NCBI GenBank assembly: GCA_900318685.1
Contig: ONLL01000013.1
Location: 20,750-84,749, forward strand
Length of the DNA stretch: 64,000 nt
Reading direction: 5' to 3'
Origin: an uncultured Prevotellaceae bacterium
GTDB taxonomy: Bacteria > Bacteroidota > Bacteroidia > Bacteroidales > Bacteroidaceae
Shown here piece after piece: positions 1-64,000 of the stretch. The position numbers and the translations under genes were made by a program. The first letter of the stretch is position 1. Each line of letters opens with the position of its first letter. Below the pieces are notes generated by a model. That model did not search any database, was not told where the DNA came from, and saw nothing but the letters and a program-made list of their open reading frames with translations.

Positions 1-607
1 CGAAGCGGGTATCGCCAACGACGGTGACACAATCGATGCCAATGCCTGCAAGCAACTCACGACTGCGCTCGTTCTGCACGTAGAAACGGGTGAAGCACTT
101 CAGCACACGCCCATACTGACGGCCATACCAACGGAAGAACACCTGCCCGTCGCGGAAAATGCTCGACACGCTATAGGTGGGCACACCACGATGTTTCAGG
201 ATATGGAGGTAGTTGTACCAAAACTCGTACTTGATAAAGAACGCCATCTCAGGACGGATGAGACGAAGGAAGCGCCGGGCATTGCGGATGGTGTCGAGGG
301 GAAGATAGCAGATGATATCCGCACCCTGATAGTTCTTACGCACCTCGTAGCCTGAAGGCGAGAAGAAAGTGAGCAGGATCTTCAGCTCAGGATGGTCGCG
401 ACGTATCTGCTCCATCAATGGGCGGCCCTGCTCGAACTCACCCAAAGAGGCAGCATGGAACCACACATAGCGGGCAGTGAGATCGACCTTTTCACGCAAC
501 ACGCGGAAGGCATCGCGCTCGCCGCGCCACATCTTCCTCACCTTCTCATTGAAGCGGCTATAGATGGCCACTCCCAGGAGGTATGCGTATATGATGACGT
601 TGTACAT
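1..607 (-). CDS. waaA: 3-deoxy-D-manno-octulosonic-acid transferase, N-terminal part (runs off the window)
   Basis: About 202 N-terminal residues are readable before the gene leaves the window. They start [19 protein letters not shown], a hydrophobic membrane-anchor segment typical of Kdo transferase. The conserved WFHAASLGEFEQG block follows, whose Glu is the presumed catalytic base of this GT30 family, and then the FFSPSGYE and FFIKYEFWYN blocks. The enzyme transfers Kdo from CMP-Kdo to lipid A at the inner face of the cytoplasmic membrane. The ATG (607-605) shares one base with the gltX stop codon (TAATG), so the two are almost certainly translationally coupled in one mRNA. The C-terminal half is outside the window. 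Confidence 0.9.
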   Translation of the reverse strand, partial: MYNVIIYAYLLGVAIYSRFNEKVRKMWRGERDAFRVLREKVDLTARYVWFHAASLGEFEQGRPLMEQIRRDHPELKILLTFFSPSGYEVRKNYQGADIICYLPLDTIRNARRFLRLIRPEMAFFIKYEFWYNYLHILKHRGVPTYSVSSIFRDGQVFFRWYGRQYGRVLKCFTRFYVQNERSRELLAGIGIDCVTVVGDTRF

Positions 608-2154
608 TAGCCCAGTTCTTCTATGGCTCTTCGTGTGCGCCGCAACGTTTCGTCCTTACCCAGGAAAGCCGAGATATCGAACATGCCGGGACCCTTGCCC
701 TCGCCTACGAGTGCCAGGCGCCAGGCGTTCATCACGTTGCCCAGTTTGTATCCCTTCTCTTCTATCCATGCGTGAACCACTTTCTCCTGATTCTCCAACG
801 AGAAATCGTCGAGCTGTTCAAGGAGGGTGCAGAGCTCGGTCAGCGTCAGGGCAGAGCCCGGCTCTCCTCCTTCGGGGGAGTTGGAGGGGGTCTTCCAGCG
901 CTTCTTCGCTGTCTTCTCATCGTAAGCAGTGGGAGCCTCGAAGAAGAAAGAGCACAGCGGCCACAGCTCCTTGACGAACGAGACACGATCCTTCATCATG
1001 GCGACGACCTGCTCGATGCGCTCGAAACTGTCGGTGACACCATGAGAACGACAAATAGGCTCGAACAGACGGGCTATCTCCTCAGGACTCTTGCGGAGGA
1101 TATACTCATGGTTGAACCATATTCCCTTCTCGTAGGCGAACTTAGCACCAGCCTTCGAGCACTTCGTGATATCGAACAGAGGCACCAGCTCATCGAGTGA
1201 GAACAACTCCTGCTCACCACCCGGATTCCATCCCAGCAGTGCCAGGAAGTTGACCACTGCCTCAGGGAAGTAACCCTGCTCACGATAGCCCGATGCCACG
1301 ACGTTGCCCTCCTCATCCTTCCAGTCGAGTGGGAAGACGGGGAATCCCAGACGGTCGCCGTCGCGCTTCGACAGCTTTCCCTTTCCATCAGGCTTCAGCA
1401 ATAGCGGCAGATGGGCAAAACGAGGCATGGTGTCCTCCCATCCGAAAGCCTGATAAAGCAATACATGCAGGGGAGCTGACGGCAGCCACTCCTCACCACG
1501 GATGACATGAGTGATCTCCATCAGGTGATCGTCGACGATATTGGCCAGATGGTAGGTTGGCAGCTGGTCGGCACTCTTGAAAAGCACCTTGTCGTCAAGG
1601 ATATCGCTCTTCACATGCACCTCGCCACGTATCATATCGTCGACAACGACATCCTGTCCGGAGTCGACTCGGAAGCGCACCACATACTGGTGTCCCTGTC
1701 TCAGCAAGCGTTCTATCTCGCTGGCCGACAAGGTCAGTGAGTTGCGCATGTGCATACGGGTACGGCTGTCGTATTGGAAGTTCTCAATCTTGCTTCGCAC
1801 CAGCTCCAGCTCCTCAGGAGTGTCAAAAGCAATGTATGCACGTCCTGCTTCCAGCAGCTCCTGAACATATTTCTTATAGATGTCGCGCCGTTCACTCTGA
1901 CGGTAGGGGCCATAGTTGCCGCCAAAGGATACGCCCTCGTCGAACTGGATGCCCAGCCAGCGGAAAGCCTCAATGATATAAGCCTCGGCTCCAGGCACGA
2001 AACGGGTGGAATCGGTGTCCTCGATACGGAACACCAAATCACCGCCATGCTGGCGTGCAAACAGATAATTGTACAAGGCGGTACGCACACCGCCAATATG
2101 AAGCGGACCCGTAGGACTGGGTGCAAAGCGGACCCTTACTCTTCTTTCTGCCAT
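607..2154 (-). CDS. gltX: glutamate--tRNA ligase (GltX)
   Basis: Charges tRNA-Glu with glutamate in the cytoplasm; class I aminoacyl-tRNA synthetase. Residues 9-22 carry [14 protein letters not shown] (HIGH-type signature), and [10 protein letters not shown] is the KMSKS-type loop. The start was set at 2154 ([10 protein letters not shown]), preceded by an AGAAAGAGAAA purine tract; an extension to 2202 would begin at the promoter -7 box. This gives 515 residues, normal for the family. An odd feature lies in the C-terminal anticodon-binding region: after KKRWK comes [16 protein letters not shown], encoded by a GC-rich palindrome (about 855-892). It looks like an in-frame repeat insertion in a linker. 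waaA follows with a one-base overlap. Confidence 0.97.
855..892. repeat. GC-rich palindromic element inside gltX
   Basis: CTCCTCC-TTCG-GGGGAG forms a short hairpin with a TTCG loop, followed by TTGGAGGGGGTC. The same base composition and word style recurs at 28800-28876 and 40808-40913. It is translated in frame as [10 protein letters not shown] within GltX. Boundaries are approximate because I judged them from the loss of recognisable GltX sequence. Confidence 0.6.
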
Positions 2155-2191
2155 ATTTCTCTTTCTGGTTGTATTTTTGATTAAGTTGGTG

Positions 2192-2199
2192 CAAAGATA
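2192..2199 (-). promoter_or_regulatory. gltX-waaA promoter, -7 box
   Basis: TATCTTTG on the minus strand, followed by CACC, matches the Bacteroidetes -7 consensus TAnnTTTG. It lies 38 bp upstream of the chosen gltX ATG and supports that start over the longer reading frame. A T-rich tract lies upstream, where a -33 element would sit. Confidence 0.7.
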
Positions 2200-2263
2200 C
2201 AAAAAAAAGTGACAGGTTGTGCATTTTCTTCCGTTTTTTTATGGCAAAGCCGACAAAAATGCT

Positions 2264-2271
2264 TATTTTTG
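2264..2271 (+). promoter_or_regulatory. promoter -7 box for the 7TM-HD gene and ung
   Basis: TATTTTTG followed by CAG matches TAnnTTTG and lies 21 bp before the ATG at 2293. It is divergent from the gltX promoter within the same 140-bp intergenic space. Confidence 0.65.
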
Positions 2272-2292
2272 CAGTCTGAAAGCAATATAAGC

Positions 2293-4338
2293 ATGATAAA
2301 TTTCAATCTTAAGACCCAACTTTCATGGCGCGACCTTGCCGTTCGTGCTGCTTTTGTCATCGTGACAGTAGCTGCCATTGTGTGGTTCATGCCTCGTGAC
2401 ACTCACTTCTCATTCAAGGTAGAGAAAGGTACTCCTTGGCGCTATTCCGACATGACGGCCATGTTCGACTTTCCCGTGTATAAGAGCGATGTCATGCTGG
2501 CCAGCGAACGAGAGGCAGCGCTAAAGGACTTCAAGCCCTACTACACCTTCCACGATGATGTGGCACGACGTCAGCGGGCAGCCTTCCGTCAGCGTTGCAG
2601 CAGTCTGAAAAGCATGCCAGGCAACAGTTTCAAGATCATCATCAGCAATCGTCTGAATGATCTCTACGAGCGTGGTATCGTAGACACGAAGGAGCCTCTG
2701 GGCAATGACACCACTCATACGTTCTGGCGCGTGGACGGCGAGAATGCCACGAGTGTCAGCGTCACGCAAGTGCTTACAGCTCGTCAGGCCTATGAACTGC
2801 TGATACAGGATTCCACAGTTCGCCACTATGGTGAGGCCTTGCAGGAGCTGGACCTCAACCAGTTCCTGGTGCCCAACTTAATCTACGATAGTGTGCACAG
2901 CCAGTCGGCTCGTGAAGATATCATCCGCAGCGTGGCACCAAGCAGCAAAGTGGTGCAGCGTGGGCAGAAGATTATCAGCCGGGGAGATATCGTCGACGAT
3001 GATGCCTATCAGGTGCTGATGTCGTATGAACAGGAGAACGAGCAGCGCCACAACTCACGCGAGAATGGACTCACCTTGTTGGGCAGGGTTCTCTATGTCC
3101 TGGTATTCGTCCTTGCCTTCACCATTTATCTGGGCATGTATCGCAAGGACTACTTCAGCCGCCTGCGCTCTGCTTGCATGCTCTATGCGCTGATTATCAT
3201 CTTCGTAGGACTGGTGGCACTGCTCGTGGGACATAGTCTGCTGCACGTCTATATCTTGCCGTTTGCCATTGTGCCCATCTTCGTCAGGGTGTTCATGGAC
3301 TCACGTACGGCCTTCATGACACACATGACGGTGGTGCTCATCAGTGCGTCGATGCTGCAGTATCCACTCGACTTCATCGCAGTCGAGACAGTGGGCGGTA
3401 TGGCTGCTATCTTCTCACTGCGCGAGCTCAGCAGCCGTTCACAGCTCTTCTGGACAGCTATCATCTTCATGCTTGCCACCATGACCACTCGTCTGTCGCT
3501 TTACCTTATCCGCATGGGCGATATCTCGACACTTGACAAGAGCGACTACACCTATCTGTTCTTCTGCGGCATCGTGGTCTTCTGTGCCTACCCCCTGCTC
3601 TATGTCGTGGAGAAGGCATTCGGATTCGTCAGCGACATCACGCTTATCGAACTGTCGAATACTAACAGGGAGCTGTTACGACGGATGAGCGAGGTGGCAC
3701 CAGGCACGTTCAACCACTCCATCCAGGTGGGTAATCTGGCTGCAGAGATTGCACGCAAGGTGGATGCCAATCCGCAGTTGGTGCGTACGGGAGCGCTATA
3801 TCATGACATCGGCAAATTGCAGAATCCCATCTACTTCACTGAGAACCAGTCGGGAGGCATCTCACCTCACGACCGTTTGAGCTACATCGACAGTGCTGAG
3901 TTCATCATCGGACACGTCACTGAAGGTCTGCGACTGGCCGACAAATACCACTTGCCACGTCAGATACGCGACTTCATTGCCACTCATCATGGTCTGGGCA
4001 AAACGAAGTATTTCTATATCAAATACAAGAACGAGCACCCTGACGAACCTGTCGATGATCTGCTCTTCACCTACCCTGGTCCCAATCCGTTCACCAAAGA
4101 GCAGGCCATCCTGATGATGGCAGATGCCGTGGAGGCAGCCTCGCGCTCATTGCCCGACTATACTGAGCAGACCATCCGACAGCTGGTGGACCGCATCGTT
4201 GATTCACAGGTCAACGACGGTTATTTCCGCGAGTGTCCCATTACTTTCCGTGAGATACAATATGCGAAGACCGTACTCATCGAGAAGCTCAAGACCATCT
4301 ACCACACTCGCATCAGCTATCCGGAGGCAGCGAAATAA
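2293..4338 (+). CDS. 7TM-HD (PgpH/YqfF-type) membrane phosphohydrolase, predicted c-di-AMP phosphodiesterase
   Basis: 681 residues from ATG 2293 (MINFNLKTQLSW); the longer frame from 2209 begins upstream of the -7 box. Order of parts: one N-terminal membrane segment (about 15-35), an extracytoplasmic 7TMR-HDED-like domain (about 40-280), a polytopic membrane block (about 290-480), then a cytoplasmic HD domain. The HD metal pair is His504-Asp505 in YHDIGK, with FNHSIQVGNLA before it and THHG after it. Family members (PgpH in Listeria) hydrolyse cyclic di-AMP; the substrate here is inferred from architecture alone. ung follows after 17 bp, so the two are likely co-transcribed. Confidence 0.88.
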   Translation: MINFNLKTQLSWRDLAVRAAFVIVTVAAIVWFMPRDTHFSFKVEKGTPWRYSDMTAMFDFPVYKSDVMLASEREAALKDFKPYYTFHDDVARRQRAAFRQRCSSLKSMPGNSFKIIISNRLNDLYERGIVDTKEPLGNDTTHTFWRVDGENATSVSVTQVLTARQAYELLIQDSTVRHYGEALQELDLNQFLVPNLIYDSVHSQSAREDIIRSVAPSSKVVQRGQKIISRGDIVDDDAYQVLMSYEQENEQRHNSRENGLTLLGRVLYVLVFVLAFTIYLGMYRKDYFSRLRSACMLYALIIIFVGLVALLVGHSLLHVYILPFAIVPIFVRVFMDSRTAFMTHMTVVLISASMLQYPLDFIAVETVGGMAAIFSLRELSSRSQLFWTAIIFMLATMTTRLSLYLIRMGDISTLDKSDYTYLFFCGIVVFCAYPLLYVVEKAFGFVSDITLIELSNTNRELLRRMSEVAPGTFNHSIQVGNLAAEIARKVDANPQLVRTGALYHDIGKLQNPIYFTENQSGGISPHDRLSYIDSAEFIIGHVTEGLRLADKYHLPRQIRDFIATHHGLGKTKYFYIKYKNEHPDEPVDDLLFTYPGPNPFTKEQAILMMADAVEAASRSLPDYTEQTIRQLVDRIVDSQVNDGYFRECPITFREIQYAKTVLIEKLKTIYHTRISYPEAAK

Positions 4339-4355
4339 CAAAAGGGTTACGAACC

Positions 4356-5021
4356 ATGAATGTACAGATAGAACCATCCTGGAAACAGCAGTTGGCTGCT
4401 GAGTTTGAGAAACCTTACTTTGAGCAGCTCACGGCAAAGGTAAGGCAGGAATACCAAACGTGTACCTGCTATCCTCCCGGTCCGCTTATCTTCAATGCTT
4501 TCAACCTATGCCCTTTCGATCAGGTGAAAGTGGTGATTATCGGGCAAGACCCTTACCACGAACCAGGACAAGCTCATGGACTGAGTTTCTCAGTGAAGGA
4601 TGGGGTGATGTATCCGCCCTCGCTGCAGAATATTTTCAAGGAAATAGAGGCCGACCTCGGCATACCAATGCCCCAGAGTGGCGATCTAACCCGCTGGGCA
4701 CAACAAGGGGTACTACTGCTCAATGCTACTCTCACAGTTCGTGCCCACGAGGCTAACAGTCATGCCCTGTTGGGATGGCGCACATTTACTGATGCTGCCA
4801 TCATGGCTCTTGCACGCCAGCGCGAACATATAGTATATATGCTTTGGGGCGGTTATGCCCGTGGCAAGGCCTATATGATCGACCGTCAGCGTAATCTTGT
4901 GCTGGAGTCCGTTCATCCCTCGCCGCTCTCTGCCAACCGAGGCGGATGGTTCGGCCAGCATCAGTTCTCACGCTGCAACGAATACCTCCGCCAAAATGGC
5001 ATCACGCCCATCAGTTGGTAG
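4356..5021 (+). CDS. ung: uracil-DNA glycosylase
   Basis: Removes uracil from DNA in base-excision repair. 221 residues, the normal size of family-1 UDG. The water-activating loop GQDPYHEPGQAHGLSFSV places the catalytic Asp at residue 65. The Leu-intercalation loop HPSPLSANRGG places the catalytic His at 187. LLLNATLTVR is also conserved. It lies 17 bp downstream of the 7TM-HD gene on the same strand and ends about 10 bp before a long repetitive non-coding element. Confidence 0.97.
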   Translation: MNVQIEPSWKQQLAAEFEKPYFEQLTAKVRQEYQTCTCYPPGPLIFNAFNLCPFDQVKVVIIGQDPYHEPGQAHGLSFSVKDGVMYPPSLQNIFKEIEADLGIPMPQSGDLTRWAQQGVLLLNATLTVRAHEANSHALLGWRTFTDAAIMALARQREHIVYMLWGGYARGKAYMIDRQRNLVLESVHPSPLSANRGGWFGQHQFSRCNEYLRQNGITPISW

Positions 5022-5030
5022 TTCGATTAT

Positions 5031-5572
5031 TTGACAAGCTTTTAGGAAAAGTCTTTATAAAAGGGCTCTCCAGAAGGGCTCTCTTGCGAGTTTGTGGCCC
5101 TTTGGTCGTAAATGGGCGAGTTCTGAAGATGTTTGCAAGTGGCTGTGAATGAGTGCATTGCATGTTTGTGCGCACTCGGAAATCCTCAAAAAAGTCCTAA
5201 AATGGGCATTTTGAGGGTCGAAAATGGTGATTTTGGGCAGCGTTTTCCGCAAGAAAAGTGAAAGCCAAACTCGAAAACGAAGTCGAAAGTATAGCACTTT
5301 GAGCTCGCTAGTATGGCACTTTGGGGTTGTTAGTATGTTGTTAGTATGGAACTTTGCGATGGCTAGTATGGCACTTTGGTATTATTCCCACCGTGGGAAT
5401 GACACGCTCCCAGCATGGGAACGATAGCAAAGTGCCATACTAGCGACCCCAAACTCGCTTTTTGCGCTTTGCCAACCCTGTTATCGCCTCAGTCAGGGGC
5501 GCAGGGTGGCTATTCGCTGGATGTTTTACCTAGAATGCTTCGACGGAGAGACCCCTTTTTTGACCAATTTTC
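5031..5572. repeat. non-coding repeat element A, between convergent ung and the DUF3109 gene
   Basis: No supported gene lies in 5022-5610. The stretch fills the gap between the 3' ends of ung (+) and the DUF3109 gene (-). Its right end (5572 down to 5530, read on the minus strand) starts GAAAATTGGTC, continues with an A run and a TCTC-rich word, and ends CATTCTAG 43 nt in. The left end of element B at 40956-40998 has the same layout, words and length. The other end (CTTGTCAA, minus strand, near 5031) and internal words (TGCAAT, ACTCATT, AACTCGC) also have counterparts in element B in the same order. A 12-bp direct repeat, AGAAGGGCTCTC-like, lies near 5060-5082. Confidence 0.7.
5208..5455. repeat. 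22-bp phased repeat array, direct then inverted
   Basis: The unit is A[CT]TTTG, six variable bases, then about CTAGTATGGC. The hexamer occurs at 5208, 5230, 5296, 5318, 5351 and 5373 on the plus strand: steps of 22, 66 (3 x 22), 22, 33 and 22. The 33 comes from one extra 11-bp piece, TTAGTATGTTG. Variable hexamers are AGGGTC, GGCAGC, AGCTCG, GGGTTG, CGATGG and GTATTA. After two small palindromes (TTCCCACCGTGGGAA at 5385-5399, TCCCAGCATGGGA near 5408-5420) the unit returns inverted: CAAAGT at 5428 and CAAACT at 5450, again 22 apart, with GCCATACTAG between. A 17-nt perfect inverted pair joins 5362-5378 with 5428-5444. Confidence 0.85.
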
Positions 5573-5610
5573 TTTACGTGGGATGGTTATTTTGTTCAAC
5601 TATTGGCAGC

Positions 5611-6222
5611 TCACTTCCTGAGCTTTTTCACCTCCTCTGCCACATCACAGAGCTCCTGATACCACTGCTCGCCAAAGCGACGGATAAGAGGCTCACGCAA
5701 AAACTGATAGAGAGGAAGATGAAGCTGCCGACCCTTCTTCCTGCCACTCTCACAGATTTCCCAGCGATGGTAGTTCAGCCCTACGCTACCATCGCTGAAT
5801 TGTTTTTCACGAACAGGGTAGAGCGCACAGCTCATGGGCTTGCAGAACTTACAGCGTCCACTTCGGAATGCCCGTTCCAGTGAACAAAGGCAATTGGGAG
5901 GTGCATCGGCAGTAGCTGATGGTGCATAGCAGGTGAACACGCAGTCTTTGCCACGAACGATACTCGTGACGAGGTCACCGTCACGATCAGTGTAAGCCAC
6001 GCCTTGAAGATCAATCACTGCCTGTGCCGATGCACTCAAGTCGCCCCAAACCACGTCAAGGGCATCTTCTATCGACGCCACCTCCTCAAGGGTAACGGGA
6101 GCCCCTGCGTCGCCCTCTACGCAGCAAGCGCCATGACATGCTTCAAGGTCGCAGCAGAACTCTTCGGTGAGGATATCCGACGACAGCAGGACACCACCTA
6201 TCTGCAGGATGGGAGGAACCAT
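5611..6222 (-). CDS. DUF3109 family cysteine-rich protein
   Basis: 203 residues, cytoplasmic (no signal peptide). Cysteine blocks occur in order: EEFCCDLEACHGACC near the N-terminus, then CVFTCY, NCLC, and GRCKFCKPMSCALYP. These match the arrangement of DUF3109 (PF11307), a Bacteroidetes family probably binding a metal or cluster. Its biochemical role is not known to me. It starts 27 bp after deoD on the same strand with no promoter seen between them, so it is likely the second gene of a deoD transcript. Confidence 0.8.
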   Translation of the reverse strand: MVPPILQIGGVLLSSDILTEEFCCDLEACHGACCVEGDAGAPVTLEEVASIEDALDVVWGDLSASAQAVIDLQGVAYTDRDGDLVTSIVRGKDCVFTCYAPSATADAPPNCLCSLERAFRSGRCKFCKPMSCALYPVREKQFSDGSVGLNYHRWEICESGRKKGRQLHLPLYQFLREPLIRRFGEQWYQELCDVAEEVKKLRK

Positions 6223-6249
6223 AGAAGGACAATAAAATAATGAGTCTAG

Positions 6250-6954
6250 CTACAGCGAGAACGCCACGTCCATCATTCGGGTGAACGTATTCTGACGCTC
6301 CTCAGCAGTGGTTGCCTCACCCGTCAGCAGATGGTCGGAAATGGTGAGGATCACTAGTGCACGGTTGCCTGAGCGAGCTGCATTCATATAGAGTGCTGCA
6401 GCCTCCATCTCAATGGCCAGCACACCCATGTTCATCCAGCGGTCGTTGTGGGCATTCTCCGTATAGAACGTGTCCGACGACAGCACATTGCCCACCTTAT
6501 AGGAATAACCCATGCGTTCGCAGGCATCTGCAGCACGACGGGCCAATTCAAAGTCGGCAATGGGAGCGAACACACCAGGCAATTCATACTGGCTGCCATA
6601 GTTTGAGTTGGTGCAGGCACCTATGGCGATGCAGAGATCGCCCACGTGCAGGTCGCGATGCAGAGACCCTGCCGAACCTACACGGATAATAGTCTTCACG
6701 CCGTAGAAGTTGTAGAGCTCATAAGTGTAAATACCGATGGAGGGTATGCCCATGCCGTGGCCCATCACGCTCACACGCTTGCCATTATGCATGCCAGTGA
6801 ACCCCAGCATGCCACGCACACTATTGAACTGCACAGGATTCTCCAAGAATTTCTCTGCCATGAACTTGGCGCGCAGCGGGTCGCCAGCCATGATTACGGT
6901 CTCAGCTATCTCGCCTAGCTGGGCACCAATGTGGGGGGTAGGTACGTTTGCCAT
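6250..6954 (-). CDS. deoD: purine-nucleoside phosphorylase, DeoD type
   Basis: Phosphorolysis of purine (deoxy)ribonucleosides in the cytoplasm for purine salvage. 234 residues, the typical length of the hexameric trimer-of-dimers class. Seen: phosphate-binding GDPLRAKF (24-31), GHGMGIPS (66-73), RVGSAGSL (91-98), substrate-site IEMEAAALY (181-189) and catalytic Asp207 in TISDHLL. A good promoter lies just upstream. The DUF3109 gene follows after 27 bp. Confidence 0.96.
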   Translation of the reverse strand: MANVPTPHIGAQLGEIAETVIMAGDPLRAKFMAEKFLENPVQFNSVRGMLGFTGMHNGKRVSVMGHGMGIPSIGIYTYELYNFYGVKTIIRVGSAGSLHRDLHVGDLCIAIGACTNSNYGSQYELPGVFAPIADFELARRAADACERMGYSYKVGNVLSSDTFYTENAHNDRWMNMGVLAIEMEAAALYMNAARSGNRALVILTISDHLLTGEATTAEERQNTFTRMMDVAFSL

Positions 6955-6988
6955 AGTCTCAAAGAGTCTTTAGTAGTAAAACTTTGTG

Positions 6989-7020
6989 CAAAGATAGTGA
7001 AAAGGAAATAAAAAACCAAA
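6989..7020 (-). promoter_or_regulatory. deoD promoter (-7 and -33)
   Basis: On the minus strand TTTG (7020-7017) is followed by 20 bp and then TATCTTTG (6996-6989), with GCAC after it. This is close to the Bacteroidetes consensus. Spacing to the deoD ATG is 34 bp. Confidence 0.75.
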
Positions 7021-7138
7021 TTTTCTTCCGCTTTTTCTCAAAAAAGATGAAACTTTGCACACATATTATATATAATGCAGGCAAAGGAGGCCATTGTTGG
7101 GCTATGACCTCTCCCCACCACCCATGAAGGCTGAAGTT

Positions 7139-8032
7139 TTACAGATCTTTGTTATAGCGGTATTCGCTGGGCGACACACCAAGGTGCTTACGCACATAGG
7201 AGCCGAAATGGCTCATGTTGGAGAAACCCATACGAGCAGAGATTTCCTTGATGCTAAGATGGGAGCTGCGGAGGAAGAACCGGATTTCCTCAACGGTGTA
7301 TTGTGCCACCCATTCGGAAGCAGTCTTGCCACTATACTTCAGACAGAGCATGGTGAGGTATTTCGGAGTAATGGCAAGGTGGCTGGCATAGACAGTGACG
7401 GGCTGTCGTTTGACCTGACTGTTGGAGATAAGACTGAGGAAACGATTGAAAAGCACTTTCCCCTGCGATGGTTTCTGCTCATGGTGAATGCCATTGGCGC
7501 TCTCAAGCATACAACTCAACTCAAGAAGCAGGGCTCGGAGCAAAGCCAGCAGGATGTCATAAGGAGCAGGAGGATTGGTTCGATGCAGCTTGGAATTGAT
7601 GAGGGCGAAGTAGGACTTGAATTCCTCCCGGCCAATGGGTGTCATAGTGAAGATATTAAGCTGATTGATGTAGACGGCATGCTGCCATACGTCAATACGG
7701 TCGCGCAACAAACCACGCACGAGATGATCAGCAATGCAGATGACACTACATTCAAAGTCCGGTGAGTGCTCTCCTCCGCTGACCTGTATGTTAGGTGGAC
7801 AGATGAGTGCCTTGCCCTCAGTGATCTCAATGTGTTGGTTATTGGCTGTAAGCCTCTGTCGCCCCTTGCTGCAGACAGCGATGAGCGTAGTCATGGGCTT
7901 CAATGGATAAAGAGGCGCGATGTCGCTAACATTCTCTAGGAGAAGGACATCGACATCGTTGTAGTCGACGATGAAGCTGCCCAGCTCAACGTGCCGTTTT
8001 TTGTCTTGCGGGGATACGTAGGCCATACTCAT
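7139..8032 (-). CDS. AraC-family transcriptional regulator
   Basis: 297 residues. The first 170 or so are a cupin-like sensor region (GKALICPPNIQVSGGEH). The C-terminal 100 carry two helix-turn-helix units: VYASHLAITPKYLTMLCLKYSG and then HLSIKEISARMGFSNMSHFGSYVRKHLGVSPSEYR, the AraC/HTH_18 signature. It lies 120 bp downstream of buk on the same strand and upstream of deoD. Ligand and targets cannot be read from the sequence; the nearby ptb-buk operon and deoD are candidates only by position. Confidence 0.9.
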   Translation of the reverse strand: MSMAYVSPQDKKRHVELGSFIVDYNDVDVLLLENVSDIAPLYPLKPMTTLIAVCSKGRQRLTANNQHIEITEGKALICPPNIQVSGGEHSPDFECSVICIADHLVRGLLRDRIDVWQHAVYINQLNIFTMTPIGREEFKSYFALINSKLHRTNPPAPYDILLALLRALLLELSCMLESANGIHHEQKPSQGKVLFNRFLSLISNSQVKRQPVTVYASHLAITPKYLTMLCLKYSGKTASEWVAQYTVEEIRFFLRSSHLSIKEISARMGFSNMSHFGSYVRKHLGVSPSEYRYNKDL

Positions 8033-8071
8033 TCAGTTTTGGCCACAAATTTCACCATTTTTTTTCACATT

Positions 8072-8089
8072 TCGCTACTCAAATAGCGA
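8072..8089. promoter_or_regulatory. hexamer inverted repeat upstream of the AraC gene
   Basis: TCGCTA, six bases, TAGCGA forms a perfect 6-bp inverted repeat between buk and the AraC gene. On the minus strand it is followed by A-rich rather than T-rich sequence, so it is not a normal terminator for buk. An operator, perhaps autoregulatory, is a guess. Confidence 0.35.
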
Positions 8090-8152
8090 CAAATGTTGTC
8101 CAGTTTGACTAGTATTTCTCTTTTTGGTTAAAGTTCTTGCGTTTTTGAACAT

Positions 8153-9223
8153 TTAATCGTACTCCATGACGGTGCGCTGACCCCTGAGAACAGCAAGTGC
8201 GTTGAGTGCCAATGCCTCCATCTCGTCTTCACCAGGGAAGCAGTAGGTGGGTGCAAGGAAGTCGATGCGCTGTCGCAATCGGCTGATGACGTACTCTGAA
8301 CGTGCAAGACCTCCAGTGAGGAGTATGGCGTCGACTTTACCACAGAATACAGCCCCAAGACCCACAATGTTCTTCGCCACATGATAAATCATGGCATTGA
8401 GGATGAGCTCGGCATGTTTATCTCCATATTCGCGGATGCGAAGCTCAATCTCTTTGACGTTGGCAGTGCCAAGGTGAGCGTTGAGTCCAGCCTTTCCTGC
8501 AATGCGCTTCAGGAGTTGCTTCTCACTGTACTTACCACTGAAACAGAGACGGATGAGATCAGCTGCAGGAAGACTGCCGGCACGCTCAGGCGAGAAGGGA
8601 CCTTCGCCATCAAGGGCATTGTTGGCATCGACAGCTCGCCCATGGTCATGGGCAGCCACGGAGATGCCTCCTCCAAGATGGCAGATGATGAGATTGAGGT
8701 CTTCGTAGCTTTTACCTATCTCCTGAGCGAAACGTCGCGCAATAGCTCGCTGGTTGAGTGCGTGCCAGATACAGATACGGTTCATGAGTGGCGACCCTGA
8801 GATGCGTGCATAGTCATTGAGTTCATCAACGACGCCTGGGTCGGCTATGAAAGCCCTGCAGCGTGGTATGCAACAGGCTATATCATGAGCGATGAGACAC
8901 CCGAGGTTGCATGCATGGTTGTGCATGGCGATGCCACTATAGGTATCATCGAGCATCTTCTGATTGATTTCATAGACACCGCCGGCGATGGGTTTCACCA
9001 GTCCTCCACGTCCGATAACAGCATCGAACTCCAGGGGAAGATTGACACGCTGAAGTTCGTCAAGCACGAGCTGCTTGCGATAGTCAAGCTGTTCGATGAC
9101 GTCGTCGAAATGTGCCAAGTCTTCATTAGAGTGTGAAATACTCCGCATGACCAACGGCATCTCGTCTTCATAGACGGCCATCTTGGTAGAGGTAGAGCCA
9201 GGGTTGACAACAAGGATGAGCAT
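8153..9223 (-). CDS. buk: butyrate kinase
   Basis: 356 residues, normal for the family. The N-terminus LILVVNPGSTSTKMAVYEDE is the ASKHA phosphate-binding loop. DLNLIICHLGGGISVAAHDHGRAVDANNAL is the second conserved block, and LTGGLARSEYV the third. It converts butyryl-phosphate (or branched acyl-phosphates) plus ADP to the acid plus ATP. ptb lies 16 bp upstream, so the two form the classic ptb-buk unit. In this lineage, branched-chain fatty acid formation or assimilation is as plausible as butyrate production. Confidence 0.95.
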   Translation of the reverse strand: MLILVVNPGSTSTKMAVYEDEMPLVMRSISHSNEDLAHFDDVIEQLDYRKQLVLDELQRVNLPLEFDAVIGRGGLVKPIAGGVYEINQKMLDDTYSGIAMHNHACNLGCLIAHDIACCIPRCRAFIADPGVVDELNDYARISGSPLMNRICIWHALNQRAIARRFAQEIGKSYEDLNLIICHLGGGISVAAHDHGRAVDANNALDGEGPFSPERAGSLPAADLIRLCFSGKYSEKQLLKRIAGKAGLNAHLGTANVKEIELRIREYGDKHAELILNAMIYHVAKNIVGLGAVFCGKVDAILLTGGLARSEYVISRLRQRIDFLAPTYCFPGEDEMEALALNALAVLRGQRTVMEYD

Positions 9224-9239
9224 AGGCGTTGGGATGAGG

Positions 9240-10124
9240 TTATATGCAAGCTAGCGCAAGAGAGTAGAACTTCGACTGGATGTCATCGGCACGTGAGGTG
9301 AGTACCACGGGCACCTCGGGTCCTGCGAGAATAGCTGCAGTGGTGGCACGACAGAAGAGGGTGATGGTCTTATAGAACACGTTTCCGGCTTGAATGTCGG
9401 GGAAGATAAGCGCATCAGCATGACCACGCAGGGGCGAGGAGAGTCCTTTCTTCTTCAGGGCCTTTGCAGAAAGAGACGTCTTCAGGTCGAGAGGTCCGTC
9501 GACGATGCAAGGTCCAAAGTCACCAGCCTTTGTACGCTCAATGAGTTGTTGATATTCGACAGTGAAGGGGAAGTGCTTGGCGTTTACTTTCTCAGAGCAA
9601 TTGATTAGAGCCACAGCCGGCTCACGTATTCCCATCGAACGGCACAAGCTGAGGAGGTAGGCAAGCTGTGCTTCGCGCTGCTGCTGTGTGGGATAAGGTA
9701 TGACGGCGACATCGGTCATGAAGAGCAGTTTGTCATACTGAGGCATCTGTGCACAGGTGAGATGAGTGAGCACACGCCCCTGCGGCAAAATGCCAGTCTC
9801 TTTATTAAGCACGGCACGCAGCAGGTTATCAGTATTCAGCAGGCCTTTCATAAGCACGTCGGCCTGTCCCTGGCGTACAAGGGCTACTGCACGTGCTGCA
9901 GCGTCATCATCGTCAGAGGCATCGACACGGGGAACACCAGGGAGGGCATTGCCCATCTTTTCCGTCTCTCCTACGAGCACGGGTTCTACAAATCCTGCTT
10001 CCATGGCCTGAGCCACTGCTCCCTGCGTGGTTTCGTCGTATGGGCACACTACTGCCACCCTGCTAGGCTTGTCGCGTCTGGCGAGGTGATCGATGAGTTC
10101 TTCGAAATTCTGTATCGCTTTCAT
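9240..10124 (-). CDS. ptb: phosphate butyryltransferase (phosphate acyltransferase family)
   Basis: 294 residues of the PTA/PTB family. Seen: RVAVVCPYDETTQGAVAQAMEAG near the start, QGQADVLMKGLLNTDNLLRAVLN, the phosphate-binding DVAVIPYPT region, VDGPLDLKTSLS, and a C-terminal LTSRADDIQSKFYSLALA typical of Ptb. It swaps CoA for phosphate on butyryl- or branched acyl-CoA, giving Buk its substrate. Buk lies 16 bp downstream, and an acyltransferase-like gene 18 bp upstream shares the transcript. Confidence 0.93.
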   Translation of the reverse strand: MKAIQNFEELIDHLARRDKPSRVAVVCPYDETTQGAVAQAMEAGFVEPVLVGETEKMGNALPGVPRVDASDDDDAAARAVALVRQGQADVLMKGLLNTDNLLRAVLNKETGILPQGRVLTHLTCAQMPQYDKLLFMTDVAVIPYPTQQQREAQLAYLLSLCRSMGIREPAVALINCSEKVNAKHFPFTVEYQQLIERTKAGDFGPCIVDGPLDLKTSLSAKALKKKGLSSPLRGHADALIFPDIQAGNVFYKTITLFCRATTAAILAGPEVPVVLTSRADDIQSKFYSLALACI

Positions 10125-10142
10125 AGTCTGAATATAAAAGGG

Positions 10143-11306
10143 TTAGAGAGTTTTCTTATAACAGCGACGGCGCTTGTGCTGCTCGTGTTCCAGATAGGTC
10201 CACTGGCTCTGCACCTTGCCGTTGGTCTCCATCTCTACATGTGTCTCACCCCAAAGGAAACCGTGTTTCTGGTAGATGGGAATAAGATCATAGAAAAGAA
10301 GGGCATTAGCACCTTTCTGCCGATATTCGGGCAATACACCTATAAGCAGGCAGTCGACGATGTCCGTCTTATGGAACTTCAATGCACGAATGATGTGCCA
10401 CCATCCGAAAGGCCACAAGCGGCCATTGCGACATTTCTGCAGGGCTTTCGTGAGTGAGGGGAGGGTGATGCCCACACCCACCACGGGATGGGAGTCTATC
10501 GAATGGTCCTCGATAAGCGTAACCATATTGAGGTCGAGCACCTTGAAATACATGCGTATATACTGGTCGATCTGACGCTGTGACATGGTACTGTAACCAT
10601 AGAGCCGTCCGAAGGTCTTGTTGATAACATCGAAGACCTTCTGTCCGTACTGCGCTGGTCCGAAGATATCATGCTTTGTGAGCTTTTTAATCTGAAGGTT
10701 ATAACGCTTCATAATCATCTCCGACACTTTAAGGAACTTCTCGGGCATGCCTTCCTTAGGCACGAAAAGCTTGTACTCAACATAGTCGTTGTCTTTCTCA
10801 TAGCCCTCCATCTGCTCCATCAACTGAGGATAATAAGCATAGTTGTACTCCGTGGCCATGCAACTAAGTTCCTCGAAGCCATGCGTAAGCATACCCTCAG
10901 GATCCATATCGGTGAAGCCGAGAGGACCAATGATCTCCTTCATCTGGTGACGACGTCCAAAGTCTTCGACGGCACCCAGGAGAGCACGCATGACATCAAT
11001 ATCATCAATGAGGTCCAACCATCCAAAGCGGACAGCAGGACGCTGCCACTGTTCGTTATAACGATGATTGATGATGGCTGCCACACGTCCCACCAACTTG
11101 CCGTCCTTATAAGCGAGGTAGTATTCCACGTCACAGAACTCGAAGGCTGCATTGGGATCTTTCGCCCAGGGAGAAAGCGTCTGAACCTCATCACTATATA
11201 AGTTAGGAGCATCATAAGGGCTGCCCTTATACAAATCATAATGCAATTGGATAAAGCGGTCAAGGTCGCGCTTGCTCTCCACTTTCTTTATCTCTATCGT
11301 TGCCAT
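10143..11306 (-). CDS. GNAT-fold acyltransferase-like protein of Bacteroidales (YghO-like)
   Basis: 387 residues, cytoplasmic. The N-terminal part (IQLHYDLYKGSPYDAPN, YYLAYKDGKLVGRVAAIIN, FGWLDLIDD, EIIGPLGFTDMDPEGML) and the C-terminal part (IDCLLIGVLPEYRQKGANALLFYDL-like block) read as two acyl-CoA N-acyltransferase-like halves. The family is common in Bacteroidetes and often lacks a useful name. No experimentally backed substrate is known to me. It is the first gene of the operon with ptb and buk (18-bp gap). That link hints at an acyl-CoA or acyl-phosphate theme, but that is inference. Confidence 0.75.
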   Translation of the reverse strand: MATIEIKKVESKRDLDRFIQLHYDLYKGSPYDAPNLYSDEVQTLSPWAKDPNAAFEFCDVEYYLAYKDGKLVGRVAAIINHRYNEQWQRPAVRFGWLDLIDDIDVMRALLGAVEDFGRRHQMKEIIGPLGFTDMDPEGMLTHGFEELSCMATEYNYAYYPQLMEQMEGYEKDNDYVEYKLFVPKEGMPEKFLKVSEMIMKRYNLQIKKLTKHDIFGPAQYGQKVFDVINKTFGRLYGYSTMSQRQIDQYIRMYFKVLDLNMVTLIEDHSIDSHPVVGVGITLPSLTKALQKCRNGRLWPFGWWHIIRALKFHKTDIVDCLLIGVLPEYRQKGANALLFYDLIPIYQKHGFLWGETHVEMETNGKVQSQWTYLEHEQHKRRRCYKKTL

Positions 11307-11335
11307 TTTTTGCGTATTTGATATGAATTAACGTA

Positions 11336-11343
11336 CAAAGGTA
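11336..11343 (-). promoter_or_regulatory. promoter -7 box of the acyltransferase-ptb-buk operon
   Basis: TACCTTTG followed by TACG on the minus strand, 30 bp before the ATG at 11306. A TTTG lies about 22 bp further upstream. Confidence 0.65.
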
Positions 11344-11416
11344 AGGTTTTTTTCGCATATTTCAGCAAAAAATAATATTTTTTTGCAACTTTTCTTGTCG
11401 TTTCGGGAAAAATTGC

Positions 11417-11424
11417 TATCTTTG
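11417..11424 (+). promoter_or_regulatory. promoter -7 box of the OmpA-like gene
   Basis: TATCTTTG followed by CAG, 36 bp before the ATG at 11460. It is divergent from the acyltransferase operon promoter. Confidence 0.7.
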
Positions 11425-11459
11425 CAGTCAAAATACTAATTACAAACATATCTAGGACA

Positions 11460-12629
11460 ATGAAAAACAAACATCTGATGACACTGGCAGCCACATTGCT
11501 GCTGAGCAGCTCTGCTATAGCACAGGGCCAAGAATGGAAATCATTCTCTTTCGTGGAGGCACAGGGAGGCTTACAACTAACCTCTACCAACGCCCCGATG
11601 GATAAGTTGTTCACCCCGACGGCAGCCCTCTCCCTGGGACATTACTTCACTCCGGTAGTAGGTGCACGCCTACATGTGAATGCCTGGCAGTCAAAGAGCG
11701 GCTTCGTGGGACTAGACCAGTATTACAAATGGAAGTACGTCACTCCCGATCTCGACTTGATGGTAAATCTCTCGAATCTTTTCTGCAGCAGTCAGAGTCA
11801 TGCTCTGAATGTGATCCTGCTGGGTGGTGTGGGACTGAACTACGCATGGGACAATGATGAACTAGCAGATCTGGGCATCGCTCCGAAGCGCATTCCTCTG
11901 GCATGGGAGGACAACCATCTGAGCCACAACCTGCGAGCTGGTCTGCGCCTGGAGACCAACCAGAGCAAGCCATTGGGTTTGTCGCTGGAGTTGAATGCAA
12001 ACTCGCTCGACGACCGTTTCAACTCGAAGGTGAACGACCAGGATGACTGGCAGTTTACTGCTATGCTCGGCCTGACCTACCGCTTCGGCTACAAGGGCAA
12101 GAAGCCTGCTGTTCACATCCCCGTCACCCGTGAGATTGAGGAGACCGTATGGGAAGAAGTGCCTGTGAAGGAGATGGTGAAGGAGCGTCGTCCCATCCAG
12201 AAGACCGAGGCAGTGAAATTGCACAAGGAAGTGTTCTATGCCATCCGCATCAGCGATAACGTCGACCCGAGCGTCATTCAGAAAGAGGTGGCACAGTTCA
12301 TGAAGGAGAACCCCACATCAAAGGTGATGATCGTGGGTTATGCCGACAAAGGTACCGGCAATGCCCGTCTCAACGAGATGTACGCCCGCAAGCGTGCTGA
12401 GACCTTCAAGAAGGACCTGATAGAGAAGCATGGTTGTAATGCCGATAACATCGTGATCGACTCTAAGGGCGATACCGTCCAGCCGTTCCCGGAGGACAAC
12501 GACAAGAACCGTTGCGTGATTATCGATGCTGAGGGTAAGCGTCAAGTGACCGACTACGAGGAAGTAGAGGTCGAGAAGACCGTGATGAAGAAAGTGGAGA
12601 AGAAGGTGAAGCGTACCATCACCGAGTAG
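11460..12629 (+). CDS. OmpA-like outer-membrane protein
   Basis: 389 residues: signal peptide (1-21, ending SSSAIAQ), a beta-rich N-terminal half (about 25-225) with alternating strands like an eight-stranded barrel (LGHYFTPVVGARLHVNAW, HNLRAGLRLE, AMLGLTYRFGYKG), and a C-terminal OmpA/MotB-type domain (about 260-365). The OmpA domain shows SKVMIVGYADKGTGNARLNEMYARKRAETFKKDL, then DKNRCVII. It should anchor the outer membrane to peptidoglycan. Between the two lies a charged linker with VWEEVPVKEMV, and the protein ends in a similar Glu/Lys/Val tail. The last 11 bases overlap the 3' end of the convergent methyltransferase gene. Confidence 0.88.
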   Translation: MKNKHLMTLAATLLLSSSAIAQGQEWKSFSFVEAQGGLQLTSTNAPMDKLFTPTAALSLGHYFTPVVGARLHVNAWQSKSGFVGLDQYYKWKYVTPDLDLMVNLSNLFCSSQSHALNVILLGGVGLNYAWDNDELADLGIAPKRIPLAWEDNHLSHNLRAGLRLETNQSKPLGLSLELNANSLDDRFNSKVNDQDDWQFTAMLGLTYRFGYKGKKPAVHIPVTREIEETVWEEVPVKEMVKERRPIQKTEAVKLHKEVFYAIRISDNVDPSVIQKEVAQFMKENPTSKVMIVGYADKGTGNARLNEMYARKRAETFKKDLIEKHGCNADNIVIDSKGDTVQPFPEDNDKNRCVIIDAEGKRQVTDYEEVEVEKTVMKKVEKKVKRTITE

Positions 12630-13800
12630 CCACAATCAATATCTTTTCACCCGAGGCGAGGGTGGTAGCAAACACGTAGTTGCTGCCACCCTCGCTCAGT
12701 TTAAGCCGTTGGCGCAGCGCAGCCACAGTCAACGGGAAGTTCCTTACACTGATATTAGCCTGCCGCAACGGCATGATTTTCTGATGCAACTCGTGCTTGT
12801 TCATCGACGAGCAGTCAACAATGCGGAAAGAGCGCCCAGGGAATCCTTCAACCGGCTGCTGAGCGACAAAGAGATGACTATTGTGAGCCAATGGCGACAC
12901 GTGATAACGCTGCGCCAACTGGCCGAAGAGTCCGGCCTTCATCAGTGCGGCATGAGGCTCATAGAGCCAGGCTCCTACCAGTGATCCCTGCCAAGTCGTC
13001 ACGAGAGGTTCATCGCCGTCCAAAGGAAATATATCCATACTGCCGTCATTAACGCAAACAACCTTCTGATGATCAGACGGAGTATTGGAGAGCACCAACA
13101 GCAGTTCCTTACATTCATTCTTTACCGCTACGATATGTACCTCCTTTACCCGATGCAGCCCGACATCTACGACTGCCTTGCGCCAGTCAAGCATGGGCGA
13201 GAGCTTCAACATGACATGGTCGGCTTTACTCAGGAGTTCATCCTTCATCGTCAGCACGTTAGGCGAGCAGTCAGTGATGCCATAGGTGCGAGCTCCGTGA
13301 TTGTCACGACGGGCGGGATCAAGGAAAATCAGCGAGGCACTGTCCAAATGATGGAGATAGTCGGAAGCATCTCCCGCCACAATTTCTGCCTTCAGATCAA
13401 GAGTCGCAAAATTGGCTGCAGCTATATCCCGCAATAACGCTTGCTGCTCGACATAGACTGCAGTCTGAAAGGCCTGTGCCATCCAGTAGAAATCGACGCC
13501 AAAGCCTCCTGTAAGGTCAACCAGTTTCTGCCGGTTTCCTCCTAGGCCTTCAGCCACCGATGCTTTGTAGCGTGCCGTGAGCTCACTGGAGCACTGCTCC
13601 ATAGAAAGATGTGGAGGATAAACAATATCGTTGACAGCAGCCCATGAAGGTAACTTGCTACGGGCTGTCTGTCGGCCTTGTATCTGCTGCAGTGCCATAG
13701 TAAGGTCGACGTTCGCGTCCTTGCAACCGCGCAAGGCCAACTGGCGCACGTCATCGTCAGCATGCTCACGCACAAAGCGTCGAGTGGCCTCGTTGATCAT
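12619..13800 (-). CDS. class I SAM-dependent methyltransferase with THUMP-like C-terminal domain
   Basis: 393 residues. Motif I is KLVDLTGGFGVDFYWMAQAF, motif II VYVEQQALLRDIAAANF, and motif IV LIFLDPARRDNHGARTYGI with the DPAR sequence found in RNA or DNA base methyltransferases of this group. The C-terminal third resembles the THUMP-like domain (PF18096) seen in these Bacteroidetes proteins. An RNA substrate is likely but not shown. Its ATG overlaps the stop of the upstream endonuclease gene by four bases (ATGA), implying coupling. Its 3' end overlaps the convergent OmpA-like gene. Confidence 0.82.
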   Translation of the reverse strand: MINEATRRFVREHADDDVRQLALRGCKDANVDLTMALQQIQGRQTARSKLPSWAAVNDIVYPPHLSMEQCSSELTARYKASVAEGLGGNRQKLVDLTGGFGVDFYWMAQAFQTAVYVEQQALLRDIAAANFATLDLKAEIVAGDASDYLHHLDSASLIFLDPARRDNHGARTYGITDCSPNVLTMKDELLSKADHVMLKLSPMLDWRKAVVDVGLHRVKEVHIVAVKNECKELLLVLSNTPSDHQKVVCVNDGSMDIFPLDGDEPLVTTWQGSLVGAWLYEPHAALMKAGLFGQLAQRYHVSPLAHNSHLFVAQQPVEGFPGRSFRIVDCSSMNKHELHQKIMPLRQANISVRNFPLTVAALRQRLKLSEGGSNYVFATTLASGEKILIVATR

Positions 13801-14789
13801 CTGACAATGTATTTCTTGCCGTTCCTCACATAAAGCCCCTTTTGAGGATCTGTCACACGACGACCCTGCAGGTCGTAGAGCCTGGAGGAACCCAGGGCAA
13901 AATTGCGGGTTATCTCACGCACACCACTATCGAATCCTGCATAGCTGAAGGGCAGTTGCTGCTTGTCGCCCCATATATACTGCTCTAGACCAGGATAGTC
14001 TATGAAGGGGTTACGGTTGTTCTGTATCTTGCTGACCGCTTCATTCCGCTTTGTCTCTTTCTCACTGACGGGATCCCGCTCAGCCCAGCTCATCAGCATC
14101 TCAAGCTGCCAGGCGGTTAAGCCGGGATAGGTCGAACCATCGATGGTGGGCTGTACGCCCTCCTTGTCACCATAGTTGCGATACCAGTCTGACAGTTTTT
14201 CCTCATAGCACGTCACCATATAAAAATATGTACGCGCGAAGTCACCTTTGTACTCGTCGTTGGGTTCGAACACCTTACCCTTATAGCCCGGATAGGTGCA
14301 GGCACCCAGCTTGCTGAAACCGTTGGCCGACATATAGTCCTCACCAGCTGTTTCGCCGAACGGATAGTTCGAGCGACGATTGTTCACCACCTTGTCCGTG
14401 GGGTACATGTGGTGCAGATCGGTGTACATCGGCTGTACCTTTCCCCCGAACCAGCTGTTGGGCCATGAGTGCTCACGGTTGTAATATTGTCCCTCCTTGT
14501 TACCGCTACCCGGGTCCTGATCTGTGCCGAAGGTAAAGTTGCTGATGCCAGAGTACATGTCCCACACCTTCCCGTCATCGCGGACGTCAGTAGTGCAGAA
14601 ATCGGTCCATAAGTCACCGTATGTACGCTCTGTGCGGTTGTAGATTATGGCACAGAGGGCGGTTTTCAACTCCGCACCAGTCTTACCGTCAGCATCCTGA
14701 TAATAACTGCCCGACGAGCCGGGGCCCTGGGCACCGGCACTTACGGCGATGGCAATGCTCCCGATAAATATGCAGATTCTCTTTTTCAT
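13797..14789 (-). CDS. secreted endonuclease I family protein
   Basis: 330 residues with a signal peptide (1-20). The body matches bacterial endonuclease I (PF04231, His-Me finger): YYNREHSWPNSWFGG, then YTDLHHMYPTDKVVNNRRSNYPFGE, which supplies the catalytic His and metal-binding Asn. It would degrade extracellular nucleic acid for nutrients. The C-terminus LYDLQGRRVTDPQKGLYVR, ending in GKKYIVR, is the sorting-like tail also seen on the neighbouring C10 protease and on two other window proteins. It overlaps the methyltransferase start by four bases and lies 3 bp downstream of the C10 protease gene, so three genes form an operon. Confidence 0.9.
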   Translation of the reverse strand: MKKRICIFIGSIAIAVSAGAQGPGSSGSYYQDADGKTGAELKTALCAIIYNRTERTYGDLWTDFCTTDVRDDGKVWDMYSGISNFTFGTDQDPGSGNKEGQYYNREHSWPNSWFGGKVQPMYTDLHHMYPTDKVVNNRRSNYPFGETAGEDYMSANGFSKLGACTYPGYKGKVFEPNDEYKGDFARTYFYMVTCYEEKLSDWYRNYGDKEGVQPTIDGSTYPGLTAWQLEMLMSWAERDPVSEKETKRNEAVSKIQNNRNPFIDYPGLEQYIWGDKQQLPFSYAGFDSGVREITRNFALGSSRLYDLQGRRVTDPQKGLYVRNGKKYIVR

Positions 14790-14792
14790 CAG

Positions 14793-17700
14793 TTATCGCT
14801 TTACTACTTTTTTCTTTTGGCTCGTGACATAGACCCCCTTACGCGTCGGAGACTTCACGCGTCGGCCTTGCATGTCGTAGGCCACGCCATCGCCCTCAGC
14901 ATCGACAGCTATGCCGGCAATGGCATCTGAGGCCACCACCGTCAGCATTCCATCAACATAGGTTATCTCGTAGTTCTGGGCTGCAGCACCACTCACAGTG
15001 ATAGCATACTCACCGGCAGGACTGTCGGGCGTGGCCTCACAGCTGACAACGGGCTGCTGCGTGAGCACCTCGTATGTCTCACGATTGCGGAATCCCTTAT
15101 AGGTCACTTCAAACTCCGGGTTCTCTTCACCCTGTTTACGCGTATACGACTTTGCCGTGATGGTCAGTGCAGCAGGTGTCACACTGAACTCACCCTCTTC
15201 ACAGATGAGTCCCCTCGAGGTGATGGTACCTGGTAAGGTGTGGATGACATACGTTCCCACGGGTGTTGTAGCATCGGTGATCTCATCACACTTCATCTCT
15301 GGCTCGCCATTAATGGGAGCACCTTTCACCTCAAACTTCAGCGGGGCGACGGCACGTCCGTAGATGCGGCTAGCAGGCTGAGGTTTCACCACAGGAATAC
15401 CTGTGTACTCCGTTACGGCATAGTCTTGCCACTTATCGGAAGCCAGATAACTCTCGACAAGTTTCCCTGGCACAAAGATAGTAGCAGCACTAGGTACATT
15501 GCATGAAGCAAAGGGCACGACGCCCTCCTCGTTCATCACCACGACATATTTCAGGGCCGAGCATCCTGTAAAGGCATACTTGCCCAGTGATGTCACTTGC
15601 TGTGGAAGGTAGATGCTCAGCAGGGATGACGAGTTACGGAAAGCATTCTCAGGTATCTCCGTCAGTGCGGTGAAATAGCGTAGCTCATCGAGGCTCTTCA
15701 GGCTCGACTGGTTGCGGAAGATTTCGCCCAGCTCCCTTACCTCTGCGGCTTCCTCACGCGACAGCTCACCGTCGGCATTCTGGTCCCAGTTCTCCAGACA
15801 GATATCCCGGGCACGGCTGTCAGCGAAAGTGATGTAGTGCAGCTTATCACGCAGTGATAAAACGGCATCACGGATCTCCTGGGCTGTACTCGACAAGTTG
15901 TCGTAGACGGCTTGTTCCTCGTCCTTCGCTATTGACTGCTCTTCACACTTCAACAGTAGCGTCTTCAGCTCGGCAATGGTGGCATCGAGTTCTTCGGCAG
16001 CCTTCATATCGTCGAGGGTGATGAAAGCCCACTGACAGCCTTTCTCATGACCTAGATAGGTCACATCACTGTAAATACCGTCCGTAGGCGAATAGGCATC
16101 ATTGCGATGATCGCTCTGCGTGCCCAGGTATTCGCCTTCGACATAGGAGGCATCTGCGACAGGCACCTGCAGTGTATAGATGTTCTCACCCACGGGCACT
16201 ACCTGCCAATAGGCACTGGTGCCGGTATTGCCGTCGACGAAACATGCCTTCACGCCTTCGCCCACCTTCGTGTCGCTGCTGGTGCGGAAAAGCACCTTGC
16301 CGTCCTTACCTGTCTGCGATGAGTAGAGGAAATATTGTCCCTCGTCCATCGACTTCGTGCGGCGCCACTCATACTGCATGCCCTTTCGGCTGACCACGGC
16401 CTGTGTGCCATAAGCCTCACCCTTGTCGATGAACTTGCGGGTAGCCACGTTGTAGATATAACCCACCACACCTTCGCTAATGGGCGAGAACTGTGGCTTC
16501 GTACGTGTGCGGACCTCAATGATATTGCCGAAGTCTTTCCAGACTGGAGCCTGCTCATAAAGATCCTTCGACCCGGCAGGCACTTGTAAAGTGACATTCT
16601 GCAGGCTGATGTTGCGGAACACATTATTGCCTAGGGCAATCGTCGACGGGTCAGGATTGGTCACAGTCACTGTAGTCAGTGCGCGGCAGCCGTCGAACGC
16701 ATTATCGCCCAAGGTGTTGAGATATTCAGGCAGGTTGATGCTCTTCAGGCTCGAGCAGTTGCGGAAGGCACGATAGTAGATGCGCTCGATGCTTTCCGGC
16801 AGTACGATAGACTCCAGCTTGGAGCAGTTCTCGAAGCTGTTGCCATAAAGCGTGGTGAGACTGGTGAAGAGCTGCATCTCATCAAAGGTGGTGATGGCCG
16901 TGTTATAGAACAGCGTACCAAGATTGTCGAGCTGCGATGCCTCGGTCTTGCTCAGCTCACCGTCGGCATCAATGTCGAAGTTGGCAATGCACCGCTGGCG
17001 CACCAGCTCATCTTCGAAGTTCACCAAGTTGAGCCGTTGGCGCAGAGTCTTCTGTGCATCGAGCAATTGCTGCGTAGTGCTCTCCATGTTCTCAAGCACA
17101 GCACGCTCGGCTTCGCACTTGACGTGACGGGCGTCGGCCATGTCCACCAGTGCCTGCAGGGCCTTTGCTGCCTGGAAGTTGGCGGTGAGGTTGGCATCAT
17201 AGAGCACAAAGCGCCACTGGCAGTCCAGCTCATGACCCTCATAGGGCACATCACTATATACACCCCAGGTGGGTGATGCGGCATTGCTCTTGTGGTCGGT
17301 CTGCACGCCCCAGCAGTTGCCTTCCTGATAGTTGGTATATCCCTCGGGTATGCTCAGCGTATAAGTATTATCACCTAGGTCGGTTACCTTCCAATAGGCA
17401 TTCTTTGTGAGCGAAGCACCGTCGACAAAGGCTGCCTGCACTCCCTGGCCCACATTGACATCTGTGGAGGTACGGAAGAGGAAATGGCCATCACGGCCTG
17501 TATCGTCGCTGGTAATCTGATAGACGCCTTCGGGCATGCTCGACAGGTGACGCAGTACGAAGCGCATGGGTGTGGTGCCCGTGTCCACGACAGCCTGAGT
17601 GCCCCAGGCCTCACCCTTCGTCAGATAGCGGCCTGATCCCACATGATGGAGGTACATCTGCTGTCCTTCGGCGAGGGCTGCAAAGTGTCCGTAGCTGATG

Positions 17701-19538
17701 TCACGCAGTTCCTTGATATTTCCGAAGGCCTGCCACTGCGCATCGGCAGCAAAGAAAGCCCGTGTGCCCTGCATCACATTGAGGGTGGCCTGCTGCAGAC
17801 TGGCACCGTCGAACACACCGCTGCCCATCTCGATGCTCTCGGGGCGCATGGTCTTCACTGTGAAGTCACTCAAGCCCTGGCAGTTGGCAAAGGCGCCGTC
17901 GCCTAGGCGCTTCATACCCGTGGGAAGGGTCATCGACGTAAGGGCATCGCAACCTTCAAAGGCGCGGCTTTCGAGGATACGCACGCCAATGGGCAGATCG
18001 ATGCTCTTCAGTGCCTTACAGCCGCTAAAGGTCTCCTCACCCAGTGCCGTCAGCACGTCGGTGAGGCGGATGGTATGTAGCTTCACGCATCCCTTGAAGG
18101 CTCTGTCGCCGATGCTCTTCAGCTGCTTCGGCAACTGCACGGTGGTCAGCTGGTTACACCCTTCAAAGGCTTCGGCATCTATCGTAGTAAGCCCGATAAA
18201 GTAGTGCAGCTCGTTGAACGTCTTGATTGCACTGCCTGCCAACACCTTGCCCAGCGACTCCACGGCAGCAGCCTCGCCATAGCTTAGCTTTCCGTCACCG
18301 TTCTGGTCCCAGGCATCCGTGCAGAGCTTACGTGCAACACCATCGCTGAAGTTCATCGTCTTGTCCATATAGTTCTCCGGTTCGATGCCGATGATGATCT
18401 CGCGGTAGGCATTGTAGCCGTCGCTCGAACCGCCGATGCCTTGCTGTCCGGGCGTGAGGTTCGAAAGGTAGTAGTGGCCGTCGCTCTGCCCGCCCCATCC
18501 CCAATTGATGTGGTAGCGCCGGTTGCCGTCGTAGCCGTCGCATACGAAGGCATGTCCGACCTCATCATTGGAACCGCTGATATAGAAAGGCCTGCCCTCA
18601 GCCAGCTCCTGATAGGCCAGAGCATCCCATTCGTCATCGGTGCTGACGGTCTGATAGCTGATGTAACGCACACTATTGCCGAAACCGAAGTAGTTGCGCA
18701 GCGAGTTGTACACCTCATACGACTGTGCCCCTGAGGCAGAGTTAGTGTAGTCCATCTTCACGCCCACGCCGCAGTAGTGCATCAGCTGTGCCACAGCCTG
18801 CTTCGACCGTGCCGACGAGTTGTTGCTGTAGGTGTCGGTCATCGCGTCCCAGTCAATGGGCGATCCGGCAGGGATGCCGTTCACGTGCAGGTTACCATAG
18901 GTGGGATGGGCGGTATAACCCGTATAGGCGGGCATGGCGGCCTGTGTCTCAGTGACCATCTTCTCGCGTTGGTAGTACAGGATTTGGGCATAGGCTGTGG
19001 CCACGCAACCCGTCACCGAGCGTCCCTGGTTGAAGTATTCCGGACATTCATCGTTGTAGGGCGCCCCCTGGTTCCACTTGCTCGACATGAGCTGTGCCAC
19101 TGCCGGATGTGTGCTCACTCGGCGCACGGCACCCTGCACGGGATGAGTGGCCAGCCATTCTATCTGGCGGGCATAGTCATCGAGCCACTCCTTCATGTTC
19201 GGGGGCAACTGGTCATAGTCGAACTGACCATTGTCGGTATATCCCAACACGCTCTCAGCCACAGCATCATCGCCGGCAATGATCACGAAGCCATTGCCGT
19301 CGCCACGGTTAAAAGCATAGTACGGACAATTGTCCTCTGTCGTTGTGCCTGCTGCAGCTAGCGACACAGGACTTAGACGGCGGCCGTCATGCTGCTGTTT
19401 CATAAACTGAGCGGCCTGCTGCAGCGCCTGTGCGCGGCTGATTGGCTTGGCATTCAGACCATTGCATACTAACATGAGGAATGCGGCAACTGTCAGCTGC
19501 CGTCCCATCCATCCATAGAAATGTCTGTTCATCTTCAT
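14793..19538 (-). CDS. C10-family (streptopain-like) cysteine protease with BspA-type LRRs and EF-hand-like loops
   Basis: 1581 residues, secreted: signal peptide 1-30, an inhibitory prodomain (about 31-140, VIIAGDDAVAESVLGY), and a C10 catalytic domain with Cys178 (GRSVTGCVATAYAQILYY) and His329 (DEVGHAFVCDGYDG), followed by YHINWGWGG. After it come three rounds of a calcium-loop motif (DQNGDGKLSYGE at 411-422, then DIDADGELSKTE and DQNADGELSREE) plus LRR_5 repeats. The first two rounds also carry a glycosidase-like block (GRYLTKGEAWGTQAVV / RKFIDKGEAYGTQAVV). Two MBG-like beta domains (YGRAVAPLKFEV, FSVTPAALTITAKSY) precede a sorting-like tail (AYDMQGRRVKSPTRKGVYV). Likely a secreted or surface protease with adhesive repeats. 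First gene of an operon with the endonuclease. Confidence 0.9.
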   Translation of the reverse strand: MKMNRHFYGWMGRQLTVAAFLMLVCNGLNAKPISRAQALQQAAQFMKQQHDGRRLSPVSLAAAGTTTEDNCPYYAFNRGDGNGFVIIAGDDAVAESVLGYTDNGQFDYDQLPPNMKEWLDDYARQIEWLATHPVQGAVRRVSTHPAVAQLMSSKWNQGAPYNDECPEYFNQGRSVTGCVATAYAQILYYQREKMVTETQAAMPAYTGYTAHPTYGNLHVNGIPAGSPIDWDAMTDTYSNNSSARSKQAVAQLMHYCGVGVKMDYTNSASGAQSYEVYNSLRNYFGFGNSVRYISYQTVSTDDEWDALAYQELAEGRPFYISGSNDEVGHAFVCDGYDGNRRYHINWGWGGQSDGHYYLSNLTPGQQGIGGSSDGYNAYREIIIGIEPENYMDKTMNFSDGVARKLCTDAWDQNGDGKLSYGEAAAVESLGKVLAGSAIKTFNELHYFIGLTTIDAEAFEGCNQLTTVQLPKQLKSIGDRAFKGCVKLHTIRLTDVLTALGEETFSGCKALKSIDLPIGVRILESRAFEGCDALTSMTLPTGMKRLGDGAFANCQGLSDFTVKTMRPESIEMGSGVFDGASLQQATLNVMQGTRAFFAADAQWQAFGNIKELRDISYGHFAALAEGQQMYLHHVGSGRYLTKGEAWGTQAVVDTGTTPMRFVLRHLSSMPEGVYQITSDDTGRDGHFLFRTSTDVNVGQGVQAAFVDGASLTKNAYWKVTDLGDNTYTLSIPEGYTNYQEGNCWGVQTDHKSNAASPTWGVYSDVPYEGHELDCQWRFVLYDANLTANFQAAKALQALVDMADARHVKCEAERAVLENMESTTQQLLDAQKTLRQRLNLVNFEDELVRQRCIANFDIDADGELSKTEASQLDNLGTLFYNTAITTFDEMQLFTSLTTLYGNSFENCSKLESIVLPESIERIYYRAFRNCSSLKSINLPEYLNTLGDNAFDGCRALTTVTVTNPDPSTIALGNNVFRNISLQNVTLQVPAGSKDLYEQAPVWKDFGNIIEVRTRTKPQFSPISEGVVGYIYNVATRKFIDKGEAYGTQAVVSRKGMQYEWRRTKSMDEGQYFLYSSQTGKDGKVLFRTSSDTKVGEGVKACFVDGNTGTSAYWQVVPVGENIYTLQVPVADASYVEGEYLGTQSDHRNDAYSPTDGIYSDVTYLGHEKGCQWAFITLDDMKAAEELDATIAELKTLLLKCEEQSIAKDEEQAVYDNLSSTAQEIRDAVLSLRDKLHYITFADSRARDICLENWDQNADGELSREEAAEVRELGEIFRNQSSLKSLDELRYFTALTEIPENAFRNSSSLLSIYLPQQVTSLGKYAFTGCSALKYVVVMNEEGVVPFASCNVPSAATIFVPGKLVESYLASDKWQDYAVTEYTGIPVVKPQPASRIYGRAVAPLKFEVKGAPINGEPEMKCDEITDATTPVGTYVIHTLPGTITSRGLICEEGEFSVTPAALTITAKSYTRKQGEENPEFEVTYKGFRNRETYEVLTQQPVVSCEATPDSPAGEYAITVSGAAAQNYEITYVDGMLTVVASDAIAGIAVDAEGDGVAYDMQGRRVKSPTRKGVYVTSQKKKVVKR

Positions 19539-19560
19539 AGCATTTTTTTATCTTCGTTTG

Positions 19561-19591
19561 CAAAGTTACTGAAAATAAACGAAACCACAAA
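19561..19591 (-). promoter_or_regulatory. promoter of the C10 protease operon
   Basis: On the minus strand TTTG, 19 bp, then TAACTTTG (19568-19561) followed by CAAACG: a near-ideal -33/-7 pair. The -7 box lies 23 bp before the ATG at 19538. Confidence 0.75.
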
Positions 19592-19707
19592 ACAATCAAA
19601 GCAAATATTTTGGAAAACAGAAGAATACCATCCACAAGCGCTGCTCATTGACATTTTTTAACCTGAAAAAGAGCGTCCGGGAGGAGGTGTAATCAGAAGA
19701 AAATTGC

Positions 19708-19715
19708 TATCTTTG
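19708..19715 (+). promoter_or_regulatory. nrdD promoter -7 box
   Basis: TATCTTTG followed by CAAC, 45 bp before the nrdD ATG. I saw no NrdR box with confidence. Confidence 0.65.
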
Positions 19716-19760
19716 CAACAGTTTTCGTATAACACTAATAGCTAAAGAATATACTATCGT

Positions 19761-22019
19761 ATGATACAGACAGTTGTGAAGCGCGACGGACGAATCGTGG
19801 GCTTCAACGAACAGAAAATCATGGCTGCTATCCGCAAGGCCATGATGCAGACAGACAAGGGTGAGGACGAACACCTGATAAATCTCATAACCGACCATGT
19901 GGCTCAACGTGGAAAGGCACAGATGAGCGTGGAGGACATCCAGGACGCCATCGAGCTTGAACTCATGAAGTCCAGCCGCAAGGACGTAGCTCAGAAGTAC
20001 ATCGCCTACCGCAACCAGCGCTCCATCGCCCGCAAGGCCAAGACACGCGACATCTTCCTTGACATCGTCAACGTGAAGTCGAACGACATCACCCGAGAGA
20101 ATGCCAATATGAATGCCGACACCCCCGCCGGCATGATGATGAAGTTCGCATCAGAGTCGACAAAGCCCTTCGTCGACGACTACCTACTCTCCGACGAGGC
20201 CCGCGATGCTGTGAAGGATAACCTGCTACATATCCACGACAAAGACTACTACCCCACCAAGTCGTTCACATGCGTGCAGCATCCGCTCGACCATATCCTC
20301 AACTGTGGCTTTATAGCAGGTCATGGTGCCTCGCGCCCTGCCAAGCGCATAGAGACGGCATCTGTGCTGGCATGCATCTCGATGGAGTGCGCCCAGAACG
20401 AGATGCACGGCGGGCAGGCCATACCCGCCTTCGACTTCTATCTAGCCCCCTTCGTGCGCCTCACATATATAGAAGAGGTGAAATACTTGGAGGACCTCTA
20501 TGGCAAGGACTTCTCCGCCCTCTACGACGAGCCGCTGATGGACTACCTCAAGCAGCCGCTTGACGGACTGACCGGCATCGACCGCGTACGCCAGCATGCG
20601 ATGAATAAGACTGTGGGACGTGTGCATCAGGCTATGGAGGCATTCATTCATAACATGAACACTATCCACTCGCGCGGCGGCAACCAGGTGGTGTTTTCCA
20701 GCATCAACTACGGCACCGACACCTCTGCTGAGGGACGATGCGTTATGCGCGAGATACTGCTGTCGACCTACGAAGGCGTGGGCGGCGGCGAGACGGCCAT
20801 CTTCCCCATACAGATCTGGAAGAAGAAGCGTGGCGTGAACTACCTGCCCGAGGACCGCAATTTCGACCTCTACCAGCTCGCCTGCAAGGTGACGGCACGG
20901 CGTTTCTTCCCCAATTTCCTCAACCTCGACGCCTCGTTCAACCAGACCGACGAGTGGCGTGCCGACGACCCCCTGCGTTATGAGCATGAGGTGGCCACAA
21001 TGGGCTGTCGCACACGCGTGTTCGAGAACCGCTTCGGTCCGAAGACATCTATAGGACGCGGCAACATCTCGTTCTCCACCATCAACATCGTGCGGCTCGC
21101 AATACAATGCATGAACATCGCCGACAAAGAGCAGCGCATCGGACAGTTCTTCGCTCGTCTCGACCACATGCTCGAAGTGACGGCCAAGCAGCTCGACGAT
21201 CGTTACCAGTTCCAAAAGACTGCCCTCGTGAAGCAGTTCCCGCTGCTGATGAAGAGTCTCTGGATTGGTGCCGACAAGCTATCGCCCAACGACCGCGTGG
21301 AGAGCGTAATCAACCAGGGTACGCTGGGCATCGGATTCATCGGACTGGCCGAATGTCTGGTGGCACTCATCGGAAAGCATCATGGCGAGAGCGAGGAGGC
21401 GCAGGAGCTGGGTCTGAAGATTGTGACTTATATGCGCGACCGCGTGAACGAGTTTTCCGAGCGCTATCATCACAACTACTCGGTGCTGGCCACACCTGCT
21501 GAGGGACTGGCAGGCCGCTTTACCAAACGCGACCGCAAGGAGTTCGGATCGCTCAAAGGCATCACCGACCGCGACTACTACACCAACTCTAACCACGTGC
21601 CCGTGTACTATAAATGCTCAGCACGCCACAAGGCTGAGGTGGAAGCTCCCTATCACAACCTCACCCGCGGCGGACATATCTTCTACGTAGAGATCGACGG
21701 CGATGCCACCCACAACCCTCAGGTCATCATGAGCGTCGTTGACATGATGGACCGCCTCGACATGGGCTACGGCAGCGTAAACCACAACCGCAACCGTTGC
21801 ATGGACTGCGGATATGAGAACGCCACGCCCGACCTCAAGGAATGCCCCCGCTGCCACTCACATAACATCGACCGTCTGCAGCGCATCACAGGCTACCTCG
21901 TGGGAACCACTGACCGATGGAACTCAGGCAAGCTAGCTGAGCTCAACGACCGCGTCACTCACATCGACGACGGCGATCAGCGACTGTTTGATGATGGAGC
22001 ATTGAACATGGAACATTGA
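19761..22019 (+). CDS. nrdD: anaerobic ribonucleoside-triphosphate reductase
   Basis: 752 residues. Reduces ribonucleoside triphosphates to deoxy forms without oxygen, using a glycyl radical. The N-terminal ATP-cone (VVKRDGRIVGFNEQKIMAAIRKAM) is the allosteric site. Further on are the conserved GGQAIPAFDFYLAPF and GRGNISFSTINIVRLA blocks. The C-terminus has the Zn site CMDCGYENATPDLKECPRC and the radical loop RITGYLVG with the radical glycine at 711. The last codons and the stop lie inside a 7-bp tandem repeat. nrdG starts 17 bp later on the same strand. Confidence 0.97.
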   Translation: MIQTVVKRDGRIVGFNEQKIMAAIRKAMMQTDKGEDEHLINLITDHVAQRGKAQMSVEDIQDAIELELMKSSRKDVAQKYIAYRNQRSIARKAKTRDIFLDIVNVKSNDITRENANMNADTPAGMMMKFASESTKPFVDDYLLSDEARDAVKDNLLHIHDKDYYPTKSFTCVQHPLDHILNCGFIAGHGASRPAKRIETASVLACISMECAQNEMHGGQAIPAFDFYLAPFVRLTYIEEVKYLEDLYGKDFSALYDEPLMDYLKQPLDGLTGIDRVRQHAMNKTVGRVHQAMEAFIHNMNTIHSRGGNQVVFSSINYGTDTSAEGRCVMREILLSTYEGVGGGETAIFPIQIWKKKRGVNYLPEDRNFDLYQLACKVTARRFFPNFLNLDASFNQTDEWRADDPLRYEHEVATMGCRTRVFENRFGPKTSIGRGNISFSTINIVRLAIQCMNIADKEQRIGQFFARLDHMLEVTAKQLDDRYQFQKTALVKQFPLLMKSLWIGADKLSPNDRVESVINQGTLGIGFIGLAECLVALIGKHHGESEEAQELGLKIVTYMRDRVNEFSERYHHNYSVLATPAEGLAGRFTKRDRKEFGSLKGITDRDYYTNSNHVPVYYKCSARHKAEVEAPYHNLTRGGHIFYVEIDGDATHNPQVIMSVVDMMDRLDMGYGSVNHNRNRCMDCGYENATPDLKECPRCHSHNIDRLQRITGYLVGTTDRWNSGKLAELNDRVTHIDDGDQRLFDDGALNMEH

Positions 22020-22039
22020 ACATTGAAGATTGAACATTG
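22000..22039 (+). repeat. 7-bp tandem repeat spanning the nrdD stop and nrdG start
   Basis: Units CATTGAA, CATGGAA, CATTGAA, CATTGAA, GATTGAA and CATTG follow each other without a gap (5.7 copies). The nrdD stop (22017-22019) lies in the third unit, and the presumed TTG start of nrdG (22037) in the last. Gain or loss of one unit would shift the nrdD C-terminal frame and the intergenic spacing. Confidence 0.9.
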
Positions 22040-22543
22040 CTGCAGATACTAAACGTTATTGAGGACACGATGGTCGACGGGCCGGGATTCCGCACGGCCA
22101 TCTACTGCGCAGGGTGCCGCCACCAGTGCCCCGGCTGCCATAACCCGCAGTCTTGGGACTTCAGTGGTGGGAGGCCTGCCACCACCGACGAGCTGATGCG
22201 AATCATCGAGGCCGACCCCTATACGCGTGGAGTAACCTTCACCGGAGGCGACCCGATGTACCAGCCCGAGGGCTTCGCCGAGCTCGCTGATGCCATACGG
22301 CAGCGCACACCGCAGAAGGACATCTGGTGCTACACGGGCTTCACTTTTGAGCAGCTGATCACCAACCCCCGCCAGCGGGCGCTGCTCGAACAGATCGATG
22401 TGCTCGTCGACGGACCTTTCCTGCGCGAGCAGCGTGACGAGACACTACTCTTCCGAGGCTCGCGCAACCAGCGCATCATCGACGTGCAGGCATCCCTCGA
22501 GGCACGGCAAACCATCACGCTTACCTATACCTCAGCGCTCTAG
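22037..22543 (+). CDS. nrdG: anaerobic ribonucleotide reductase activating protein
   Basis: 168 residues. Radical-SAM activase that makes the glycyl radical on NrdD; cytoplasmic. The 4Fe-4S motif is CRHQCPGC (CxxxCxxC), within CAGCRHQCPGCHNPQSWDF. VTFTGGDPMYQ supplies the SAM-binding GGD-type segment. LVDGPFL and FRGSRNQRIIDVQ close the family pattern. The only reasonable start is a TTG at 22037 (reading L-Q-I-L-N-V-I-E-D-T), since no in-frame ATG or GTG lies near the conserved N-terminus. It sits right at the end of the 7-bp repeat, so initiation may depend on coupling to nrdD. Confidence 0.94.
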   Translation: MLQILNVIEDTMVDGPGFRTAIYCAGCRHQCPGCHNPQSWDFSGGRPATTDELMRIIEADPYTRGVTFTGGDPMYQPEGFAELADAIRQRTPQKDIWCYTGFTFEQLITNPRQRALLEQIDVLVDGPFLREQRDETLLFRGSRNQRIIDVQASLEARQTITLTYTSAL

Positions 22544-22588
22544 CATAAGCCCTCTCACAACCCAGAAAGAAAGAAAAACGTATTTTTC

Positions 22589-22620
22589 TTTGGTAGTTTG
22601 CGCCTTTATTTGTACCTTTG
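22589..22620 (+). promoter_or_regulatory. tRNA-Arg promoter
   Basis: TTTG (22589-22592), 20 bp, then TACCTTTG (22613-22620), ending 18 bp before the tRNA. It matches the -33/-7 consensus well. Confidence 0.75.
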
Positions 22621-22638
22621 CACCCGAAAACCAACACT

Positions 22639-22710
22639 GCCCTGATAGTTAAATGGATATAACAAGGCTCTCCTAAAGCTTAGTTCCGAGTTCGATTCTC
22701 GGTCGGGGTA
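22639..22710 (+). tRNA. tRNA-Arg (anticodon CCT)
   Basis: The cloverleaf was folded by eye. The acceptor stem pairs GCCCTGA with TCGGGGT (one G-U at the end, one inside). The D arm is GTTA...TAAC with GG in the loop. The anticodon stem AGGCT/AGCTT encloses the loop CTCCTAA, giving CCT (reads AGG). The T arm is CCGAG-TTCGATT-CTCGG. The discriminator base is A and CCA is not encoded. 72 nt. Confidence 0.88.
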
Positions 22711-22999
22711 CAAATAGGTTTTGCAAATCACGTTAAACCACCAGTGCACGCAAATCACCCGCTTATGGAATAAACACAAGCGTTCCGGGAGATTTATACT
22801 CTCAGAACGCTGAATTTATTTGTTGCAGGTTTGTTCGTTTTCGCTAATCACGATTTCATTCTTGTGTTTTGTTTAACATTTTAACTTTCTGGAGTTTGGA
22901 AAAGATGGAAACATTGGCCATACAACCCTTCTTGTTGGGACGTACTTTCGGCTGAATGCACCTTTCATGATCTTGATATTTCCCATTTGATATAAAGTG
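22711..22999. other. tRNA-flanking non-coding stretch with one mini-ORF
   Basis: No convincing gene. The words AATCACG and AATCAC recur (near 22727, 22754 and 22846). An ATG at 22905 with an upstream GGAG opens a 16-codon frame (METLAIQPFLLGRTFG) ending at 22955. Such stretches 3' of tRNA genes are often former integration sites, but no integrase and no direct repeat of the tRNA 3' end is visible here. The PcRGLX-type gene ends at 23000 on the other strand. Confidence 0.4.
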
Positions 23000-25900
23000 T
23001 TAGAATGTTGTGTCTTGAAGCGTCTCGATCATATAGATGGCGTCGAGACTCCAGAGGGCTGCGTCGTTGGTGCTGATGCCCCACCAGTAGTCGATGGGCG
23101 CAGGTACCTGTGGCGGCTCGATGCGGTCGATGCGGAAGGCGGGCGCGCTGGTGTGCTCGATGCGCCCCCAGAGGTCGCGCCAGGCCTCGGCCGTCAGCTG
23201 CGGCGATCGCTTCTGCCAGGCGCTGTAGGCCAGCAGACGCCGTACGGGGAACGAGCCTCGCGACATCTGTTTGTAGCGCTGGGCATAGTCGAGCCAGGTG
23301 TTGCTGAACTTGGCGGCCAGCCCGGGCCACTGCTTCTCGGCTGAGGGCAACAGGGGCAGCAGCTCGTTCATCACCTCGAAGCCTCCCATGATGGTGGCCA
23401 GATGATTGGTGGATTTGCGGTTGGGGTCGCCCTCGTAGCTGATGACGCCAGTGGCAGGGTCGTAGCCCAGGGCAAGATTGCCTGTGAAGAGTCCGTCGCT
23501 GAAGTTGCTGACGCTGTTGAGTCCGCTCAGTATCTTGTCGCGATAGCGCAGGTTGCCTGTTCGCTCCCATTCTGTCATCCAGTTGCCTGCATAGGCCAGC
23601 CAGTCGGGTCCGAAGCGCAGGCGTGCCGGGGCTGTGCAGGGGTATTTTTCGCGTGGCTCGGCCAGTCGCATGGGGTCGAGGTGATAGAGCAGGGTGTCGC
23701 AGTCGGTCTGTTGGTGCATCAGTTCACCCGTGCGCTCGTCGGCCGTGAGGTAATAGTAGAAGCGAAGGAATGCCGACTGCGATATGCGTGCCTCCTTGGC
23801 TCCGCATCCCCAGTGGCTGACGTTATGGCGCGATCCCAGCGGTGCGAGCGGACCGATGTGATAGGTGTCGACCTCGGCATTGTGGCGTGTCATGGCCTCA
23901 GCCATACGCCAGATGTCAGCACGGCCTGTGCGCAGGAACGAGTACCACAGCCACATGGGTGTGCCCAGCTCAGTATTGTCCCAGGCAAAGCCTCCCACGT
24001 CGTAGCGCCACTCGTGGCGCCGTATGTCGTAGGAATGCATGAAGTCGCCGTAGTTCCAGAATCCGTACCACTTATGCTGCTCCACGGCCTCACGATAGTA
24101 GTCGATGTACTGGGCGAGACGACGCTCAACGGCTGATGCCGTGTCAGTGGGCAGGCTCCAGATGCCGAAGGCCCGCTTCTGATGCAGGTACTCAGGCGTG
24201 GGCAGCAGGTGTGGCTCGTCGTCCAGGCGTCGCGCCTGATGACTGACGGCAGCGCGGTTGGGGCAGCTGCTCTGAGGCAGGAGCCAGAGCGTGGTGGTGC
24301 GGCCTATGCCGTAGGGGGTGCTGAGTCCCTCCTGCACATCCTCGTAGCTGGCGGTCAGGTCGTGGGCGATGGTGTCGTAGTGGCACAGGTTCATAGGCTC
24401 GGCATCAGGGCTCCACATGTACATCGTGAGCTCGGCCTCGTTGTTGCGAGCCTTGTTGACCTGTATGGACGAGGGGTAGGAGCGCCAGAAGTCGTTCATC
24501 GCTATGCCCAGCCCTCCCAGCGCATCGCCTACGAAGGCATAGCCGGGTGCTCGCTGTCCAGTGAAGGTGCCTATCCAAGGCGAACGGCTGGTGGCACGCT
24601 TGCGGATGGCGAAGGAATTGTCGGTGAGCTGCGACAGGCGGAAACCGTCCCACGAAGCCCAGTTGTCGATGAGCTGGCGGTCGGAGGGACTCATCTCGTC
24701 GTAGGCTGCCACGCGCAGTCCCTCCATCTGTCGCTGCTGGGCATTGCGGGTGAAGAGCGGGCGCCGTCCCTCGAGGGGCTGCACTGACTCGGTCCATACG
24801 CCTCCGTTGTCAGTGGCGAAGGCAATGTGGCGGTTGTAGTTCTCAAGGCGCATAGGTATGTTGAAACGTATGCCCAATGACGAGATGAAGTCGCTGCCGC
24901 AGCCTAGTCCCGGGGCCAGTGAGCAGCTGTCGCCATCGTATATGAAGGTGTGGACGAGCTTCACCTGCGGGCTGCCCTGATAGAAGTAGAGGCGCACGGT
25001 GAAGGGCAGCCACTGGCGCGAGGAGGAGCAATGCTCGCCGTCGAGGCGGAGGACGGTGGCCACCTGCCCCTTGCGCTCGAGCCGTGCGCTGGTGATGTGT
25101 CCTGTGTATGATTGACTGTCGTTGGCTGTGGTGGCCAGAAGGTGTGTTGTGCTAACCACGCGTCTGCCGTCGATGACGAGGCTGTCGATGATGGCGCTGC
25201 CCTGCTTGGGGATGTAGGCCTGCAACTGCTGCGTGGTGACGACTAGCTGGGAGGAGGTCTCTGTCACCTGCATGCCGGCCTGGGGCTGTTTTTGCTTACC
25301 GGCTTTCACCACCTGCAGGTCTTTGCCTGAGGGTGCCACAGCCGCCATTGCTGCCCATTTCACCGTGCCGTCGGGCCAGGTGGCATTGATCCAGGCATCG
25401 GAAGGAGTGCCATCGGAGAGGGCGAGAAGCGACACGTCCTTCACCTCGCCCTGCTCGAAGGGGATGCCGAAGGTGACGGGCACCGTGTCGGCTTGAGCCT
25501 GGTCGGCTCCTATCCAGTGGAGGGGAATGCCCGTGAGCAGCGAGGGCTGGCGGATGGCTTCTGTGCGGAAATTGGCGATGCGGCAGCGGGAGAGGGTGGT
25601 GCGGAAGCCGAACCAGCCGCTGGTGAGCGGCTCTGGGTCGAGATAGCTGACGATGCATTCACCGTCGATCCACATCTGCGTGCGTCCGCCTGTTGTCTGC
25701 AGCCTGACGTGATACCAGTGGTTGGGCTGCAAGAGGTGGGCGGCATCTGTATACTCCCTGAGGATGGCTGGGCGCAGGCTTTCGTCGCCGATGGCCTGCT
25801 CGTCGGCCGTATAGCGGCGGAAGCGGGTGGTGGTGTTATGGTTGCCTCCATAGCCTAGGTAGTACATCTGCAGAGAGTAGCAGCGGTCGAAGATGCCGCT

Positions 25901-26245
25901 GCGCCATTTTGCTCTTTTCCAGATGTCGCTGGCGGCAGGGTCGCTGGCCATCCAGAAGCAGTTCATGTCGCTCAGCCGGTCGTCGGCAGTCTGCTGCATC
26001 ACCTGCACGTCGTACTCTACGGCGCAGTCGGCCTGCAGCTGTTGACGGCGCCAGAGGGTAAGTCCCTTAGGAGCGAGCAGTTCGCAAGTGTCGCCCTGGA
26101 AGGTGACGCGATAGTCGGGCGACTCGGACTCCACTTGCCAGAACTTGTTGAACTGGCGCGCGTTGAGTCCTGACTGTGCCTTTGCCACCGTAGCGAACGG
26201 CAGCAGAAGGAGCAGCAGGAGGTAGGCTTTTCTTGTAGTAGTCAT
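23000..26245 (-). CDS. secreted PcRGLX/YetA-like protein, predicted exo-rhamnogalacturonan lyase (PL26-type) with N-terminal DUF6250
   Basis: 1081 residues, signal peptide 1-23. An N-terminal DUF6250-like laminin-G-type domain (about 28-215; CFWMASDPAASDIW, YSLQMYYLGYGGNHNTTTRFRRY) precedes the RIFT-barrel domain of PcRGLX/YetA (about 232-330; VTFGIPFEQGEVKDV, DAWINATWPDGTVKWAAM). Next come a beta-sandwich (about 345-520) and a long alpha/alpha-toroid C-terminal part (WYGFWNYGDFMHSYD, YDVGGFAWDNTELG, HNVSHWGCGAKEARIS). In this group the fold belongs to exo-acting rhamnogalacturonan lyases, so pectin backbone is the likely substrate. Catalytic residues were not assigned. It is downstream of the split 5'-nucleotidase genes on the same strand. 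Confidence 0.78.
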   Translation of the reverse strand: MTTTRKAYLLLLLLLPFATVAKAQSGLNARQFNKFWQVESESPDYRVTFQGDTCELLAPKGLTLWRRQQLQADCAVEYDVQVMQQTADDRLSDMNCFWMASDPAASDIWKRAKWRSGIFDRCYSLQMYYLGYGGNHNTTTRFRRYTADEQAIGDESLRPAILREYTDAAHLLQPNHWYHVRLQTTGGRTQMWIDGECIVSYLDPEPLTSGWFGFRTTLSRCRIANFRTEAIRQPSLLTGIPLHWIGADQAQADTVPVTFGIPFEQGEVKDVSLLALSDGTPSDAWINATWPDGTVKWAAMAAVAPSGKDLQVVKAGKQKQPQAGMQVTETSSQLVVTTQQLQAYIPKQGSAIIDSLVIDGRRVVSTTHLLATTANDSQSYTGHITSARLERKGQVATVLRLDGEHCSSSRQWLPFTVRLYFYQGSPQVKLVHTFIYDGDSCSLAPGLGCGSDFISSLGIRFNIPMRLENYNRHIAFATDNGGVWTESVQPLEGRRPLFTRNAQQRQMEGLRVAAYDEMSPSDRQLIDNWASWDGFRLSQLTDNSFAIRKRATSRSPWIGTFTGQRAPGYAFVGDALGGLGIAMNDFWRSYPSSIQVNKARNNEAELTMYMWSPDAEPMNLCHYDTIAHDLTASYEDVQEGLSTPYGIGRTTTLWLLPQSSCPNRAAVSHQARRLDDEPHLLPTPEYLHQKRAFGIWSLPTDTASAVERRLAQYIDYYREAVEQHKWYGFWNYGDFMHSYDIRRHEWRYDVGGFAWDNTELGTPMWLWYSFLRTGRADIWRMAEAMTRHNAEVDTYHIGPLAPLGSRHNVSHWGCGAKEARISQSAFLRFYYYLTADERTGELMHQQTDCDTLLYHLDPMRLAEPREKYPCTAPARLRFGPDWLAYAGNWMTEWERTGNLRYRDKILSGLNSVSNFSDGLFTGNLALGYDPATGVISYEGDPNRKSTNHLATIMGGFEVMNELLPLLPSAEKQWPGLAAKFSNTWLDYAQRYKQMSRGSFPVRRLLAYSAWQKRSPQLTAEAWRDLWGRIEHTSAPAFRIDRIEPPQVPAPIDYWWGISTNDAALWSLDAIYMIETLQDTTF

Positions 26246-26279
26246 AGTAGATGTAGTTTGGTGTTTGCTTGTGTGATTG

Positions 26280-27122
26280 TTATTTCTTGTTGAAGGTCAG
26301 CAGTAGCTTACCGATGAAGGCAGCATGCTTGCCGTTCTGGTCGACGGGGATAGGGCGTCCGTCGAGGTTGTTGACGTACTGCAGATCCTGGAAGTAGGTG
26401 TGGGAGTGGCCGCCCAGCACGAGGTCGACGCCTCGCGTGTTCTCTATCACTCGGTTGTCAGGATACTCTGTGACTTCCCATCCCAGATGGCTGATGCAGA
26501 TCACGTAGTCGCACTTCTTTTGGCGCTTCAGGATGTCGACCATCTGCGTGGTCACCTCGATGGGGTCGAGGAAACGCAGCGGACCGTAGTTCTTGGTGAA
26601 CACCATCCCCTCCAGTGGCGGGCAGAGGGCGAAGATGCCAATCTTGATGCCCTTGCGCTTGATGGTGATGTAGGGCTTGACGATGTCTTTCAGCTCTGTA
26701 TTGGCAAAGTCGTAGTTGGAGCAGACGATGGGGAAGGTGGCTTTCTTGAAGATGCGGATCATGTTGTCGAGCCCGAAGTCGAACTCATGATTGCCGATGG
26801 TGACAGCATCGTAATGCATCTGGTTCATCAGTCCAATCTCGACATCACCCTCGAACATCGAGTAGAAAGCCGAGCCCTGTGAGAAGTCACCGCTGTCGAA
26901 GAGCAGCAGCTCAGGGTCTTGCGCGCGTTCCTCTTTTAATAAAGCGATACGTCGCAGGTACCCGCCGCGGTCGGCCACCACCGTGTCGGCCAAGTTCTTG
27001 TTCAGCGGCAGGATGGTAGAGTGAGTGTCGTTGGTGTGCAGGATGGTGAGTGTGCGCTGTTGGGCATAGCACGTGAAGAGTGCGCTGCCTGTTAATAATG
27101 TTGTTATGATGAACTTTTTCAT
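26280..27122 (-). CDS. 5'-nucleotidase/UshA-type metallophosphatase, catalytic domain only
   Basis: About 280 residues from the MKKFIITTLLTG start at 27122, a better signal peptide than the frame opening at 27146. Metal-site motifs occur in order: LHTNDTHST, LLFDSGDFSQGS, TIGNHEFDFG, CISHLGWE, LVLGGHSHTYF. This is the full calcineurin-like half of UshA-type nucleotidases, without the substrate-specificity half. That half is encoded by the separate gene immediately upstream (27150-27917). Together they likely release phosphate and nucleosides from nucleotides in the periplasm. Confidence 0.9.
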   Translation of the reverse strand: MKKFIITTLLTGSALFTCYAQQRTLTILHTNDTHSTILPLNKNLADTVVADRGGYLRRIALLKEERAQDPELLLFDSGDFSQGSAFYSMFEGDVEIGLMNQMHYDAVTIGNHEFDFGLDNMIRIFKKATFPIVCSNYDFANTELKDIVKPYITIKRKGIKIGIFALCPPLEGMVFTKNYGPLRFLDPIEVTTQMVDILKRQKKCDYVICISHLGWEVTEYPDNRVIENTRGVDLVLGGHSHTYFQDLQYVNNLDGRPIPVDQNGKHAAFIGKLLLTFNKK

Positions 27123-27149
27123 AGCGGTATTATTATCGTTTTTCATTGT

Positions 27150-27917
27150 TTATTCTCTCACTACGATACGACCTTCTACTTTCGCATCGACTTCCTTACC
27201 CTGGGCGTGCTGCGCCTTGAAGTAGTTCATGATGATAAAGCGTGAGTTGTCGGACTCACCCTGAGGGGAATTCAGGTTCGAGCCGTTCTTGAAGGCCGAC
27301 AGTCCGTCGTTGCCCTGAGCGAGGTAGTCGATGGTGACGACGCGATAGGCTCCCTTTGGATCTATCTCCTTGCCATTCAGACGGGCTGACAGCAGCTGTC
27401 CGTCGGCAGTGATGACCAACTCCACGCCGTGACTCACACCTTCGCCGCCACGTTTGGCAATCTGGCGGAACAGCTCCAGCGTCTGTTCGCCCGTGAGGGT
27501 GATGAAGGCGATCTTGTTTTCGAACGGGGCAATGTCGTTGATGTCGCCATAGGTCACAGTACCCTTCGACAGGGCAGCACGAATGCCGCCGATGTTGTAA
27601 ATGCCGAAGTCGGGCTGTTCGCCGTAGTCCTTGCCTGCCCACACCATGATGTCGCTGAGCAGGTTGGAGAGCTCGCCCTCAGGGCGCCGCTTGTCCAGGT
27701 CGCGGGCAGCTACGCCCATCACGGGACTCATCACAGAGTCGACCTTCGCTTTGTAGGGAGCCAGGAAGGCCGTCGCCTGCGCATCGGGGTGGCTGTCATA
27801 GCGGCTGTCGACAACGATCCGCTGGCGGCTGACGCTGGCAATCTGATAGTGGGAAGTGCAGCCCACAGCCCCCATTCCGAGGGCTAACAGGGCAGGAAAT
27901 AGTGTCGTTTTCTTCAT
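27150..27917 (-). CDS. 5'-nucleotidase C-terminal domain lipoprotein
   Basis: 255 residues from MKKTTLFPALLALGMG. Lipobox GAVGC predicts a lipid-anchored protein. The body is the 5_nucleotid_C domain (PF02872): MGVAARDLDKRRPEGELSNLLSDIM, FGIYNIGGIRAALSKGTVTYGDINDIAPFENKI, YLAQGNDGLSAF. A longer frame up to 27947 would begin with TTG inside the -7 box, so the MKK start is preferred. The leader is then very short, about 15 nt. The catalytic half follows 3' after roughly 30 bp. Confidence 0.88.
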   Translation of the reverse strand: MKKTTLFPALLALGMGAVGCTSHYQIASVSRQRIVVDSRYDSHPDAQATAFLAPYKAKVDSVMSPVMGVAARDLDKRRPEGELSNLLSDIMVWAGKDYGEQPDFGIYNIGGIRAALSKGTVTYGDINDIAPFENKIAFITLTGEQTLELFRQIAKRGGEGVSHGVELVITADGQLLSARLNGKEIDPKGAYRVVTIDYLAQGNDGLSAFKNGSNLNSPQGESDNSRFIIMNYFKAQHAQGKEVDAKVEGRIVVRE

Positions 27918-27937
27918 ATGCATCAGTATTTTTGTGC

Positions 27938-27968
27938 AAAAATACAAAAAAGTTTTGTTGTTACCAAA
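27938..27968 (-). promoter_or_regulatory. promoter of the split 5'-nucleotidase operon
   Basis: On the minus strand TTTG (27968-27965), 19-20 bp, then TATTTTTG (about 27945-27938) followed by CAC. It overlaps the divergent rplS promoter region. Confidence 0.7.
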
Positions 27969-27984
27969 TTTTTTCGTACCTTTG
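27955..27984 (+). promoter_or_regulatory. rplS promoter
   Basis: TTTG (27955-27958), 18 bp, then TACCTTTG (27977-27984) followed by CACC. About 97 bases separate the -7 box from the rplS ATG. That leader can fold locally, but I did not recognise a named ribosomal leader motif. Confidence 0.75.
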
Positions 27985-28081
27985 CACCCGCTTTCGGCGT
28001 AACCGATGGTGGGAAGATAGGAGAGTTGCCCGCTATGTTGCGTTGGAACGATACAACAATTTTATTATTTAATACTTTAAA

Positions 28082-28474
28082 ATGGATTTAATTAAAGTTG
28101 CTGAGGAAGCATTTGCAACCAGCAATCGTGCCAAGGCTAAGGAAGCCGGCAAGAAGTTCGAGGAGTTCGCACCTGGCGACACTATCACCGTTGGTTACAA
28201 AATTATCGAGGGTTCGAAGGAGCGCATCCAGCTCTATCGTGGCGTGGTGATTAAGATCTGCGGTCACGGTGAGAAGAAGCGTTTCACCGTTCGTAAGATG
28301 TCAGGCACCGTGGGTGTGGAGCGTATCTTCCCCCTGGAGTCGCCCAACATCGACAGCATCGAGGTGAACAAGCACGGTAAGGTGCGTCGCGCCAAGCTGT
28401 ACTACCTGCGCAAGCTCACGGGTAAGGCTGCCCGCATCAAGGAGAAGCGCGTTGCTGTGAAGAAAGAGGACTAA
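28082..28474 (+). CDS. rplS: 50S ribosomal protein L19
   Basis: 130 residues. [33 protein letters not shown] is the L19 core, followed by TFTVRKMSG-like [28 protein letters not shown] and [26 protein letters not shown]19 sits at the 30S-50S interface. It has its own promoter and is followed by a hairpin terminator, so it is monocistronic here. Confidence 0.97.
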
Positions 28475-28497
28475 TCTCAACCCTTACAGGTATCAAG

Positions 28498-28528
28498 CAC
28501 CGATGGCCCAGCGGCTGTCGGTGTTTTT
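28498..28528 (+). terminator. rplS rho-independent-type terminator
   Basis: CACCGA (28498-28503) pairs with TCGGTG (28518-28523), with extra GGC/GCC pairing inside, followed by TTTTT. It lies 24 bp after the rplS stop. Confidence 0.75.
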
Positions 28529-28571
28529 GTGTTTGTATGCTCTTGGCAGGAGTAATTATTGGTGCAGGAGC

Positions 28572-29441
28572 TTATCCGTTTTTCTCAGTCATATATTTCC
28601 AGTAACGGCGAGGCATATCGCTGAGTTGCTTGCGAGGGTTGATGCGCTCGCGAATGCAGATGGCCTTGAAATAGGTACGCCAGAGCTGTTGGAAAAGTGT
28701 GTCGTCGCTGCTGAGTACATCGGCATTAAGCTTGCCGTCGGTGAGGTCGAAGGGGACAGAGGCCTCGTCTTCGAAGGTGACGCGGATAGCCCCACCTATG
28801 TTCTCTCCCCCTAAGAGCGGGGTGTCGCAGGCATCGGCAGTTTCTCTCCTTTCGGAGGAGAGAGTGGGGGAGATGCCGCTTGGACTATAATAATAGCCGT
28901 AGTGCCGCTTGGCATCATAGATGAGCCAGGGCTGGTCGTTGAAACGGTCTTGGAAGTGGTCGATGATGAGCGGCAGCACATTGTGATCGGGAGAGACTAC
29001 GGCGAGATAGGTACCGTCCTTCGCCTTCTGGAAACGGATGAACTGCTTCATGCGCAACTGCTCGTGGAGTACGCGGCGGCAAGTGTTGCGCACGGCCAGC
29101 ACATCAAGGTCGGAGGCATTTTGCTCGATGCTTCGTGCACCTGCAGGCTGCCGGAACACCTTGCAGATATAATTGAAGAGCGGCTGATTGAGTGCGCGCT
29201 CCTCGGAGAGCCAGCTGAGGGTAATGACGCGCAAGCCTGCTGCCGACAGACGCTTCTCCAGTCCTTTCCAGACGCGAGAGGCTTTCTCGTTGTCGGTCAC
29301 CACCACATGCGGCTCGTCGGCAAACAGTGGCAACTGCTCGCCCGCTGCCAACAGCACCTGTGGCTCTTGATGGAGGAAGAAACTGTCGAAGACGGCTGTC
29401 AGCAGGCCGTCTATTGTTCCGTCAAACACATAAGTAATCAT
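28572..29441 (-). CDS. TIGR03915-family putative DNA metabolism protein
   Basis: 289 residues. MITYVFDGTIDGLLTAVFDSFF, the middle VRNTCRRVLHEQLRMKQFIRFQKAKDGTYLAVVSPDHNVLPL and the C-terminal WRTYFKAICIRERINPRKQLSDMPRRYWKYMTE fit the partner protein of the TIGR03916 radical-SAM enzyme; the C-terminal part resembles the uracil-DNA-glycosylase-like region reported for this pair. About 30 residues (SPSGISPTLSSERRE to LLGGENIGG) interrupt the YGYYY...VTF strand and are encoded by a GC-rich palindromic repeat, an in-frame insertion. It starts 21 bp after the radical-SAM gene, in the same operon. Function in DNA repair or modification is inferred by the family, not proven. Confidence 0.85.
   Translation of the reverse strand: MITYVFDGTIDGLLTAVFDSFFLHQEPQVLLAAGEQLPLFADEPHVVVTDNEKASRVWKGLEKRLSAAGLRVITLSWLSEERALNQPLFNYICKVFRQPAGARSIEQNASDLDVLAVRNTCRRVLHEQLRMKQFIRFQKAKDGTYLAVVSPDHNVLPLIIDHFQDRFNDQPWLIYDAKRHYGYYYSPSGISPTLSSERRETADACDTPLLGGENIGGAIRVTFEDEASVPFDLTDGKLNADVLSSDDTLFQQLWRTYFKAICIRERINPRKQLSDMPRRYWKYMTEKNG
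28800..28876. repeat. GC-rich palindromic element inside the TIGR03915 gene
   Basis: TCTCTCC-TTTCGGA-GGAGAGA hairpin, an outer TTCTCTCCCCC matched by GGGGGAGA, and an inner CCCC...GGGG. It belongs by style to the same repeat family as those at 855-892 and 40808-40913. It is read in frame, adding about 30 residues. Confidence 0.65.
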
Positions 29442-29462
29442 GGTGCGGCAGATTATTCTTCG

Positions 29463-30752
29463 TCACTCTCCGAAGTCGAGCATGAGCTGCTGTTCGGCGG
29501 CAGCACGCTTCTGTTGGGCCTTTGAGATCAGCAGTGGGCGCAGCCGCTCAGGATGAAGTTCGTTGATGCCGACGATGGGCTGGGAGAAAGCAGAGGTGAG
29601 CTCACCACAGGTGATAAAGTATTTGGCTTTCTTCATCACTACGCCCATCTTCTTCAGATGATACGATGTAAGACGATTGAAACGGCGGCTGTTGATAATG
29701 AGAATGGCACTTTTCACGCCGATGCCAGGCACACGGAGGATGCGCTCGTAATCATCCTTGTTGATGTCGACGGGGAAAGCCTCTGGGTGACGAAGGGCCC
29801 AGCCAAGCTTGGGGTCAACATCAAGGTCGAGGTGGGCGTGGGCATCATCGACAATCTCATCGACATTGAAATGATAGAAGCGCATGAGCCAGTCGGCCTG
29901 GTAGAGACGATTCTCACGCACCAGCGGAGGCTGTTTTAACACAGGCAGGCGGGGGTCGTAGGTGTTCACGCTGACGTAGCCAGAGTAATAGACACGCCGC
30001 ATCGTGGGCTGCTGGTACATAGCGTTAGACATCAGGAGAATATCGCGGTCGCTTTCCTTCGTGGCTCCCACAATCATCTGCGTTGACTGGCCCGCAGGTA
30101 CGAAACGAGGGACGTGGCGCAGCTTCTTGCGGTCCTCCTTGTTCTCTAATACCCCTTGCTGAATCTGCGACATGGGCAGGAAGATGCTCTTATGGTCTTT
30201 CTCTGGAGCCAATGCCTTCAGCGACTCTTCCTTGGGTATTTCGATGTTTATGCTCATGCGGTCGGCATAGCGTCCTGCCTCCGTAAGCAGCTCCTGCGAA
30301 GCCCCAGGAATGGTCTTCAGGTGGATATATCCGTTGAAGCGGTGGACGGTGCGCAGGTCGCGAACGATAGCTGTCAGCCGCTCCATCGTATAGTCAGGGT
30401 TACGCACCACACCACTCGAGAGAAACAGTCCCTCGATGTAGTTGCGGCGATAGAACTCCATCGTGATTTCTTCGAGTTCTGTGACTGAGAGCGTCGCGCG
30501 CTTGATGTCGTTGGTCCTGCGGTTGATGCAGTAGGCGCAATCATACATGCAATAGTTCGTCAGCATCACCTTCAGCAGTGATATGCAGCGGCCGTCATCG
30601 GCAAACGAGTGGCAGATGCCCACGCCGCCAACTGTCGACCCTACCATTCCCTTCTTGCCAGAGCGCACAGTACCACTCGACGAGCACGACACATCGTACT
30701 TCGCCGACTCTGCGAGCACTCGCAGCTTCTCCATTGTGTTCTCTGTCAGCAT
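29463..30752 (-). CDS. putative DNA modification/repair radical SAM protein (TIGR03916)
   Basis: 429 residues; the start could also be at 30734 (MEKLRVLAESAKYD). The radical-SAM cluster motif is CMYDCAYC in LTNYCMYDCAYCINRRTND. The N-terminal YDVSCSSSGTVRSGKKG and GICHSFADDGRCISLLKVM blocks are characteristic of this family. Near the C-terminus ILRVPGIGVKSAILIINSRR is a helix-hairpin-helix DNA-contact motif. The gene is always paired with a TIGR03915 protein in the genomes I recall, as here (21-bp gap). The chemistry is unknown. Confidence 0.9.
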   Translation of the reverse strand: MLTENTMEKLRVLAESAKYDVSCSSSGTVRSGKKGMVGSTVGGVGICHSFADDGRCISLLKVMLTNYCMYDCAYCINRRTNDIKRATLSVTELEEITMEFYRRNYIEGLFLSSGVVRNPDYTMERLTAIVRDLRTVHRFNGYIHLKTIPGASQELLTEAGRYADRMSINIEIPKEESLKALAPEKDHKSIFLPMSQIQQGVLENKEDRKKLRHVPRFVPAGQSTQMIVGATKESDRDILLMSNAMYQQPTMRRVYYSGYVSVNTYDPRLPVLKQPPLVRENRLYQADWLMRFYHFNVDEIVDDAHAHLDLDVDPKLGWALRHPEAFPVDINKDDYERILRVPGIGVKSAILIINSRRFNRLTSYHLKKMGVVMKKAKYFITCGELTSAFSQPIVGINELHPERLRPLLISKAQQKRAAAEQQLMLDFGE

Positions 30753-30813
30753 GGGTAAGTCGTTGGGCGAGGGCCAATCCCGCAGCCAGCTGCTGTTGGG
30801 GTTTGCCTTGTCT

Positions 30814-32610
30814 TTATCGGATGATAGTCTTGTGGCTGCCTATGATATAGACGCCACGCTTCAACTGGCCTTTTTCGTTTTTCAACCTTCCAGAGGTGGA
30901 GCGACGTACAAGTCGTCCGTACAGGTCATACACAGCATCAGACTCGTGGCGAATAGAGGATTGTGCTTTGATGCCTGCTGCAAAGAACTCTTTGGGAAGG
31001 ATGCTGACCTGTCCCAGCACGAAGTCGGCATTGCGTGTGGCATCAGTGTAGAAAGCGATGACATAGTCGCCAGTCTCAGGGATGTCAAACTCGAAGGTCT
31101 GCTGAATAACTCCTGTGAACTTGTTGGCGGTATTGTTGCCGATGTTGACGGTGGGCGTGTAGGTCTGCGAAGCCACTTCCTGTCCGTCGGGAGTCTCAAT
31201 AGCGATGATTACAGGAGTAAACTCTGGCTGATTCCAGTTGCATACTTTGTATTTGACGGCATAACGTCCTGGATGTAGCGTCAGACAGGAACGGGCTGTG
31301 TTGTCGCCGAATTTTGCCCAGGCGGCTTTCGCTCTGGTAGTGGCATTCTGAACGAGCAGTCCATATTCAAAGGAGCGGGCAGAATTGGTAAAACGCAGAA
31401 CACGAGGGCCGCTAGTGTATGGCAGACCGCCACCCACACGCTTGGTTGAACCGTTGGACACATACCAGTCCTGAGGCACAGTCCCCTCAGTCTTGAAGCG
31501 CTGACTAAGCGTATAGCCTGTCTGTGGTGTCAGGAAGCTGACGGGACAGGATGCCTCCGCTGTCTTTCCATTGTCACCGGTCACCTCTACACGCAGGGTG
31601 TGCTTGCCTGCTGAAGGGGCAGCCATTGTGACTGTATAGGGTGATTCAGTTGCTGAGCCCAGAAGCGTCTTTCCATCGTAGAAGTCGACTTTTGCCACAT
31701 TACCCTTGGGAACTTGTGCGGTGGCTGTGACAGTGACGTCGGGAAAGGATGCTTCACCCTGTGGAGCCAGACAAAGATGGGTGGTCTCGCCTGCCGGCTG
31801 AGTGATTCTCACCGAAGGCATGTTCAGGGAGAAACGCTTGCAGAAGTTCCAGATGAGATGGCGGTTGAGGTCCATGGGCCAGTGTCCGCCGTTGTTATAG
31901 GAGTAGAGCCATACCTCGCCGCCGTTTGGTCCGCCAGTCCATTTCTCTAGGTCACCGTTGTACCAGCTGCTGCTGATGGGCTTGTAGCCTGTGGTCTTGC
32001 TGTAGTTGGTGTGCTTGTCATGCTTGGCATAGTTCTCTATGTAGCTATGAATGCCATATTGCTCGTAGCCGAACACATCGTCACCATAAGCGATGCACTC
32101 GAGCAGGTTGACGGGCTTCTTGCAGTTGTTCCACGGCTGCTCTGAGAACTGGATGCCGCTGGTGGGGGCGAAGGCAGCGATTTTGTCCTGCATGCTGCCG
32201 ATGCAATGGTGGATAAGCATCGATCCCATCGAGAATCCCGACCAGTACACTCGCTCTTTGTCGATGTCGAAACGGGTGGCCATCTCGTCAATGGTCTTGA
32301 TGACGAAGTTCTGGTCTTTTGTGCCGCCGATGTCCCAAGTGTTGCCATCACTGCGCAGGTAGGTGATGACAAACTTTGCCGTGTCAATCATCTCATACAT
32401 CTTGTCAGAGCCGTACTGGTATTCCGGGTCTTGGTTCATTCCATGAGTGACAATGAAAAGGGGTGATTTGGCTGGTAGTGAGTTGGGGGTGAATACCACC
32501 ATGTTCCGTTGCTTTCCGCCCACAGTGATGTCGATGGACTGCTTCTTGTAAGCGTATGCTTGCAACACCAAAAGGAGGATGAGAGTAACTGAAAAGAATG
32601 AGCGTTTCAT
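30814..32610 (-). CDS. secreted esterase (CE1/PHB-depolymerase-like) with Ig-like and C-terminal sorting domains
   Basis: 598 residues, signal peptide 1-20. The catalytic alpha/beta-hydrolase domain spans about 22-275: nucleophile Ser127 in YWSGFSMGSM, and a late His in NNGGHWPMDL. An Ig-like domain follows (about 285-375; VTVTATAQVPKGNVAKVDFYDG, a Bacterial Ig-like pattern), then a beta-sandwich (about 385-555) resembling a carbohydrate-binding module. The tail VYDLYGRLVRRS...RGVYIIGSHKTIIR resembles the sorting-like tail on other window proteins. It probably releases acetyl or feruloyl groups from plant polysaccharide. A small unknown secreted protein lies 12 bp upstream in the same operon. 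Confidence 0.8.
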   Translation of the reverse strand: MKRSFFSVTLILLLVLQAYAYKKQSIDITVGGKQRNMVVFTPNSLPAKSPLFIVTHGMNQDPEYQYGSDKMYEMIDTAKFVITYLRSDGNTWDIGGTKDQNFVIKTIDEMATRFDIDKERVYWSGFSMGSMLIHHCIGSMQDKIAAFAPTSGIQFSEQPWNNCKKPVNLLECIAYGDDVFGYEQYGIHSYIENYAKHDKHTNYSKTTGYKPISSSWYNGDLEKWTGGPNGGEVWLYSYNNGGHWPMDLNRHLIWNFCKRFSLNMPSVRITQPAGETTHLCLAPQGEASFPDVTVTATAQVPKGNVAKVDFYDGKTLLGSATESPYTVTMAAPSAGKHTLRVEVTGDNGKTAEASCPVSFLTPQTGYTLSQRFKTEGTVPQDWYVSNGSTKRVGGGLPYTSGPRVLRFTNSARSFEYGLLVQNATTRAKAAWAKFGDNTARSCLTLHPGRYAVKYKVCNWNQPEFTPVIIAIETPDGQEVASQTYTPTVNIGNNTANKFTGVIQQTFEFDIPETGDYVIAFYTDATRNADFVLGQVSILPKEFFAAGIKAQSSIRHESDAVYDLYGRLVRRSTSGRLKNEKGQLKRGVYIIGSHKTIIR

Positions 32611-32622
32611 AACTAATAGGTG

Positions 32623-33318
32623 TTATAGGTGAAACTTCTTGCCGTCCCATTTCCAGGTGATGGATGTTTTGTTGGTGCCCCGATAGGTGGTGAGGATGAT
32701 GTCCTTACCCTGCCGGGGCAGGGCCACATTGTTGAGGGGGCGATTTTTGTACCAGCGGTCGTACTCCTCCTTGGTCATGTTGGTGACCTTGCCGGCTTTG
32801 GAGCCCCAGAAATACTGCTTGGTATCGCTGTCGTAGCCGTAGCTGCCGTAGTCGATGCCGTAGTCCAGATCGAGCCTGAGGTCCTCGGACTCAATGGGCT
32901 CGAGGGTGCGCTTGGCATTGTCGTAGAGGGCGAAGTAGGTGCCGTCGAACTGTCCCGTAGTGGGTTTGCCGTTGGTAAGCGTTTGCATGTTGTAAGCCAC
33001 GAGGCGATGCTTGCCGTCAGCGCAGTTCCAGTAGCACATCTCGAAATAGGATCTTGTGTTGTTGTATTCTTCATAACACTCCTGGCGGATGTATCCATTG
33101 CGAGTGTCGACGATGAAGGTGACACCCTCAGGCTGAGGCTTGCTGTTTTTGTATAGCTCCCATGAGTTGGCAAGGTTGCCTGTGAGTTCATCCTCAGGCT
33201 CATCGATGTAGTTGAGGAAGAAGTCTACGATGGTGGGGCGCTGCCCTTGGAGCTTGATCTGTGCGCTGAGGGTGGTGCAGACGGTCAGAGCGGCAAATAG
33301 TAGGATTCCTTTTCTCAT
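32623..33318 (-). CDS. secreted protein of unknown function
   Basis: 231 residues with a clear signal peptide (MRKGILLFAALTVCTTLSAQ). The rest is rich in aromatic residues, Gly and Asp: GVTFIVDTRNGYIRQECYEEYNNTRSYFEMCYWNCADGKHRLVAYN, YGIDYGSYGYDSDTKQYFWG, and a C-terminal TSITWKWDGKKFHL. I do not recognise a family. It lies 16 bp after the hybrid two-component gene and 12 bp before the esterase gene, all on the minus strand, so it may be co-transcribed with both. Confidence 0.75.
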   Translation of the reverse strand: MRKGILLFAALTVCTTLSAQIKLQGQRPTIVDFFLNYIDEPEDELTGNLANSWELYKNSKPQPEGVTFIVDTRNGYIRQECYEEYNNTRSYFEMCYWNCADGKHRLVAYNMQTLTNGKPTTGQFDGTYFALYDNAKRTLEPIESEDLRLDLDYGIDYGSYGYDSDTKQYFWGSKAGKVTNMTKEEYDRWYKNRPLNNVALPRQGKDIILTTYRGTNKTSITWKWDGKKFHL

Positions 33319-33334
33319 AGTGCTGAAGGGGGTG

Positions 33335-36300
33335 TTATTGTTTGTCGTGTTCTCGCATATAGTCGCGTGGGCTCATACCGTAGAATTTCTTGAAGACGGT
33401 GCTGAAGGAGGTGCTGTTCGAGAATCCACAGGCGTACATCACCTCAGTGACGTTCATGCCGTGTCCTGCGAGAAGCGTGGCCGCACGCTTGAGGCGTATG
33501 TTGCGTATGAAGTCGTGAGGGGTTTGTCCGGTGAGTTCCTTCATTTTGCGATGCAGGTGTACGCGACTGATGCCAACCTCGTCGGCAATCATGTCGATGG
33601 AGAGGTCGGAGTCGTCAAGGTGGTTGTTGATGGCGTTCATCACACGCTCAAGGAGTTTCTCGTCGGGCGACTTGGGACGCTGTACCTCCGTAATCTGCTC
33701 TTCGAGGCCATCATTGCGCTCGTACTTCAGTCGTAGCAACTGATGGGTGTTGATGAGGTTGAGGATGGTGCGCTTGAGGATGTCAAGGTTGAATGGCTTG
33801 CTGATGTATGCGTCGGCACCTGTCTCAAGACCTTCCAGGCGGTCCTCCTCGCTGTTCTTGGCTGTGAGCAGCACGACGGGAATGAAGTTGGTGGTCATGT
33901 TGATTTTGAGCTTTTGGCAGAGGGTGGTGCCGTCCATCTCAGGCATCATGACATCAGAGAGTACTAGGTCGGGATGAACGCGATGTATGAGTCCGAGGGC
34001 TTCGCGTCCATTGGCACAGGCGTGTATGGTATAGTCGTGGCCGAGCTCTTCGGTGAGGTACTGGCGTATCTCATCGTCGTCCTCGGCGATAACGATGACT
34101 TTTCTGTCGGCTGCCCGGCGCTTGTTTCCTGTTTCTTGCTCAGTGTTGTCCTCCTCTTCGGCAGGTGAGATGACGGCGGTGTCAGGCTGTTGCTTCTCGC
34201 TGTCGTCGATGTTTTTCTCGACGACGATTTCTTCAGGTTTGAGGTGGGCGTTGCCCAAGGGCAGGGTGACCACAAACTGACAACCACGTGAAAGGTTGCA
34301 GGCAGTGATAGTGCCGTGATGCAGCTCTACGAGTGCTCTTGACAAATCAAGTCCCACGCCAGTGCCGGTGTTACGGTCGTTGACACGTGTGGGGCTTTGG
34401 TAGAAGCGCTCGAAGATGCGCTCGAGCTGGTCGGGTGGTATCTGCTCGCCATCGTCGCTGATAGCTATTCTGGCTTGATTTTGGTCGTGTGTGATGTTAA
34501 TGTCAATGTTTCCTCCTGAAGGTGTGAATTTGAAGGCATTGGAAAGGACATTGACGATGACTTTGTCGAAATGTCTGCGGTCAATCCATACGGGCAGACG
34601 GTCGGCATCGTGCTCAAGGGTGAGATTAATCTGCTTGGAGCGGGCCTGATGGCTGAAAAGGTCGTGGATATCCTTGACAAAGCCTACGAGGTCCGTCTCG
34701 GTCATGCGCATCTGCATCTGTCCCTTGTCAATCTTGCGGAGGTCCATCATTTGGTTGATGACTCCAAGGATGCGGTCGGCATTGCGCTTGATGGTGAGGT
34801 AGGTGGCACGTCGCTGCGGATCCTGCTCCTCTTTGATAAGTTCTACGAGGGGCGTAACTATGAGCGTCATAGGTGTGCGTATCTCATGGCTCATGTTGAT
34901 GAAGAACTTCAGCTTGGCGTCGGCCATCTCTTCGGCATGTATGTGCTCCTGCAGGCGCAGGTGATCCTGCTCCTTGCGGCGGCGGAAAGCGAGATACGAC
35001 CAGATGGCTATGGCAGCAAGAAGGGCGTAGATGATGTAAGCCCAGATGCTCTTGTACCACGGACGTCCGACGACGACGGTGAACGCGCGCTCCTCAGTTG
35101 TCTCATTGTTGCGCTCGGCCTTCACGCGGAAGTTGTAGGTGCCTGGCGGCATGTGCGAGAAGGAGATGACGTTCATACCCTGTTGCAGGCGTATGTAGGG
35201 CTCGTTATTGATACTATATAAATATGTGGTGTGCTCAGGGTTGTCGAAGGTAAGTGTGGACAGCTGTATGGCGAAGCTGTTGTCGTGCCATCCCAGTTGG
35301 AAGTGATTGCTAGCGATGACGGTGGTGTCGGTGATGGCGTGCCCGTCGGAGAGGGTGCTGGCGTTGACTTGCATGCCATTGACAAAGAATCCTGTGAGCT
35401 GTACGGATGCTTTCCAGGGTGTGTGCTGTATCTCCTTTGGGTTGAACCACGTCAGTCCGCCTGTGCCACCCATGATGATGGTGCCGTCGGCTGCGATGCA
35501 GGAGGCGTTGTCGCCGAACTCATTGCTCTGCAGACCATCGTCCACGTAGTAGTTCTCGAAAGTGTTCGTCTTAGGGTCGAGGCGGTTCAGACCGTGATTA
35601 GTGCTCAGCCACAGCTTTCCGTCGAGGTCGCGCTCGATGCTTGATATTCCGTTGTCAGTGAGACCGTCGGCACGGGTGTAGAGCTGAATCAGGTGTCCGC
35701 TGAGATCATAGCGATATAGCCCCGTGTTGGCACCCACCCAGAGCTCGCCGTCAAACTCTTTTGCCAGTCTAGTGGGCTGGCTGTAGTTCAGGCAGTTGCC
35801 TCCGAACGCTTTGGTCCAGCTCTGACTGTCGATGTCGAGGCAGCAGAGGCCAAGCGACGTGGATACATAGATGCGCTTTTCGTCGGGCGAGAGATACAGC
35901 TGTGAAGCATAGTCGTTGGAGATGCTGTTTATGCTGCGGTCGCTGGGTGCATTCTCATCAGCTACATACTTGGTGATGTGCTGGTCGTTGAGGTCCATGC
36001 ACAGCAGGCCATACTTCATCGTGGCCATCCAGAGGCGCTGGTGGCTGTCGATTTTGATGTCCATCACGATGAGGTGGTCATCAGGGTATGGCTGGCGGTG
36101 GTACTGCAGGGTCTGTCCGTCAATCCATCCGAAGCCTTCCTGATAGGAGCCGGCCCAGATACGTCCCTGACTGTCTTCGCAGAGGGTCATCACAACCGAC
36201 GGGTAGCCGTCCTTGAGGTGGCGCACGCTTTTCTTGTCAGCGCTGATGCAGTAGATGCCGTCTTTGTCAGTACCCACCCAGGTGCGTCCCAGATGGTCGG

Positions 36301-37333
36301 TCGTGGCACAGGCTACGAAGGCATTGCCGATAGTGTTCTGGTTGCCCAGCTTACGGCCCATATAATGGAAACCGCGGAAACTGGCTGGCTGCAGATAGAT
36401 GCCTTTCTGCATCATGCCTATCCAGAGATTACCGCTGGTGTCTTCGGTGAAGGAGTATACCTTGCTTCTGGTCAGGTCGACCTCCATGCTGAAGTAGGGG
36501 TTGGCGGTGAGCTGACGGTCGCGCGGATCGAAAATGGCGATGCCCTCGCCGTCGTAGCCGATGAGTATCCTGCCGTTGCGGTCACAATAGAGTGCTGACA
36601 CAGCGTTCGTCCCCGTACCTTCGATATGAACGAACTGCTCGCCCTGTTGCATGTATACACCAGAGTTGGACGTGCCCACGTAGATGGTGCCGTAGGAGTC
36701 CTCGCAGAGACCGTTCAAGTCGTTGCGTTCCTGGAGGTATTTGCGGATGGTCTGTCCGTCGTAGCACACTAGTCCAAAGCGGTCGGTGGCTATCCATAGG
36801 CGCTCTTGGCGGTCCTCAATCACTGAGCTCACGGTGTGCAGCTGTGCCAGCGCCCCTCCTATCTGCTGGGCGTTCTGGCTGTCGCTGAACTTCATCACTC
36901 CCAGTCCCGATGTGCCTGCCAGCACGTCGCCGTTACGGCGCTCGAGGAAGCATTGGGCATAGCAGTAGCTATTGTTGCCCTCGGCATCCTTCATCGCCAC
37001 GTTGTGGAACTCGCTGCCGTCCCAGGTCTGGAGGGCACCGTACATGCCGAAGTAGAACAGCCCACGGCTGTCCTGCATCATGCAGTTCACATAATTACTA
37101 TATAGGGTGCTGTCAGCGGGGTTCTCGCGCTTGAATACACGGAATTGATAGCCGTCGTAGCGGTTAATGCCATCGCGGGTGGTTGCCCAGAGGAATCCCT
37201 CATGGTCGACATACACCTGCGACACGAAGCTGCTGGACAGCTGTCGCTCGCTGTTGAAGTATTTTCCTGACTGAGCATCGGCATTCATGCAGCACAGAGC
37301 CACCGACGCTAGCACAAGTAGTGCTTTATTCAT
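33335..37333 (-). CDS. hybrid two-component system sensor/regulator (HTCS)
   Basis: 1332 residues from the ATG at 37333 (MNKALLVLASVALCCMNADAQ); the longer frame to 37501 runs through the promoter. Parts: signal peptide, two periplasmic Reg_prop beta-propellers (about 25-660), Y_Y_Y domain (about 680-745), one membrane helix (about 755-780), HisKA with phospho-acceptor His816 (FFINMSHEIRTPM), HATPase_c (NVLSNAFKFTPSGG, GTGVGLDLSRALVELHHG), receiver with Asp1127 (DLVLSDVMMPEMDG), and an AraC-type HTH (about 1230-1325). In Bacteroidetes such proteins sense oligosaccharides in the periplasm and switch on the adjacent degradation genes. Its position, divergent from the CBM protein and GH8 genes, points to xylo-oligosaccharides (inference). 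Confidence 0.95.
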   Translation of the reverse strand: MNKALLVLASVALCCMNADAQSGKYFNSERQLSSSFVSQVYVDHEGFLWATTRDGINRYDGYQFRVFKRENPADSTLYSNYVNCMMQDSRGLFYFGMYGALQTWDGSEFHNVAMKDAEGNNSYCYAQCFLERRNGDVLAGTSGLGVMKFSDSQNAQQIGGALAQLHTVSSVIEDRQERLWIATDRFGLVCYDGQTIRKYLQERNDLNGLCEDSYGTIYVGTSNSGVYMQQGEQFVHIEGTGTNAVSALYCDRNGRILIGYDGEGIAIFDPRDRQLTANPYFSMEVDLTRSKVYSFTEDTSGNLWIGMMQKGIYLQPASFRGFHYMGRKLGNQNTIGNAFVACATTDHLGRTWVGTDKDGIYCISADKKSVRHLKDGYPSVVMTLCEDSQGRIWAGSYQEGFGWIDGQTLQYHRQPYPDDHLIVMDIKIDSHQRLWMATMKYGLLCMDLNDQHITKYVADENAPSDRSINSISNDYASQLYLSPDEKRIYVSTSLGLCCLDIDSQSWTKAFGGNCLNYSQPTRLAKEFDGELWVGANTGLYRYDLSGHLIQLYTRADGLTDNGISSIERDLDGKLWLSTNHGLNRLDPKTNTFENYYVDDGLQSNEFGDNASCIAADGTIIMGGTGGLTWFNPKEIQHTPWKASVQLTGFFVNGMQVNASTLSDGHAITDTTVIASNHFQLGWHDNSFAIQLSTLTFDNPEHTTYLYSINNEPYIRLQQGMNVISFSHMPPGTYNFRVKAERNNETTEERAFTVVVGRPWYKSIWAYIIYALLAAIAIWSYLAFRRRKEQDHLRLQEHIHAEEMADAKLKFFINMSHEIRTPMTLIVTPLVELIKEEQDPQRRATYLTIKRNADRILGVINQMMDLRKIDKGQMQMRMTETDLVGFVKDIHDLFSHQARSKQINLTLEHDADRLPVWIDRRHFDKVIVNVLSNAFKFTPSGGNIDINITHDQNQARIAISDDGEQIPPDQLERIFERFYQSPTRVNDRNTGTGVGLDLSRALVELHHGTITACNLSRGCQFVVTLPLGNAHLKPEEIVVEKNIDDSEKQQPDTAVISPAEEEDNTEQETGNKRRAADRKVIVIAEDDDEIRQYLTEELGHDYTIHACANGREALGLIHRVHPDLVLSDVMMPEMDGTTLCQKLKINMTTNFIPVVLLTAKNSEEDRLEGLETGADAYISKPFNLDILKRTILNLINTHQLLRLKYERNDGLEEQITEVQRPKSPDEKLLERVMNAINNHLDDSDLSIDMIADEVGISRVHLHRKMKELTGQTPHDFIRNIRLKRAATLLAGHGMNVTEVMYACGFSNSTSFSTVFKKFYGMSPRDYMREHDKQ

Positions 37334-37376
37334 GGTTTTATAACTTAATTCGTTGTCTGGTGTAACATTTCGGGTG

Positions 37377-37384
37377 CAAAGATA
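37377..37384 (-). promoter_or_regulatory. HTCS promoter -7 box
   Basis: TATCTTTG on the minus strand followed by CACC. A TTTG lies 20 bp further upstream (near 37408). It sets the HTCS start at 37333 with a 44-bp leader region. Confidence 0.75.
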
Positions 37385-37470
37385 AGCATTTTTCTCAATA
37401 TGAGCAAAGATTTGATACATTTTTGAAACTTCGTGTAACACTAAAAGCGTTATGAAAAGGAAAAAATCTC

Positions 37471-37478
37471 TATCTTTG
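37471..37478 (+). promoter_or_regulatory. promoter -7 box of the CBM-like gene (xylan locus)
   Basis: TATCTTTG followed by CAGC, 41 bp before the ATG at 37520. The region between the two divergent starts (37334-37519) is the likely place for HTCS binding. Confidence 0.7.
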
Positions 37479-37519
37479 CAGCAGAATTTCGAATTATTCA
37501 CCTAAAAAACCAAAACATT

Positions 37520-39340
37520 ATGAAAAGAATCTTTACTTTTATTGCAGGCATGCTGCTAGTGAGCAGTGGTGCTTTTGCACAGAAAATGTGGGAGAACAAG
37601 GTGACGAATAGCAACATGGAAGGCGAGCAGTCGGAGGACTGGTCGAGCTTCTGGTGCCATGAGTTCCGCGATCCCGAGGTAGGAGCCGACCAGTTCCAGG
37701 GCTTCGCTAATATCATTGAAGATCCCACCACCCCAGGCAACCATTGCGCTGTGGTTGTCGCACGTAGCGAAGAAGTTGCTCGCGCAGCCGAGAATATCGT
37801 TGAGGCAAACGGCGCACTCGCATCTTGGGACTGCCAGTTCTTTGTCTATTCCACTGAGATTATCCCTGAGGGCAAGCAGGTAAGAATGACATTGAGGGTC
37901 AGGGCCGAGCACGACGGTTATTTCGAGACCCAGGCTCACTGGTCGCCTGGTGACTATAACCATTATCAACTCTTCGGCAATGTGAACGTCACTACTGAAT
38001 GGCAGGAAATCACCGTTGAGGCCGATGTTACTGCCGATCATACTCAGTCAGCCAACGAAAAGGCCTTCCAGTCTGTGGCATTCAACCTCTCCACTGATGT
38101 GGCTGGTAACATCTTCTATTTCGATGATGTGAAGCTTGAAGTCAGAGACCCAGAGCCGCTGCCCGATCCTCAGGGCTATGTCAGCCTGATTCGCAATGGT
38201 CTGCAGTCGAATGATATCATTACCTTTGCCAGCGGTCAGCAGTGCACTCCGTTCACTGGACGTGATGGCGACTATGAGGGTGATGGTTTTGATGATAGCG
38301 GTAACCGTATCAATCCTGATGTTCCCGCACGTATCGTGAATGATCCTACTGACGGACAGCCTGCACTCTCAATGAGGTCGGTGGCTGCCACGTTTACCAA
38401 CGAGGATGGCCAGGCACGCTATACCTGGAGCAATGGTGTGGATGTGGAACTCACCAACTGGCAGTCGCAGTTCTTCGTGTCGGGCCGCCATGTATTCAAG
38501 AAGGGTGAGAAGATGAAATTCTGCATCGATGCCCGTGCCGACGTGCCTACTGATATTGAGACGCAGATTCACCGTGCTCCTGGCGACTATCTGTGGTATT
38601 CGCTCTTCGGCAACCTCTCGCTCACTGAGGAGTGGCAGCACTTCGAGTTCGAGATAACAGTTGATGGAAACCAGAATGGCGGTTCGACCGTTGCCTTCAA
38701 CTGCAACGTGCTGAAAGACAGCCCCAATACTTACTACTTCCGTAACATCGAACTCTACTGCGATGGTGCTATGCTGCTCGAGTCGGAGTGTGTCGTAGGA
38801 CAGGAAGACCTCTATCTGGCTGTGCCCGATCCTTCGAATACCAATGGATTCACCGCTACGGTTGACTTTGCACCCTGTCTGGAGGCTCTGCTGCTGAATC
38901 CCTCTTCGATTAGCGCCCTCATCGACGAAGACCACATGAAGGTGCAGTCTGGCGAAGCCCTCTCGGCTGTGATGATTGCTGCATCTACGGGTACGCTGTT
39001 CACCTATGAGGGTGTGCAGGATGACAACGGTGCTATTAGCGTGGCAGTTGAGGACGACACCATCGACGGTACAAAGTGCAACTTCCGCATCGATAACCTC
39101 GGCGAGGAGTCGTTCGCAGGCAAGAGTGCCAGCACGCGCATTGCCTTCGACTTCGGCGGATGGCTCTATGTCTACAACGTGAAGTTCGTCGACGAAGCTA
39201 CCTATGCTGATCTCGCTGGAATCAACAGCGTCACCGCTGACCAGCAGAATGGCCAGGTCTATGACCTCATGGGCCGCCGCGTGCAGCAGGCTGCTAAGGG
39301 CCTCTACATCATGAATGGCAAGAAGTACATTGTTAAGTAA
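37520..39340 (+). CDS. secreted protein with two carbohydrate-binding-like modules and a C-terminal sorting-like tail
   Basis: 606 residues, signal peptide 1-20. Two homologous modules (about 22-210 and 215-415) each carry W..QFFV, a VRA-like strand, a Q.H..PGDY.....FGN motif and EWQ.....V ahead of SVAFN/TVAFN, then YFDDV/YFRNI. This pattern resembles CBM4/9-type jelly rolls. A third beta region (about 420-560) lacks this pattern. The tail QVYDLMGRRVQQAAKGLYI, ending in GKKYIVK, is a sorting-like C-terminus. It is the first gene divergent from the HTCS and should be a surface glycan-binding protein. The same module recurs once in the CotH protein at 41369-44908. Confidence 0.75.
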   Translation: MKRIFTFIAGMLLVSSGAFAQKMWENKVTNSNMEGEQSEDWSSFWCHEFRDPEVGADQFQGFANIIEDPTTPGNHCAVVVARSEEVARAAENIVEANGALASWDCQFFVYSTEIIPEGKQVRMTLRVRAEHDGYFETQAHWSPGDYNHYQLFGNVNVTTEWQEITVEADVTADHTQSANEKAFQSVAFNLSTDVAGNIFYFDDVKLEVRDPEPLPDPQGYVSLIRNGLQSNDIITFASGQQCTPFTGRDGDYEGDGFDDSGNRINPDVPARIVNDPTDGQPALSMRSVAATFTNEDGQARYTWSNGVDVELTNWQSQFFVSGRHVFKKGEKMKFCIDARADVPTDIETQIHRAPGDYLWYSLFGNLSLTEEWQHFEFEITVDGNQNGGSTVAFNCNVLKDSPNTYYFRNIELYCDGAMLLESECVVGQEDLYLAVPDPSNTNGFTATVDFAPCLEALLLNPSSISALIDEDHMKVQSGEALSAVMIAASTGTLFTYEGVQDDNGAISVAVEDDTIDGTKCNFRIDNLGEESFAGKSASTRIAFDFGGWLYVYNVKFVDEATYADLAGINSVTADQQNGQVYDLMGRRVQQAAKGLYIMNGKKYIVK

Positions 39341-39442
39341 TCAAATCTCTCAAGTTTAGCAGATACCTGTGCTGGTCCTGTGCCGAAAGACACGGGGCCA
39401 GCATTTTTCATCAAGTGTTTGCACGCTTATAGTTATTCCAGC

Positions 39443-40750
39443 ATGAAAAAGATTTTCCTACCCTTATTATTAATAATGTGTACACTCACGGCATCGGCAC
39501 AGCCGGAGCCCTTCAAGAATGCCAAGTACCGTAACCTCTTTGTCGAGATGGGACATTCTAAGGCCGAGGTCGACCAGAAGTTGCAGGAGGTGTTCAGCGA
39601 CGTGTTCCTGGGACCCAACAAGGTCTACTTCGAAGTGGGCGACACGATGGCCTATATCTCTGATATCAAGAATCATGATGTGCGTACTGAAGGAATGTCC
39701 TACGGTCTGATGATAGCCGTACAGCTCGACAAGAAAGATATCTTCGACCGCCTCTGGCGCTGGAGCCGTAAGTATATGCAGCATCAGAGCGGCACTCGCG
39801 AAGGCTACTTCGCCTGGAGCTGCAAGACTGACGGAAGTCACAACAGCGACGGAGCCGCCAGCGATGGTGAGTTGTACTTCATCACATCGCTCATCTTCGC
39901 CTCCAACCGCTGGGGCGATGATACGGGCATCAACTATAAGGCTGAGGCCCGACGTATCCTCGACTGCACGATGCCTCGCGAATATACCCCTGAGGCCCGG
40001 CCTGGCTTTGGAGGCTTCGGAGGTTTTGGAGGTCAGCAGAATGGTCCACAGAAGATGTTCCTCATTGATCCTGAGACAAAGCTCATCACCTTCACTCCTG
40101 ATGGTTTCGGACAGCGCTACACAGACCCCTCCTACCACATTCCTGCCTTCTACGAGGTGTGGGCTACGTGGGCTGGCGACGGGCGCTCCGATTACTGGCT
40201 CGACTGTGCTGCCAAGTCGCGTGAGTTCCTGCACAAGGCAACTGACGCCAAGACTGGCCTGAATCCTGATATGTGCCAATATGACGGCACACTGATGCAG
40301 GGCTTTGGCGGACGGCGCAACGGAGGCTCCAACTTCCGCTACGACTCCTGGCGAGTGCCTATGAACATTACGCTCGACTACTGCTGGAGTGGTGTCGATC
40401 GCGAGTGGCAGCATCAGTATGGCGAGCGCATACAGAACTTCCTTTACTCACAGGGTGTCGACAAGTTCGTGGATCAGTATCGCGTCGACGGATCGCTGCC
40501 TGAGGACAATGAGATTCTGCAGGCAGGAGGATTCCGAAAGCTGCGTCACAGCATTGGCCTCGTGGCTACTTCGGCAGCTGCATCGCTGATGTGTACTCAT
40601 GAGAAGAGCCGCGAGTTTGTAGAGCATTTGTGGAATGCCCGTCATGAGCCCTTTGAGGACGGTTACTTCGATGCTTATTATGATGGTTTGCTGCGTCTGT
40701 TTGCCTTTATGCACCTTAGTGGTAATTATCGGGTGATTTTTCCCAAATAA
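39443..40750 (+). CDS. glycoside hydrolase family 8, probable reducing-end xylose-releasing exo-oligoxylanase
   Basis: 435 residues from ATG 39443 (MKKIFLPLLL; signal peptide to about 20). The general-acid region is DVRTEGMSYGLMIAVQLDKK (Glu83), followed by AASDGELYFITSL (Asp141) and the base-region FRYDSWRVPMNITLDYCW (Asp301), the layout of GH8 Rex enzymes. It would trim xylose from the reducing ends of xylo-oligosaccharides. Two glycine-rich inserts interrupt the fold: PGFGGFGGFGGQQNG (about 187-201) and GFGGRRNGGSN (about 287-297). It lies about 100 bp after the CBM-like gene on the same strand. Confidence 0.9.
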   Translation: MKKIFLPLLLIMCTLTASAQPEPFKNAKYRNLFVEMGHSKAEVDQKLQEVFSDVFLGPNKVYFEVGDTMAYISDIKNHDVRTEGMSYGLMIAVQLDKKDIFDRLWRWSRKYMQHQSGTREGYFAWSCKTDGSHNSDGAASDGELYFITSLIFASNRWGDDTGINYKAEARRILDCTMPREYTPEARPGFGGFGGFGGQQNGPQKMFLIDPETKLITFTPDGFGQRYTDPSYHIPAFYEVWATWAGDGRSDYWLDCAAKSREFLHKATDAKTGLNPDMCQYDGTLMQGFGGRRNGGSNFRYDSWRVPMNITLDYCWSGVDREWQHQYGERIQNFLYSQGVDKFVDQYRVDGSLPEDNEILQAGGFRKLRHSIGLVATSAAASLMCTHEKSREFVEHLWNARHEPFEDGYFDAYYDGLLRLFAFMHLSGNYRVIFPK

Positions 40751-40807
40751 GGTCGTGAATAATAATAGCGTAGTCTATAACTAACTGTTGCCCTTTTGGG
40801 CGCAGCC

Positions 40808-40913
40808 GCTCCCCTCCCTTTAAGAGGAGGGGGTAGGGGTGGGAGCTTTAATGCTTCTCCTGTTGGGAAGATACTGACCCCACCCCTGCCCCTCCCCTAC
40901 GATGGGAGGGGAG
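40808..40913. repeat. intergenic GC-rich palindromic repeat
   Basis: Nested hairpins: CTCCCCTCCC-TTTAAGA-GGAGGGGG, an outer GGGGTGGG matched by CCCACCCC about 40 bases later, and CCCCTCCCC-TACGAT-GGGAGGGGAG. It is the intergenic member of a family that also occurs inside gltX and the TIGR03915 gene. It lies between the GH8 stop and repeat element B. Confidence 0.75.
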
Positions 40914-40955
40914 TTGGTTTCTATTCTGGCGATGGGAGTTGGGTTTTGGTGTCAA

Positions 40956-41355
40956 GAAAATTGGTCGAAAAAAGGCCTCTCGAAAAATACCATTCTAGAA
41001 AAGGAAGAGGGTGAAAACTGCCATTCTTATTGCTCGTTGCTGGCGGCGATGAGGCTCAAAAATGACCTTCAAGTGCCTAGAAGGCGATTTTGGTCTCGCC
41101 GGAAGGCGACTTTGTGGTGCTTAGTAAGCGACTTTGCATAGCAATCTCCGTAACCTTCGTGACCAAAGTGGCCGACGGACGTGACCAAAAGTGCCGTCGG
41201 GCGTGACCAAAGTCACCACCTCTAAAAACGTAAAATGCCCTCCTTTTGCAATATGCTCATTGTCAGAGAATTATGAACTCGCTCAAAACTCGCTCATTTT
41301 CAGCCAACGGACTTGTTGCTCAGAATTTTTAAAATATGAGAGGGCATTTGTCAAG
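40956..41355. repeat. non-coding repeat element B, between convergent GH8 and CotH genes
   Basis: It fills the rest of the gap up to 14 bp before the CotH stop. The left end starts GAAAATTGGTC, then an A run, CCTCTC and CATTCTAG, 43 nt in all, matching the right end of element A read on the minus strand. The right end has AAATGCCCTC near 41231 and GAGGGCATTT near 41340, an inverted pair about 100 bp apart, and ends TTGTCAAG. AACTCGC and CTCATT words lie between. No ORF here has coding character. Confidence 0.7.
41065..41217. repeat. 22-bp phased repeat array in element B, direct then inverted
   Basis: Direct units start at 41065, 41087, 41109 and 41131, exactly 22 apart: ACCTTC/ATTTTG/ACTTTG/ACTTTG, then the variable hexamers AAGTGC, GTCTCG, TGGTGC and CATAGC, then CTAGAAGGCG, CCGGAAGGCG and TTAGTAAGCG. 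Inverted units start GTGACCAAA at 41159, 41181 and 41203, again 22 apart. Here the hexamer next to CAAAGT is constant (CGTGAC). ACTTTG and CAAAGT halves could pair across the centre. Confidence 0.85.
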
Positions 41356-41368
41356 TATATTCACATCT

Positions 41369-44300
41369 TTATTTTCTGATGAACTTGCAGCTGACCTTAT
41401 GTCCTTGCTTGTCGGTAATCAGAGCCACATAGACGCCGTTGGGCAGATGGGCCAGCGATGCCTCGGCCATACCTGAGAGGATGGTTGCCGGCAGCTGGTC
41501 TACGTGCTGTCCAGCCAAGTTGGAGATAGTGATAGTAACATCGCTGTCGCTATTGCTGCGGATGACTAAGTTGCCTACGACGTAGCGAGCGCTGAGGCCG
41601 TTGCTTTCAGCGGCAAGGTCACGAATGCCAGTCTGGCCGGGCTGCTCGATGCTGACGGCATAGCTCGACGTGATATTGGTCTTGGCAATCGTGGGGATGT
41701 TCATCGCGATGACTTCGTTGCTGCCGTCGGGATAGCGTCCTGCCGTCTCATCGCTCTTCATCTCTGCGTAGGCCAGGTGGTCGCTCCACGACTCGTCCTT
41801 GGCTGTCAGGATGACTTCGCCGCCCTCAGCTGCCAGTTTGAAGGAGGCATGCAGCTGCGATAGTGGGTCAAGTTTGTCACACCAGATAGTGAGATAGCCG
41901 TGGGCAGGGATGATGGTCGAAGCCTTGGTGTCGCCCTTTGTAATCTGGTATTTCAGGGGCTTGTCGGGATTGTCGCTAAGGTACATTCCCTCGATGTCGA
42001 TGGGGCTGGATGTCGTGTTGTAGAGCTCCACCCAGTCGTTGCGCTTGAAGTATTCGTTCACATAGATGCCATTGGCTGCGCTCACCTCATTGATGCGAAC
42101 TGGCGTGATGCCCTGAGCAGCGAGGTCGTCGGCCGACATTGGTTCGAAGGTGGCTGTCAGACTGACGCTGCTGCCTGTGGGCAGGCTCATCTCAGCCTCT
42201 GTGCTCACGATGGCGTTGCCCTTCTTCCATCCTGTGAAGCGATAGCCTCCAGGAGCTTCGGCACGGAGAAGGACAGGAGCGAAGAGCTGTCCTTGGAAGT
42301 CGGAATAGGGTATTGCTATGCCATTAATGAACAGGCGGGCTCCCTCTGTATTGGCGTTCAGGGTCACGCTCTGCTTGGTCGCATCGCTGAGCTTCACAGG
42401 TTCGAAGTTCTTCAGGTATCCTGTGAGCCTGTCGGAGCGTCCTTTCAGCTTGCTCTTGATGGTGTTGGCAGCCCTTTCAGGCTCGTGGCCGTCATTGATG
42501 CGCTGCTGTTTCATGAGGTCGGTCATCGGCTTCACCTTGGCCAGCAGTTCGTCGACGATGGCATTGGCTTTGGTAGGCTCGAACACGCTTCCAGCCACGA
42601 TGCAGAAGGTGTCGATGAACTTGCGTCGATAGCCCTCGTGATTCAGCAGGTTGAGCAGCAGGTTGACGATATCTTTGTTGAAATTGCCTTCTCCGTTCAC
42701 CGTGCTGGCCGTCTTGAAGTCGAGGAAATAGGGGAAGGGGTTGTCATTATGCGTATTGAAATTGCGCAGGGCGAAGGCGTAGTCCAAGTCGAAACTGATG
42801 AAGCGGTAGCGCCCGTCGTTCTGACTGCGGTATGCCTTGATGTTGTTGTTGGGCCAGTCGTCGTTGTCGAGGTACATCGTGACGGCCATGTAGTTGGTGA
42901 ACTCGTCGATGTCGAGCAATGTTGCCAGCTCGTCGTACACCCCAGCATCGTTGACGTGCTTGGCGAGTTCGAAGATGCGCTTGATGACCTCGTCTGTGCC
43001 ATTCTTCATCTGCATGTTCTCGAAGGCGTCCAGCTCTTCGTCGTCATAGCCCCAGTTGGCATAGGCAAACTTGTCGTTGTTGGGCTCGCGCAGGTTCAGC
43101 ACTCCACGCAGCTCGCCGTTCACATATTCTATAATAGGTACGTATGACTGTACGTCGAGGTCGATGCCCGAGCGCTGGATGATGGTCTCAAGGGCAGGGT
43201 CGAGGAAACGGGCGTTGTGGGTCCAGATGTCATTGCCGCCATTGCGCACGAGGATGGTTTTGTTGCGGATGTATGGCTTCTGTGGGAAGAAGGAATAGTC
43301 GAAGCGGTTCAGTCCGTCGTAGATCTTGCTCGACTTCAGCTTGAAGGAACGGTAGCGCTGCGAGCGTGTCCATCCGCCCGACACCTTGATGTTGACATCC
43401 TGGTTGAACTCCATCTCGCCGTCGGTATTGATGAAACTGAAGTTCACGGGTCGTTCCCAGGGCTGGTTGTAGTTGCGTGGCCAGTCCTGTCCGTTGCCAG
43501 TCTTGCCGTTGGTGCCGTCACCGTCGCAGTCGAGGCCGATCTTGGGGTCAGTGAAGTGTCGTTTGTCACCTACGATCGAGATGACGGGCAACGTGTAATT
43601 GTTGCTGGTCTGGATGTAGCTGCGAGTGACGGGTACGCTGGGCAGGAAGCCGTCTTGGAACAGGCGGAATGTGTAGTTGGTGGTTTTCGAGACGGTGAAC
43701 AATCCGTCCTTGCTCTCCTGACTGGCATCTGAGTTGGCAGAGCCATCGTCGAACGACTCCCACGAGATATTGTCGAAATAGAAGTTGTTGTCGGTATTCT
43801 TCTGGTAGTTCAGGTTGAAGGCGATGGTCTGCAGCGTGCAAGTGACGTCACCTTCGTCCCAGCCGCCCCACCAGCCGCCTCCGCCGCTCCAGTTCTCGCC
43901 GGCCTGGCTCTGGGTTACGTCTCCTTCATAGACTATCTCCTGCCATTCGGTAGTGACATTGTAGCTACCGTCCAGCATGTTGCCTGTGATGTAGTCGCCA
44001 GGTGTCCTGTGAGCCTGAACGTTGATGCGCGAAGGCTTGTCGGCACGAACGCTCATGCGGAAACGGTAGTGCTCGCCAGTATTCCAAACGTGATCGGGGG
44101 TGTAGACAAAGAACTGGGTAGTCCACTCGTTGGCAGCTCCTGATACGGAGTGAACTTTCACACCACGTGAGCCATCCACGCCTATGCCGTCGGTGATGCG
44201 GTTCACATCGCCATTGCCATTGCCGTCGCGACATACGAAGGACGAGGCATCCGTTCCTTCGCAGTTGCCGTTGATGACATAGTCCGTCCAGGGTGAGACT

Positions 44301-44908
44301 TCCTCGCCTGCGTTCTTGGGAGCAGAGGGCAGACTGCCGTCGGTAGTGTACATCAGGGTCGTTCCTTCAGGAATGTCGACTTTGACGCTGAGTGAGCCCG
44401 TGAAGAGCTTGCTGCCAATGCTGACGACAGGAGCGTCCAGTCGTTTGTCGGCGAACTTTGCTGTGGCATTGCTCTCGCCAGGGGTGGCATTTGCTGTCCA
44501 TCCCCATGTGTCGCCTCCGTCAGATGTCCTGGCCCATGCGGTGTGGCTGATGGCCTCAGGATATTCCTGACTGGTGACCAGCTGTCCCTGGGCATTGCTG
44601 AGGTAGATGGTGCCTCCGTCGCAGTCGAGCTTGAAGTTGGCCTGTGTCTCTTTGATGTCATTCGACCCAAGCCAAACGACAAAGTAACCCTTGGCGGGAA
44701 TGCTGCCTATGTCACGGGGCATCTGCCAGCGTTTCAGGTTGCTGGCATCGTCGCTGAGATACATGCCACCCAGGTTGACGGCTTCGTCGCCAGGGTTGTA
44801 GAGTTCTATCCAACTGTCGAAGTTAATAGCTGGGCTCAATACTTCGCCAACGTTAGCTGCCATCAGCTCGTTGACGATCAGTGCTACCGATGCAATTGCA
44901 GTAATCAT
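41369..44908 (-). CDS. CotH-kinase-like cell-surface protein with lamin-tail and CBM-like domains
   Basis: 1179 residues from ATG 44908 (MITAIASVALIVNELMAAN); the longer frame starts with TTG inside the -7 box. Order: lamin-tail domain (about 10-130; DSWIELYNPGDEAVNLGGMYLSDD), a chitobiase-C-like strand (TTLMYTTDGSLPSAP), a CBM-like module of the type in the 37520 protein (QFFVYTPDH...QAHRTPGDY...VTTEWQEI), a CotH kinase-like domain (TILVRNGGNDIWTHNARFLDPALE, GVLNLREPNNDKFAY, RFISFDLDYAFA), a second lamin-tail domain (DWVELYNTTSSPIDIEGMYLSDN), and a C-terminal type-A sorting domain (NLAGQHVDQLPA, LPNGVYVALITD). Role unknown; likely surface attached. Opposite in strand to its neighbours in the xylan locus. 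Confidence 0.82.
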   Translation of the reverse strand: MITAIASVALIVNELMAANVGEVLSPAINFDSWIELYNPGDEAVNLGGMYLSDDASNLKRWQMPRDIGSIPAKGYFVVWLGSNDIKETQANFKLDCDGGTIYLSNAQGQLVTSQEYPEAISHTAWARTSDGGDTWGWTANATPGESNATAKFADKRLDAPVVSIGSKLFTGSLSVKVDIPEGTTLMYTTDGSLPSAPKNAGEEVSPWTDYVINGNCEGTDASSFVCRDGNGNGDVNRITDGIGVDGSRGVKVHSVSGAANEWTTQFFVYTPDHVWNTGEHYRFRMSVRADKPSRINVQAHRTPGDYITGNMLDGSYNVTTEWQEIVYEGDVTQSQAGENWSGGGGWWGGWDEGDVTCTLQTIAFNLNYQKNTDNNFYFDNISWESFDDGSANSDASQESKDGLFTVSKTTNYTFRLFQDGFLPSVPVTRSYIQTSNNYTLPVISIVGDKRHFTDPKIGLDCDGDGTNGKTGNGQDWPRNYNQPWERPVNFSFINTDGEMEFNQDVNIKVSGGWTRSQRYRSFKLKSSKIYDGLNRFDYSFFPQKPYIRNKTILVRNGGNDIWTHNARFLDPALETIIQRSGIDLDVQSYVPIIEYVNGELRGVLNLREPNNDKFAYANWGYDDEELDAFENMQMKNGTDEVIKRIFELAKHVNDAGVYDELATLLDIDEFTNYMAVTMYLDNDDWPNNNIKAYRSQNDGRYRFISFDLDYAFALRNFNTHNDNPFPYFLDFKTASTVNGEGNFNKDIVNLLLNLLNHEGYRRKFIDTFCIVAGSVFEPTKANAIVDELLAKVKPMTDLMKQQRINDGHEPERAANTIKSKLKGRSDRLTGYLKNFEPVKLSDATKQSVTLNANTEGARLFINGIAIPYSDFQGQLFAPVLLRAEAPGGYRFTGWKKGNAIVSTEAEMSLPTGSSVSLTATFEPMSADDLAAQGITPVRINEVSAANGIYVNEYFKRNDWVELYNTTSSPIDIEGMYLSDNPDKPLKYQITKGDTKASTIIPAHGYLTIWCDKLDPLSQLHASFKLAAEGGEVILTAKDESWSDHLAYAEMKSDETAGRYPDGSNEVIAMNIPTIAKTNITSSYAVSIEQPGQTGIRDLAAESNGLSARYVVGNLVIRSNSDSDVTITISNLAGQHVDQLPATILSGMAEASLAHLPNGVYVALITDKQGHKVSCKFIRK

Positions 44909-44935
44909 AATGCGTGTGTGTCTTATAATTGTGTG

Positions 44936-44943
44936 CAAAGGTA
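44936..44943 (-). promoter_or_regulatory. promoter -7 box of the CotH gene
   Basis: TACCTTTG on the minus strand followed by CACAC, 28 bp before the chosen ATG. It rules out the longer frame. Confidence 0.7.
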
Positions 44944-45063
44944 CAAATTATTTTCATAACTTGAAGGGGCGAATTGCTTCAAAAACATTAAAGGAGTTAT
45001 CGTGTGTAACATATTTTAAAATAAATGATACATTCGATGGGGGTGTGGAAGCAAGAAGTTTCG

Positions 45064-45071
45064 TAAATTTG
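45064..45071 (+). promoter_or_regulatory. promoter -7 box of the GH43-to-GH3 operon
   Basis: TAAATTTG followed by TAG matches TAnnTTTG and lies 66 bp before the GH43 ATG. Small gaps after it suggest one transcript through at least GH3. Confidence 0.6.
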
Positions 45072-45136
45072 TAGCCAAATTCTGATAATACCTAATAAAG
45101 ACGAGAAAAAATCAAAACCCAAAGTAAAAACAGAAG

Positions 45137-46561
45137 ATGAAAAAGTATTTAATGATAGCCGGAATGTGTTGCCTGTGCGAGTTTGCTCAAGCCCAGACAG
45201 CACAAGTGATTCAGCCCGAGCAGTGCAACATGCCGCTGTTCCAGACAAAGTATACGGCTGACCCTTCGCCCATCGTCGTGGGCGACACACTTTTTGTGTT
45301 TACCTCACATGATGCCTCACCAGAAGATATTCCCGATGCCAATGAAAAGAACTCGGCTGGATTCTTCATGTACGACTGGCTCCTGTGGTCGACTACCGAC
45401 ATGGTCAACTGGACGGAGCATGGCGCTGTGGCCTCGCTGAGGGATTTTGAGTGGCGCAGTAGGGAGAATGGTGCCTGGGCCATCCAGACGGTGGAGCGCA
45501 ACGGCAAGTACTATCTCTATGCTCCGCTCCACGGACATGGCATCGGCGTACTCGTCAGTGATTCGCCTTACGGACCATTTAAGGACCCGCTGGGCAAGCC
45601 GCTGGTGTGGCAGAAGGAGCATTGGGATGACATCGACCCGACAGTCTTCACCGATGATGACGGCCAGGCCTACATGTACTGGGGCAACCCCAATACCTAT
45701 TATGCCCTGCTCAATGACGACATGATCTCGCTGAAGAGCGATATCGTGAAGCTCGACTATCACATTGAGCACTATCAGGAAGGCCCTTGGTTCTACAAGC
45801 GCAACGGCCATTATTACCTGTCGTATGCCACTACCTGCTGCCCTGAGGCATTGGGCTATGCCATGAGCAATTCGCCTACGGGTCCCTGGGAGAGCAAGGG
45901 ATACATTATGCGTCCCACCGAGCGTGACCGTGGTAATCATCCTGGCATCGTAGACTATAAGGGTCACAGCTATATCTTCGGACAAAACTATGACCTGATG
46001 CACTTGGAGACCTTCATCCATCATGAGCGTCGCAGCGTCAGTGCCACGGAGATCACCTACAATGCCGACGGCACGATACAGGAAGTGCCTTACTGGCTCG
46101 ACCAGAAGCCTATGCAGCAGCTGCAATGGCTGAATCCTTACCAGAGGGTCGAGGCCGAGACGATGGCCTGGGGCTATGGGCTGAAGAGTGCCAAGATGGG
46201 CATCCCCAACACGGGCGTGGTGAAGGACATGCCGTATTCTACGGGCAGGAAGAACATGTATGTCACTCATATCGACAACGGCGAATATATCCGTCTGCGT
46301 GGTGTGGACTTCGGCAACACCATTCCCAAGAGCTTCAACATCGTGGCATCCACTACCCAGGGATGTACTGTCACACTCCGTCTGGACGGTGTCTGCGGAT
46401 CGATTATCGGCACACTTAACATCACTCCGACCAAGTCGCTGGATGATTACCAGACCTTCACTTCAGAGGTGAAGCATGCCATTGGTGTCCACGATCTTTA
46501 TATCTGCTTCAGCAATGCCAGCGGAGAGACCCATCTCGACTGGTGGAAGTTCAACAAGTAA
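45137..46561 (+). CDS. glycoside hydrolase family 43 with CBM6
   Basis: 474 residues, signal peptide 1-20. Five-bladed propeller residues: base Asp42 (KYTADPSPIVV), pKa-modulating Asp167 (DDIDPTVFTDDDG), general acid Glu215 (HYQEGPWFYKRNGHYYLSYA). A CBM6 follows (about 335-474; YQRVEAETMAW, HIDNGEYIRLRGVDFG, HLDWWKF). Enzymes of this type are beta-xylosidases or arabinofuranosidases acting on (arabino)xylan. First gene of the co-directional run; the esterase gene follows after 22 bp. Confidence 0.92.
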   Translation: MKKYLMIAGMCCLCEFAQAQTAQVIQPEQCNMPLFQTKYTADPSPIVVGDTLFVFTSHDASPEDIPDANEKNSAGFFMYDWLLWSTTDMVNWTEHGAVASLRDFEWRSRENGAWAIQTVERNGKYYLYAPLHGHGIGVLVSDSPYGPFKDPLGKPLVWQKEHWDDIDPTVFTDDDGQAYMYWGNPNTYYALLNDDMISLKSDIVKLDYHIEHYQEGPWFYKRNGHYYLSYATTCCPEALGYAMSNSPTGPWESKGYIMRPTERDRGNHPGIVDYKGHSYIFGQNYDLMHLETFIHHERRSVSATEITYNADGTIQEVPYWLDQKPMQQLQWLNPYQRVEAETMAWGYGLKSAKMGIPNTGVVKDMPYSTGRKNMYVTHIDNGEYIRLRGVDFGNTIPKSFNIVASTTQGCTVTLRLDGVCGSIIGTLNITPTKSLDDYQTFTSEVKHAIGVHDLYICFSNASGETHLDWWKFNK

Positions 46562-46583
46562 TTAATAATTCAACAAACAAATA

Positions 46584-47549
46584 ATGAATGCTATGAAAAA
46601 GTTATTGCTATCAGTGATTATGGCAAGTGTTGGCATGACTATGTCGGCACAGCCGGGAGGCGGCTTTGGAGTCTTTGGCGGTTTCCAGCGCCCACAGGTT
46701 AAACTCGAGACTTCTCAGGAGTGGAAAGATGTCAACTATGCAGGCGACGCCCAGGCTTATCACACCTGCGACATTTATCTCCCTAAGCAGGAGAAGGCAT
46801 CCTATCCCGTTGTCATCCACATCTATGGCAGTGCGTGGTTCAGCAACAACGGCAAGGGTAATGCCGACTTGGGCACTATTGTCAAGGCTCTGCTCGATGC
46901 AGGCTTCGCTGTGGTATGTCCCAACCATCGCTCGAGCATGGATGCCAAGTGGCCCGCACAGATTCACGATATCCGTGCCGTCATCCGCTTTGTTCGCGGT
47001 GAGGCAGAAAAGTATAAGTTCGATCCTTCATTTGTCGCCACGAGCGGCTTCTCTTCTGGCGGACATCTCTCTTCTGTCGCTGCTACCACCAGCGGTGTGA
47101 AGCAGACCAAGGTGGGCACTGTCGACATCGACCTCGAGGGCAATGTGGGCTGTCATCTCGATCAAGAGAGCTATGTCAATGCTGCCTGTGACTGGTCGGG
47201 GCCTGTCGACCTGACTGCAATGGATTGCGGCGATGCCATGAAGATGGGCGATAACAGTCCTGAGGATGTGCTGCTCAACTCGAAGCTCTCGCAAGAGCCC
47301 GACAAGTACCTTTCCCTCAGTGCCACCAACTATGTCAGCAAGAAGTGTCCCCCCATCATCATCTTCCACGGTGAGAAGGACAATGTGGTGCCCTGCTGCC
47401 AGGGAAAGAAATTCTTTGAGCTGCTGAAGGCTGCCGGCGTCAAGACCGAGGCAACGTTCATTCCTGAGGGAGGCCACGGCATGGGCATGTATGCCGAGGA
47501 GAACCTCCAGAAGATGGTGAACTTCCTGAAGGAAGCTATGAAAAAGTAA
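46584..47549 (+). CDS. secreted alpha/beta-hydrolase esterase (BD-FAE-like)
   Basis: 321 residues; a start at codon 4 (MKKLLLSVIMAS) is equally possible. The signal peptide ends near AQ23. Oxyanion region HIYGSAWFSNNGKG, nucleophile Ser158 in SGFSSGGH, acid in FHGEKDNVVP, His in EGGHGMGMY. This is the BD-FAE/acetyl-xylan-esterase-like subgroup. A glycine-rich stretch (PGGGFGVFGGFQRP) directly follows the signal peptide. It would remove acetyl or feruloyl groups from xylan. It lies 22 bp after GH43 and 32 bp before the next esterase. Confidence 0.85.
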   Translation: MNAMKKLLLSVIMASVGMTMSAQPGGGFGVFGGFQRPQVKLETSQEWKDVNYAGDAQAYHTCDIYLPKQEKASYPVVIHIYGSAWFSNNGKGNADLGTIVKALLDAGFAVVCPNHRSSMDAKWPAQIHDIRAVIRFVRGEAEKYKFDPSFVATSGFSSGGHLSSVAATTSGVKQTKVGTVDIDLEGNVGCHLDQESYVNAACDWSGPVDLTAMDCGDAMKMGDNSPEDVLLNSKLSQEPDKYLSLSATNYVSKKCPPIIIFHGEKDNVVPCCQGKKFFELLKAAGVKTEATFIPEGGHGMGMYAEENLQKMVNFLKEAMKK

Positions 47550-47581
47550 CAACTAACTAAATCGTACTAAATTATACCACT

Positions 47582-49627
47582 ATGAAGAAAGCATTATTAT
47601 TAACCATGTTTCTCGGTTGTGCCTTCGTAGCATCGGCACAGCCGCGTTGCAATGCCGACGGTACGGTGACATTCCAGTACAAGAACGAATCGGCTAAGTC
47701 GGTCTTGGTCGATGTGCAGTTTGCCGGACGCAAGGAGATGACCCGTGGTGACGACGGAACCTGGACGGTGACCCTTGGTCCTGTTGCCCCCGACATGTAT
47801 CCTTACTGCTTTGTCGTAGACGGCATTAGCGTGATGGACCCGAATAATCCGCTGTACTTCCCCAACGAAGGCTTCAAGAACAGCCTGCTGGAGATCAAGT
47901 CAAAGGACGGTTCGTTGGCCCATGAGATCAAGGACGTACCCCACGGACGTGTGGAGTATATCCATTACTTCTCGAAGAGCCTTGGCGGCACCAACAACGC
48001 CATAGTCTATCTGCCGCCCAGCTACACTACGATGGGCATGCAGTTCAACATGGGCGACCAGAAGAAGTACCCCGTGTTCTACCTCATCAGCGGCACTACC
48101 GACACCGAGGAGGTTTACTACAAGGTGGGACGTGTGAACTATATCCTCGACAACCTCATCGCCGAGAAGAAGGCCAAGGAGATGATCGTCGTGCTGCCCT
48201 ATGGCAATCCTACGAAGCTGTTGCCTCCTAAGGGTGATGCCGGTGGCGCCCCCCAGATGAACTTTGGCAATGATGTGTTCAGCAAGGATCTCATCAACGA
48301 CCTGATGCCATACATCGAGAAGAACTACCGTACGGTGAACAACCGTGACAACCGTGCCATCGGAGGCTTCTCGCGTGGAGGTAATCAGGCCCTGCTCAAC
48401 GGTCTGACCAACCTCGACAAGTTCTCCTACCTCTGCTCCTACAGCTCTTTCACTTCGACTACTATTCCTGAAGTCTACGACAATGCTGATGCCACCAACA
48501 AGAAGATCAACCTCTTCTGGCTTGGCGTCGGTACCGATGACTTCCTCTATGGCACTGCCCGCGACTATATGGCTTTCCTCGATGAGAAGGGCATCACCAG
48601 CGTGAAGGAGTTCACTTCCGACAAGTTCGGCCATACATGGATGAATGCCAAGTACTTCCTGAGCAAGACCCTCCCGCTGCTCTTCAATAAGAAAGCTTCC
48701 GAGGAGGCTATGAAGGGCGCACAGCCGACACCGGCTGCCACAGGTCAGGAGCAGCAGTTCACACCAGGCGTGATGGCCCGTCTCTTCCCGCGTCCTATCA
48801 TCTCTCCTGAGTATGGCGAGGAGTCCATCACCTTCCGCTTCAAGGCTCCCGATGCCAAGAAGGTGCTGCTGCAGTGTGAGATGCTGCCCGACGGCATCGA
48901 GATGCAGCGTGACAGCGATGGCGTGTGGAGCTGTTCGATGAGCGATTATCTCTATGAGACCTTCGAGTACTGCTTCATCGTCGACGGAACGCTTGTCGCC
49001 GACCCCAGCAATATGTATCTCTCGCCCGACCGCGGCTTTAAGTTCAGCATTGCCGACAATCCCCGTTCTCCCTTCAACTTCGCTTCTCAGGGCGAAATTG
49101 AGCATGGACGCACCAGCTACGATATGGAGCGCCAGGAGGCCTGGTACACCTCGCCTATTCCTGCCAACCAGATGATGATGCCCGTCTTTGTCCAGCTTAT
49201 TCCTGGCGAGGATGATACGATGGAGAGCTGGTTTAAGATTGGCGGTGCCGATGCCATTGCCGACCAGCTGTTGGCAGAGGGCAAGACCAAGCCCGTTATC
49301 CTCACCACCAGCGCTATGGATTTCATGCCGCAGGGTGGTCAGGGGGGCATGCAGATGCCTGGCTTCAATATCCGTTCGCTGAAGGCTGACGACTATCCTA
49401 CATGGACGCAGCGCCGTCGCGCATTGGTCAAGCTGCTCACCGAGATTGGCAAGGAGCCTGCCAACACCTTCCCAGGCATGGGAGGCTTTGGCGGTGGCCG
49501 TAATGGTGGCGGCCGTAATGGTGGTGGCAATCGTCGTGGTGGCGGCTTCGGTGGAGGAGGCGGCTTCGGTGGCGGCTTTGGTGGCGGTGGCTTCGGTGGA
49601 GGCTTCCCCCAGGGTGGCGGTTTCTAA
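47582..49627 (+). CDS. CE1-type esterase with two E-set domains and a glycine-rich tail
   Basis: 681 residues, signal peptide 1-20. E-set/CBM48-like domain (about 22-110), then an esterase-D-like CE1 domain (about 125-375) with nucleophile Ser in IGGFSRGGNQAL and His in KFGHTWMNAKYFL, as in Bacteroidetes feruloyl/acetyl-xylan esterases. A second E-set domain (about 395-505) leads into a partial esterase-like segment (FVQLIPGEDDTMESWFKIGGADAIADQLL) that lacks a GxSxG motif. The last 50 residues are almost only Gly, Phe, Asn and Arg, with repeated GGFGG and GGRNGG units. It lies 32 bp after the previous esterase. Confidence 0.85.
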   Translation: MKKALLLTMFLGCAFVASAQPRCNADGTVTFQYKNESAKSVLVDVQFAGRKEMTRGDDGTWTVTLGPVAPDMYPYCFVVDGISVMDPNNPLYFPNEGFKNSLLEIKSKDGSLAHEIKDVPHGRVEYIHYFSKSLGGTNNAIVYLPPSYTTMGMQFNMGDQKKYPVFYLISGTTDTEEVYYKVGRVNYILDNLIAEKKAKEMIVVLPYGNPTKLLPPKGDAGGAPQMNFGNDVFSKDLINDLMPYIEKNYRTVNNRDNRAIGGFSRGGNQALLNGLTNLDKFSYLCSYSSFTSTTIPEVYDNADATNKKINLFWLGVGTDDFLYGTARDYMAFLDEKGITSVKEFTSDKFGHTWMNAKYFLSKTLPLLFNKKASEEAMKGAQPTPAATGQEQQFTPGVMARLFPRPIISPEYGEESITFRFKAPDAKKVLLQCEMLPDGIEMQRDSDGVWSCSMSDYLYETFEYCFIVDGTLVADPSNMYLSPDRGFKFSIADNPRSPFNFASQGEIEHGRTSYDMERQEAWYTSPIPANQMMMPVFVQLIPGEDDTMESWFKIGGADAIADQLLAEGKTKPVILTTSAMDFMPQGGQGGMQMPGFNIRSLKADDYPTWTQRRRALVKLLTEIGKEPANTFPGMGGFGGGRNGGGRNGGGNRRGGGFGGGGGFGGGFGGGGFGGGFPQGGGF

Positions 49628-49669
49628 TCAGTTCTTGGTTCACAGTTAATAGTATTGAGTACAGAGTTG

Positions 49670-51493
49670 ATGAAAAAGTATTCAGCGTTGATCCTATGGG
49701 TGGGAAGCCTGGCAGTGGTGGCTGGCGTGCTGCTCATTTGCGAGCCACACTTCCTGTGGAAGGTGCAGGAGATGAACCTCTTCCTCCATTCCTCGCTTTT
49801 CTTCAAGGAGCAACTTGTGGTGTCGGGAGGACTGCTCACGTGGTTGAGTGCCTTCTTCACCCAGTTTCTCTACTATCCCTGGCTGGGAGTGACGGTGTTG
49901 TGCCTGTGGTGGCTGCTGCTGATGTGGCTCATACAGCGCACCTTCCGTGTGTCAGGGCGCTGGGCAGTGCTGATGCTTGTTCCCGTCGCTCTGTTGCTCA
50001 TTACGATTGTCGATCAGGGCTACTGGATTTATATTCTGAAGTTGCGCGGGCATTTCTTTGCCGCTACCATCGGCACTACCGCTGTGGTGGCGCTGCTGTG
50101 GGGCTATCGTTGTATACCCCCGAAATACTGCCTGCGTCCGCTTTATATCTTTCTCACGGCAGCCGTCGGCTATCCGCTGATGGGTATCTACGGGCTGGCG
50201 GCTGCCCTCTTGATGGGATTGTGGAGCTGGAAGCTTGACCGCAAGTCAGGTGCTCTGGCATGTTGCCTCGTTGCCGTACTGGCGGCGGCGGTCGTGCCTC
50301 TGCTTTGTTATCGTTACGTCTACTACCAGACCAATCTCGCGAACATCTATTATACTGGCCTGCCCCTCTATTATGTCACCGAGGAGTACCATGCCTATTA
50401 CCTGCCTTACTATCTGTTGGCACTCTTCTTCGTAGTGATGGCTCTGACCTATGGGCCTAGGCAGAAGGAACCGCGCAAGTTGAAGTCTTCCTGGGCATCC
50501 CTCGTGGGACAAGTGGCTGTCGTGGCATTGCTGGCATGGGTAGTGGCACATTTCTGGTACAAGGACGAGAACTACCACCACGAGCTGGCCATGCAGCATA
50601 GCATTGAGCAGCTTGACTGGCAAGGTGTCATCGACGAGGCCGGCAAGCAGAGCGACGAGCCCACACGTGCCATCGTGATGATGCGCAACCTGGCTTTGTC
50701 GCGCCTCGGGCGTCAGGGCAACGAGATGTTTCTCTTCCGGAATGGCTCCAAAGCCTACAATGCACCTTTCGACATGCGGCTGATGCTGGTTTGCGGACCG
50801 CTCATCTACTATCAGTATGGCATGCTGAACTACTGCAACCGCCTCTGCACAGAGATGGGCGTGGAGTTCAACTGGCGCCCCGAGTACCTGAAAAACATGG
50901 TGAAATGTGCCATCCTCAGCCATGAGCCGGCCTTGGCCCGCAAGTACCTCGGACTGCTCCGTCAGACCCTTTTCTTCGGTTCTTGGGCTGACTGGGCCGA
51001 GAACCTGCTGCGCCATCCAGACCAGATTGCCGCTGATGCTGAGCTGTCGGCTGTCTCCCACATGCTACATTATAATAATGTGCTCAGTTCCGACCAGGGC
51101 AATATCGAGCGGTTCCTTATGCAGCGGCTCGCCATCAGCACCTATGCCGACGACCCTGTCTTCCAGGAACAGGCGCTGCTGGCCACCCTCTGGACCCACG
51201 ACATCCAGGAGTTCTGGGAGCGTTTCGCCGACTATATCCGCCTTCATCCTGGTCAGTCTTTGCCTCGCTACTATCAGGAAGCTGCCTATCTCTATGGCAA
51301 GCTGCAGGGTAGGGAAGACCTCGACCGCATGCCTTTCGACAATTCGGTGAAGGAGAGCTTCGGCCGATTCATGCAGTTTGCCCCGAAATACAATGATACT
51401 GACGTAGAGGTGGCCCGTGAGGCCCTCTATCCAGCCTTCGGACAGACCTATTACTACGACTATTATACTATGAGCCAACTACCTGAATACTAA
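49670..51493 (+). CDS. DUF6057 polytopic membrane protein
   Basis: 607 residues from ATG 49670 (MKKYSALILWVG). The first half has about 10 hydrophobic segments. The second half (from about 295) is soluble and tetratricopeptide-like: HSIEQLDWQGVIDEAGKQ, ARKYLGLLRQT, PRYYQEAAYLYGK. It fits DUF6057, a Bacteroidetes family often next to a TolB-like lipoprotein in glycan loci; no function is known to me. The neighbouring gene starts 3 bp after its stop, so the two are tightly coupled. It lies 42 bp after the glycine-rich esterase. Confidence 0.78.
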   Translation: MKKYSALILWVGSLAVVAGVLLICEPHFLWKVQEMNLFLHSSLFFKEQLVVSGGLLTWLSAFFTQFLYYPWLGVTVLCLWWLLLMWLIQRTFRVSGRWAVLMLVPVALLLITIVDQGYWIYILKLRGHFFAATIGTTAVVALLWGYRCIPPKYCLRPLYIFLTAAVGYPLMGIYGLAAALLMGLWSWKLDRKSGALACCLVAVLAAAVVPLLCYRYVYYQTNLANIYYTGLPLYYVTEEYHAYYLPYYLLALFFVVMALTYGPRQKEPRKLKSSWASLVGQVAVVALLAWVVAHFWYKDENYHHELAMQHSIEQLDWQGVIDEAGKQSDEPTRAIVMMRNLALSRLGRQGNEMFLFRNGSKAYNAPFDMRLMLVCGPLIYYQYGMLNYCNRLCTEMGVEFNWRPEYLKNMVKCAILSHEPALARKYLGLLRQTLFFGSWADWAENLLRHPDQIAADAELSAVSHMLHYNNVLSSDQGNIERFLMQRLAISTYADDPVFQEQALLATLWTHDIQEFWERFADYIRLHPGQSLPRYYQEAAYLYGKLQGREDLDRMPFDNSVKESFGRFMQFAPKYNDTDVEVAREALYPAFGQTYYYDYYTMSQLPEY

Positions 51494-51496
51494 GCT

Positions 51497-53026
51497 ATGA
51501 TACTACTCTCATGCCTGCTGCTGTCCCTGCTGTTGCTTGCGTCCTGCTCGACGTCCGTGCCTCAGAGCTATACTGAGACGGGCACCCTGCCGGCCATATA
51601 TCCCGACTATGTCGATGTCACCGTGCCGGTCAACATCGCACCGCTCACTTTCGAGTACGACGGCGATGCCGAGCAGATGATAGCCCGCTATAGCCACGGT
51701 GGCACCGAGATTGTCTGTGCCGACAAGATGCAGCCCAGCCTCTCTGACTGGCGCACTCTGACTGCGCAGGCACAGGGCGATGCCATCCAGGTCGATGTCT
51801 ACACCCGCAGCGGCGACCAGTGGCAGCACCACAAGCCTTTCAGCATCTACGTCTCGCCCGATAGCATCGACCCTTATCTCAGCTATCGCCTCATACCTCC
51901 CTCGTTTGTCAGCTACGAGGCCCTCACCATCAGCCAGCGCTGCCTGGAGAACTATGACGAGAGCGTCATCTACGACAACATGCTCTGTGGCTTCGAGAAG
52001 GAGGGCCAGTGCATCAACTGCCACAGCTATCAGCAGTTCAACCCCCAGCGCATGCAGTTTCATGCACGTCAGAAGAGTGGGGGCACCATTATCGCCTATG
52101 ATGGAGACATCAAGAAGGTCAACATGCGCAACGACTCCATCCTCTCGGCAGGTGTCTATCCTGCCTGGCATCCCTGGTTGAAGCTCATTGTCTATTCCAC
52201 GGACCTTACCCACCAGAGTTTCCATACTACCGATCCAAATAAGATTGAGGTGTTCGATGTCGAGAGCGACATCATCGCCTATGACATCGACCGCGACGAG
52301 GTGACCAATCTCGAGAACGATACCACCAAGTTTGAGGTCTTCCCCGCCTGGGCTCCCGACGGGCGCACGCTCTACTACTGCAGCGCCGATTTCCAGCGTC
52401 AGGACTCTACCATCAGCAAGAACGTTGAGGTGGTGCTTCGGGCCACCGACCTCCATTACAATATCTATAAGAAGAGCTTCGACCCCGACACCCGTCGTTT
52501 CGGTCCTTCCGAGCCGGTGTTCATTGCCGACACGCTGCTCACCGCTGCCGAAGGCGATACGCTGGAGGTACAGGAGAGAGGCATGAGTGCCGTTCTCCCA
52601 CGCATCTCGCCTGATGGGCGATACCTGCTTTTCACGATGGGCAGCTACGGCTATTTCCACATCTGGCACCACGATGCCGACCTCTGGATGCTGGATCTCC
52701 AGACAGGCGAGGCACGCCCTCTCGACGAGGTCAACTCCCCCGACACCGAGAGCTATCACACCTGGTCGAGCAACGGGCGGTGGATTGTGTTCAGCAGTCG
52801 TCGTGACGATGGCAACTACACCCGTCCGTTCTTCGCCCACCTCGATGCTTCAGGGCACTTCGCCAAGCCCTTCGAGCTGCCGTCGGCCGACCCCGACTAT
52901 CATCGTCAGTTCCTGCGCTGCTACAACATCCCTGAGTTCATGCTCGGGCCTGTCACCATCAGTCCGCAGACCTTTGCCGATGTGCTCAAGGGCGAAGGGC
53001 AGCCCGTCAAGTACGTCAGGTTTTAA
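51497..53026 (+). CDS. TolB-like lipoprotein with a CxxCH motif
   Basis: 509 residues. Signal peptide with lipobox LLASC (Cys17). Residues about 200-490 carry PD40/TolB propeller blades: YPAWHPWLKLIVYST, FPAWAPDGRTLYYCS, LPRISPDGRYLLFTM, YHTWSSNGRWIVFSS. Before the propeller a CINCH motif (Cys172-His176) in EGQCINCHSYQQFNPQRM looks like a c-type haem site. The heme assignment is inference: one motif without other cytochrome features. It starts 3 bp after the DUF6057 gene and probably works with it at the outer or inner membrane surface. Confidence 0.78.
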   Translation: MILLSCLLLSLLLLASCSTSVPQSYTETGTLPAIYPDYVDVTVPVNIAPLTFEYDGDAEQMIARYSHGGTEIVCADKMQPSLSDWRTLTAQAQGDAIQVDVYTRSGDQWQHHKPFSIYVSPDSIDPYLSYRLIPPSFVSYEALTISQRCLENYDESVIYDNMLCGFEKEGQCINCHSYQQFNPQRMQFHARQKSGGTIIAYDGDIKKVNMRNDSILSAGVYPAWHPWLKLIVYSTDLTHQSFHTTDPNKIEVFDVESDIIAYDIDRDEVTNLENDTTKFEVFPAWAPDGRTLYYCSADFQRQDSTISKNVEVVLRATDLHYNIYKKSFDPDTRRFGPSEPVFIADTLLTAAEGDTLEVQERGMSAVLPRISPDGRYLLFTMGSYGYFHIWHHDADLWMLDLQTGEARPLDEVNSPDTESYHTWSSNGRWIVFSSRRDDGNYTRPFFAHLDASGHFAKPFELPSADPDYHRQFLRCYNIPEFMLGPVTISPQTFADVLKGEGQPVKYVRF

Positions 53027-53074
53027 CTGAGTTTTGAGTGTTTAGTGACAATACAAGATAAAGAGAATCATTAT

Positions 53075-55687
53075 ATGAAGAGAATCGTTTTCGCGGCAGT
53101 AGCCGCATTCCTGGCTGCATCGTCGGCTCAGGCCCAAGTGAAGTATCCGTTCCAAGATCCGTCGCTGACGACCAAGGAACGCGTGGAAAACCTCATCTCC
53201 CTGCTCACTCCCGAGGAGAAGGTGGGACTGATGATGAACAAGAGCATCTCCGTCGAGCGGCTGGGCATCCCCTCCTACAACTGGTGGAGCGAAGCCTGTC
53301 ATGGTGTGCGTCAGGGTGACTACACCGTCTATCCGCAGCCCATCGGCATGGCTGCTGCCTTCAGCGAGAAGCTCGTCTACGATGTGTTCTCGCAGGTCAG
53401 CGACGAGGCCCGTGCCAACTGGAACCGCTCCGACCACAGCGTGAAGCATGTGGGAATGGGCGAGACCTACTATCCCGGCAACCCCGAGCTGACGTTCTGG
53501 TGCCCGAATGTCAACATCTTCCGTGACCCCCGCTGGGGACGTGGACAGGAGACCTGTGGCGAAGATCCCTATCTGAATGCCGTACTCGGCGTGCAGACCG
53601 TGCTCGGCATGCAGGGCAACGACGACCACTACCTGAAGACTCATGCCTGCGCCAAGCACTATGCCGTGCATAGCGGCCCCGAGCCCCTGCGCCACTCGAT
53701 GAATGTCGAGCCCACCAACCGCGACCTCTGGGAGACCTATCTGCCCGCTTTCAAGGCACTGGTGAAGAAAGGCCATGTGCGCGAGGTGATGTGCGCCTAC
53801 CAGCGTTTCGAAGGCAAGCCTTGCTGCACCAGCGACCGCCTGCTCATCGACATCCTGCGCAATAAGTGGGGCTACGACGGCATCGTGCTCACCGACTGCG
53901 ACGCCATCAACAACTTCTTCAACCGCGGCCAGCACGAGACCCACAAGGACGGACTCAGCGCATCGGTCGACGCTGTGCTCAACGGCACCGACCTCGAGTG
54001 CGGCAAGGTCTTCATGTCGCTCACCGAAGGACTGAAGCAGAACCTCATCAAGGAGAGCGACCTCGACGGTCACCTCCGCTATACACTCGCCGGCCGCGTG
54101 GAGCTGGGTATGTTCGACCCCGCCGAGATGCTGCCCTGGGCCAAGCTTGGTCCCGAGGTCATCAGCAGCGAGAAGCATCACGCACTTGCCGTGCAGGCTG
54201 CCCGCGAGGCTATGGTGCTGCTCGAGAACAAGGGCAATGTGCTGCCACTCTCGAAGAGCATCAAGACACTCGCCGTGCTCGGTCCTAATGCCGACGACAT
54301 CGACCTGCTCAACGGCAACTACGGCGGCACGCCCACCAAGGCCCATCAGCACTCGCTGCTCGAAGGCATCAAGAATGCCGTGCCCGGTGCGAAGATTATC
54401 TACAACAAGGCTTGCGAGCTGAACGACGAGTACACCACCGTGCACCACATCCAGGACTTCAACGGCGGCAAGGGCCTGTTCATAGAGTTCTGGAACAACA
54501 AGAACCTGGAGGGCGACCCTGTGAAGAGCGCCTACTATACGCAGGAGCTCAACTTCTCCACCTTCGGAGGCTGGAGCTTTGCCGAGGGTGTCGACAACGA
54601 CAATCTCTCCGTGCGCATGACGGGTAAGTACACGGCCACCTTCACTGGCGAGATGAAGTACAATCTGATGACCGACAACGGCTACATCTTCAAGGTCAAC
54701 GGCCAGGTCATCGAGGAGAACAAGGGCGGTGGCCAGCGTCGTGGCTTCGGCTTCGGCCGTGGCCGTGGCGTGGAGTACAAGTCGTTCCCCGTGGAGCAGG
54801 GCAAGACCTACGACGTAGAGGTTGAATACCGTCGCGGCAATGGCCAGTTCGCCATGCTGCGCGGCGACATCTGCGAGCGCAAGCTTGCCGACTTCACCGA
54901 TCTGGCCAAGGAGGTCAGCGCTGCCGATGCCATCATCATCATCGGAGGTATCAGCGCACGTATGGAGGGTGAGGGCGGCGACAAGCAGACCATCGAGCTG
55001 CCTGTCGTGCAGCAGCTGCTGGTCAAGGCCATGCACAAGACGGGCCGTCCCGTCATCTTCGTCAACTGCTCCGGATCGGCCATCGCCTTCGGAAGTGTGG
55101 AGGGTCAGTACGATGCCCTGCTCGAGGCCTGGTATCCCGGCGAGGGTGGCTCTGAGGCTCTGGCCGAGGTGCTCTTCGGCGACTTCAACCCCGGCGGCAA
55201 GCTCCCCATCACCTTCTACCGTTCAAACGACGACCTGCCCGACTTCCTCGACTACTCGATGAAGAACCGCACCTACCGCTACTTCACCGGACAGCCCCAG
55301 TATGCCTTCGGCTACGGCCTCAGCTACACCTCCTTCGCCCTTGGCAAAGGCAAGCTCAGCGCCAAGTCGATGAAGAAGAACGGCAAGGTGACCGTCACCC
55401 TTCCCATCACCAATACCGGCAAGCGTGAGGGCACCGAGACCATGCAGGTCTACGTCAAGCGCCTCGGCGACGCTGACGCTCCCATCAAGGCCCTCAAGGG
55501 ATTCCAGAAGCTCAGCCTGAAGCCTGGTGAGACCAAGACGGCTACAGTCGTCCTCGACGGCGAGGCCTTCGAGTACTACGATGAGGCCATCGACGAGCTC
55601 AGCGTCTATGCCGGCAACTACCAGATCCTCGTCGGCACCAGCTCCCTCGACCGCGACCTGCAGGCCTTCGACTTCGTAGTGAAGTAA
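53075..55687 (+). CDS. glycoside hydrolase family 3 with PA14 insert, probable beta-xylosidase/beta-glucosidase
   Basis: 870 residues from ATG 53075 (MKRIVFAAVAAFLAASSAQAQ signal peptide). N-terminal TIM barrel with NIFRDPRWGRGQETCGEDPYL, KHYAVHSGPEPLRHSMN, and nucleophile Asp274 in DGIVLTDCDAINNFF. The alpha/beta-sandwich has VLGPNADD. A PA14-like insert (about 455-600) holds a glycine/arginine-rich loop GGGQRRGFGFGRGRG (551-565). The C-terminal FnIII-like domain has NTGKREGTETMQVYV. The CGEDPYL/GPEPLRH pattern suits bacterial xylosidases. It lies 48 bp after the TolB-like gene. Confidence 0.93.
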   Translation: MKRIVFAAVAAFLAASSAQAQVKYPFQDPSLTTKERVENLISLLTPEEKVGLMMNKSISVERLGIPSYNWWSEACHGVRQGDYTVYPQPIGMAAAFSEKLVYDVFSQVSDEARANWNRSDHSVKHVGMGETYYPGNPELTFWCPNVNIFRDPRWGRGQETCGEDPYLNAVLGVQTVLGMQGNDDHYLKTHACAKHYAVHSGPEPLRHSMNVEPTNRDLWETYLPAFKALVKKGHVREVMCAYQRFEGKPCCTSDRLLIDILRNKWGYDGIVLTDCDAINNFFNRGQHETHKDGLSASVDAVLNGTDLECGKVFMSLTEGLKQNLIKESDLDGHLRYTLAGRVELGMFDPAEMLPWAKLGPEVISSEKHHALAVQAAREAMVLLENKGNVLPLSKSIKTLAVLGPNADDIDLLNGNYGGTPTKAHQHSLLEGIKNAVPGAKIIYNKACELNDEYTTVHHIQDFNGGKGLFIEFWNNKNLEGDPVKSAYYTQELNFSTFGGWSFAEGVDNDNLSVRMTGKYTATFTGEMKYNLMTDNGYIFKVNGQVIEENKGGGQRRGFGFGRGRGVEYKSFPVEQGKTYDVEVEYRRGNGQFAMLRGDICERKLADFTDLAKEVSAADAIIIIGGISARMEGEGGDKQTIELPVVQQLLVKAMHKTGRPVIFVNCSGSAIAFGSVEGQYDALLEAWYPGEGGSEALAEVLFGDFNPGGKLPITFYRSNDDLPDFLDYSMKNRTYRYFTGQPQYAFGYGLSYTSFALGKGKLSAKSMKKNGKVTVTLPITNTGKREGTETMQVYVKRLGDADAPIKALKGFQKLSLKPGETKTATVVLDGEAFEYYDEAIDELSVYAGNYQILVGTSSLDRDLQAFDFVVK

Positions 55688-55704
55688 GCTTTGGCAGCCA
55701 TTTA

Positions 55705-55736
55705 TTTGGTGGTTTGAAAAAAAATGCTTACCTTTG
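55705..55736 (+). promoter_or_regulatory. GH31 promoter (-33 and -7)
   Basis: TTTG (55705-55708), 20 bp, TACCTTTG (55729-55736) followed by TAG. Its position fixes the GH31 start at 55772 and shows that GH31 can be transcribed apart from GH3. Confidence 0.72.
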
Positions 55737-55771
55737 TAGCGGAAATAGTATTACTGACAAAACGAACAACT

Positions 55772-58201
55772 ATGGGAAAAAGACTAGCAATGGTGGTGGC
55801 CGTGCTATGGATGGCGACGGCAGCCACAACCGCGAAACCCGTCGACTATGAGATTGGCGGGACGAAGGTGAGCGTGGAGTTCTACACTCCAGGCATCGTC
55901 AGGGTGGTGAAGGCCCCCGTCGGACATGATTATGAGAAGAAGAGCCTTGTGGTGACGGCTGAGCCTCAGGACGTGATTGTGCGTCAGAGTGGCAACACGC
56001 TGCAATCCAGCTTGTTGACCGTCAGGATAGACGGGCGCACAGGTGCGCTGACCTTCGCTGCCAAGGGACGCACCCTGCTGCGCGAGAAGCATGGAGCCAC
56101 CTTCGATGAGCGTGCCAATGGTCCTGACCGCGGCAGCTACCGCGTCGCCCAGACGTTCCTGCTCGACCGCGACGAGGCCATCTATGGCCTTGGCACCATC
56201 CAGAACGGCAAGATCAATCGTCGTGGCGAGCACAAGCTCATGGAGCAGTCGAACCTTGAGGACTTCCAGAATGTGCTCCAGTCGGTGAAGGGCTACGGCC
56301 TGTTCTGGGACAATTACTCGCGCACCCAGTTCGACGATGATCCCGTGGCAGGCATGAGCTTCTCGTCGGAGGTGGGCGACTGCGTCGACTACTACCTCAT
56401 GTATGGCGGTTCGGCCGACGGCGTCATCGGGCAGATGCGTGAGCTGAGCGGCGATGTGCCCATGTTCCCCCTCTGGACCTTCGGCTACTGGCAGAGCAAG
56501 GAGCGCTATAAGAGCGTCAGCGAGGTGCTGGGCGTCGTCGACAAGTACCGCGAGCTGCAGGTGCCCCTCGACGGCATCATCCAGGACTGGCAGTACTGGG
56601 GCTCCAACTACCTGTGGAACGCCATGGACTTCCTCGCCGAGGACTATGCCAACGGCCGGCAGATGATAGAACAGGTGCATCGTAAGAACGCCCACTTCAT
56701 GATCTCCATCTGGGCCAGCTTCGGACCGATGACCAAGGCCTATCGCCAGCTGGTGGCCAAGGGACTGCTCTACAGCTTCGAGACATGGCCGCAGAGCGGC
56801 ATACCCGGCTGGCCTCCTAAGATGGACTATCCTTCGGGAGTGCGTGTGTACAACGCTTTCTCCAAGGAGGCACGCGACATCTACTGGCAGAACCTGAAGA
56901 ACCTCTATGACATGGGTGTCGACGGCTGGTGGATGGACTCTACCGACCCCGATTTCTTCAACCCCAAGGACGAGCAGTACGACGAGAAAGCCGGCATCAG
57001 CAGCACCTGGCGCCGCCTGCGCAATGCCTTCCCCCTGGAGACGGTGAAGGGCGTGTATGAGGCCCAGCGCAAGACGCTGCAGTCGGCCGACAACACCCAG
57101 CCCGAGAAGCGCGTGTTCATCATGACCCGCTCGGCCTTTGCCGGACAGCAGCACTACGGCTCCAACATGTGGAGCGGCGACGTGAACTCATCGTGGGACA
57201 TGCTGCGCAAGCAGTTGCCTGCAGGACTGAGCTATACCCTCACAGGCAATCCCAACTTCAATACCGACATCGGCGGGTTCTTCTGCTCGTCCTACAACAA
57301 CCGCGGTGCAGGCTCAGCACCACGCAATCCGCAGTATCAGGAGCTCTATGTGCGCTGGATGCAGTACGCCCTGTTCTGCCCCATCTTCCGCAGTCACGGT
57401 GAAGCCGCTCCGCGCGAGATATGGCAGTTCGGCAAGAAGGGCGAGACCGTCTACGACGCCATCGAGAAGGCCATCCGCCTGCGCTATCGCCTCATACCTT
57501 ATCTCTATAGCACCGCTTGGCAGGTCACCTCTGGCAACGGCAGCTATATGCGTCCGCTGTTTAGCGACTTCGTGGCAGACCGCAAGGTGTGGGACATAGC
57601 CGACGAGTTCCTCTTCGGAAGCAGCATCCTTGCAGCCCCCATCGTCGAGGCACAGTACACCAAGGAGCAGGTGGTGCGTGGCGACGCCATGTCGGGATGG
57701 AACCACGAGGCAGCAGCTGCCGGCGAGTCTACGGCAGGCGACTTCACGGCGCCACGTACGGCCACGAAGTATCTGCCTAAAGGAACCGTGTGGTACGACT
57801 TCTGGACAGGCAACAAGTACTGGGGAGGTCAGACGCTCACCATCGAGACACAGCTCGACCGCGTGCCCATGTTCGTGCGTGCCGGAGGCATCGTGCCCCT
57901 GGGCCCGGAGATGCAGTATGCCGGCGAGAAGATCTGGGATGCACTCGAGCTGCGCGTCTATCCCGGTGCCGACGGATCGTTCACGCTCTACGAGGATGAG
58001 GGCGACAGCTATAACTACGAGCGCGGCATGTATTCCACGATCACCTTCAAGTGGAGCGACCGCAGCCGCACCATGACCATCGGCCAGCGGCAGGGCAGCT
58101 ATCCCGGCATGTTGCAGCAGCGCCAGTTCACCTTCGTACTCCCCAACGGCATCCAGAAGACCGTCGACTATCAGGGCGCAGAGCTGAAAGTCAACCTGTA
58201 G
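55772..58201 (+). CDS. glycoside hydrolase family 31, probable alpha-xylosidase
   Basis: 809 residues from ATG 55772 (MGKRLAMVVAVLWMATAATTAK, signal peptide). N-terminal beta domain, then a TIM barrel: FPLWTFGYWQSKERYKS, IIQDWQYWGSNYLWN, catalytic nucleophile Asp389 in GVDGWWMDSTDPDF, and acid-base region NMWSGDVNSSWDMLRKQLPAGLSYTLTG. FLFGSSILAAPIV and the C-terminal DEGDSYNYERG complete the family pattern. YicI-like alpha-xylosidases act on xyloglucan or isoprimeverose-type ends. The last 49 bases are duplicated in tandem just after the stop. Confidence 0.92.
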   Translation: MGKRLAMVVAVLWMATAATTAKPVDYEIGGTKVSVEFYTPGIVRVVKAPVGHDYEKKSLVVTAEPQDVIVRQSGNTLQSSLLTVRIDGRTGALTFAAKGRTLLREKHGATFDERANGPDRGSYRVAQTFLLDRDEAIYGLGTIQNGKINRRGEHKLMEQSNLEDFQNVLQSVKGYGLFWDNYSRTQFDDDPVAGMSFSSEVGDCVDYYLMYGGSADGVIGQMRELSGDVPMFPLWTFGYWQSKERYKSVSEVLGVVDKYRELQVPLDGIIQDWQYWGSNYLWNAMDFLAEDYANGRQMIEQVHRKNAHFMISIWASFGPMTKAYRQLVAKGLLYSFETWPQSGIPGWPPKMDYPSGVRVYNAFSKEARDIYWQNLKNLYDMGVDGWWMDSTDPDFFNPKDEQYDEKAGISSTWRRLRNAFPLETVKGVYEAQRKTLQSADNTQPEKRVFIMTRSAFAGQQHYGSNMWSGDVNSSWDMLRKQLPAGLSYTLTGNPNFNTDIGGFFCSSYNNRGAGSAPRNPQYQELYVRWMQYALFCPIFRSHGEAAPREIWQFGKKGETVYDAIEKAIRLRYRLIPYLYSTAWQVTSGNGSYMRPLFSDFVADRKVWDIADEFLFGSSILAAPIVEAQYTKEQVVRGDAMSGWNHEAAAAGESTAGDFTAPRTATKYLPKGTVWYDFWTGNKYWGGQTLTIETQLDRVPMFVRAGGIVPLGPEMQYAGEKIWDALELRVYPGADGSFTLYEDEGDSYNYERGMYSTITFKWSDRSRTMTIGQRQGSYPGMLQQRQFTFVLPNGIQKTVDYQGAELKVNL

Positions 58202-58250
58202 CCAGAAGACCGCCGACTATCAAGGCGCAGAGCTGAAAGCCAACCTGTAG
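58153..58250 (+). repeat. 49-bp tandem duplication of the GH31 3' end
   Basis: Bases 58153-58201 (CCAGAAGACC ... CAACCTGTAG, including the stop) are repeated at 58202-58250 with three substitutions and no spacer. Because 49 is not a multiple of three, the second copy is out of frame with the first and is not translated. Confidence 0.95.
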
Positions 58251-58257
58251 CCTCATC

Positions 58258-58296
58258 GTGAGCATCCTCTCTTGAGACAGGATGCTCACTTTCTGT
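58258..58296 (+). terminator. GH31 rho-independent-type terminator
   Basis: GTGAGCATCCT pairs perfectly with AGGATGCTCAC over 11 bp with a 10-nt loop, followed by TTTCTGTTT. It lies 57 bp after the stop and ends the xylan locus transcript. Confidence 0.8.
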
Positions 58297-58409
58297 TTAC
58301 AGGGCATCATCCGTCCCCCCTGGAGATCTTAACGCACCAAGAATCCGTAGTTCATACCCATAGAAGAACCGACAATACGGAAATCTTCTATATGGCAAAT
58401 TCACATCAT

Positions 58410-58775
58410 TTACACACCAAGCACTACTGCAGGGTCGATGTTCAGCTGCCGGCTTAGTTCACGTCCAATTTTCAGCGAGGGTTCGCTCTTTCCGTTTAGT
58501 ATTTCGCTGACTCGCGCATTGCTCAGTCCGAGCATTTCTGCCAGTTTCGTCTGAGTGATCCCCATCTCGTAAAGCCTCAGTTTGATAACGTCGATCAATG
58601 TCGGCTTACTGATGGGATAATGAACGTCCTCATATTCCTCCACCATATCCGAGATCATGTCCAGTTCCAGATAGTTGGGGTCGTCCTCTGGCGTATTGTC
58701 GTTCACCAGCAGGAGCAGATCGTCGATCCTGTGCAATGCTGCCCGGTAAGCAGCCTCACTCTTTATCTTTGCCAT
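58410..58775 (-). CDS. higA: HigA-type antitoxin (HTH)
   Basis: 121 residues. Its C-terminal helix-turn-helix (about 60-115) is DVIKLRLYEMGITQTKLAEMLGLSNARVSEILNGKSEPSL, of the Xre/HigA class. The N-terminal half (AALHRIDDLLLLVNDNTPEDDPNYLELDMISDMVEEYEDVHYPI) is the usual HigA head that contacts HigB. It starts 4 bp after the toxin gene stop (toxin-first order, as in most higBA). It binds and neutralises HigB and represses the operon. Confidence 0.9.
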   Translation of the reverse strand: MAKIKSEAAYRAALHRIDDLLLLVNDNTPEDDPNYLELDMISDMVEEYEDVHYPISKPTLIDVIKLRLYEMGITQTKLAEMLGLSNARVSEILNGKSEPSLKIGRELSRQLNIDPAVVLGV

Positions 58776-58779
58776 ACTC

Positions 58780-59076
58780 CTAAATATTTTGAATGTCCTT
58801 TATAGCATCATATTCCTTGTGTGTTCCAACGAATCGGATATATACCGTCTTCGGAGTGAAGAGTATCAGTACAATCAAACGATAGTCGTTGCCTTTTATG
58901 TTAAAGACATATCGCTGATTGCCCACAGCATCAACACTATTAAAAGTGTTCTTCATATCAGCAAAGCAAGTCCATTCCGACTTCTTGGTCTTCTCGTACC
59001 ATTCTTCCAGGGCGGACTTTGCCTGAGGATTCTTGGTGTAATACTCCACCAGCGTACTCTTTGCTATTATTCTCAT
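58780..59076 (-). CDS. higB: HigB-type mRNA interferase toxin
   Basis: 98 residues matching the HigB_toxin family (PF09907): MRIIAKSTLVEYYTKNPQAKSALEEWYEKTKKSEW, FNSVDAVGNQRYVFNIKGNDYRLIVLI and VYIRFVGTHKEYDAI. RelE-fold ribosome-dependent RNases of this group cut mRNA during translation. Own promoter just upstream (59095-59102); higA follows directly. Confidence 0.92.
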   Translation of the reverse strand: MRIIAKSTLVEYYTKNPQAKSALEEWYEKTKKSEWTCFADMKNTFNSVDAVGNQRYVFNIKGNDYRLIVLILFTPKTVYIRFVGTHKEYDAIKDIQNI

Positions 59077-59094
59077 CGTTTCTCAATTTGGCAG

Positions 59095-59102
59095 CAAAGG
59101 TA
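59095..59102 (-). promoter_or_regulatory. higBA promoter -7 box
   Basis: TACCTTTG on the minus strand followed by CTGCC, 19 bp before the higB ATG. The leader is therefore very short. Confidence 0.7.
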
Positions 59103-59399
59103 GCATTTTTTTTTAGAATAGCAAAATATTTTTCGGAAAATCTTAACAAGAAACTTTCCGACCGAGCGGAAAAAACATGATGGTCGCTCCATATTCAACT
59201 TTGTTGTTAATGGCATATTTGCGTAGCAAAGATAGGGAAAAAAAGAGAGCTTCCAAGCTTTTTCTTCACTTTTTTCTCGGCAAGGATCTGTCACATTTTG
59301 TTTTTTGTTTTTGTTATGTTTTTCCTCAAAACCCCAGTAAAATACGTGGGAGCCAGCGATTATGGCATAACAAATGCATAACAAAATATGGGCAAACCT
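59103..59399. other. AT-rich intergenic stretch with promoter-like words and an 11-bp tandem repeat
   Basis: No supported gene. On the minus strand TATCTTTG lies near 59227-59234, a spare promoter-like word. GCATAACAAAT and GCATAACAAAA follow each other at 59365-59386, a possible protein-binding site upstream of the DUF4160 remnant. The ORF on the minus strand through 59073-59384 has no coding character. Confidence 0.45.
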
Positions 59400-59421
59400 A
59401 AAATAAATCGCGATTTATTTT
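59400..59421. promoter_or_regulatory. 22-bp perfect palindrome
   Basis: A perfect inverted repeat centred on AAATCGCGATTT, extended to 22 bp with A/T on both sides. It overlaps the -33 TTTG (59419-59422) of the promoter whose -7 box is at 59442, the position expected of a repressor operator. Confidence 0.7.
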
Positions 59422-59449
59422 GTGTTTCGCCCGATTTGCACTATCTTTG
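59419..59449 (+). promoter_or_regulatory. promoter inside the truncated DUF4160 frame
   Basis: TTTG (59419-59422), 19 bp, TATCTTTG (59442-59449) followed by CAG: a near-ideal pair. It would drive the DUF4160 remnant and DUF2442. Confidence 0.7.
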
Positions 59450-59622
59450 CAGTAGAATTGCGAATGGCGGTCACGAGGCCAAGTATTGGCTGGAGCCCGG
59501 CGTAGAGCTGGCCAAGAACACTGGCATTCCCGAACACAAGTTAAATGAAATCAAAAAAATCGTAGAGAAGTATGCAGATAGTTTCAAACAGCAATTCCTC
59601 CAGCACATCGGCAAGCGTATTG

Positions 59623-59862
59623 ATGATTAATGCACAGGGCATCATGCTCTCCGTGCTGGGTCGCGACTACTTTCTGTCGTACAACCGCATCCCTTGGATG
59701 CAGGACGCTCCCATTCGCAGCGTGCTCAACGTTCAGATGAGCAGCCCCGAAGCCATCGAGTGGCCCGACCTTGACGTAGACCTCGAAGTTGAGAGCCTGC
59801 AGCATCCCGAGCGCTATCCGCTCGTTATCAAGCGGAATGCGCTGGACTTTGCGGGGGGGTAA
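59623..59862 (+). CDS. DUF2442 domain protein
   Basis: 79 residues from ATG 59623 (MINAQGIMLSVLGRDYFLSYNRIPWMQDA). The block RSVLNVQMSSPEAIEWPDLDVDLEVESLQHPERYPLV is the DUF2442 signature, a small domain regularly paired with DUF4160 in toxin-antitoxin-like modules of unproven function. The stop follows a run of seven G (59852-59858), so a slip there would change the last residues. The start overlaps the end of the DUF4160 remnant. Confidence 0.85.
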   Translation: MINAQGIMLSVLGRDYFLSYNRIPWMQDAPIRSVLNVQMSSPEAIEWPDLDVDLEVESLQHPERYPLVIKRNALDFAGG

Positions 59863-59877
59863 ATCGACAGCATCAGA

Positions 59878-59918
59878 GGACGGTTCTCTGATCCGAAAAG
59901 AAGATTAAAGAACCGTCC
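59878..59918. terminator. 10-bp inverted repeat after DUF2442
   Basis: GGACGGTTCT (59878-59887) pairs with AGAACCGTCC (59909-59918) around a 21-nt loop. No T run follows, so it may be an attenuating structure or a repeat remnant rather than a terminator. Confidence 0.4.
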
Positions 59919-59999
59919 CATGATTATCTTAACTGAATGTGGAATTATTCCGTGGGGGACTCTGAAGAATAAGAAATACTAATAACTAAAACATACAAC

Positions 60000-60668
60000 A
60001 TGAAAAAGATTTTTTCTTATGTACTATTATCTATGTTACTGATTGCATGCAGTCAGTCGCAGGAGCAGAAAGCAGAGACATTAATTAAGGAGAGTCTGAA
60101 GAAGACTTTGTACAAACCGGACACTTATAAGTCTGTTGAAACAAAAGTGGACAGTGCATTCTCACCTTATGATGATCCTGCACTTTATGAGGAAATGGCC
60201 AAATTGGGAAAATTCACATCCGATTATCAACAGTTGGAGGAGAAAGCCAAAGATGCAAAATCTAAAATGGCATTGTGGGATAATCCTTATCAAACGGAAT
60301 ATGAAAGATATGCATATGAGGAAGCGAAAGAGGAATATGATGAAGTAAATGCCCAGTTGGAAAAATTAAAGACAAAAGGCCGTAAGATATACGATAAGGT
60401 AGTCTCAATGCTCCAAGAAGATCGAAAGTTCATTGGCTATAAGGCTGTACATAACTACCGAGCTGATAATAACCTCGGCAACACTTTGATAGGCAACTCG
60501 GTATTTTTTATAGATGAGAATTTTACAAAGGTCCTTTATTCTTTGAAGGAAGAGGAATATGATCTGATACAAGAATCCATTAAGAATTTCATCGAGGAAA
60601 TCGAAGAATTAACAGAACAAAAAACCGAAGAAACAGAAGAACAGGCAACAGATGATGCAGAGTACTAA
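60000..60668 (+). CDS. lipoprotein of unknown function, coiled-coil rich
   Basis: 222 residues, lipobox LLIACS (Cys17). The body is highly charged: QQLEEKAKDAKSKMALWDNPYQTEYERYAYEEAKEEYDEVNAQLEKLKTKGRKIYDKVVS suggests coiled coil. The tail is acidic (EIEELTEQKTEETEEQATDDAEY). NNLGNTLIGNSVFFIDENFTKVLYS is the only globular-looking patch. I do not recognise a family. Base composition is more AT-rich than the xylan locus, which fits recent acquisition together with the next gene, 36 bp downstream. Confidence 0.8.
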   Translation: MKKIFSYVLLSMLLIACSQSQEQKAETLIKESLKKTLYKPDTYKSVETKVDSAFSPYDDPALYEEMAKLGKFTSDYQQLEEKAKDAKSKMALWDNPYQTEYERYAYEEAKEEYDEVNAQLEKLKTKGRKIYDKVVSMLQEDRKFIGYKAVHNYRADNNLGNTLIGNSVFFIDENFTKVLYSLKEEEYDLIQESIKNFIEEIEELTEQKTEETEEQATDDAEY

Positions 60669-60704
60669 TTTCTGGTCGTAATACTCTCATTTTCAAAGTA
60701 GTAT

Positions 60705-62318
60705 ATGAAATACGGAAACAAGGAACCAAAATTGACCTATGCTTTAGATTCATCAGGAAAGATGGTCTCCATAGGTTGTGTAGAAAGAGGGCTTTCTTGT
60801 AATTGCCGTTGTCCTAAATGTAATGAATCTTTGGTAGCCAGGTTGGGGCATGAAGGTGGACGTCAGCCTCATTTTGCTCATCAAAAAGGTTCTGATTGTC
60901 ATGGCTCATACATGACTGCTTTGCACCATTTAGCAGAGCAGATTATTGAAGAGGAAAAAGCTGTGATGGCGCCAGCATACAAAGTAATAAATGAGCAGAA
61001 GCTTTCGTTTAAGCACGTGGAAGTTGAACAACGCGTAGAACGAAAAGATTTGCAACCCGATCTTGTTGGCATAACCGAAGACGGATTGCGCTGGTTTATT
61101 GAAATAAAAAACACCCACGTAGTTGACGAATCCAAAAAGGCTAAGTTGATAGAATCCAACATTACGTGTTTAGAAATAGATGTAAGTGAGCAAACATTAG
61201 AGGGTCTAAAATCATTTTTACTTGAATCAACAGAAAGCAGGGAATGGATAAACAATCCAATCTATGACAAAAAGTTAGAAAATACATATCGAGATAAAGT
61301 ATCGGCAATCGTAAAGCAGTTTGAAGAAAACCCTGAATTAGAAGTACCTAACGGTGATAATATTATCTTGAGAGACCTCTCAGTATCTGTATTAGAAGAT
61401 GGGCTCTATGCAAGAATAAAAGCAGTTTCTTCAAATGGAATACCGTATCTTTTCCATATAGGCAGTACTGAGGTTTTAGGACAAATCAAGCCTGCAAAAA
61501 AATGCAACGAATTAACCATTGATACGGGCAAACAACACTTCAGCAATGGAGTCATTTCTGTATCAAATATGAAACGAATTAATTTTTTTATCCCTAAGAA
61601 AGAAAATGAGGTAAAGACTGGGGAATTGAAGGAAAACCCAGAATACGAGGTAAGACTCAAGTCTGATTGTAATTCCCGGTGTAAATATCATCCTTTTCTT
61701 GGGAAATGTATATATTCGAAAAAGATTTTTTCCCAAGATGGGGTAGACTATGTGGTGTGCAATAGAGGTAAAAGACTAAAAGATGAGGCAGATGTGCCAT
61801 CGCATAAACAGATTTCAGATACTCCTTTTTCATATGATACACGCCATCAACAATTGGATGATGATTACCGGAAGGGGAATATAAGGGAGGGGAATTATAC
61901 AGAAATCCCCCTAATTAAGCAAAAACACGAAGAACCAGTAGGCCATCCTCTGAGCAAACAGTCGCAGGATAGCCTCCCATTCGAAAGATTTAGGACAATT
62001 GAAGATATTTATACGCAACTAAAGGTAAGTAGTTCTTACGAAACTGAGAAAGGACAATTAGCAGAAATTGTGAAGTGCGAGAGAACAAAGAGTGCAATAC
62101 TTCTTCTATACAGGGACTCCAAGCAAATAAGGACATATTGTCCATTTCATATTGTTATAATAAATGTCATTAACGGGAATATGAATAGTCGTAAAGTTGC
62201 AGATTTCTTAGATTTGAAGTCTGCGTTTTCTTCATATTATAATCGTTTAAAGGATATGAATGAAAGTTTCTTTAGGATGAGCCCCGAAGGGATTGGCGTT
62301 AGTGATTTGCCATTTTAA
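60705..62318 (+). CDS. CoiA-like protein with zinc-ribbon and PD-(D/E)XK nuclease motif
   Basis: 537 residues, no signal peptide. N-terminal zinc-ribbon-like CNCRCPKCNESL with RQPHFAHQKGSDCHGSYMTALHHLAEQIIEEE, as in competence protein CoiA. Then a PD-(D/E)XK core: Asp119 (LQPDLVGITEDG), Glu133 and Lys135 (WFIEIKNTH). The rest (about 180-537) has a second Cys cluster (CNSRCKYHPFLGKC) and no known domain to me. CoiA-type proteins are linked to DNA uptake, and related stand-alone versions sit in mobile and defence islands. AT-rich composition and flanking remnants support an acquired island here. The start is the first ATG after the lipoprotein. Confidence 0.75.
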   Translation: MKYGNKEPKLTYALDSSGKMVSIGCVERGLSCNCRCPKCNESLVARLGHEGGRQPHFAHQKGSDCHGSYMTALHHLAEQIIEEEKAVMAPAYKVINEQKLSFKHVEVEQRVERKDLQPDLVGITEDGLRWFIEIKNTHVVDESKKAKLIESNITCLEIDVSEQTLEGLKSFLLESTESREWINNPIYDKKLENTYRDKVSAIVKQFEENPELEVPNGDNIILRDLSVSVLEDGLYARIKAVSSNGIPYLFHIGSTEVLGQIKPAKKCNELTIDTGKQHFSNGVISVSNMKRINFFIPKKENEVKTGELKENPEYEVRLKSDCNSRCKYHPFLGKCIYSKKIFSQDGVDYVVCNRGKRLKDEADVPSHKQISDTPFSYDTRHQQLDDDYRKGNIREGNYTEIPLIKQKHEEPVGHPLSKQSQDSLPFERFRTIEDIYTQLKVSSSYETEKGQLAEIVKCERTKSAILLLYRDSKQIRTYCPFHIVIINVINGNMNSRKVADFLDLKSAFSSYYNRLKDMNESFFRMSPEGIGVSDLPF

Positions 62319-62551
62319 TCAATCAATAGAAGGAATCATAGGGACACGACAAATGATATGTTGAATCAAATGACCTGCCCCTGATATACACCAGTAGTGC
62401 TTGGTGGAATCACAGCGACGGCTCTTTTGATCCACAAGACAAAAGTTTTCCTTTTTTTTTGGCGATGTGCGGTGAAAATTGTAATTTTGCAGGCTGATAG
62501 TATAACGGTGACGGAGGGTTAGATCACTCGTCACCACAAATAAGAACTTCT
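62319..62551. other. intergenic stretch with a promoter word and a higA-like fragment
   Basis: No supported gene. CAGTAGTGCTTGGTG at 62392-62406 is identical over 15 bases to the last codons of higA read on the minus strand (58429-58415), so a degraded antitoxin end may lie here. A T9 run lies near 62452. TAATTTTG (62482-62489) is a -7-like box for the truncated WYL gene. Confidence 0.4.
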
Positions 62552-62749
62552 ATGACTACACCGCTACTTTTCAAGGAATATATCTGGCTGGTGAACACCA
62601 TTCATGACGCCGGGGGCATCACACTGAAGGAGATCAACGAGAAATGGACGGCCACGGAGATGAGCGGGGGCGTGGAGCTGTCGCGCAGTGTGACAGGAAC
62701 TGTCCCCTGTCACGTCACGTCGACAAGTCTATCTTGGACAAGAATGTGA
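62552..62749 (+). pseudogene. WYL-type transcriptional regulator, N-terminal fragment
   Basis: Residues 1-46 (FKEYIWLVNTIHDAGGITLKEINEKW ... GGVELSR) match the opening of Bacteroidales helix-turn-helix/WYL regulators. Homology then stops in the middle of the HTH and the frame ends at codon 66. The break coincides with a GTGACAGG...CCTGTCAC inverted repeat (62690-62713). The remaining HTH and the WYL domain are absent downstream, so this is a truncated relic. Confidence 0.7.
62690..62713. repeat. GTGACAGG/CCTGTCAC inverted repeat at the WYL break
   Basis: GTGACAGG (62690-62697), eight bases, CCTGTCAC (62706-62713), then a partial second copy of GTCAC. A related word TGTGACAGGA occurs near 63891-63900. 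It may be the end of a small mobile or repeat element. Confidence 0.6.
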
Positions 62750-62799
62750 GTATCTGATAGAAAAATCGAATAATAGTTGCATTTTTCAAAATAAAAATG

Positions 62800-62822
62800 T
62801 AACTTTGCACGCGAAAGCGTGC
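62800..62822 (+). promoter_or_regulatory. promoter -7 box followed at once by a GAAA-loop hairpin
   Basis: TAACTTTG (62800-62807) runs directly into GCACGC-GAAA-GCGTGC (62807-62822), a perfect 6-bp stem with a stable GNRA-type loop at the expected transcription start. It precedes the ATG at 62827 by a few bases. Confidence 0.65.
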
Positions 62823-62826
62823 GAAG

Positions 62827-63375
62827 ATGCTAATGCTCGGCTGCTCGTCATCCCGAAAGGTGACGCGTGCTACCGAAGAGAGACAAGAAATGAAACATGA
62901 TTCTTTGCTTTCGCTCAATCGCATCCTTGCATCCAATAATAGATATAAAACGATGTTGACGCCATATAAGATTAATGCCTATTGCAAAGAATTCAAGCCA
63001 GAATGGGCTTGCCAAATGCCAGTAGGTTGCCCGCCTGAGGACGTGTTTGTCCCCAGCGAACATCCGTTTTTCCGTTTGGCTAGTATGATTGATTCTTATA
63101 CGGCAGATGATTTCAAGTCTTACGCTGAGACAGATCCTCAACGAAATTGGGGCGAAAAGCTCCCATTGGCAGTGGGATTATCACTCATTGACAATGAGGC
63201 CAAAGCGCGTAAGGATTTGAAACTCCCAATGTTTCGCCAGTTCAAGGGTATCATAGCACTAACGCTGAATCCGGATGATGGTGTGGTGAAACAAACGGGT
63301 GTGCATCTTTCCCATTATACTTGGTGGAGGACTAAATCGTTCCGAATGTCAAATTTAACAATGCTGCAGTTATGA
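62827..63375 (+). CDS. protein of unknown function paired with the next gene
   Basis: 182 residues. MLMLGCSSSRK at the start looks like the end of a lipoprotein signal (LMLGC), but the hydrophobic stretch is too short, so either the start is upstream-truncated or the protein is cytoplasmic. The middle has LTPYKINAYCKEFKPEWACQMPVGCPPEDVFVPSEHPFFRLASMID and GVGLSLI-like PLAVGLSLIDNEAKARKDL. No family recognised. It overlaps the next start by four bases (ATGA), so the two are coupled. Confidence 0.7.
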   Translation: MLMLGCSSSRKVTRATEERQEMKHDSLLSLNRILASNNRYKTMLTPYKINAYCKEFKPEWACQMPVGCPPEDVFVPSEHPFFRLASMIDSYTADDFKSYAETDPQRNWGEKLPLAVGLSLIDNEAKARKDLKLPMFRQFKGIIALTLNPDDGVVKQTGVHLSHYTWWRTKSFRMSNLTMLQL

Positions 63376-63863
63376 GACCTCTAATACTTATAAATATTCT
63401 TGAATATTACGATGTGCCACAGATACTGGTGGCAGCCGATGCAACAGGCACCAACTACCTCTGCACTTTGTATAAGAATGATGCAGAAGAAGGCTATCTT
63501 TATTTGGGAGTGCAGATTTCCGAACCTCGGTTGATGGCATTTGTAGGTGGCCAGCTCGATCTTCGTGAGGCATACGTTCATCCTGAAGTTGAGAATGCAT
63601 TGTATGTTGTTACTGCCAAGCAGGAGGTGCTGACAGCAACAACCATTTTGCAACCACAAGACATTTCTGATGACATGTTACCTGAGACGGGGTATTTCTA
63701 TGACCCATCTGACTTGGCTGACGAGGCTGATCTTCAGACAGACACCTATCAGTTGGAAGTGCCGGCTCACGACCGCATCACATTCTCAACTCTTATTAGT
63801 CGTATGGGATGGAGGGCATTATCTTTGCGTAATGCGTTGAAAGGAAAAGTTGCGATTTTTTAA
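63372..63863 (+). CDS. DUF6575-like protein
   Basis: 163 residues. ILEYYDVPQILVAADATGTNYLCTLYKNDAEEGYLYLGVQISEPRLMAFVGGQLDLREAYVHPE matches what I recall of DUF6575 (a small beta-rich family in Bacteroidetes and mobile islands). The C-terminal ITFSTLISRMGWRALSL is conserved-looking. No function known. It overlaps the upstream gene by four bases, so the pair is probably one functional unit; immunity or defence is a guess by context. Confidence 0.6.
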   Translation: MRPLILINILEYYDVPQILVAADATGTNYLCTLYKNDAEEGYLYLGVQISEPRLMAFVGGQLDLREAYVHPEVENALYVVTAKQEVLTATTILQPQDISDDMLPETGYFYDPSDLADEADLQTDTYQLEVPAHDRITFSTLISRMGWRALSLRNALKGKVAIF

Positions 63864-64000
63864 CCCAGAAGACTATCTTTGAATCCTCAATGTGACAGGA
63901 GCCTCTTACCTTTGCATCCGATTATAGAGATTGTTCCATTTTCATGAAATAATTCTTGCAGATGGATGCAATACGGTTTAAGTTTTGTAGCTTTGCTAGA
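63864..64000. other. window end: promoter-like words, no gene
   Basis: TATCTTTG (63874-63881), TACCTTTG (63907-63914) and TAGCTTTG (63988-63995) are -7-like. The second, followed by CATCC, best resembles a promoter for a gene starting beyond the window. The TGTGACAGGA word near 63891 repeats part of the 62690 element. Confidence 0.4.

What the first reader, a model, noticed from the sequence alone, without database searches (positions are those of the whole stretch)
5208..5455. 22-bp phased array with constant and variable parts, direct then inverted
Units A[CT]TTTG-N6-CTAGTATGGC keep a 22-bp register from 5208 to 5378, including one 66-bp step and one 33-bp step made by an extra 11-bp half unit, and then return inverted at 5428 and 5450, again 22 apart. 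16 bases are conserved while the central six vary freely. 22 bp is two helical turns, so every conserved face lies on the same side of the DNA. This is neither a CRISPR (units far too short) nor a simple microsatellite. Possible roles: an array for a nucleoid or segregation protein, an RNA with stacked hairpins, or a guide-like array with six-base spacers.
Basis: seen in the sequence. Interest (0 to 1): 0.85.

Follow-up and report, generated by a model that had tools for sequence, protein, structure and literature searches.

The report
Dispersed non-coding element with 22-bp arrays
The 22-base array is the core of a roughly 600-base non-coding DNA element scattered between genes in some Prevotella genomes; the 22-base step is kept while the repeated sequence itself is replaced between genomes, and in one species neighbouring copies keep at least about 8,000 bases apart.

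Summary
The array is real but is only part of the feature. It is the core of a non-coding element (window about 5022-5604, minus orientation) lying between ung and a DUF3109 gene. This genome holds about 20 copies, a diverged one in this window at about 40950-41376. Nine of 13 aligned copies differ in length only by whole 22-bp units. I found no inverted ends, no target duplication, no coding signature and no Rfam match for the element. Relatives of its right end occur in a minority of sampled Prevotella genomes. In 35 of 53 copies from 18 genomes the best internal period is 22 bp (flank controls 3 of 65 and 1 of 51), mostly with unrelated unit sequences. In Hoylesella timonensis (about 75 copies) 13 of 14 complete copies have identical length at about 77% identity, and in 764 kb rescanned none of 39 neighbour gaps is under 8 kb (about 14 expected). 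Best reading: a non-autonomous dispersed repeat of the PINSR/BrickBuilt kind, whose helically phased units act as protein-binding double-stranded DNA (inferred). A chromosome-organising role is not excluded. The guide-array idea is not supported; the 'free' six bases are constrained.

The parts
5022..5604 (-). whole element copy 1, between the stop codon of ung and that of the DUF3109 gene
   Evidence: alignment of 13 copies; intergenic length 589 bp; genes by Pfam. Ends are those of the alignment, uncertain by a few bases
5286..5378 (+). 22-bp array: four units at 5286, 5308, 5341 and 5363 with an extra 11-bp half unit
5385..5399 (.). first central palindrome TTCCCACCGTGGGAA
   Evidence: read; conserved in the alignment
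5408..5420 (.). second central palindrome TCCCAGCATGGGA, one 22-bp step after the first
   Evidence: read
5428..5443 (-). inverted copy of the 16-base unit
5021..5153 (-). conserved right end of the element, the part used for models R1 and R2
5540..5604 (-). conserved left end of the element
   Evidence: alignment
40950..41376 (+). second, diverged copy of the element with its own 22-bp units; outer ends approximate
   Evidence: TRF period 22 at 41158-41213; sequence read
41256..41364 (+). conserved right end of the second copy
   Evidence: R1 match, R2 match G000:C26:62005-62113

Best explanation
A non-coding, non-autonomous dispersed DNA repeat of Prevotella, about 584 bp here. SHOWN: it is a multicopy intergenic element; this copy stands where sampled relatives have none; no inverted ends, target duplication or coding signature were found; direct and inverted 22-bp units surround palindromes; copies gain and lose whole 22-bp units; in other genomes the 22-bp step is kept while the unit sequence is mostly unrelated; in H. 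timonensis copies keep their length and stay at least 8 kb apart. INFERRED: it works as double-stranded DNA; each 22-bp unit is a site for one protein or dimer on the same face of the helix, so pitch and length are selected while sequence can change together with the protein; it spread by an unidentified recombinase; copies exchange sequence with each other; insertion close to another copy is blocked or selected against.
For: Genome-wide 22-bp arrays; 26 matches of a 551-bp copy in the genome, ten of them over 500 or more bases; nine of 13 aligned copies differ only by multiples of 22 bp; absent between ung and DUF3109 in 27 of 27 relatives that hold both genes (23 gaps too short, four read by eye); not coding; lag 22 best in 35 of 53 copies against 3 of 65 and 1 of 51 controls, unit sequences mostly at shuffled level; 14 of 15 copies of one length at 77% identity; 1 indel event per 464 substitutions in orthologous copies against 20 per 639 in flanking intergenic DNA; in 2 of 9 testable copies another copy is closer than the orthologue; minimum spacing; 5 of 5 copies at the same place in a second strain.
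Against: No recombinase or autonomous copy was identified; no fresh insertion or strain-level empty site was seen (5 of 5 shared); no binding protein is known; the H. timonensis element has no visible 22-bp array (best lag not 22 in 18 of its 21 copies) and only a weak 11/22 signal; the element is missing from most sampled genomes of the genus, so it is dispensable in general.
Confidence: 0.55

Rival explanations
1. A host chromosome-organising site: platforms of phased sites for a nucleoid, condensin or gyrase-like protein, held at intervals along the chromosome.
For: Sharp minimum spacing and fewer short gaps than intergenic-slot nulls; kept in both H. timonensis strains; length constraint; helical phasing.
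Against: Found in a minority of sampled genomes of the genus; no orientation rule, 27 of 62 neighbours point the same way; long gaps up to 153 kb; minimum spacing equally fits insertion immunity.
Confidence: 0.2
2. A family of structured non-coding RNAs, dispersed by duplication.
For: Strong single-strand folds; 12 of 61 consensus pairs with a kept two-sided change.
Against: Covariation term -0.15 kcal/mol; in the H. timonensis palindrome one two-sided change in 27 pairs, two central pairs broken in 12 of 15 copies; no Rfam match to the element at gathering score, only four sub-threshold plant or animal microRNA matches.
Confidence: 0.08
3. A passive minisatellite made by replication slippage that hitch-hikes in a dead insertion sequence.
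For: Unit number varies between copies; BrickBuilt of P. gingivalis is described as a MITE that trapped a 23-nt repeat.
Against: The same period with unrelated units in other genomes and few indels outside arrays.
Confidence: 0.05

Closest known systems
[quoted passage not shown] abstract and section 14 read)
   Same: Dispersed, intergenic, judged non-coding, no terminal inverted repeats, high copy number (177 and 184), about three quarters shared between two strains.
   Different: 188-bp consensus, no phased array mentioned in the section read; its sequence is in a figure not held, so homology could not be tested.
BrickBuilt MITE of Porphyromonas gingivalis (PMC4596501; abstract, passages and section 8 read)
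   Same: Intergenic element of about the same length with an internal direct-repeat array, predicted long stem loops, about 19 copies.
   Different: 23-nt unit, 12-bp IS5-like inverted ends, array outside inverted arms not described as conserved in pitch with changing sequence.
REP/REPIN palindromes with RAYT transposases (recalled; only listings seen)
   Same: Dispersed intergenic palindromes.
   Different: Much shorter; Y1 transposase absent from this genome.
Iteron arrays of plasmid origins and Mu/Tn7 end-site arrays (recalled, not looked up)
   Same: Helically phased sites of about 22 bp whose sequence differs between systems; Mu and Tn7 show target immunity.
   Different: No replication or transposase gene in the element, arrays lie inside, not at ends, and tens of chromosomal copies.

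Membership tests
MITE | terminal inverted repeats | tested here: not met
   Inverted end scores at shuffled level for three families (G000, G287, H. timonensis); short or very degenerate ends would be missed
MITE | target-site duplication | tested here: not met
   No consistent k-mer shared by the two flanks in 13, 12 and 15 copies; old copies could have lost it
MITE | short, non-coding, multicopy, intergenic | tested here: met
BrickBuilt | 23-nt tandem unit | tested here: not met
   unit is 22 bp
BrickBuilt | IS5-like inverted ends | tested here: not met
   no inverted ends of any kind found; the published end sequence itself was not searched
PINSR | 188-bp consensus sequence | not testable with these tools
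   sequence is in a figure; text of section 14 only
PINSR | intergenic, non-coding, no inverted ends, shared between strains | tested here: met
REP/REPIN | cognate RAYT (Y1_Tnp) in the genome | tested here: not met
   PF01797 absent from G000, G287, G422 and G070, which hold many copies; present in 7 of 16 genomes searched, among them G029
CRISPR or guide array | unique spacers between constant repeats | tested here: not met
   22-bp units; the six-base part is strongly biased and recurs between units
known structured RNA | match to an Rfam family | tested here: not met
   17 loci at gathering score give one tRNA beside a copy; window region at E up to 1 gives four sub-threshold microRNA matches
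structured RNA in general | compensatory base changes | tested here: inconclusive
   12 of 61 pairs with a kept two-sided change but covariation term -0.15; one in 27 pairs of the H. timonensis palindrome

The most novel reading that the evidence does not exclude
A chromosome-wide, helically phased architectural element: a platform of 22-bp sites that keeps pitch and length while its sequence turns over with its binding protein, is exchanged between copies, and is held at least 8 kb apart, as domain boundaries or condensin or gyrase stations would be.
Probability: 0.2. Interest if true: 0.85.

Novelty: new variant of a known kind. Interest (0 to 1): 0.62.

Why it matters
Dispersed bacterial repeats are mostly treated as remains of transposons. 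Here pitch (22 bp), length and chromosomal spacing are kept while sequence is replaced, which points to something read through DNA geometry. The sharp minimum between copies in a cultured species makes the choice between immunity of a mobile repeat and a chromosome-organising role directly testable.

Tried and rejected
Protein-coding right half: 7 of 8 main-family copies have no stop in a 92-codon frame, but substitutions are even over codon positions, 433/348/383. Guide array. Known RNA. REP/RAYT. Phage or plasmid origin: no blastn match to one copy in plasmids or phages; in viral contigs the 16-mer gave 4 contigs with one site each, not examined further, and two other patterns gave none. Terminal direct repeats as a general signature: above all 500 shuffles in G287 only (40 against 33), not in H. 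timonensis (19 against 23) or G000 (15 against 30). Insertions inside H. timonensis copies: the six short ones looked at are mostly runs of N. Orientation rule along the chromosome: none. Literature: one search found no paper; from the listings I took BrickBuilt and PINSR as closest; of PMC5771137 I saw passages.

Full report
What is in the window. Four forward units at 5286-5378 and one inverted unit at 5428-5443 are real. The 16-mer occurs 35 times with up to 2 mismatches in the 3.96-Mb genome, in 13 places, mostly at 22-bp steps; the reversed pattern occurs once. Reading those places shows that 11 of the 13 arrays are the core of a longer repeated element. A 551-bp query finds 26 matches in the genome, ten covering 500 or more query bases. 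Thirteen copies were aligned; a half copy (C45) was left out of alignments A1 and A2. In the main family the plan is: conserved left segment, 22-bp array facing the centre, one or two palindromes one 22-bp step apart, inverted array, conserved right segment. Lengths between the alignment ends are 594 (six copies), 616, 572, 550, 595, 584, 573 and 562, so nine of 13 differ by whole 22-bp units.

Insertion. In the window the element fills the 589 bp between ung (PF03167) and a DUF3109 gene (PF11307). Of 29 relatives whose locus was read, 27 hold both genes. From ung to the start of the aligned DUF3109 part the gap is 3-112 bp in 23 of them; in the other four it is 166, 202, 829 and about 1,300 bp and by eye contains other sequence. 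In all 27 the two genes point the same way, so in this genome DUF3109 is also turned round.

Not a gene, not a known RNA, not a classical transposon. Substitutions are even over codon positions (433/348/383). Rfam gives no match to the element. One copy folds far better than shuffles, as inverted arrays must; the consensus fold has 12 of 61 pairs with a kept two-sided change but a covariation term of only -0.15, and the H. timonensis palindrome has one two-sided change and two central pairs broken in 12 of 15 copies. No inverted ends and no target duplication were found. The Y1 (RAYT) transposase is absent from this genome, G287, G422 and G070, but present in G029. Plasmid and phage collections hold nothing similar to the copy searched.

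Relatives. A model of the right end (R1) hits 5 of 299 genomes of the genus, this genome included. A wider one (R2) hits 28 of 398, this genome included, at E up to 0.001 with only 8 candidates scored per genome; in a family-wide sample of 301 genomes it hits only this genome at E up to 0.0001 (11 candidates scored). These are lower bounds. With 150 candidates scored, matches at E up to 0.01 number 21 in this genome, 68 in G029, 38 in G287, 1 each in G031 and G065, 0 in G035. By contig names and lengths G029 is Hoylesella timonensis S9-PR14, G422 is H. timonensis DSM 22865 and G070 is Prevotella sp. BV3P1. R1 and R2 also recognise the second copy in this window at 41256-41364.

Phase without sequence. 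In the 500 bp before the conserved right end, lag 22 is the best of lags 12-44 in 35 of 53 copies with enough sequence; the same test gives 3 of 65 downstream and 1 of 51 far upstream. Copies of one genome are related, so the count by genome matters: 8 of 18 genomes have a copy with best lag 22 at 66% match or more, and ten copies, five of them from G029, have 44 as best lag. Consensus units from 14 copies of 10 genomes match each other at 8-13 of 22 positions, against shuffled units (mean 10.2, 95th percentile 12), except among four copies of G287 and G238 (15-20) and between L179 and L190 (15). So pitch is kept while sequence is mostly replaced. The H. timonensis element shows no clear array; its best self-match lags are 11 and 22, a weak signal.

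Length and turnover. Of 21 H. timonensis S9-PR14 loci, 14 have both ends on the contig (seven are cut by contig ends); with one copy from G070 that makes 15, of which 14 are 429 bp and one 430 (one copy from G276 without the left part was not used). Mean ungapped identity of the 14 is 77%, and the tree length corresponds to about 1,110 substitutions. Between the two H. timonensis strains five of five copies tested lie at the same place with the same distance between flanks, about 493 bp. Orthologous copies differ more than flanking intergenic DNA (89.0% against 93.0% identity) but hold 1 indel event in 4,208 bases and 464 substitutions, against 20 events in 9,128 bases and 639 substitutions. 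In 2 of 9 testable copies (L156, L157) another copy in the other strain is closer than the orthologue, and in L153 most differences sit in one block. I infer exchange between copies plus selection on length.

Spacing. In G422 75 strong matches give 62 neighbour gaps; 61 are at least 8.3 kb, and 0 of 20,000 random placements are as depleted, also when placed only within the occupied span. The one short gap is a copy split by a run of N. To exclude a search artefact I fetched three stretches (764 kb) and rescanned them with an iterated HMM; the reversed sequence gave no hit. Result: 42 loci, 39 gaps, minimum 8.06 kb, CV 0.51 against 0.93 at random, none under 8 kb against 14.1 expected, or 14.3 when copies are dealt to intergenic slots, where no simulation had fewer than 5. 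Hits closer than 3 kb were merged first: five pairs, each the complementary parts of one copy with mostly N between them. One copy split by about 24 kb of other DNA was counted as two loci. Gaps are not strictly periodic, and long ones occur: 61 kb in the rescanned part, up to 153 kb; the 61-kb gap holds an integrase and DDE transposase genes. The other strain gives 25 gaps, minimum 8.36 kb (same species, so not independent); G070 nine gaps, minimum 9.4 kb; G287 nine, minimum 14.9 kb, the last two with little power. A model-free repeat search on one contig gives only these copies at depth 4 or more. Context differs: in G422 21 tandem, 14 divergent, 7 convergent gene pairs, in this genome 12, 1 and 5, two undetermined.

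Reading. The element is a dispersed non-coding repeat of a kind known in this group: PINSR (no inverted ends, intergenic, 177 copies) and BrickBuilt (23-nt array in a MITE). The conserved 22-bp pitch with replaced sequence, the length constraint and the minimum spacing I did not find in the sections and passages read or in the listings. I commit to a non-autonomous mobile repeat working as protein-binding double-stranded DNA (0.55). A chromosome-organising role is the boldest reading not excluded (0.2).

Noticed in passing
window 5611-6222: The DUF3109 gene is turned round relative to 27 of 27 relatives that hold both it and ung; in one of them (L274) the neighbour order ung, DUF3109, phosphorylase gene is otherwise the same.
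   Followed up: partly
window 58153-58252: Two tandem copies of a 49-bp unit, 94% matches.
   Followed up: no
window 21994-22039: Short tandem array of period 14/7.
   Followed up: no
L055, L056, L058, L060, L062, L092 (G035) and L054 (G031): Intergenic arrays of the palindrome ATTCCCACCGTGGGAAT at 22-bp steps without the rest of the element.
   Followed up: no
G422 C6:51053-75187 (L314-L315): A copy of the element is split by about 24 kb of other DNA whose open frames look by eye like integrase, relaxase and ABC-transporter genes, as if an integrative element had entered the repeat.
   Followed up: partly
L154, L159, L160, L161, L165, L169, L171 and runs of N in G422: Contig ends and assembly gaps often fall inside the element, which suggests that it is hard to sequence or assemble.
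   Followed up: no
L011 and L015, last 170 bases: Two contigs of this genome end 172 bases after a copy with the same flank, probably another repeat.
   Followed up: no
L079-L083 and G287 copies: The most conserved block CTCATTATCARCAACTTACAAA is itself 22 nt long and lies in phase with the arrays in the copies printed.
   Followed up: partly
L334-L353 (G085): Two other small dispersed repeat families, seven copies of 83-91 bp and five of 158-196 bp, in 400 kb.
   Followed up: no
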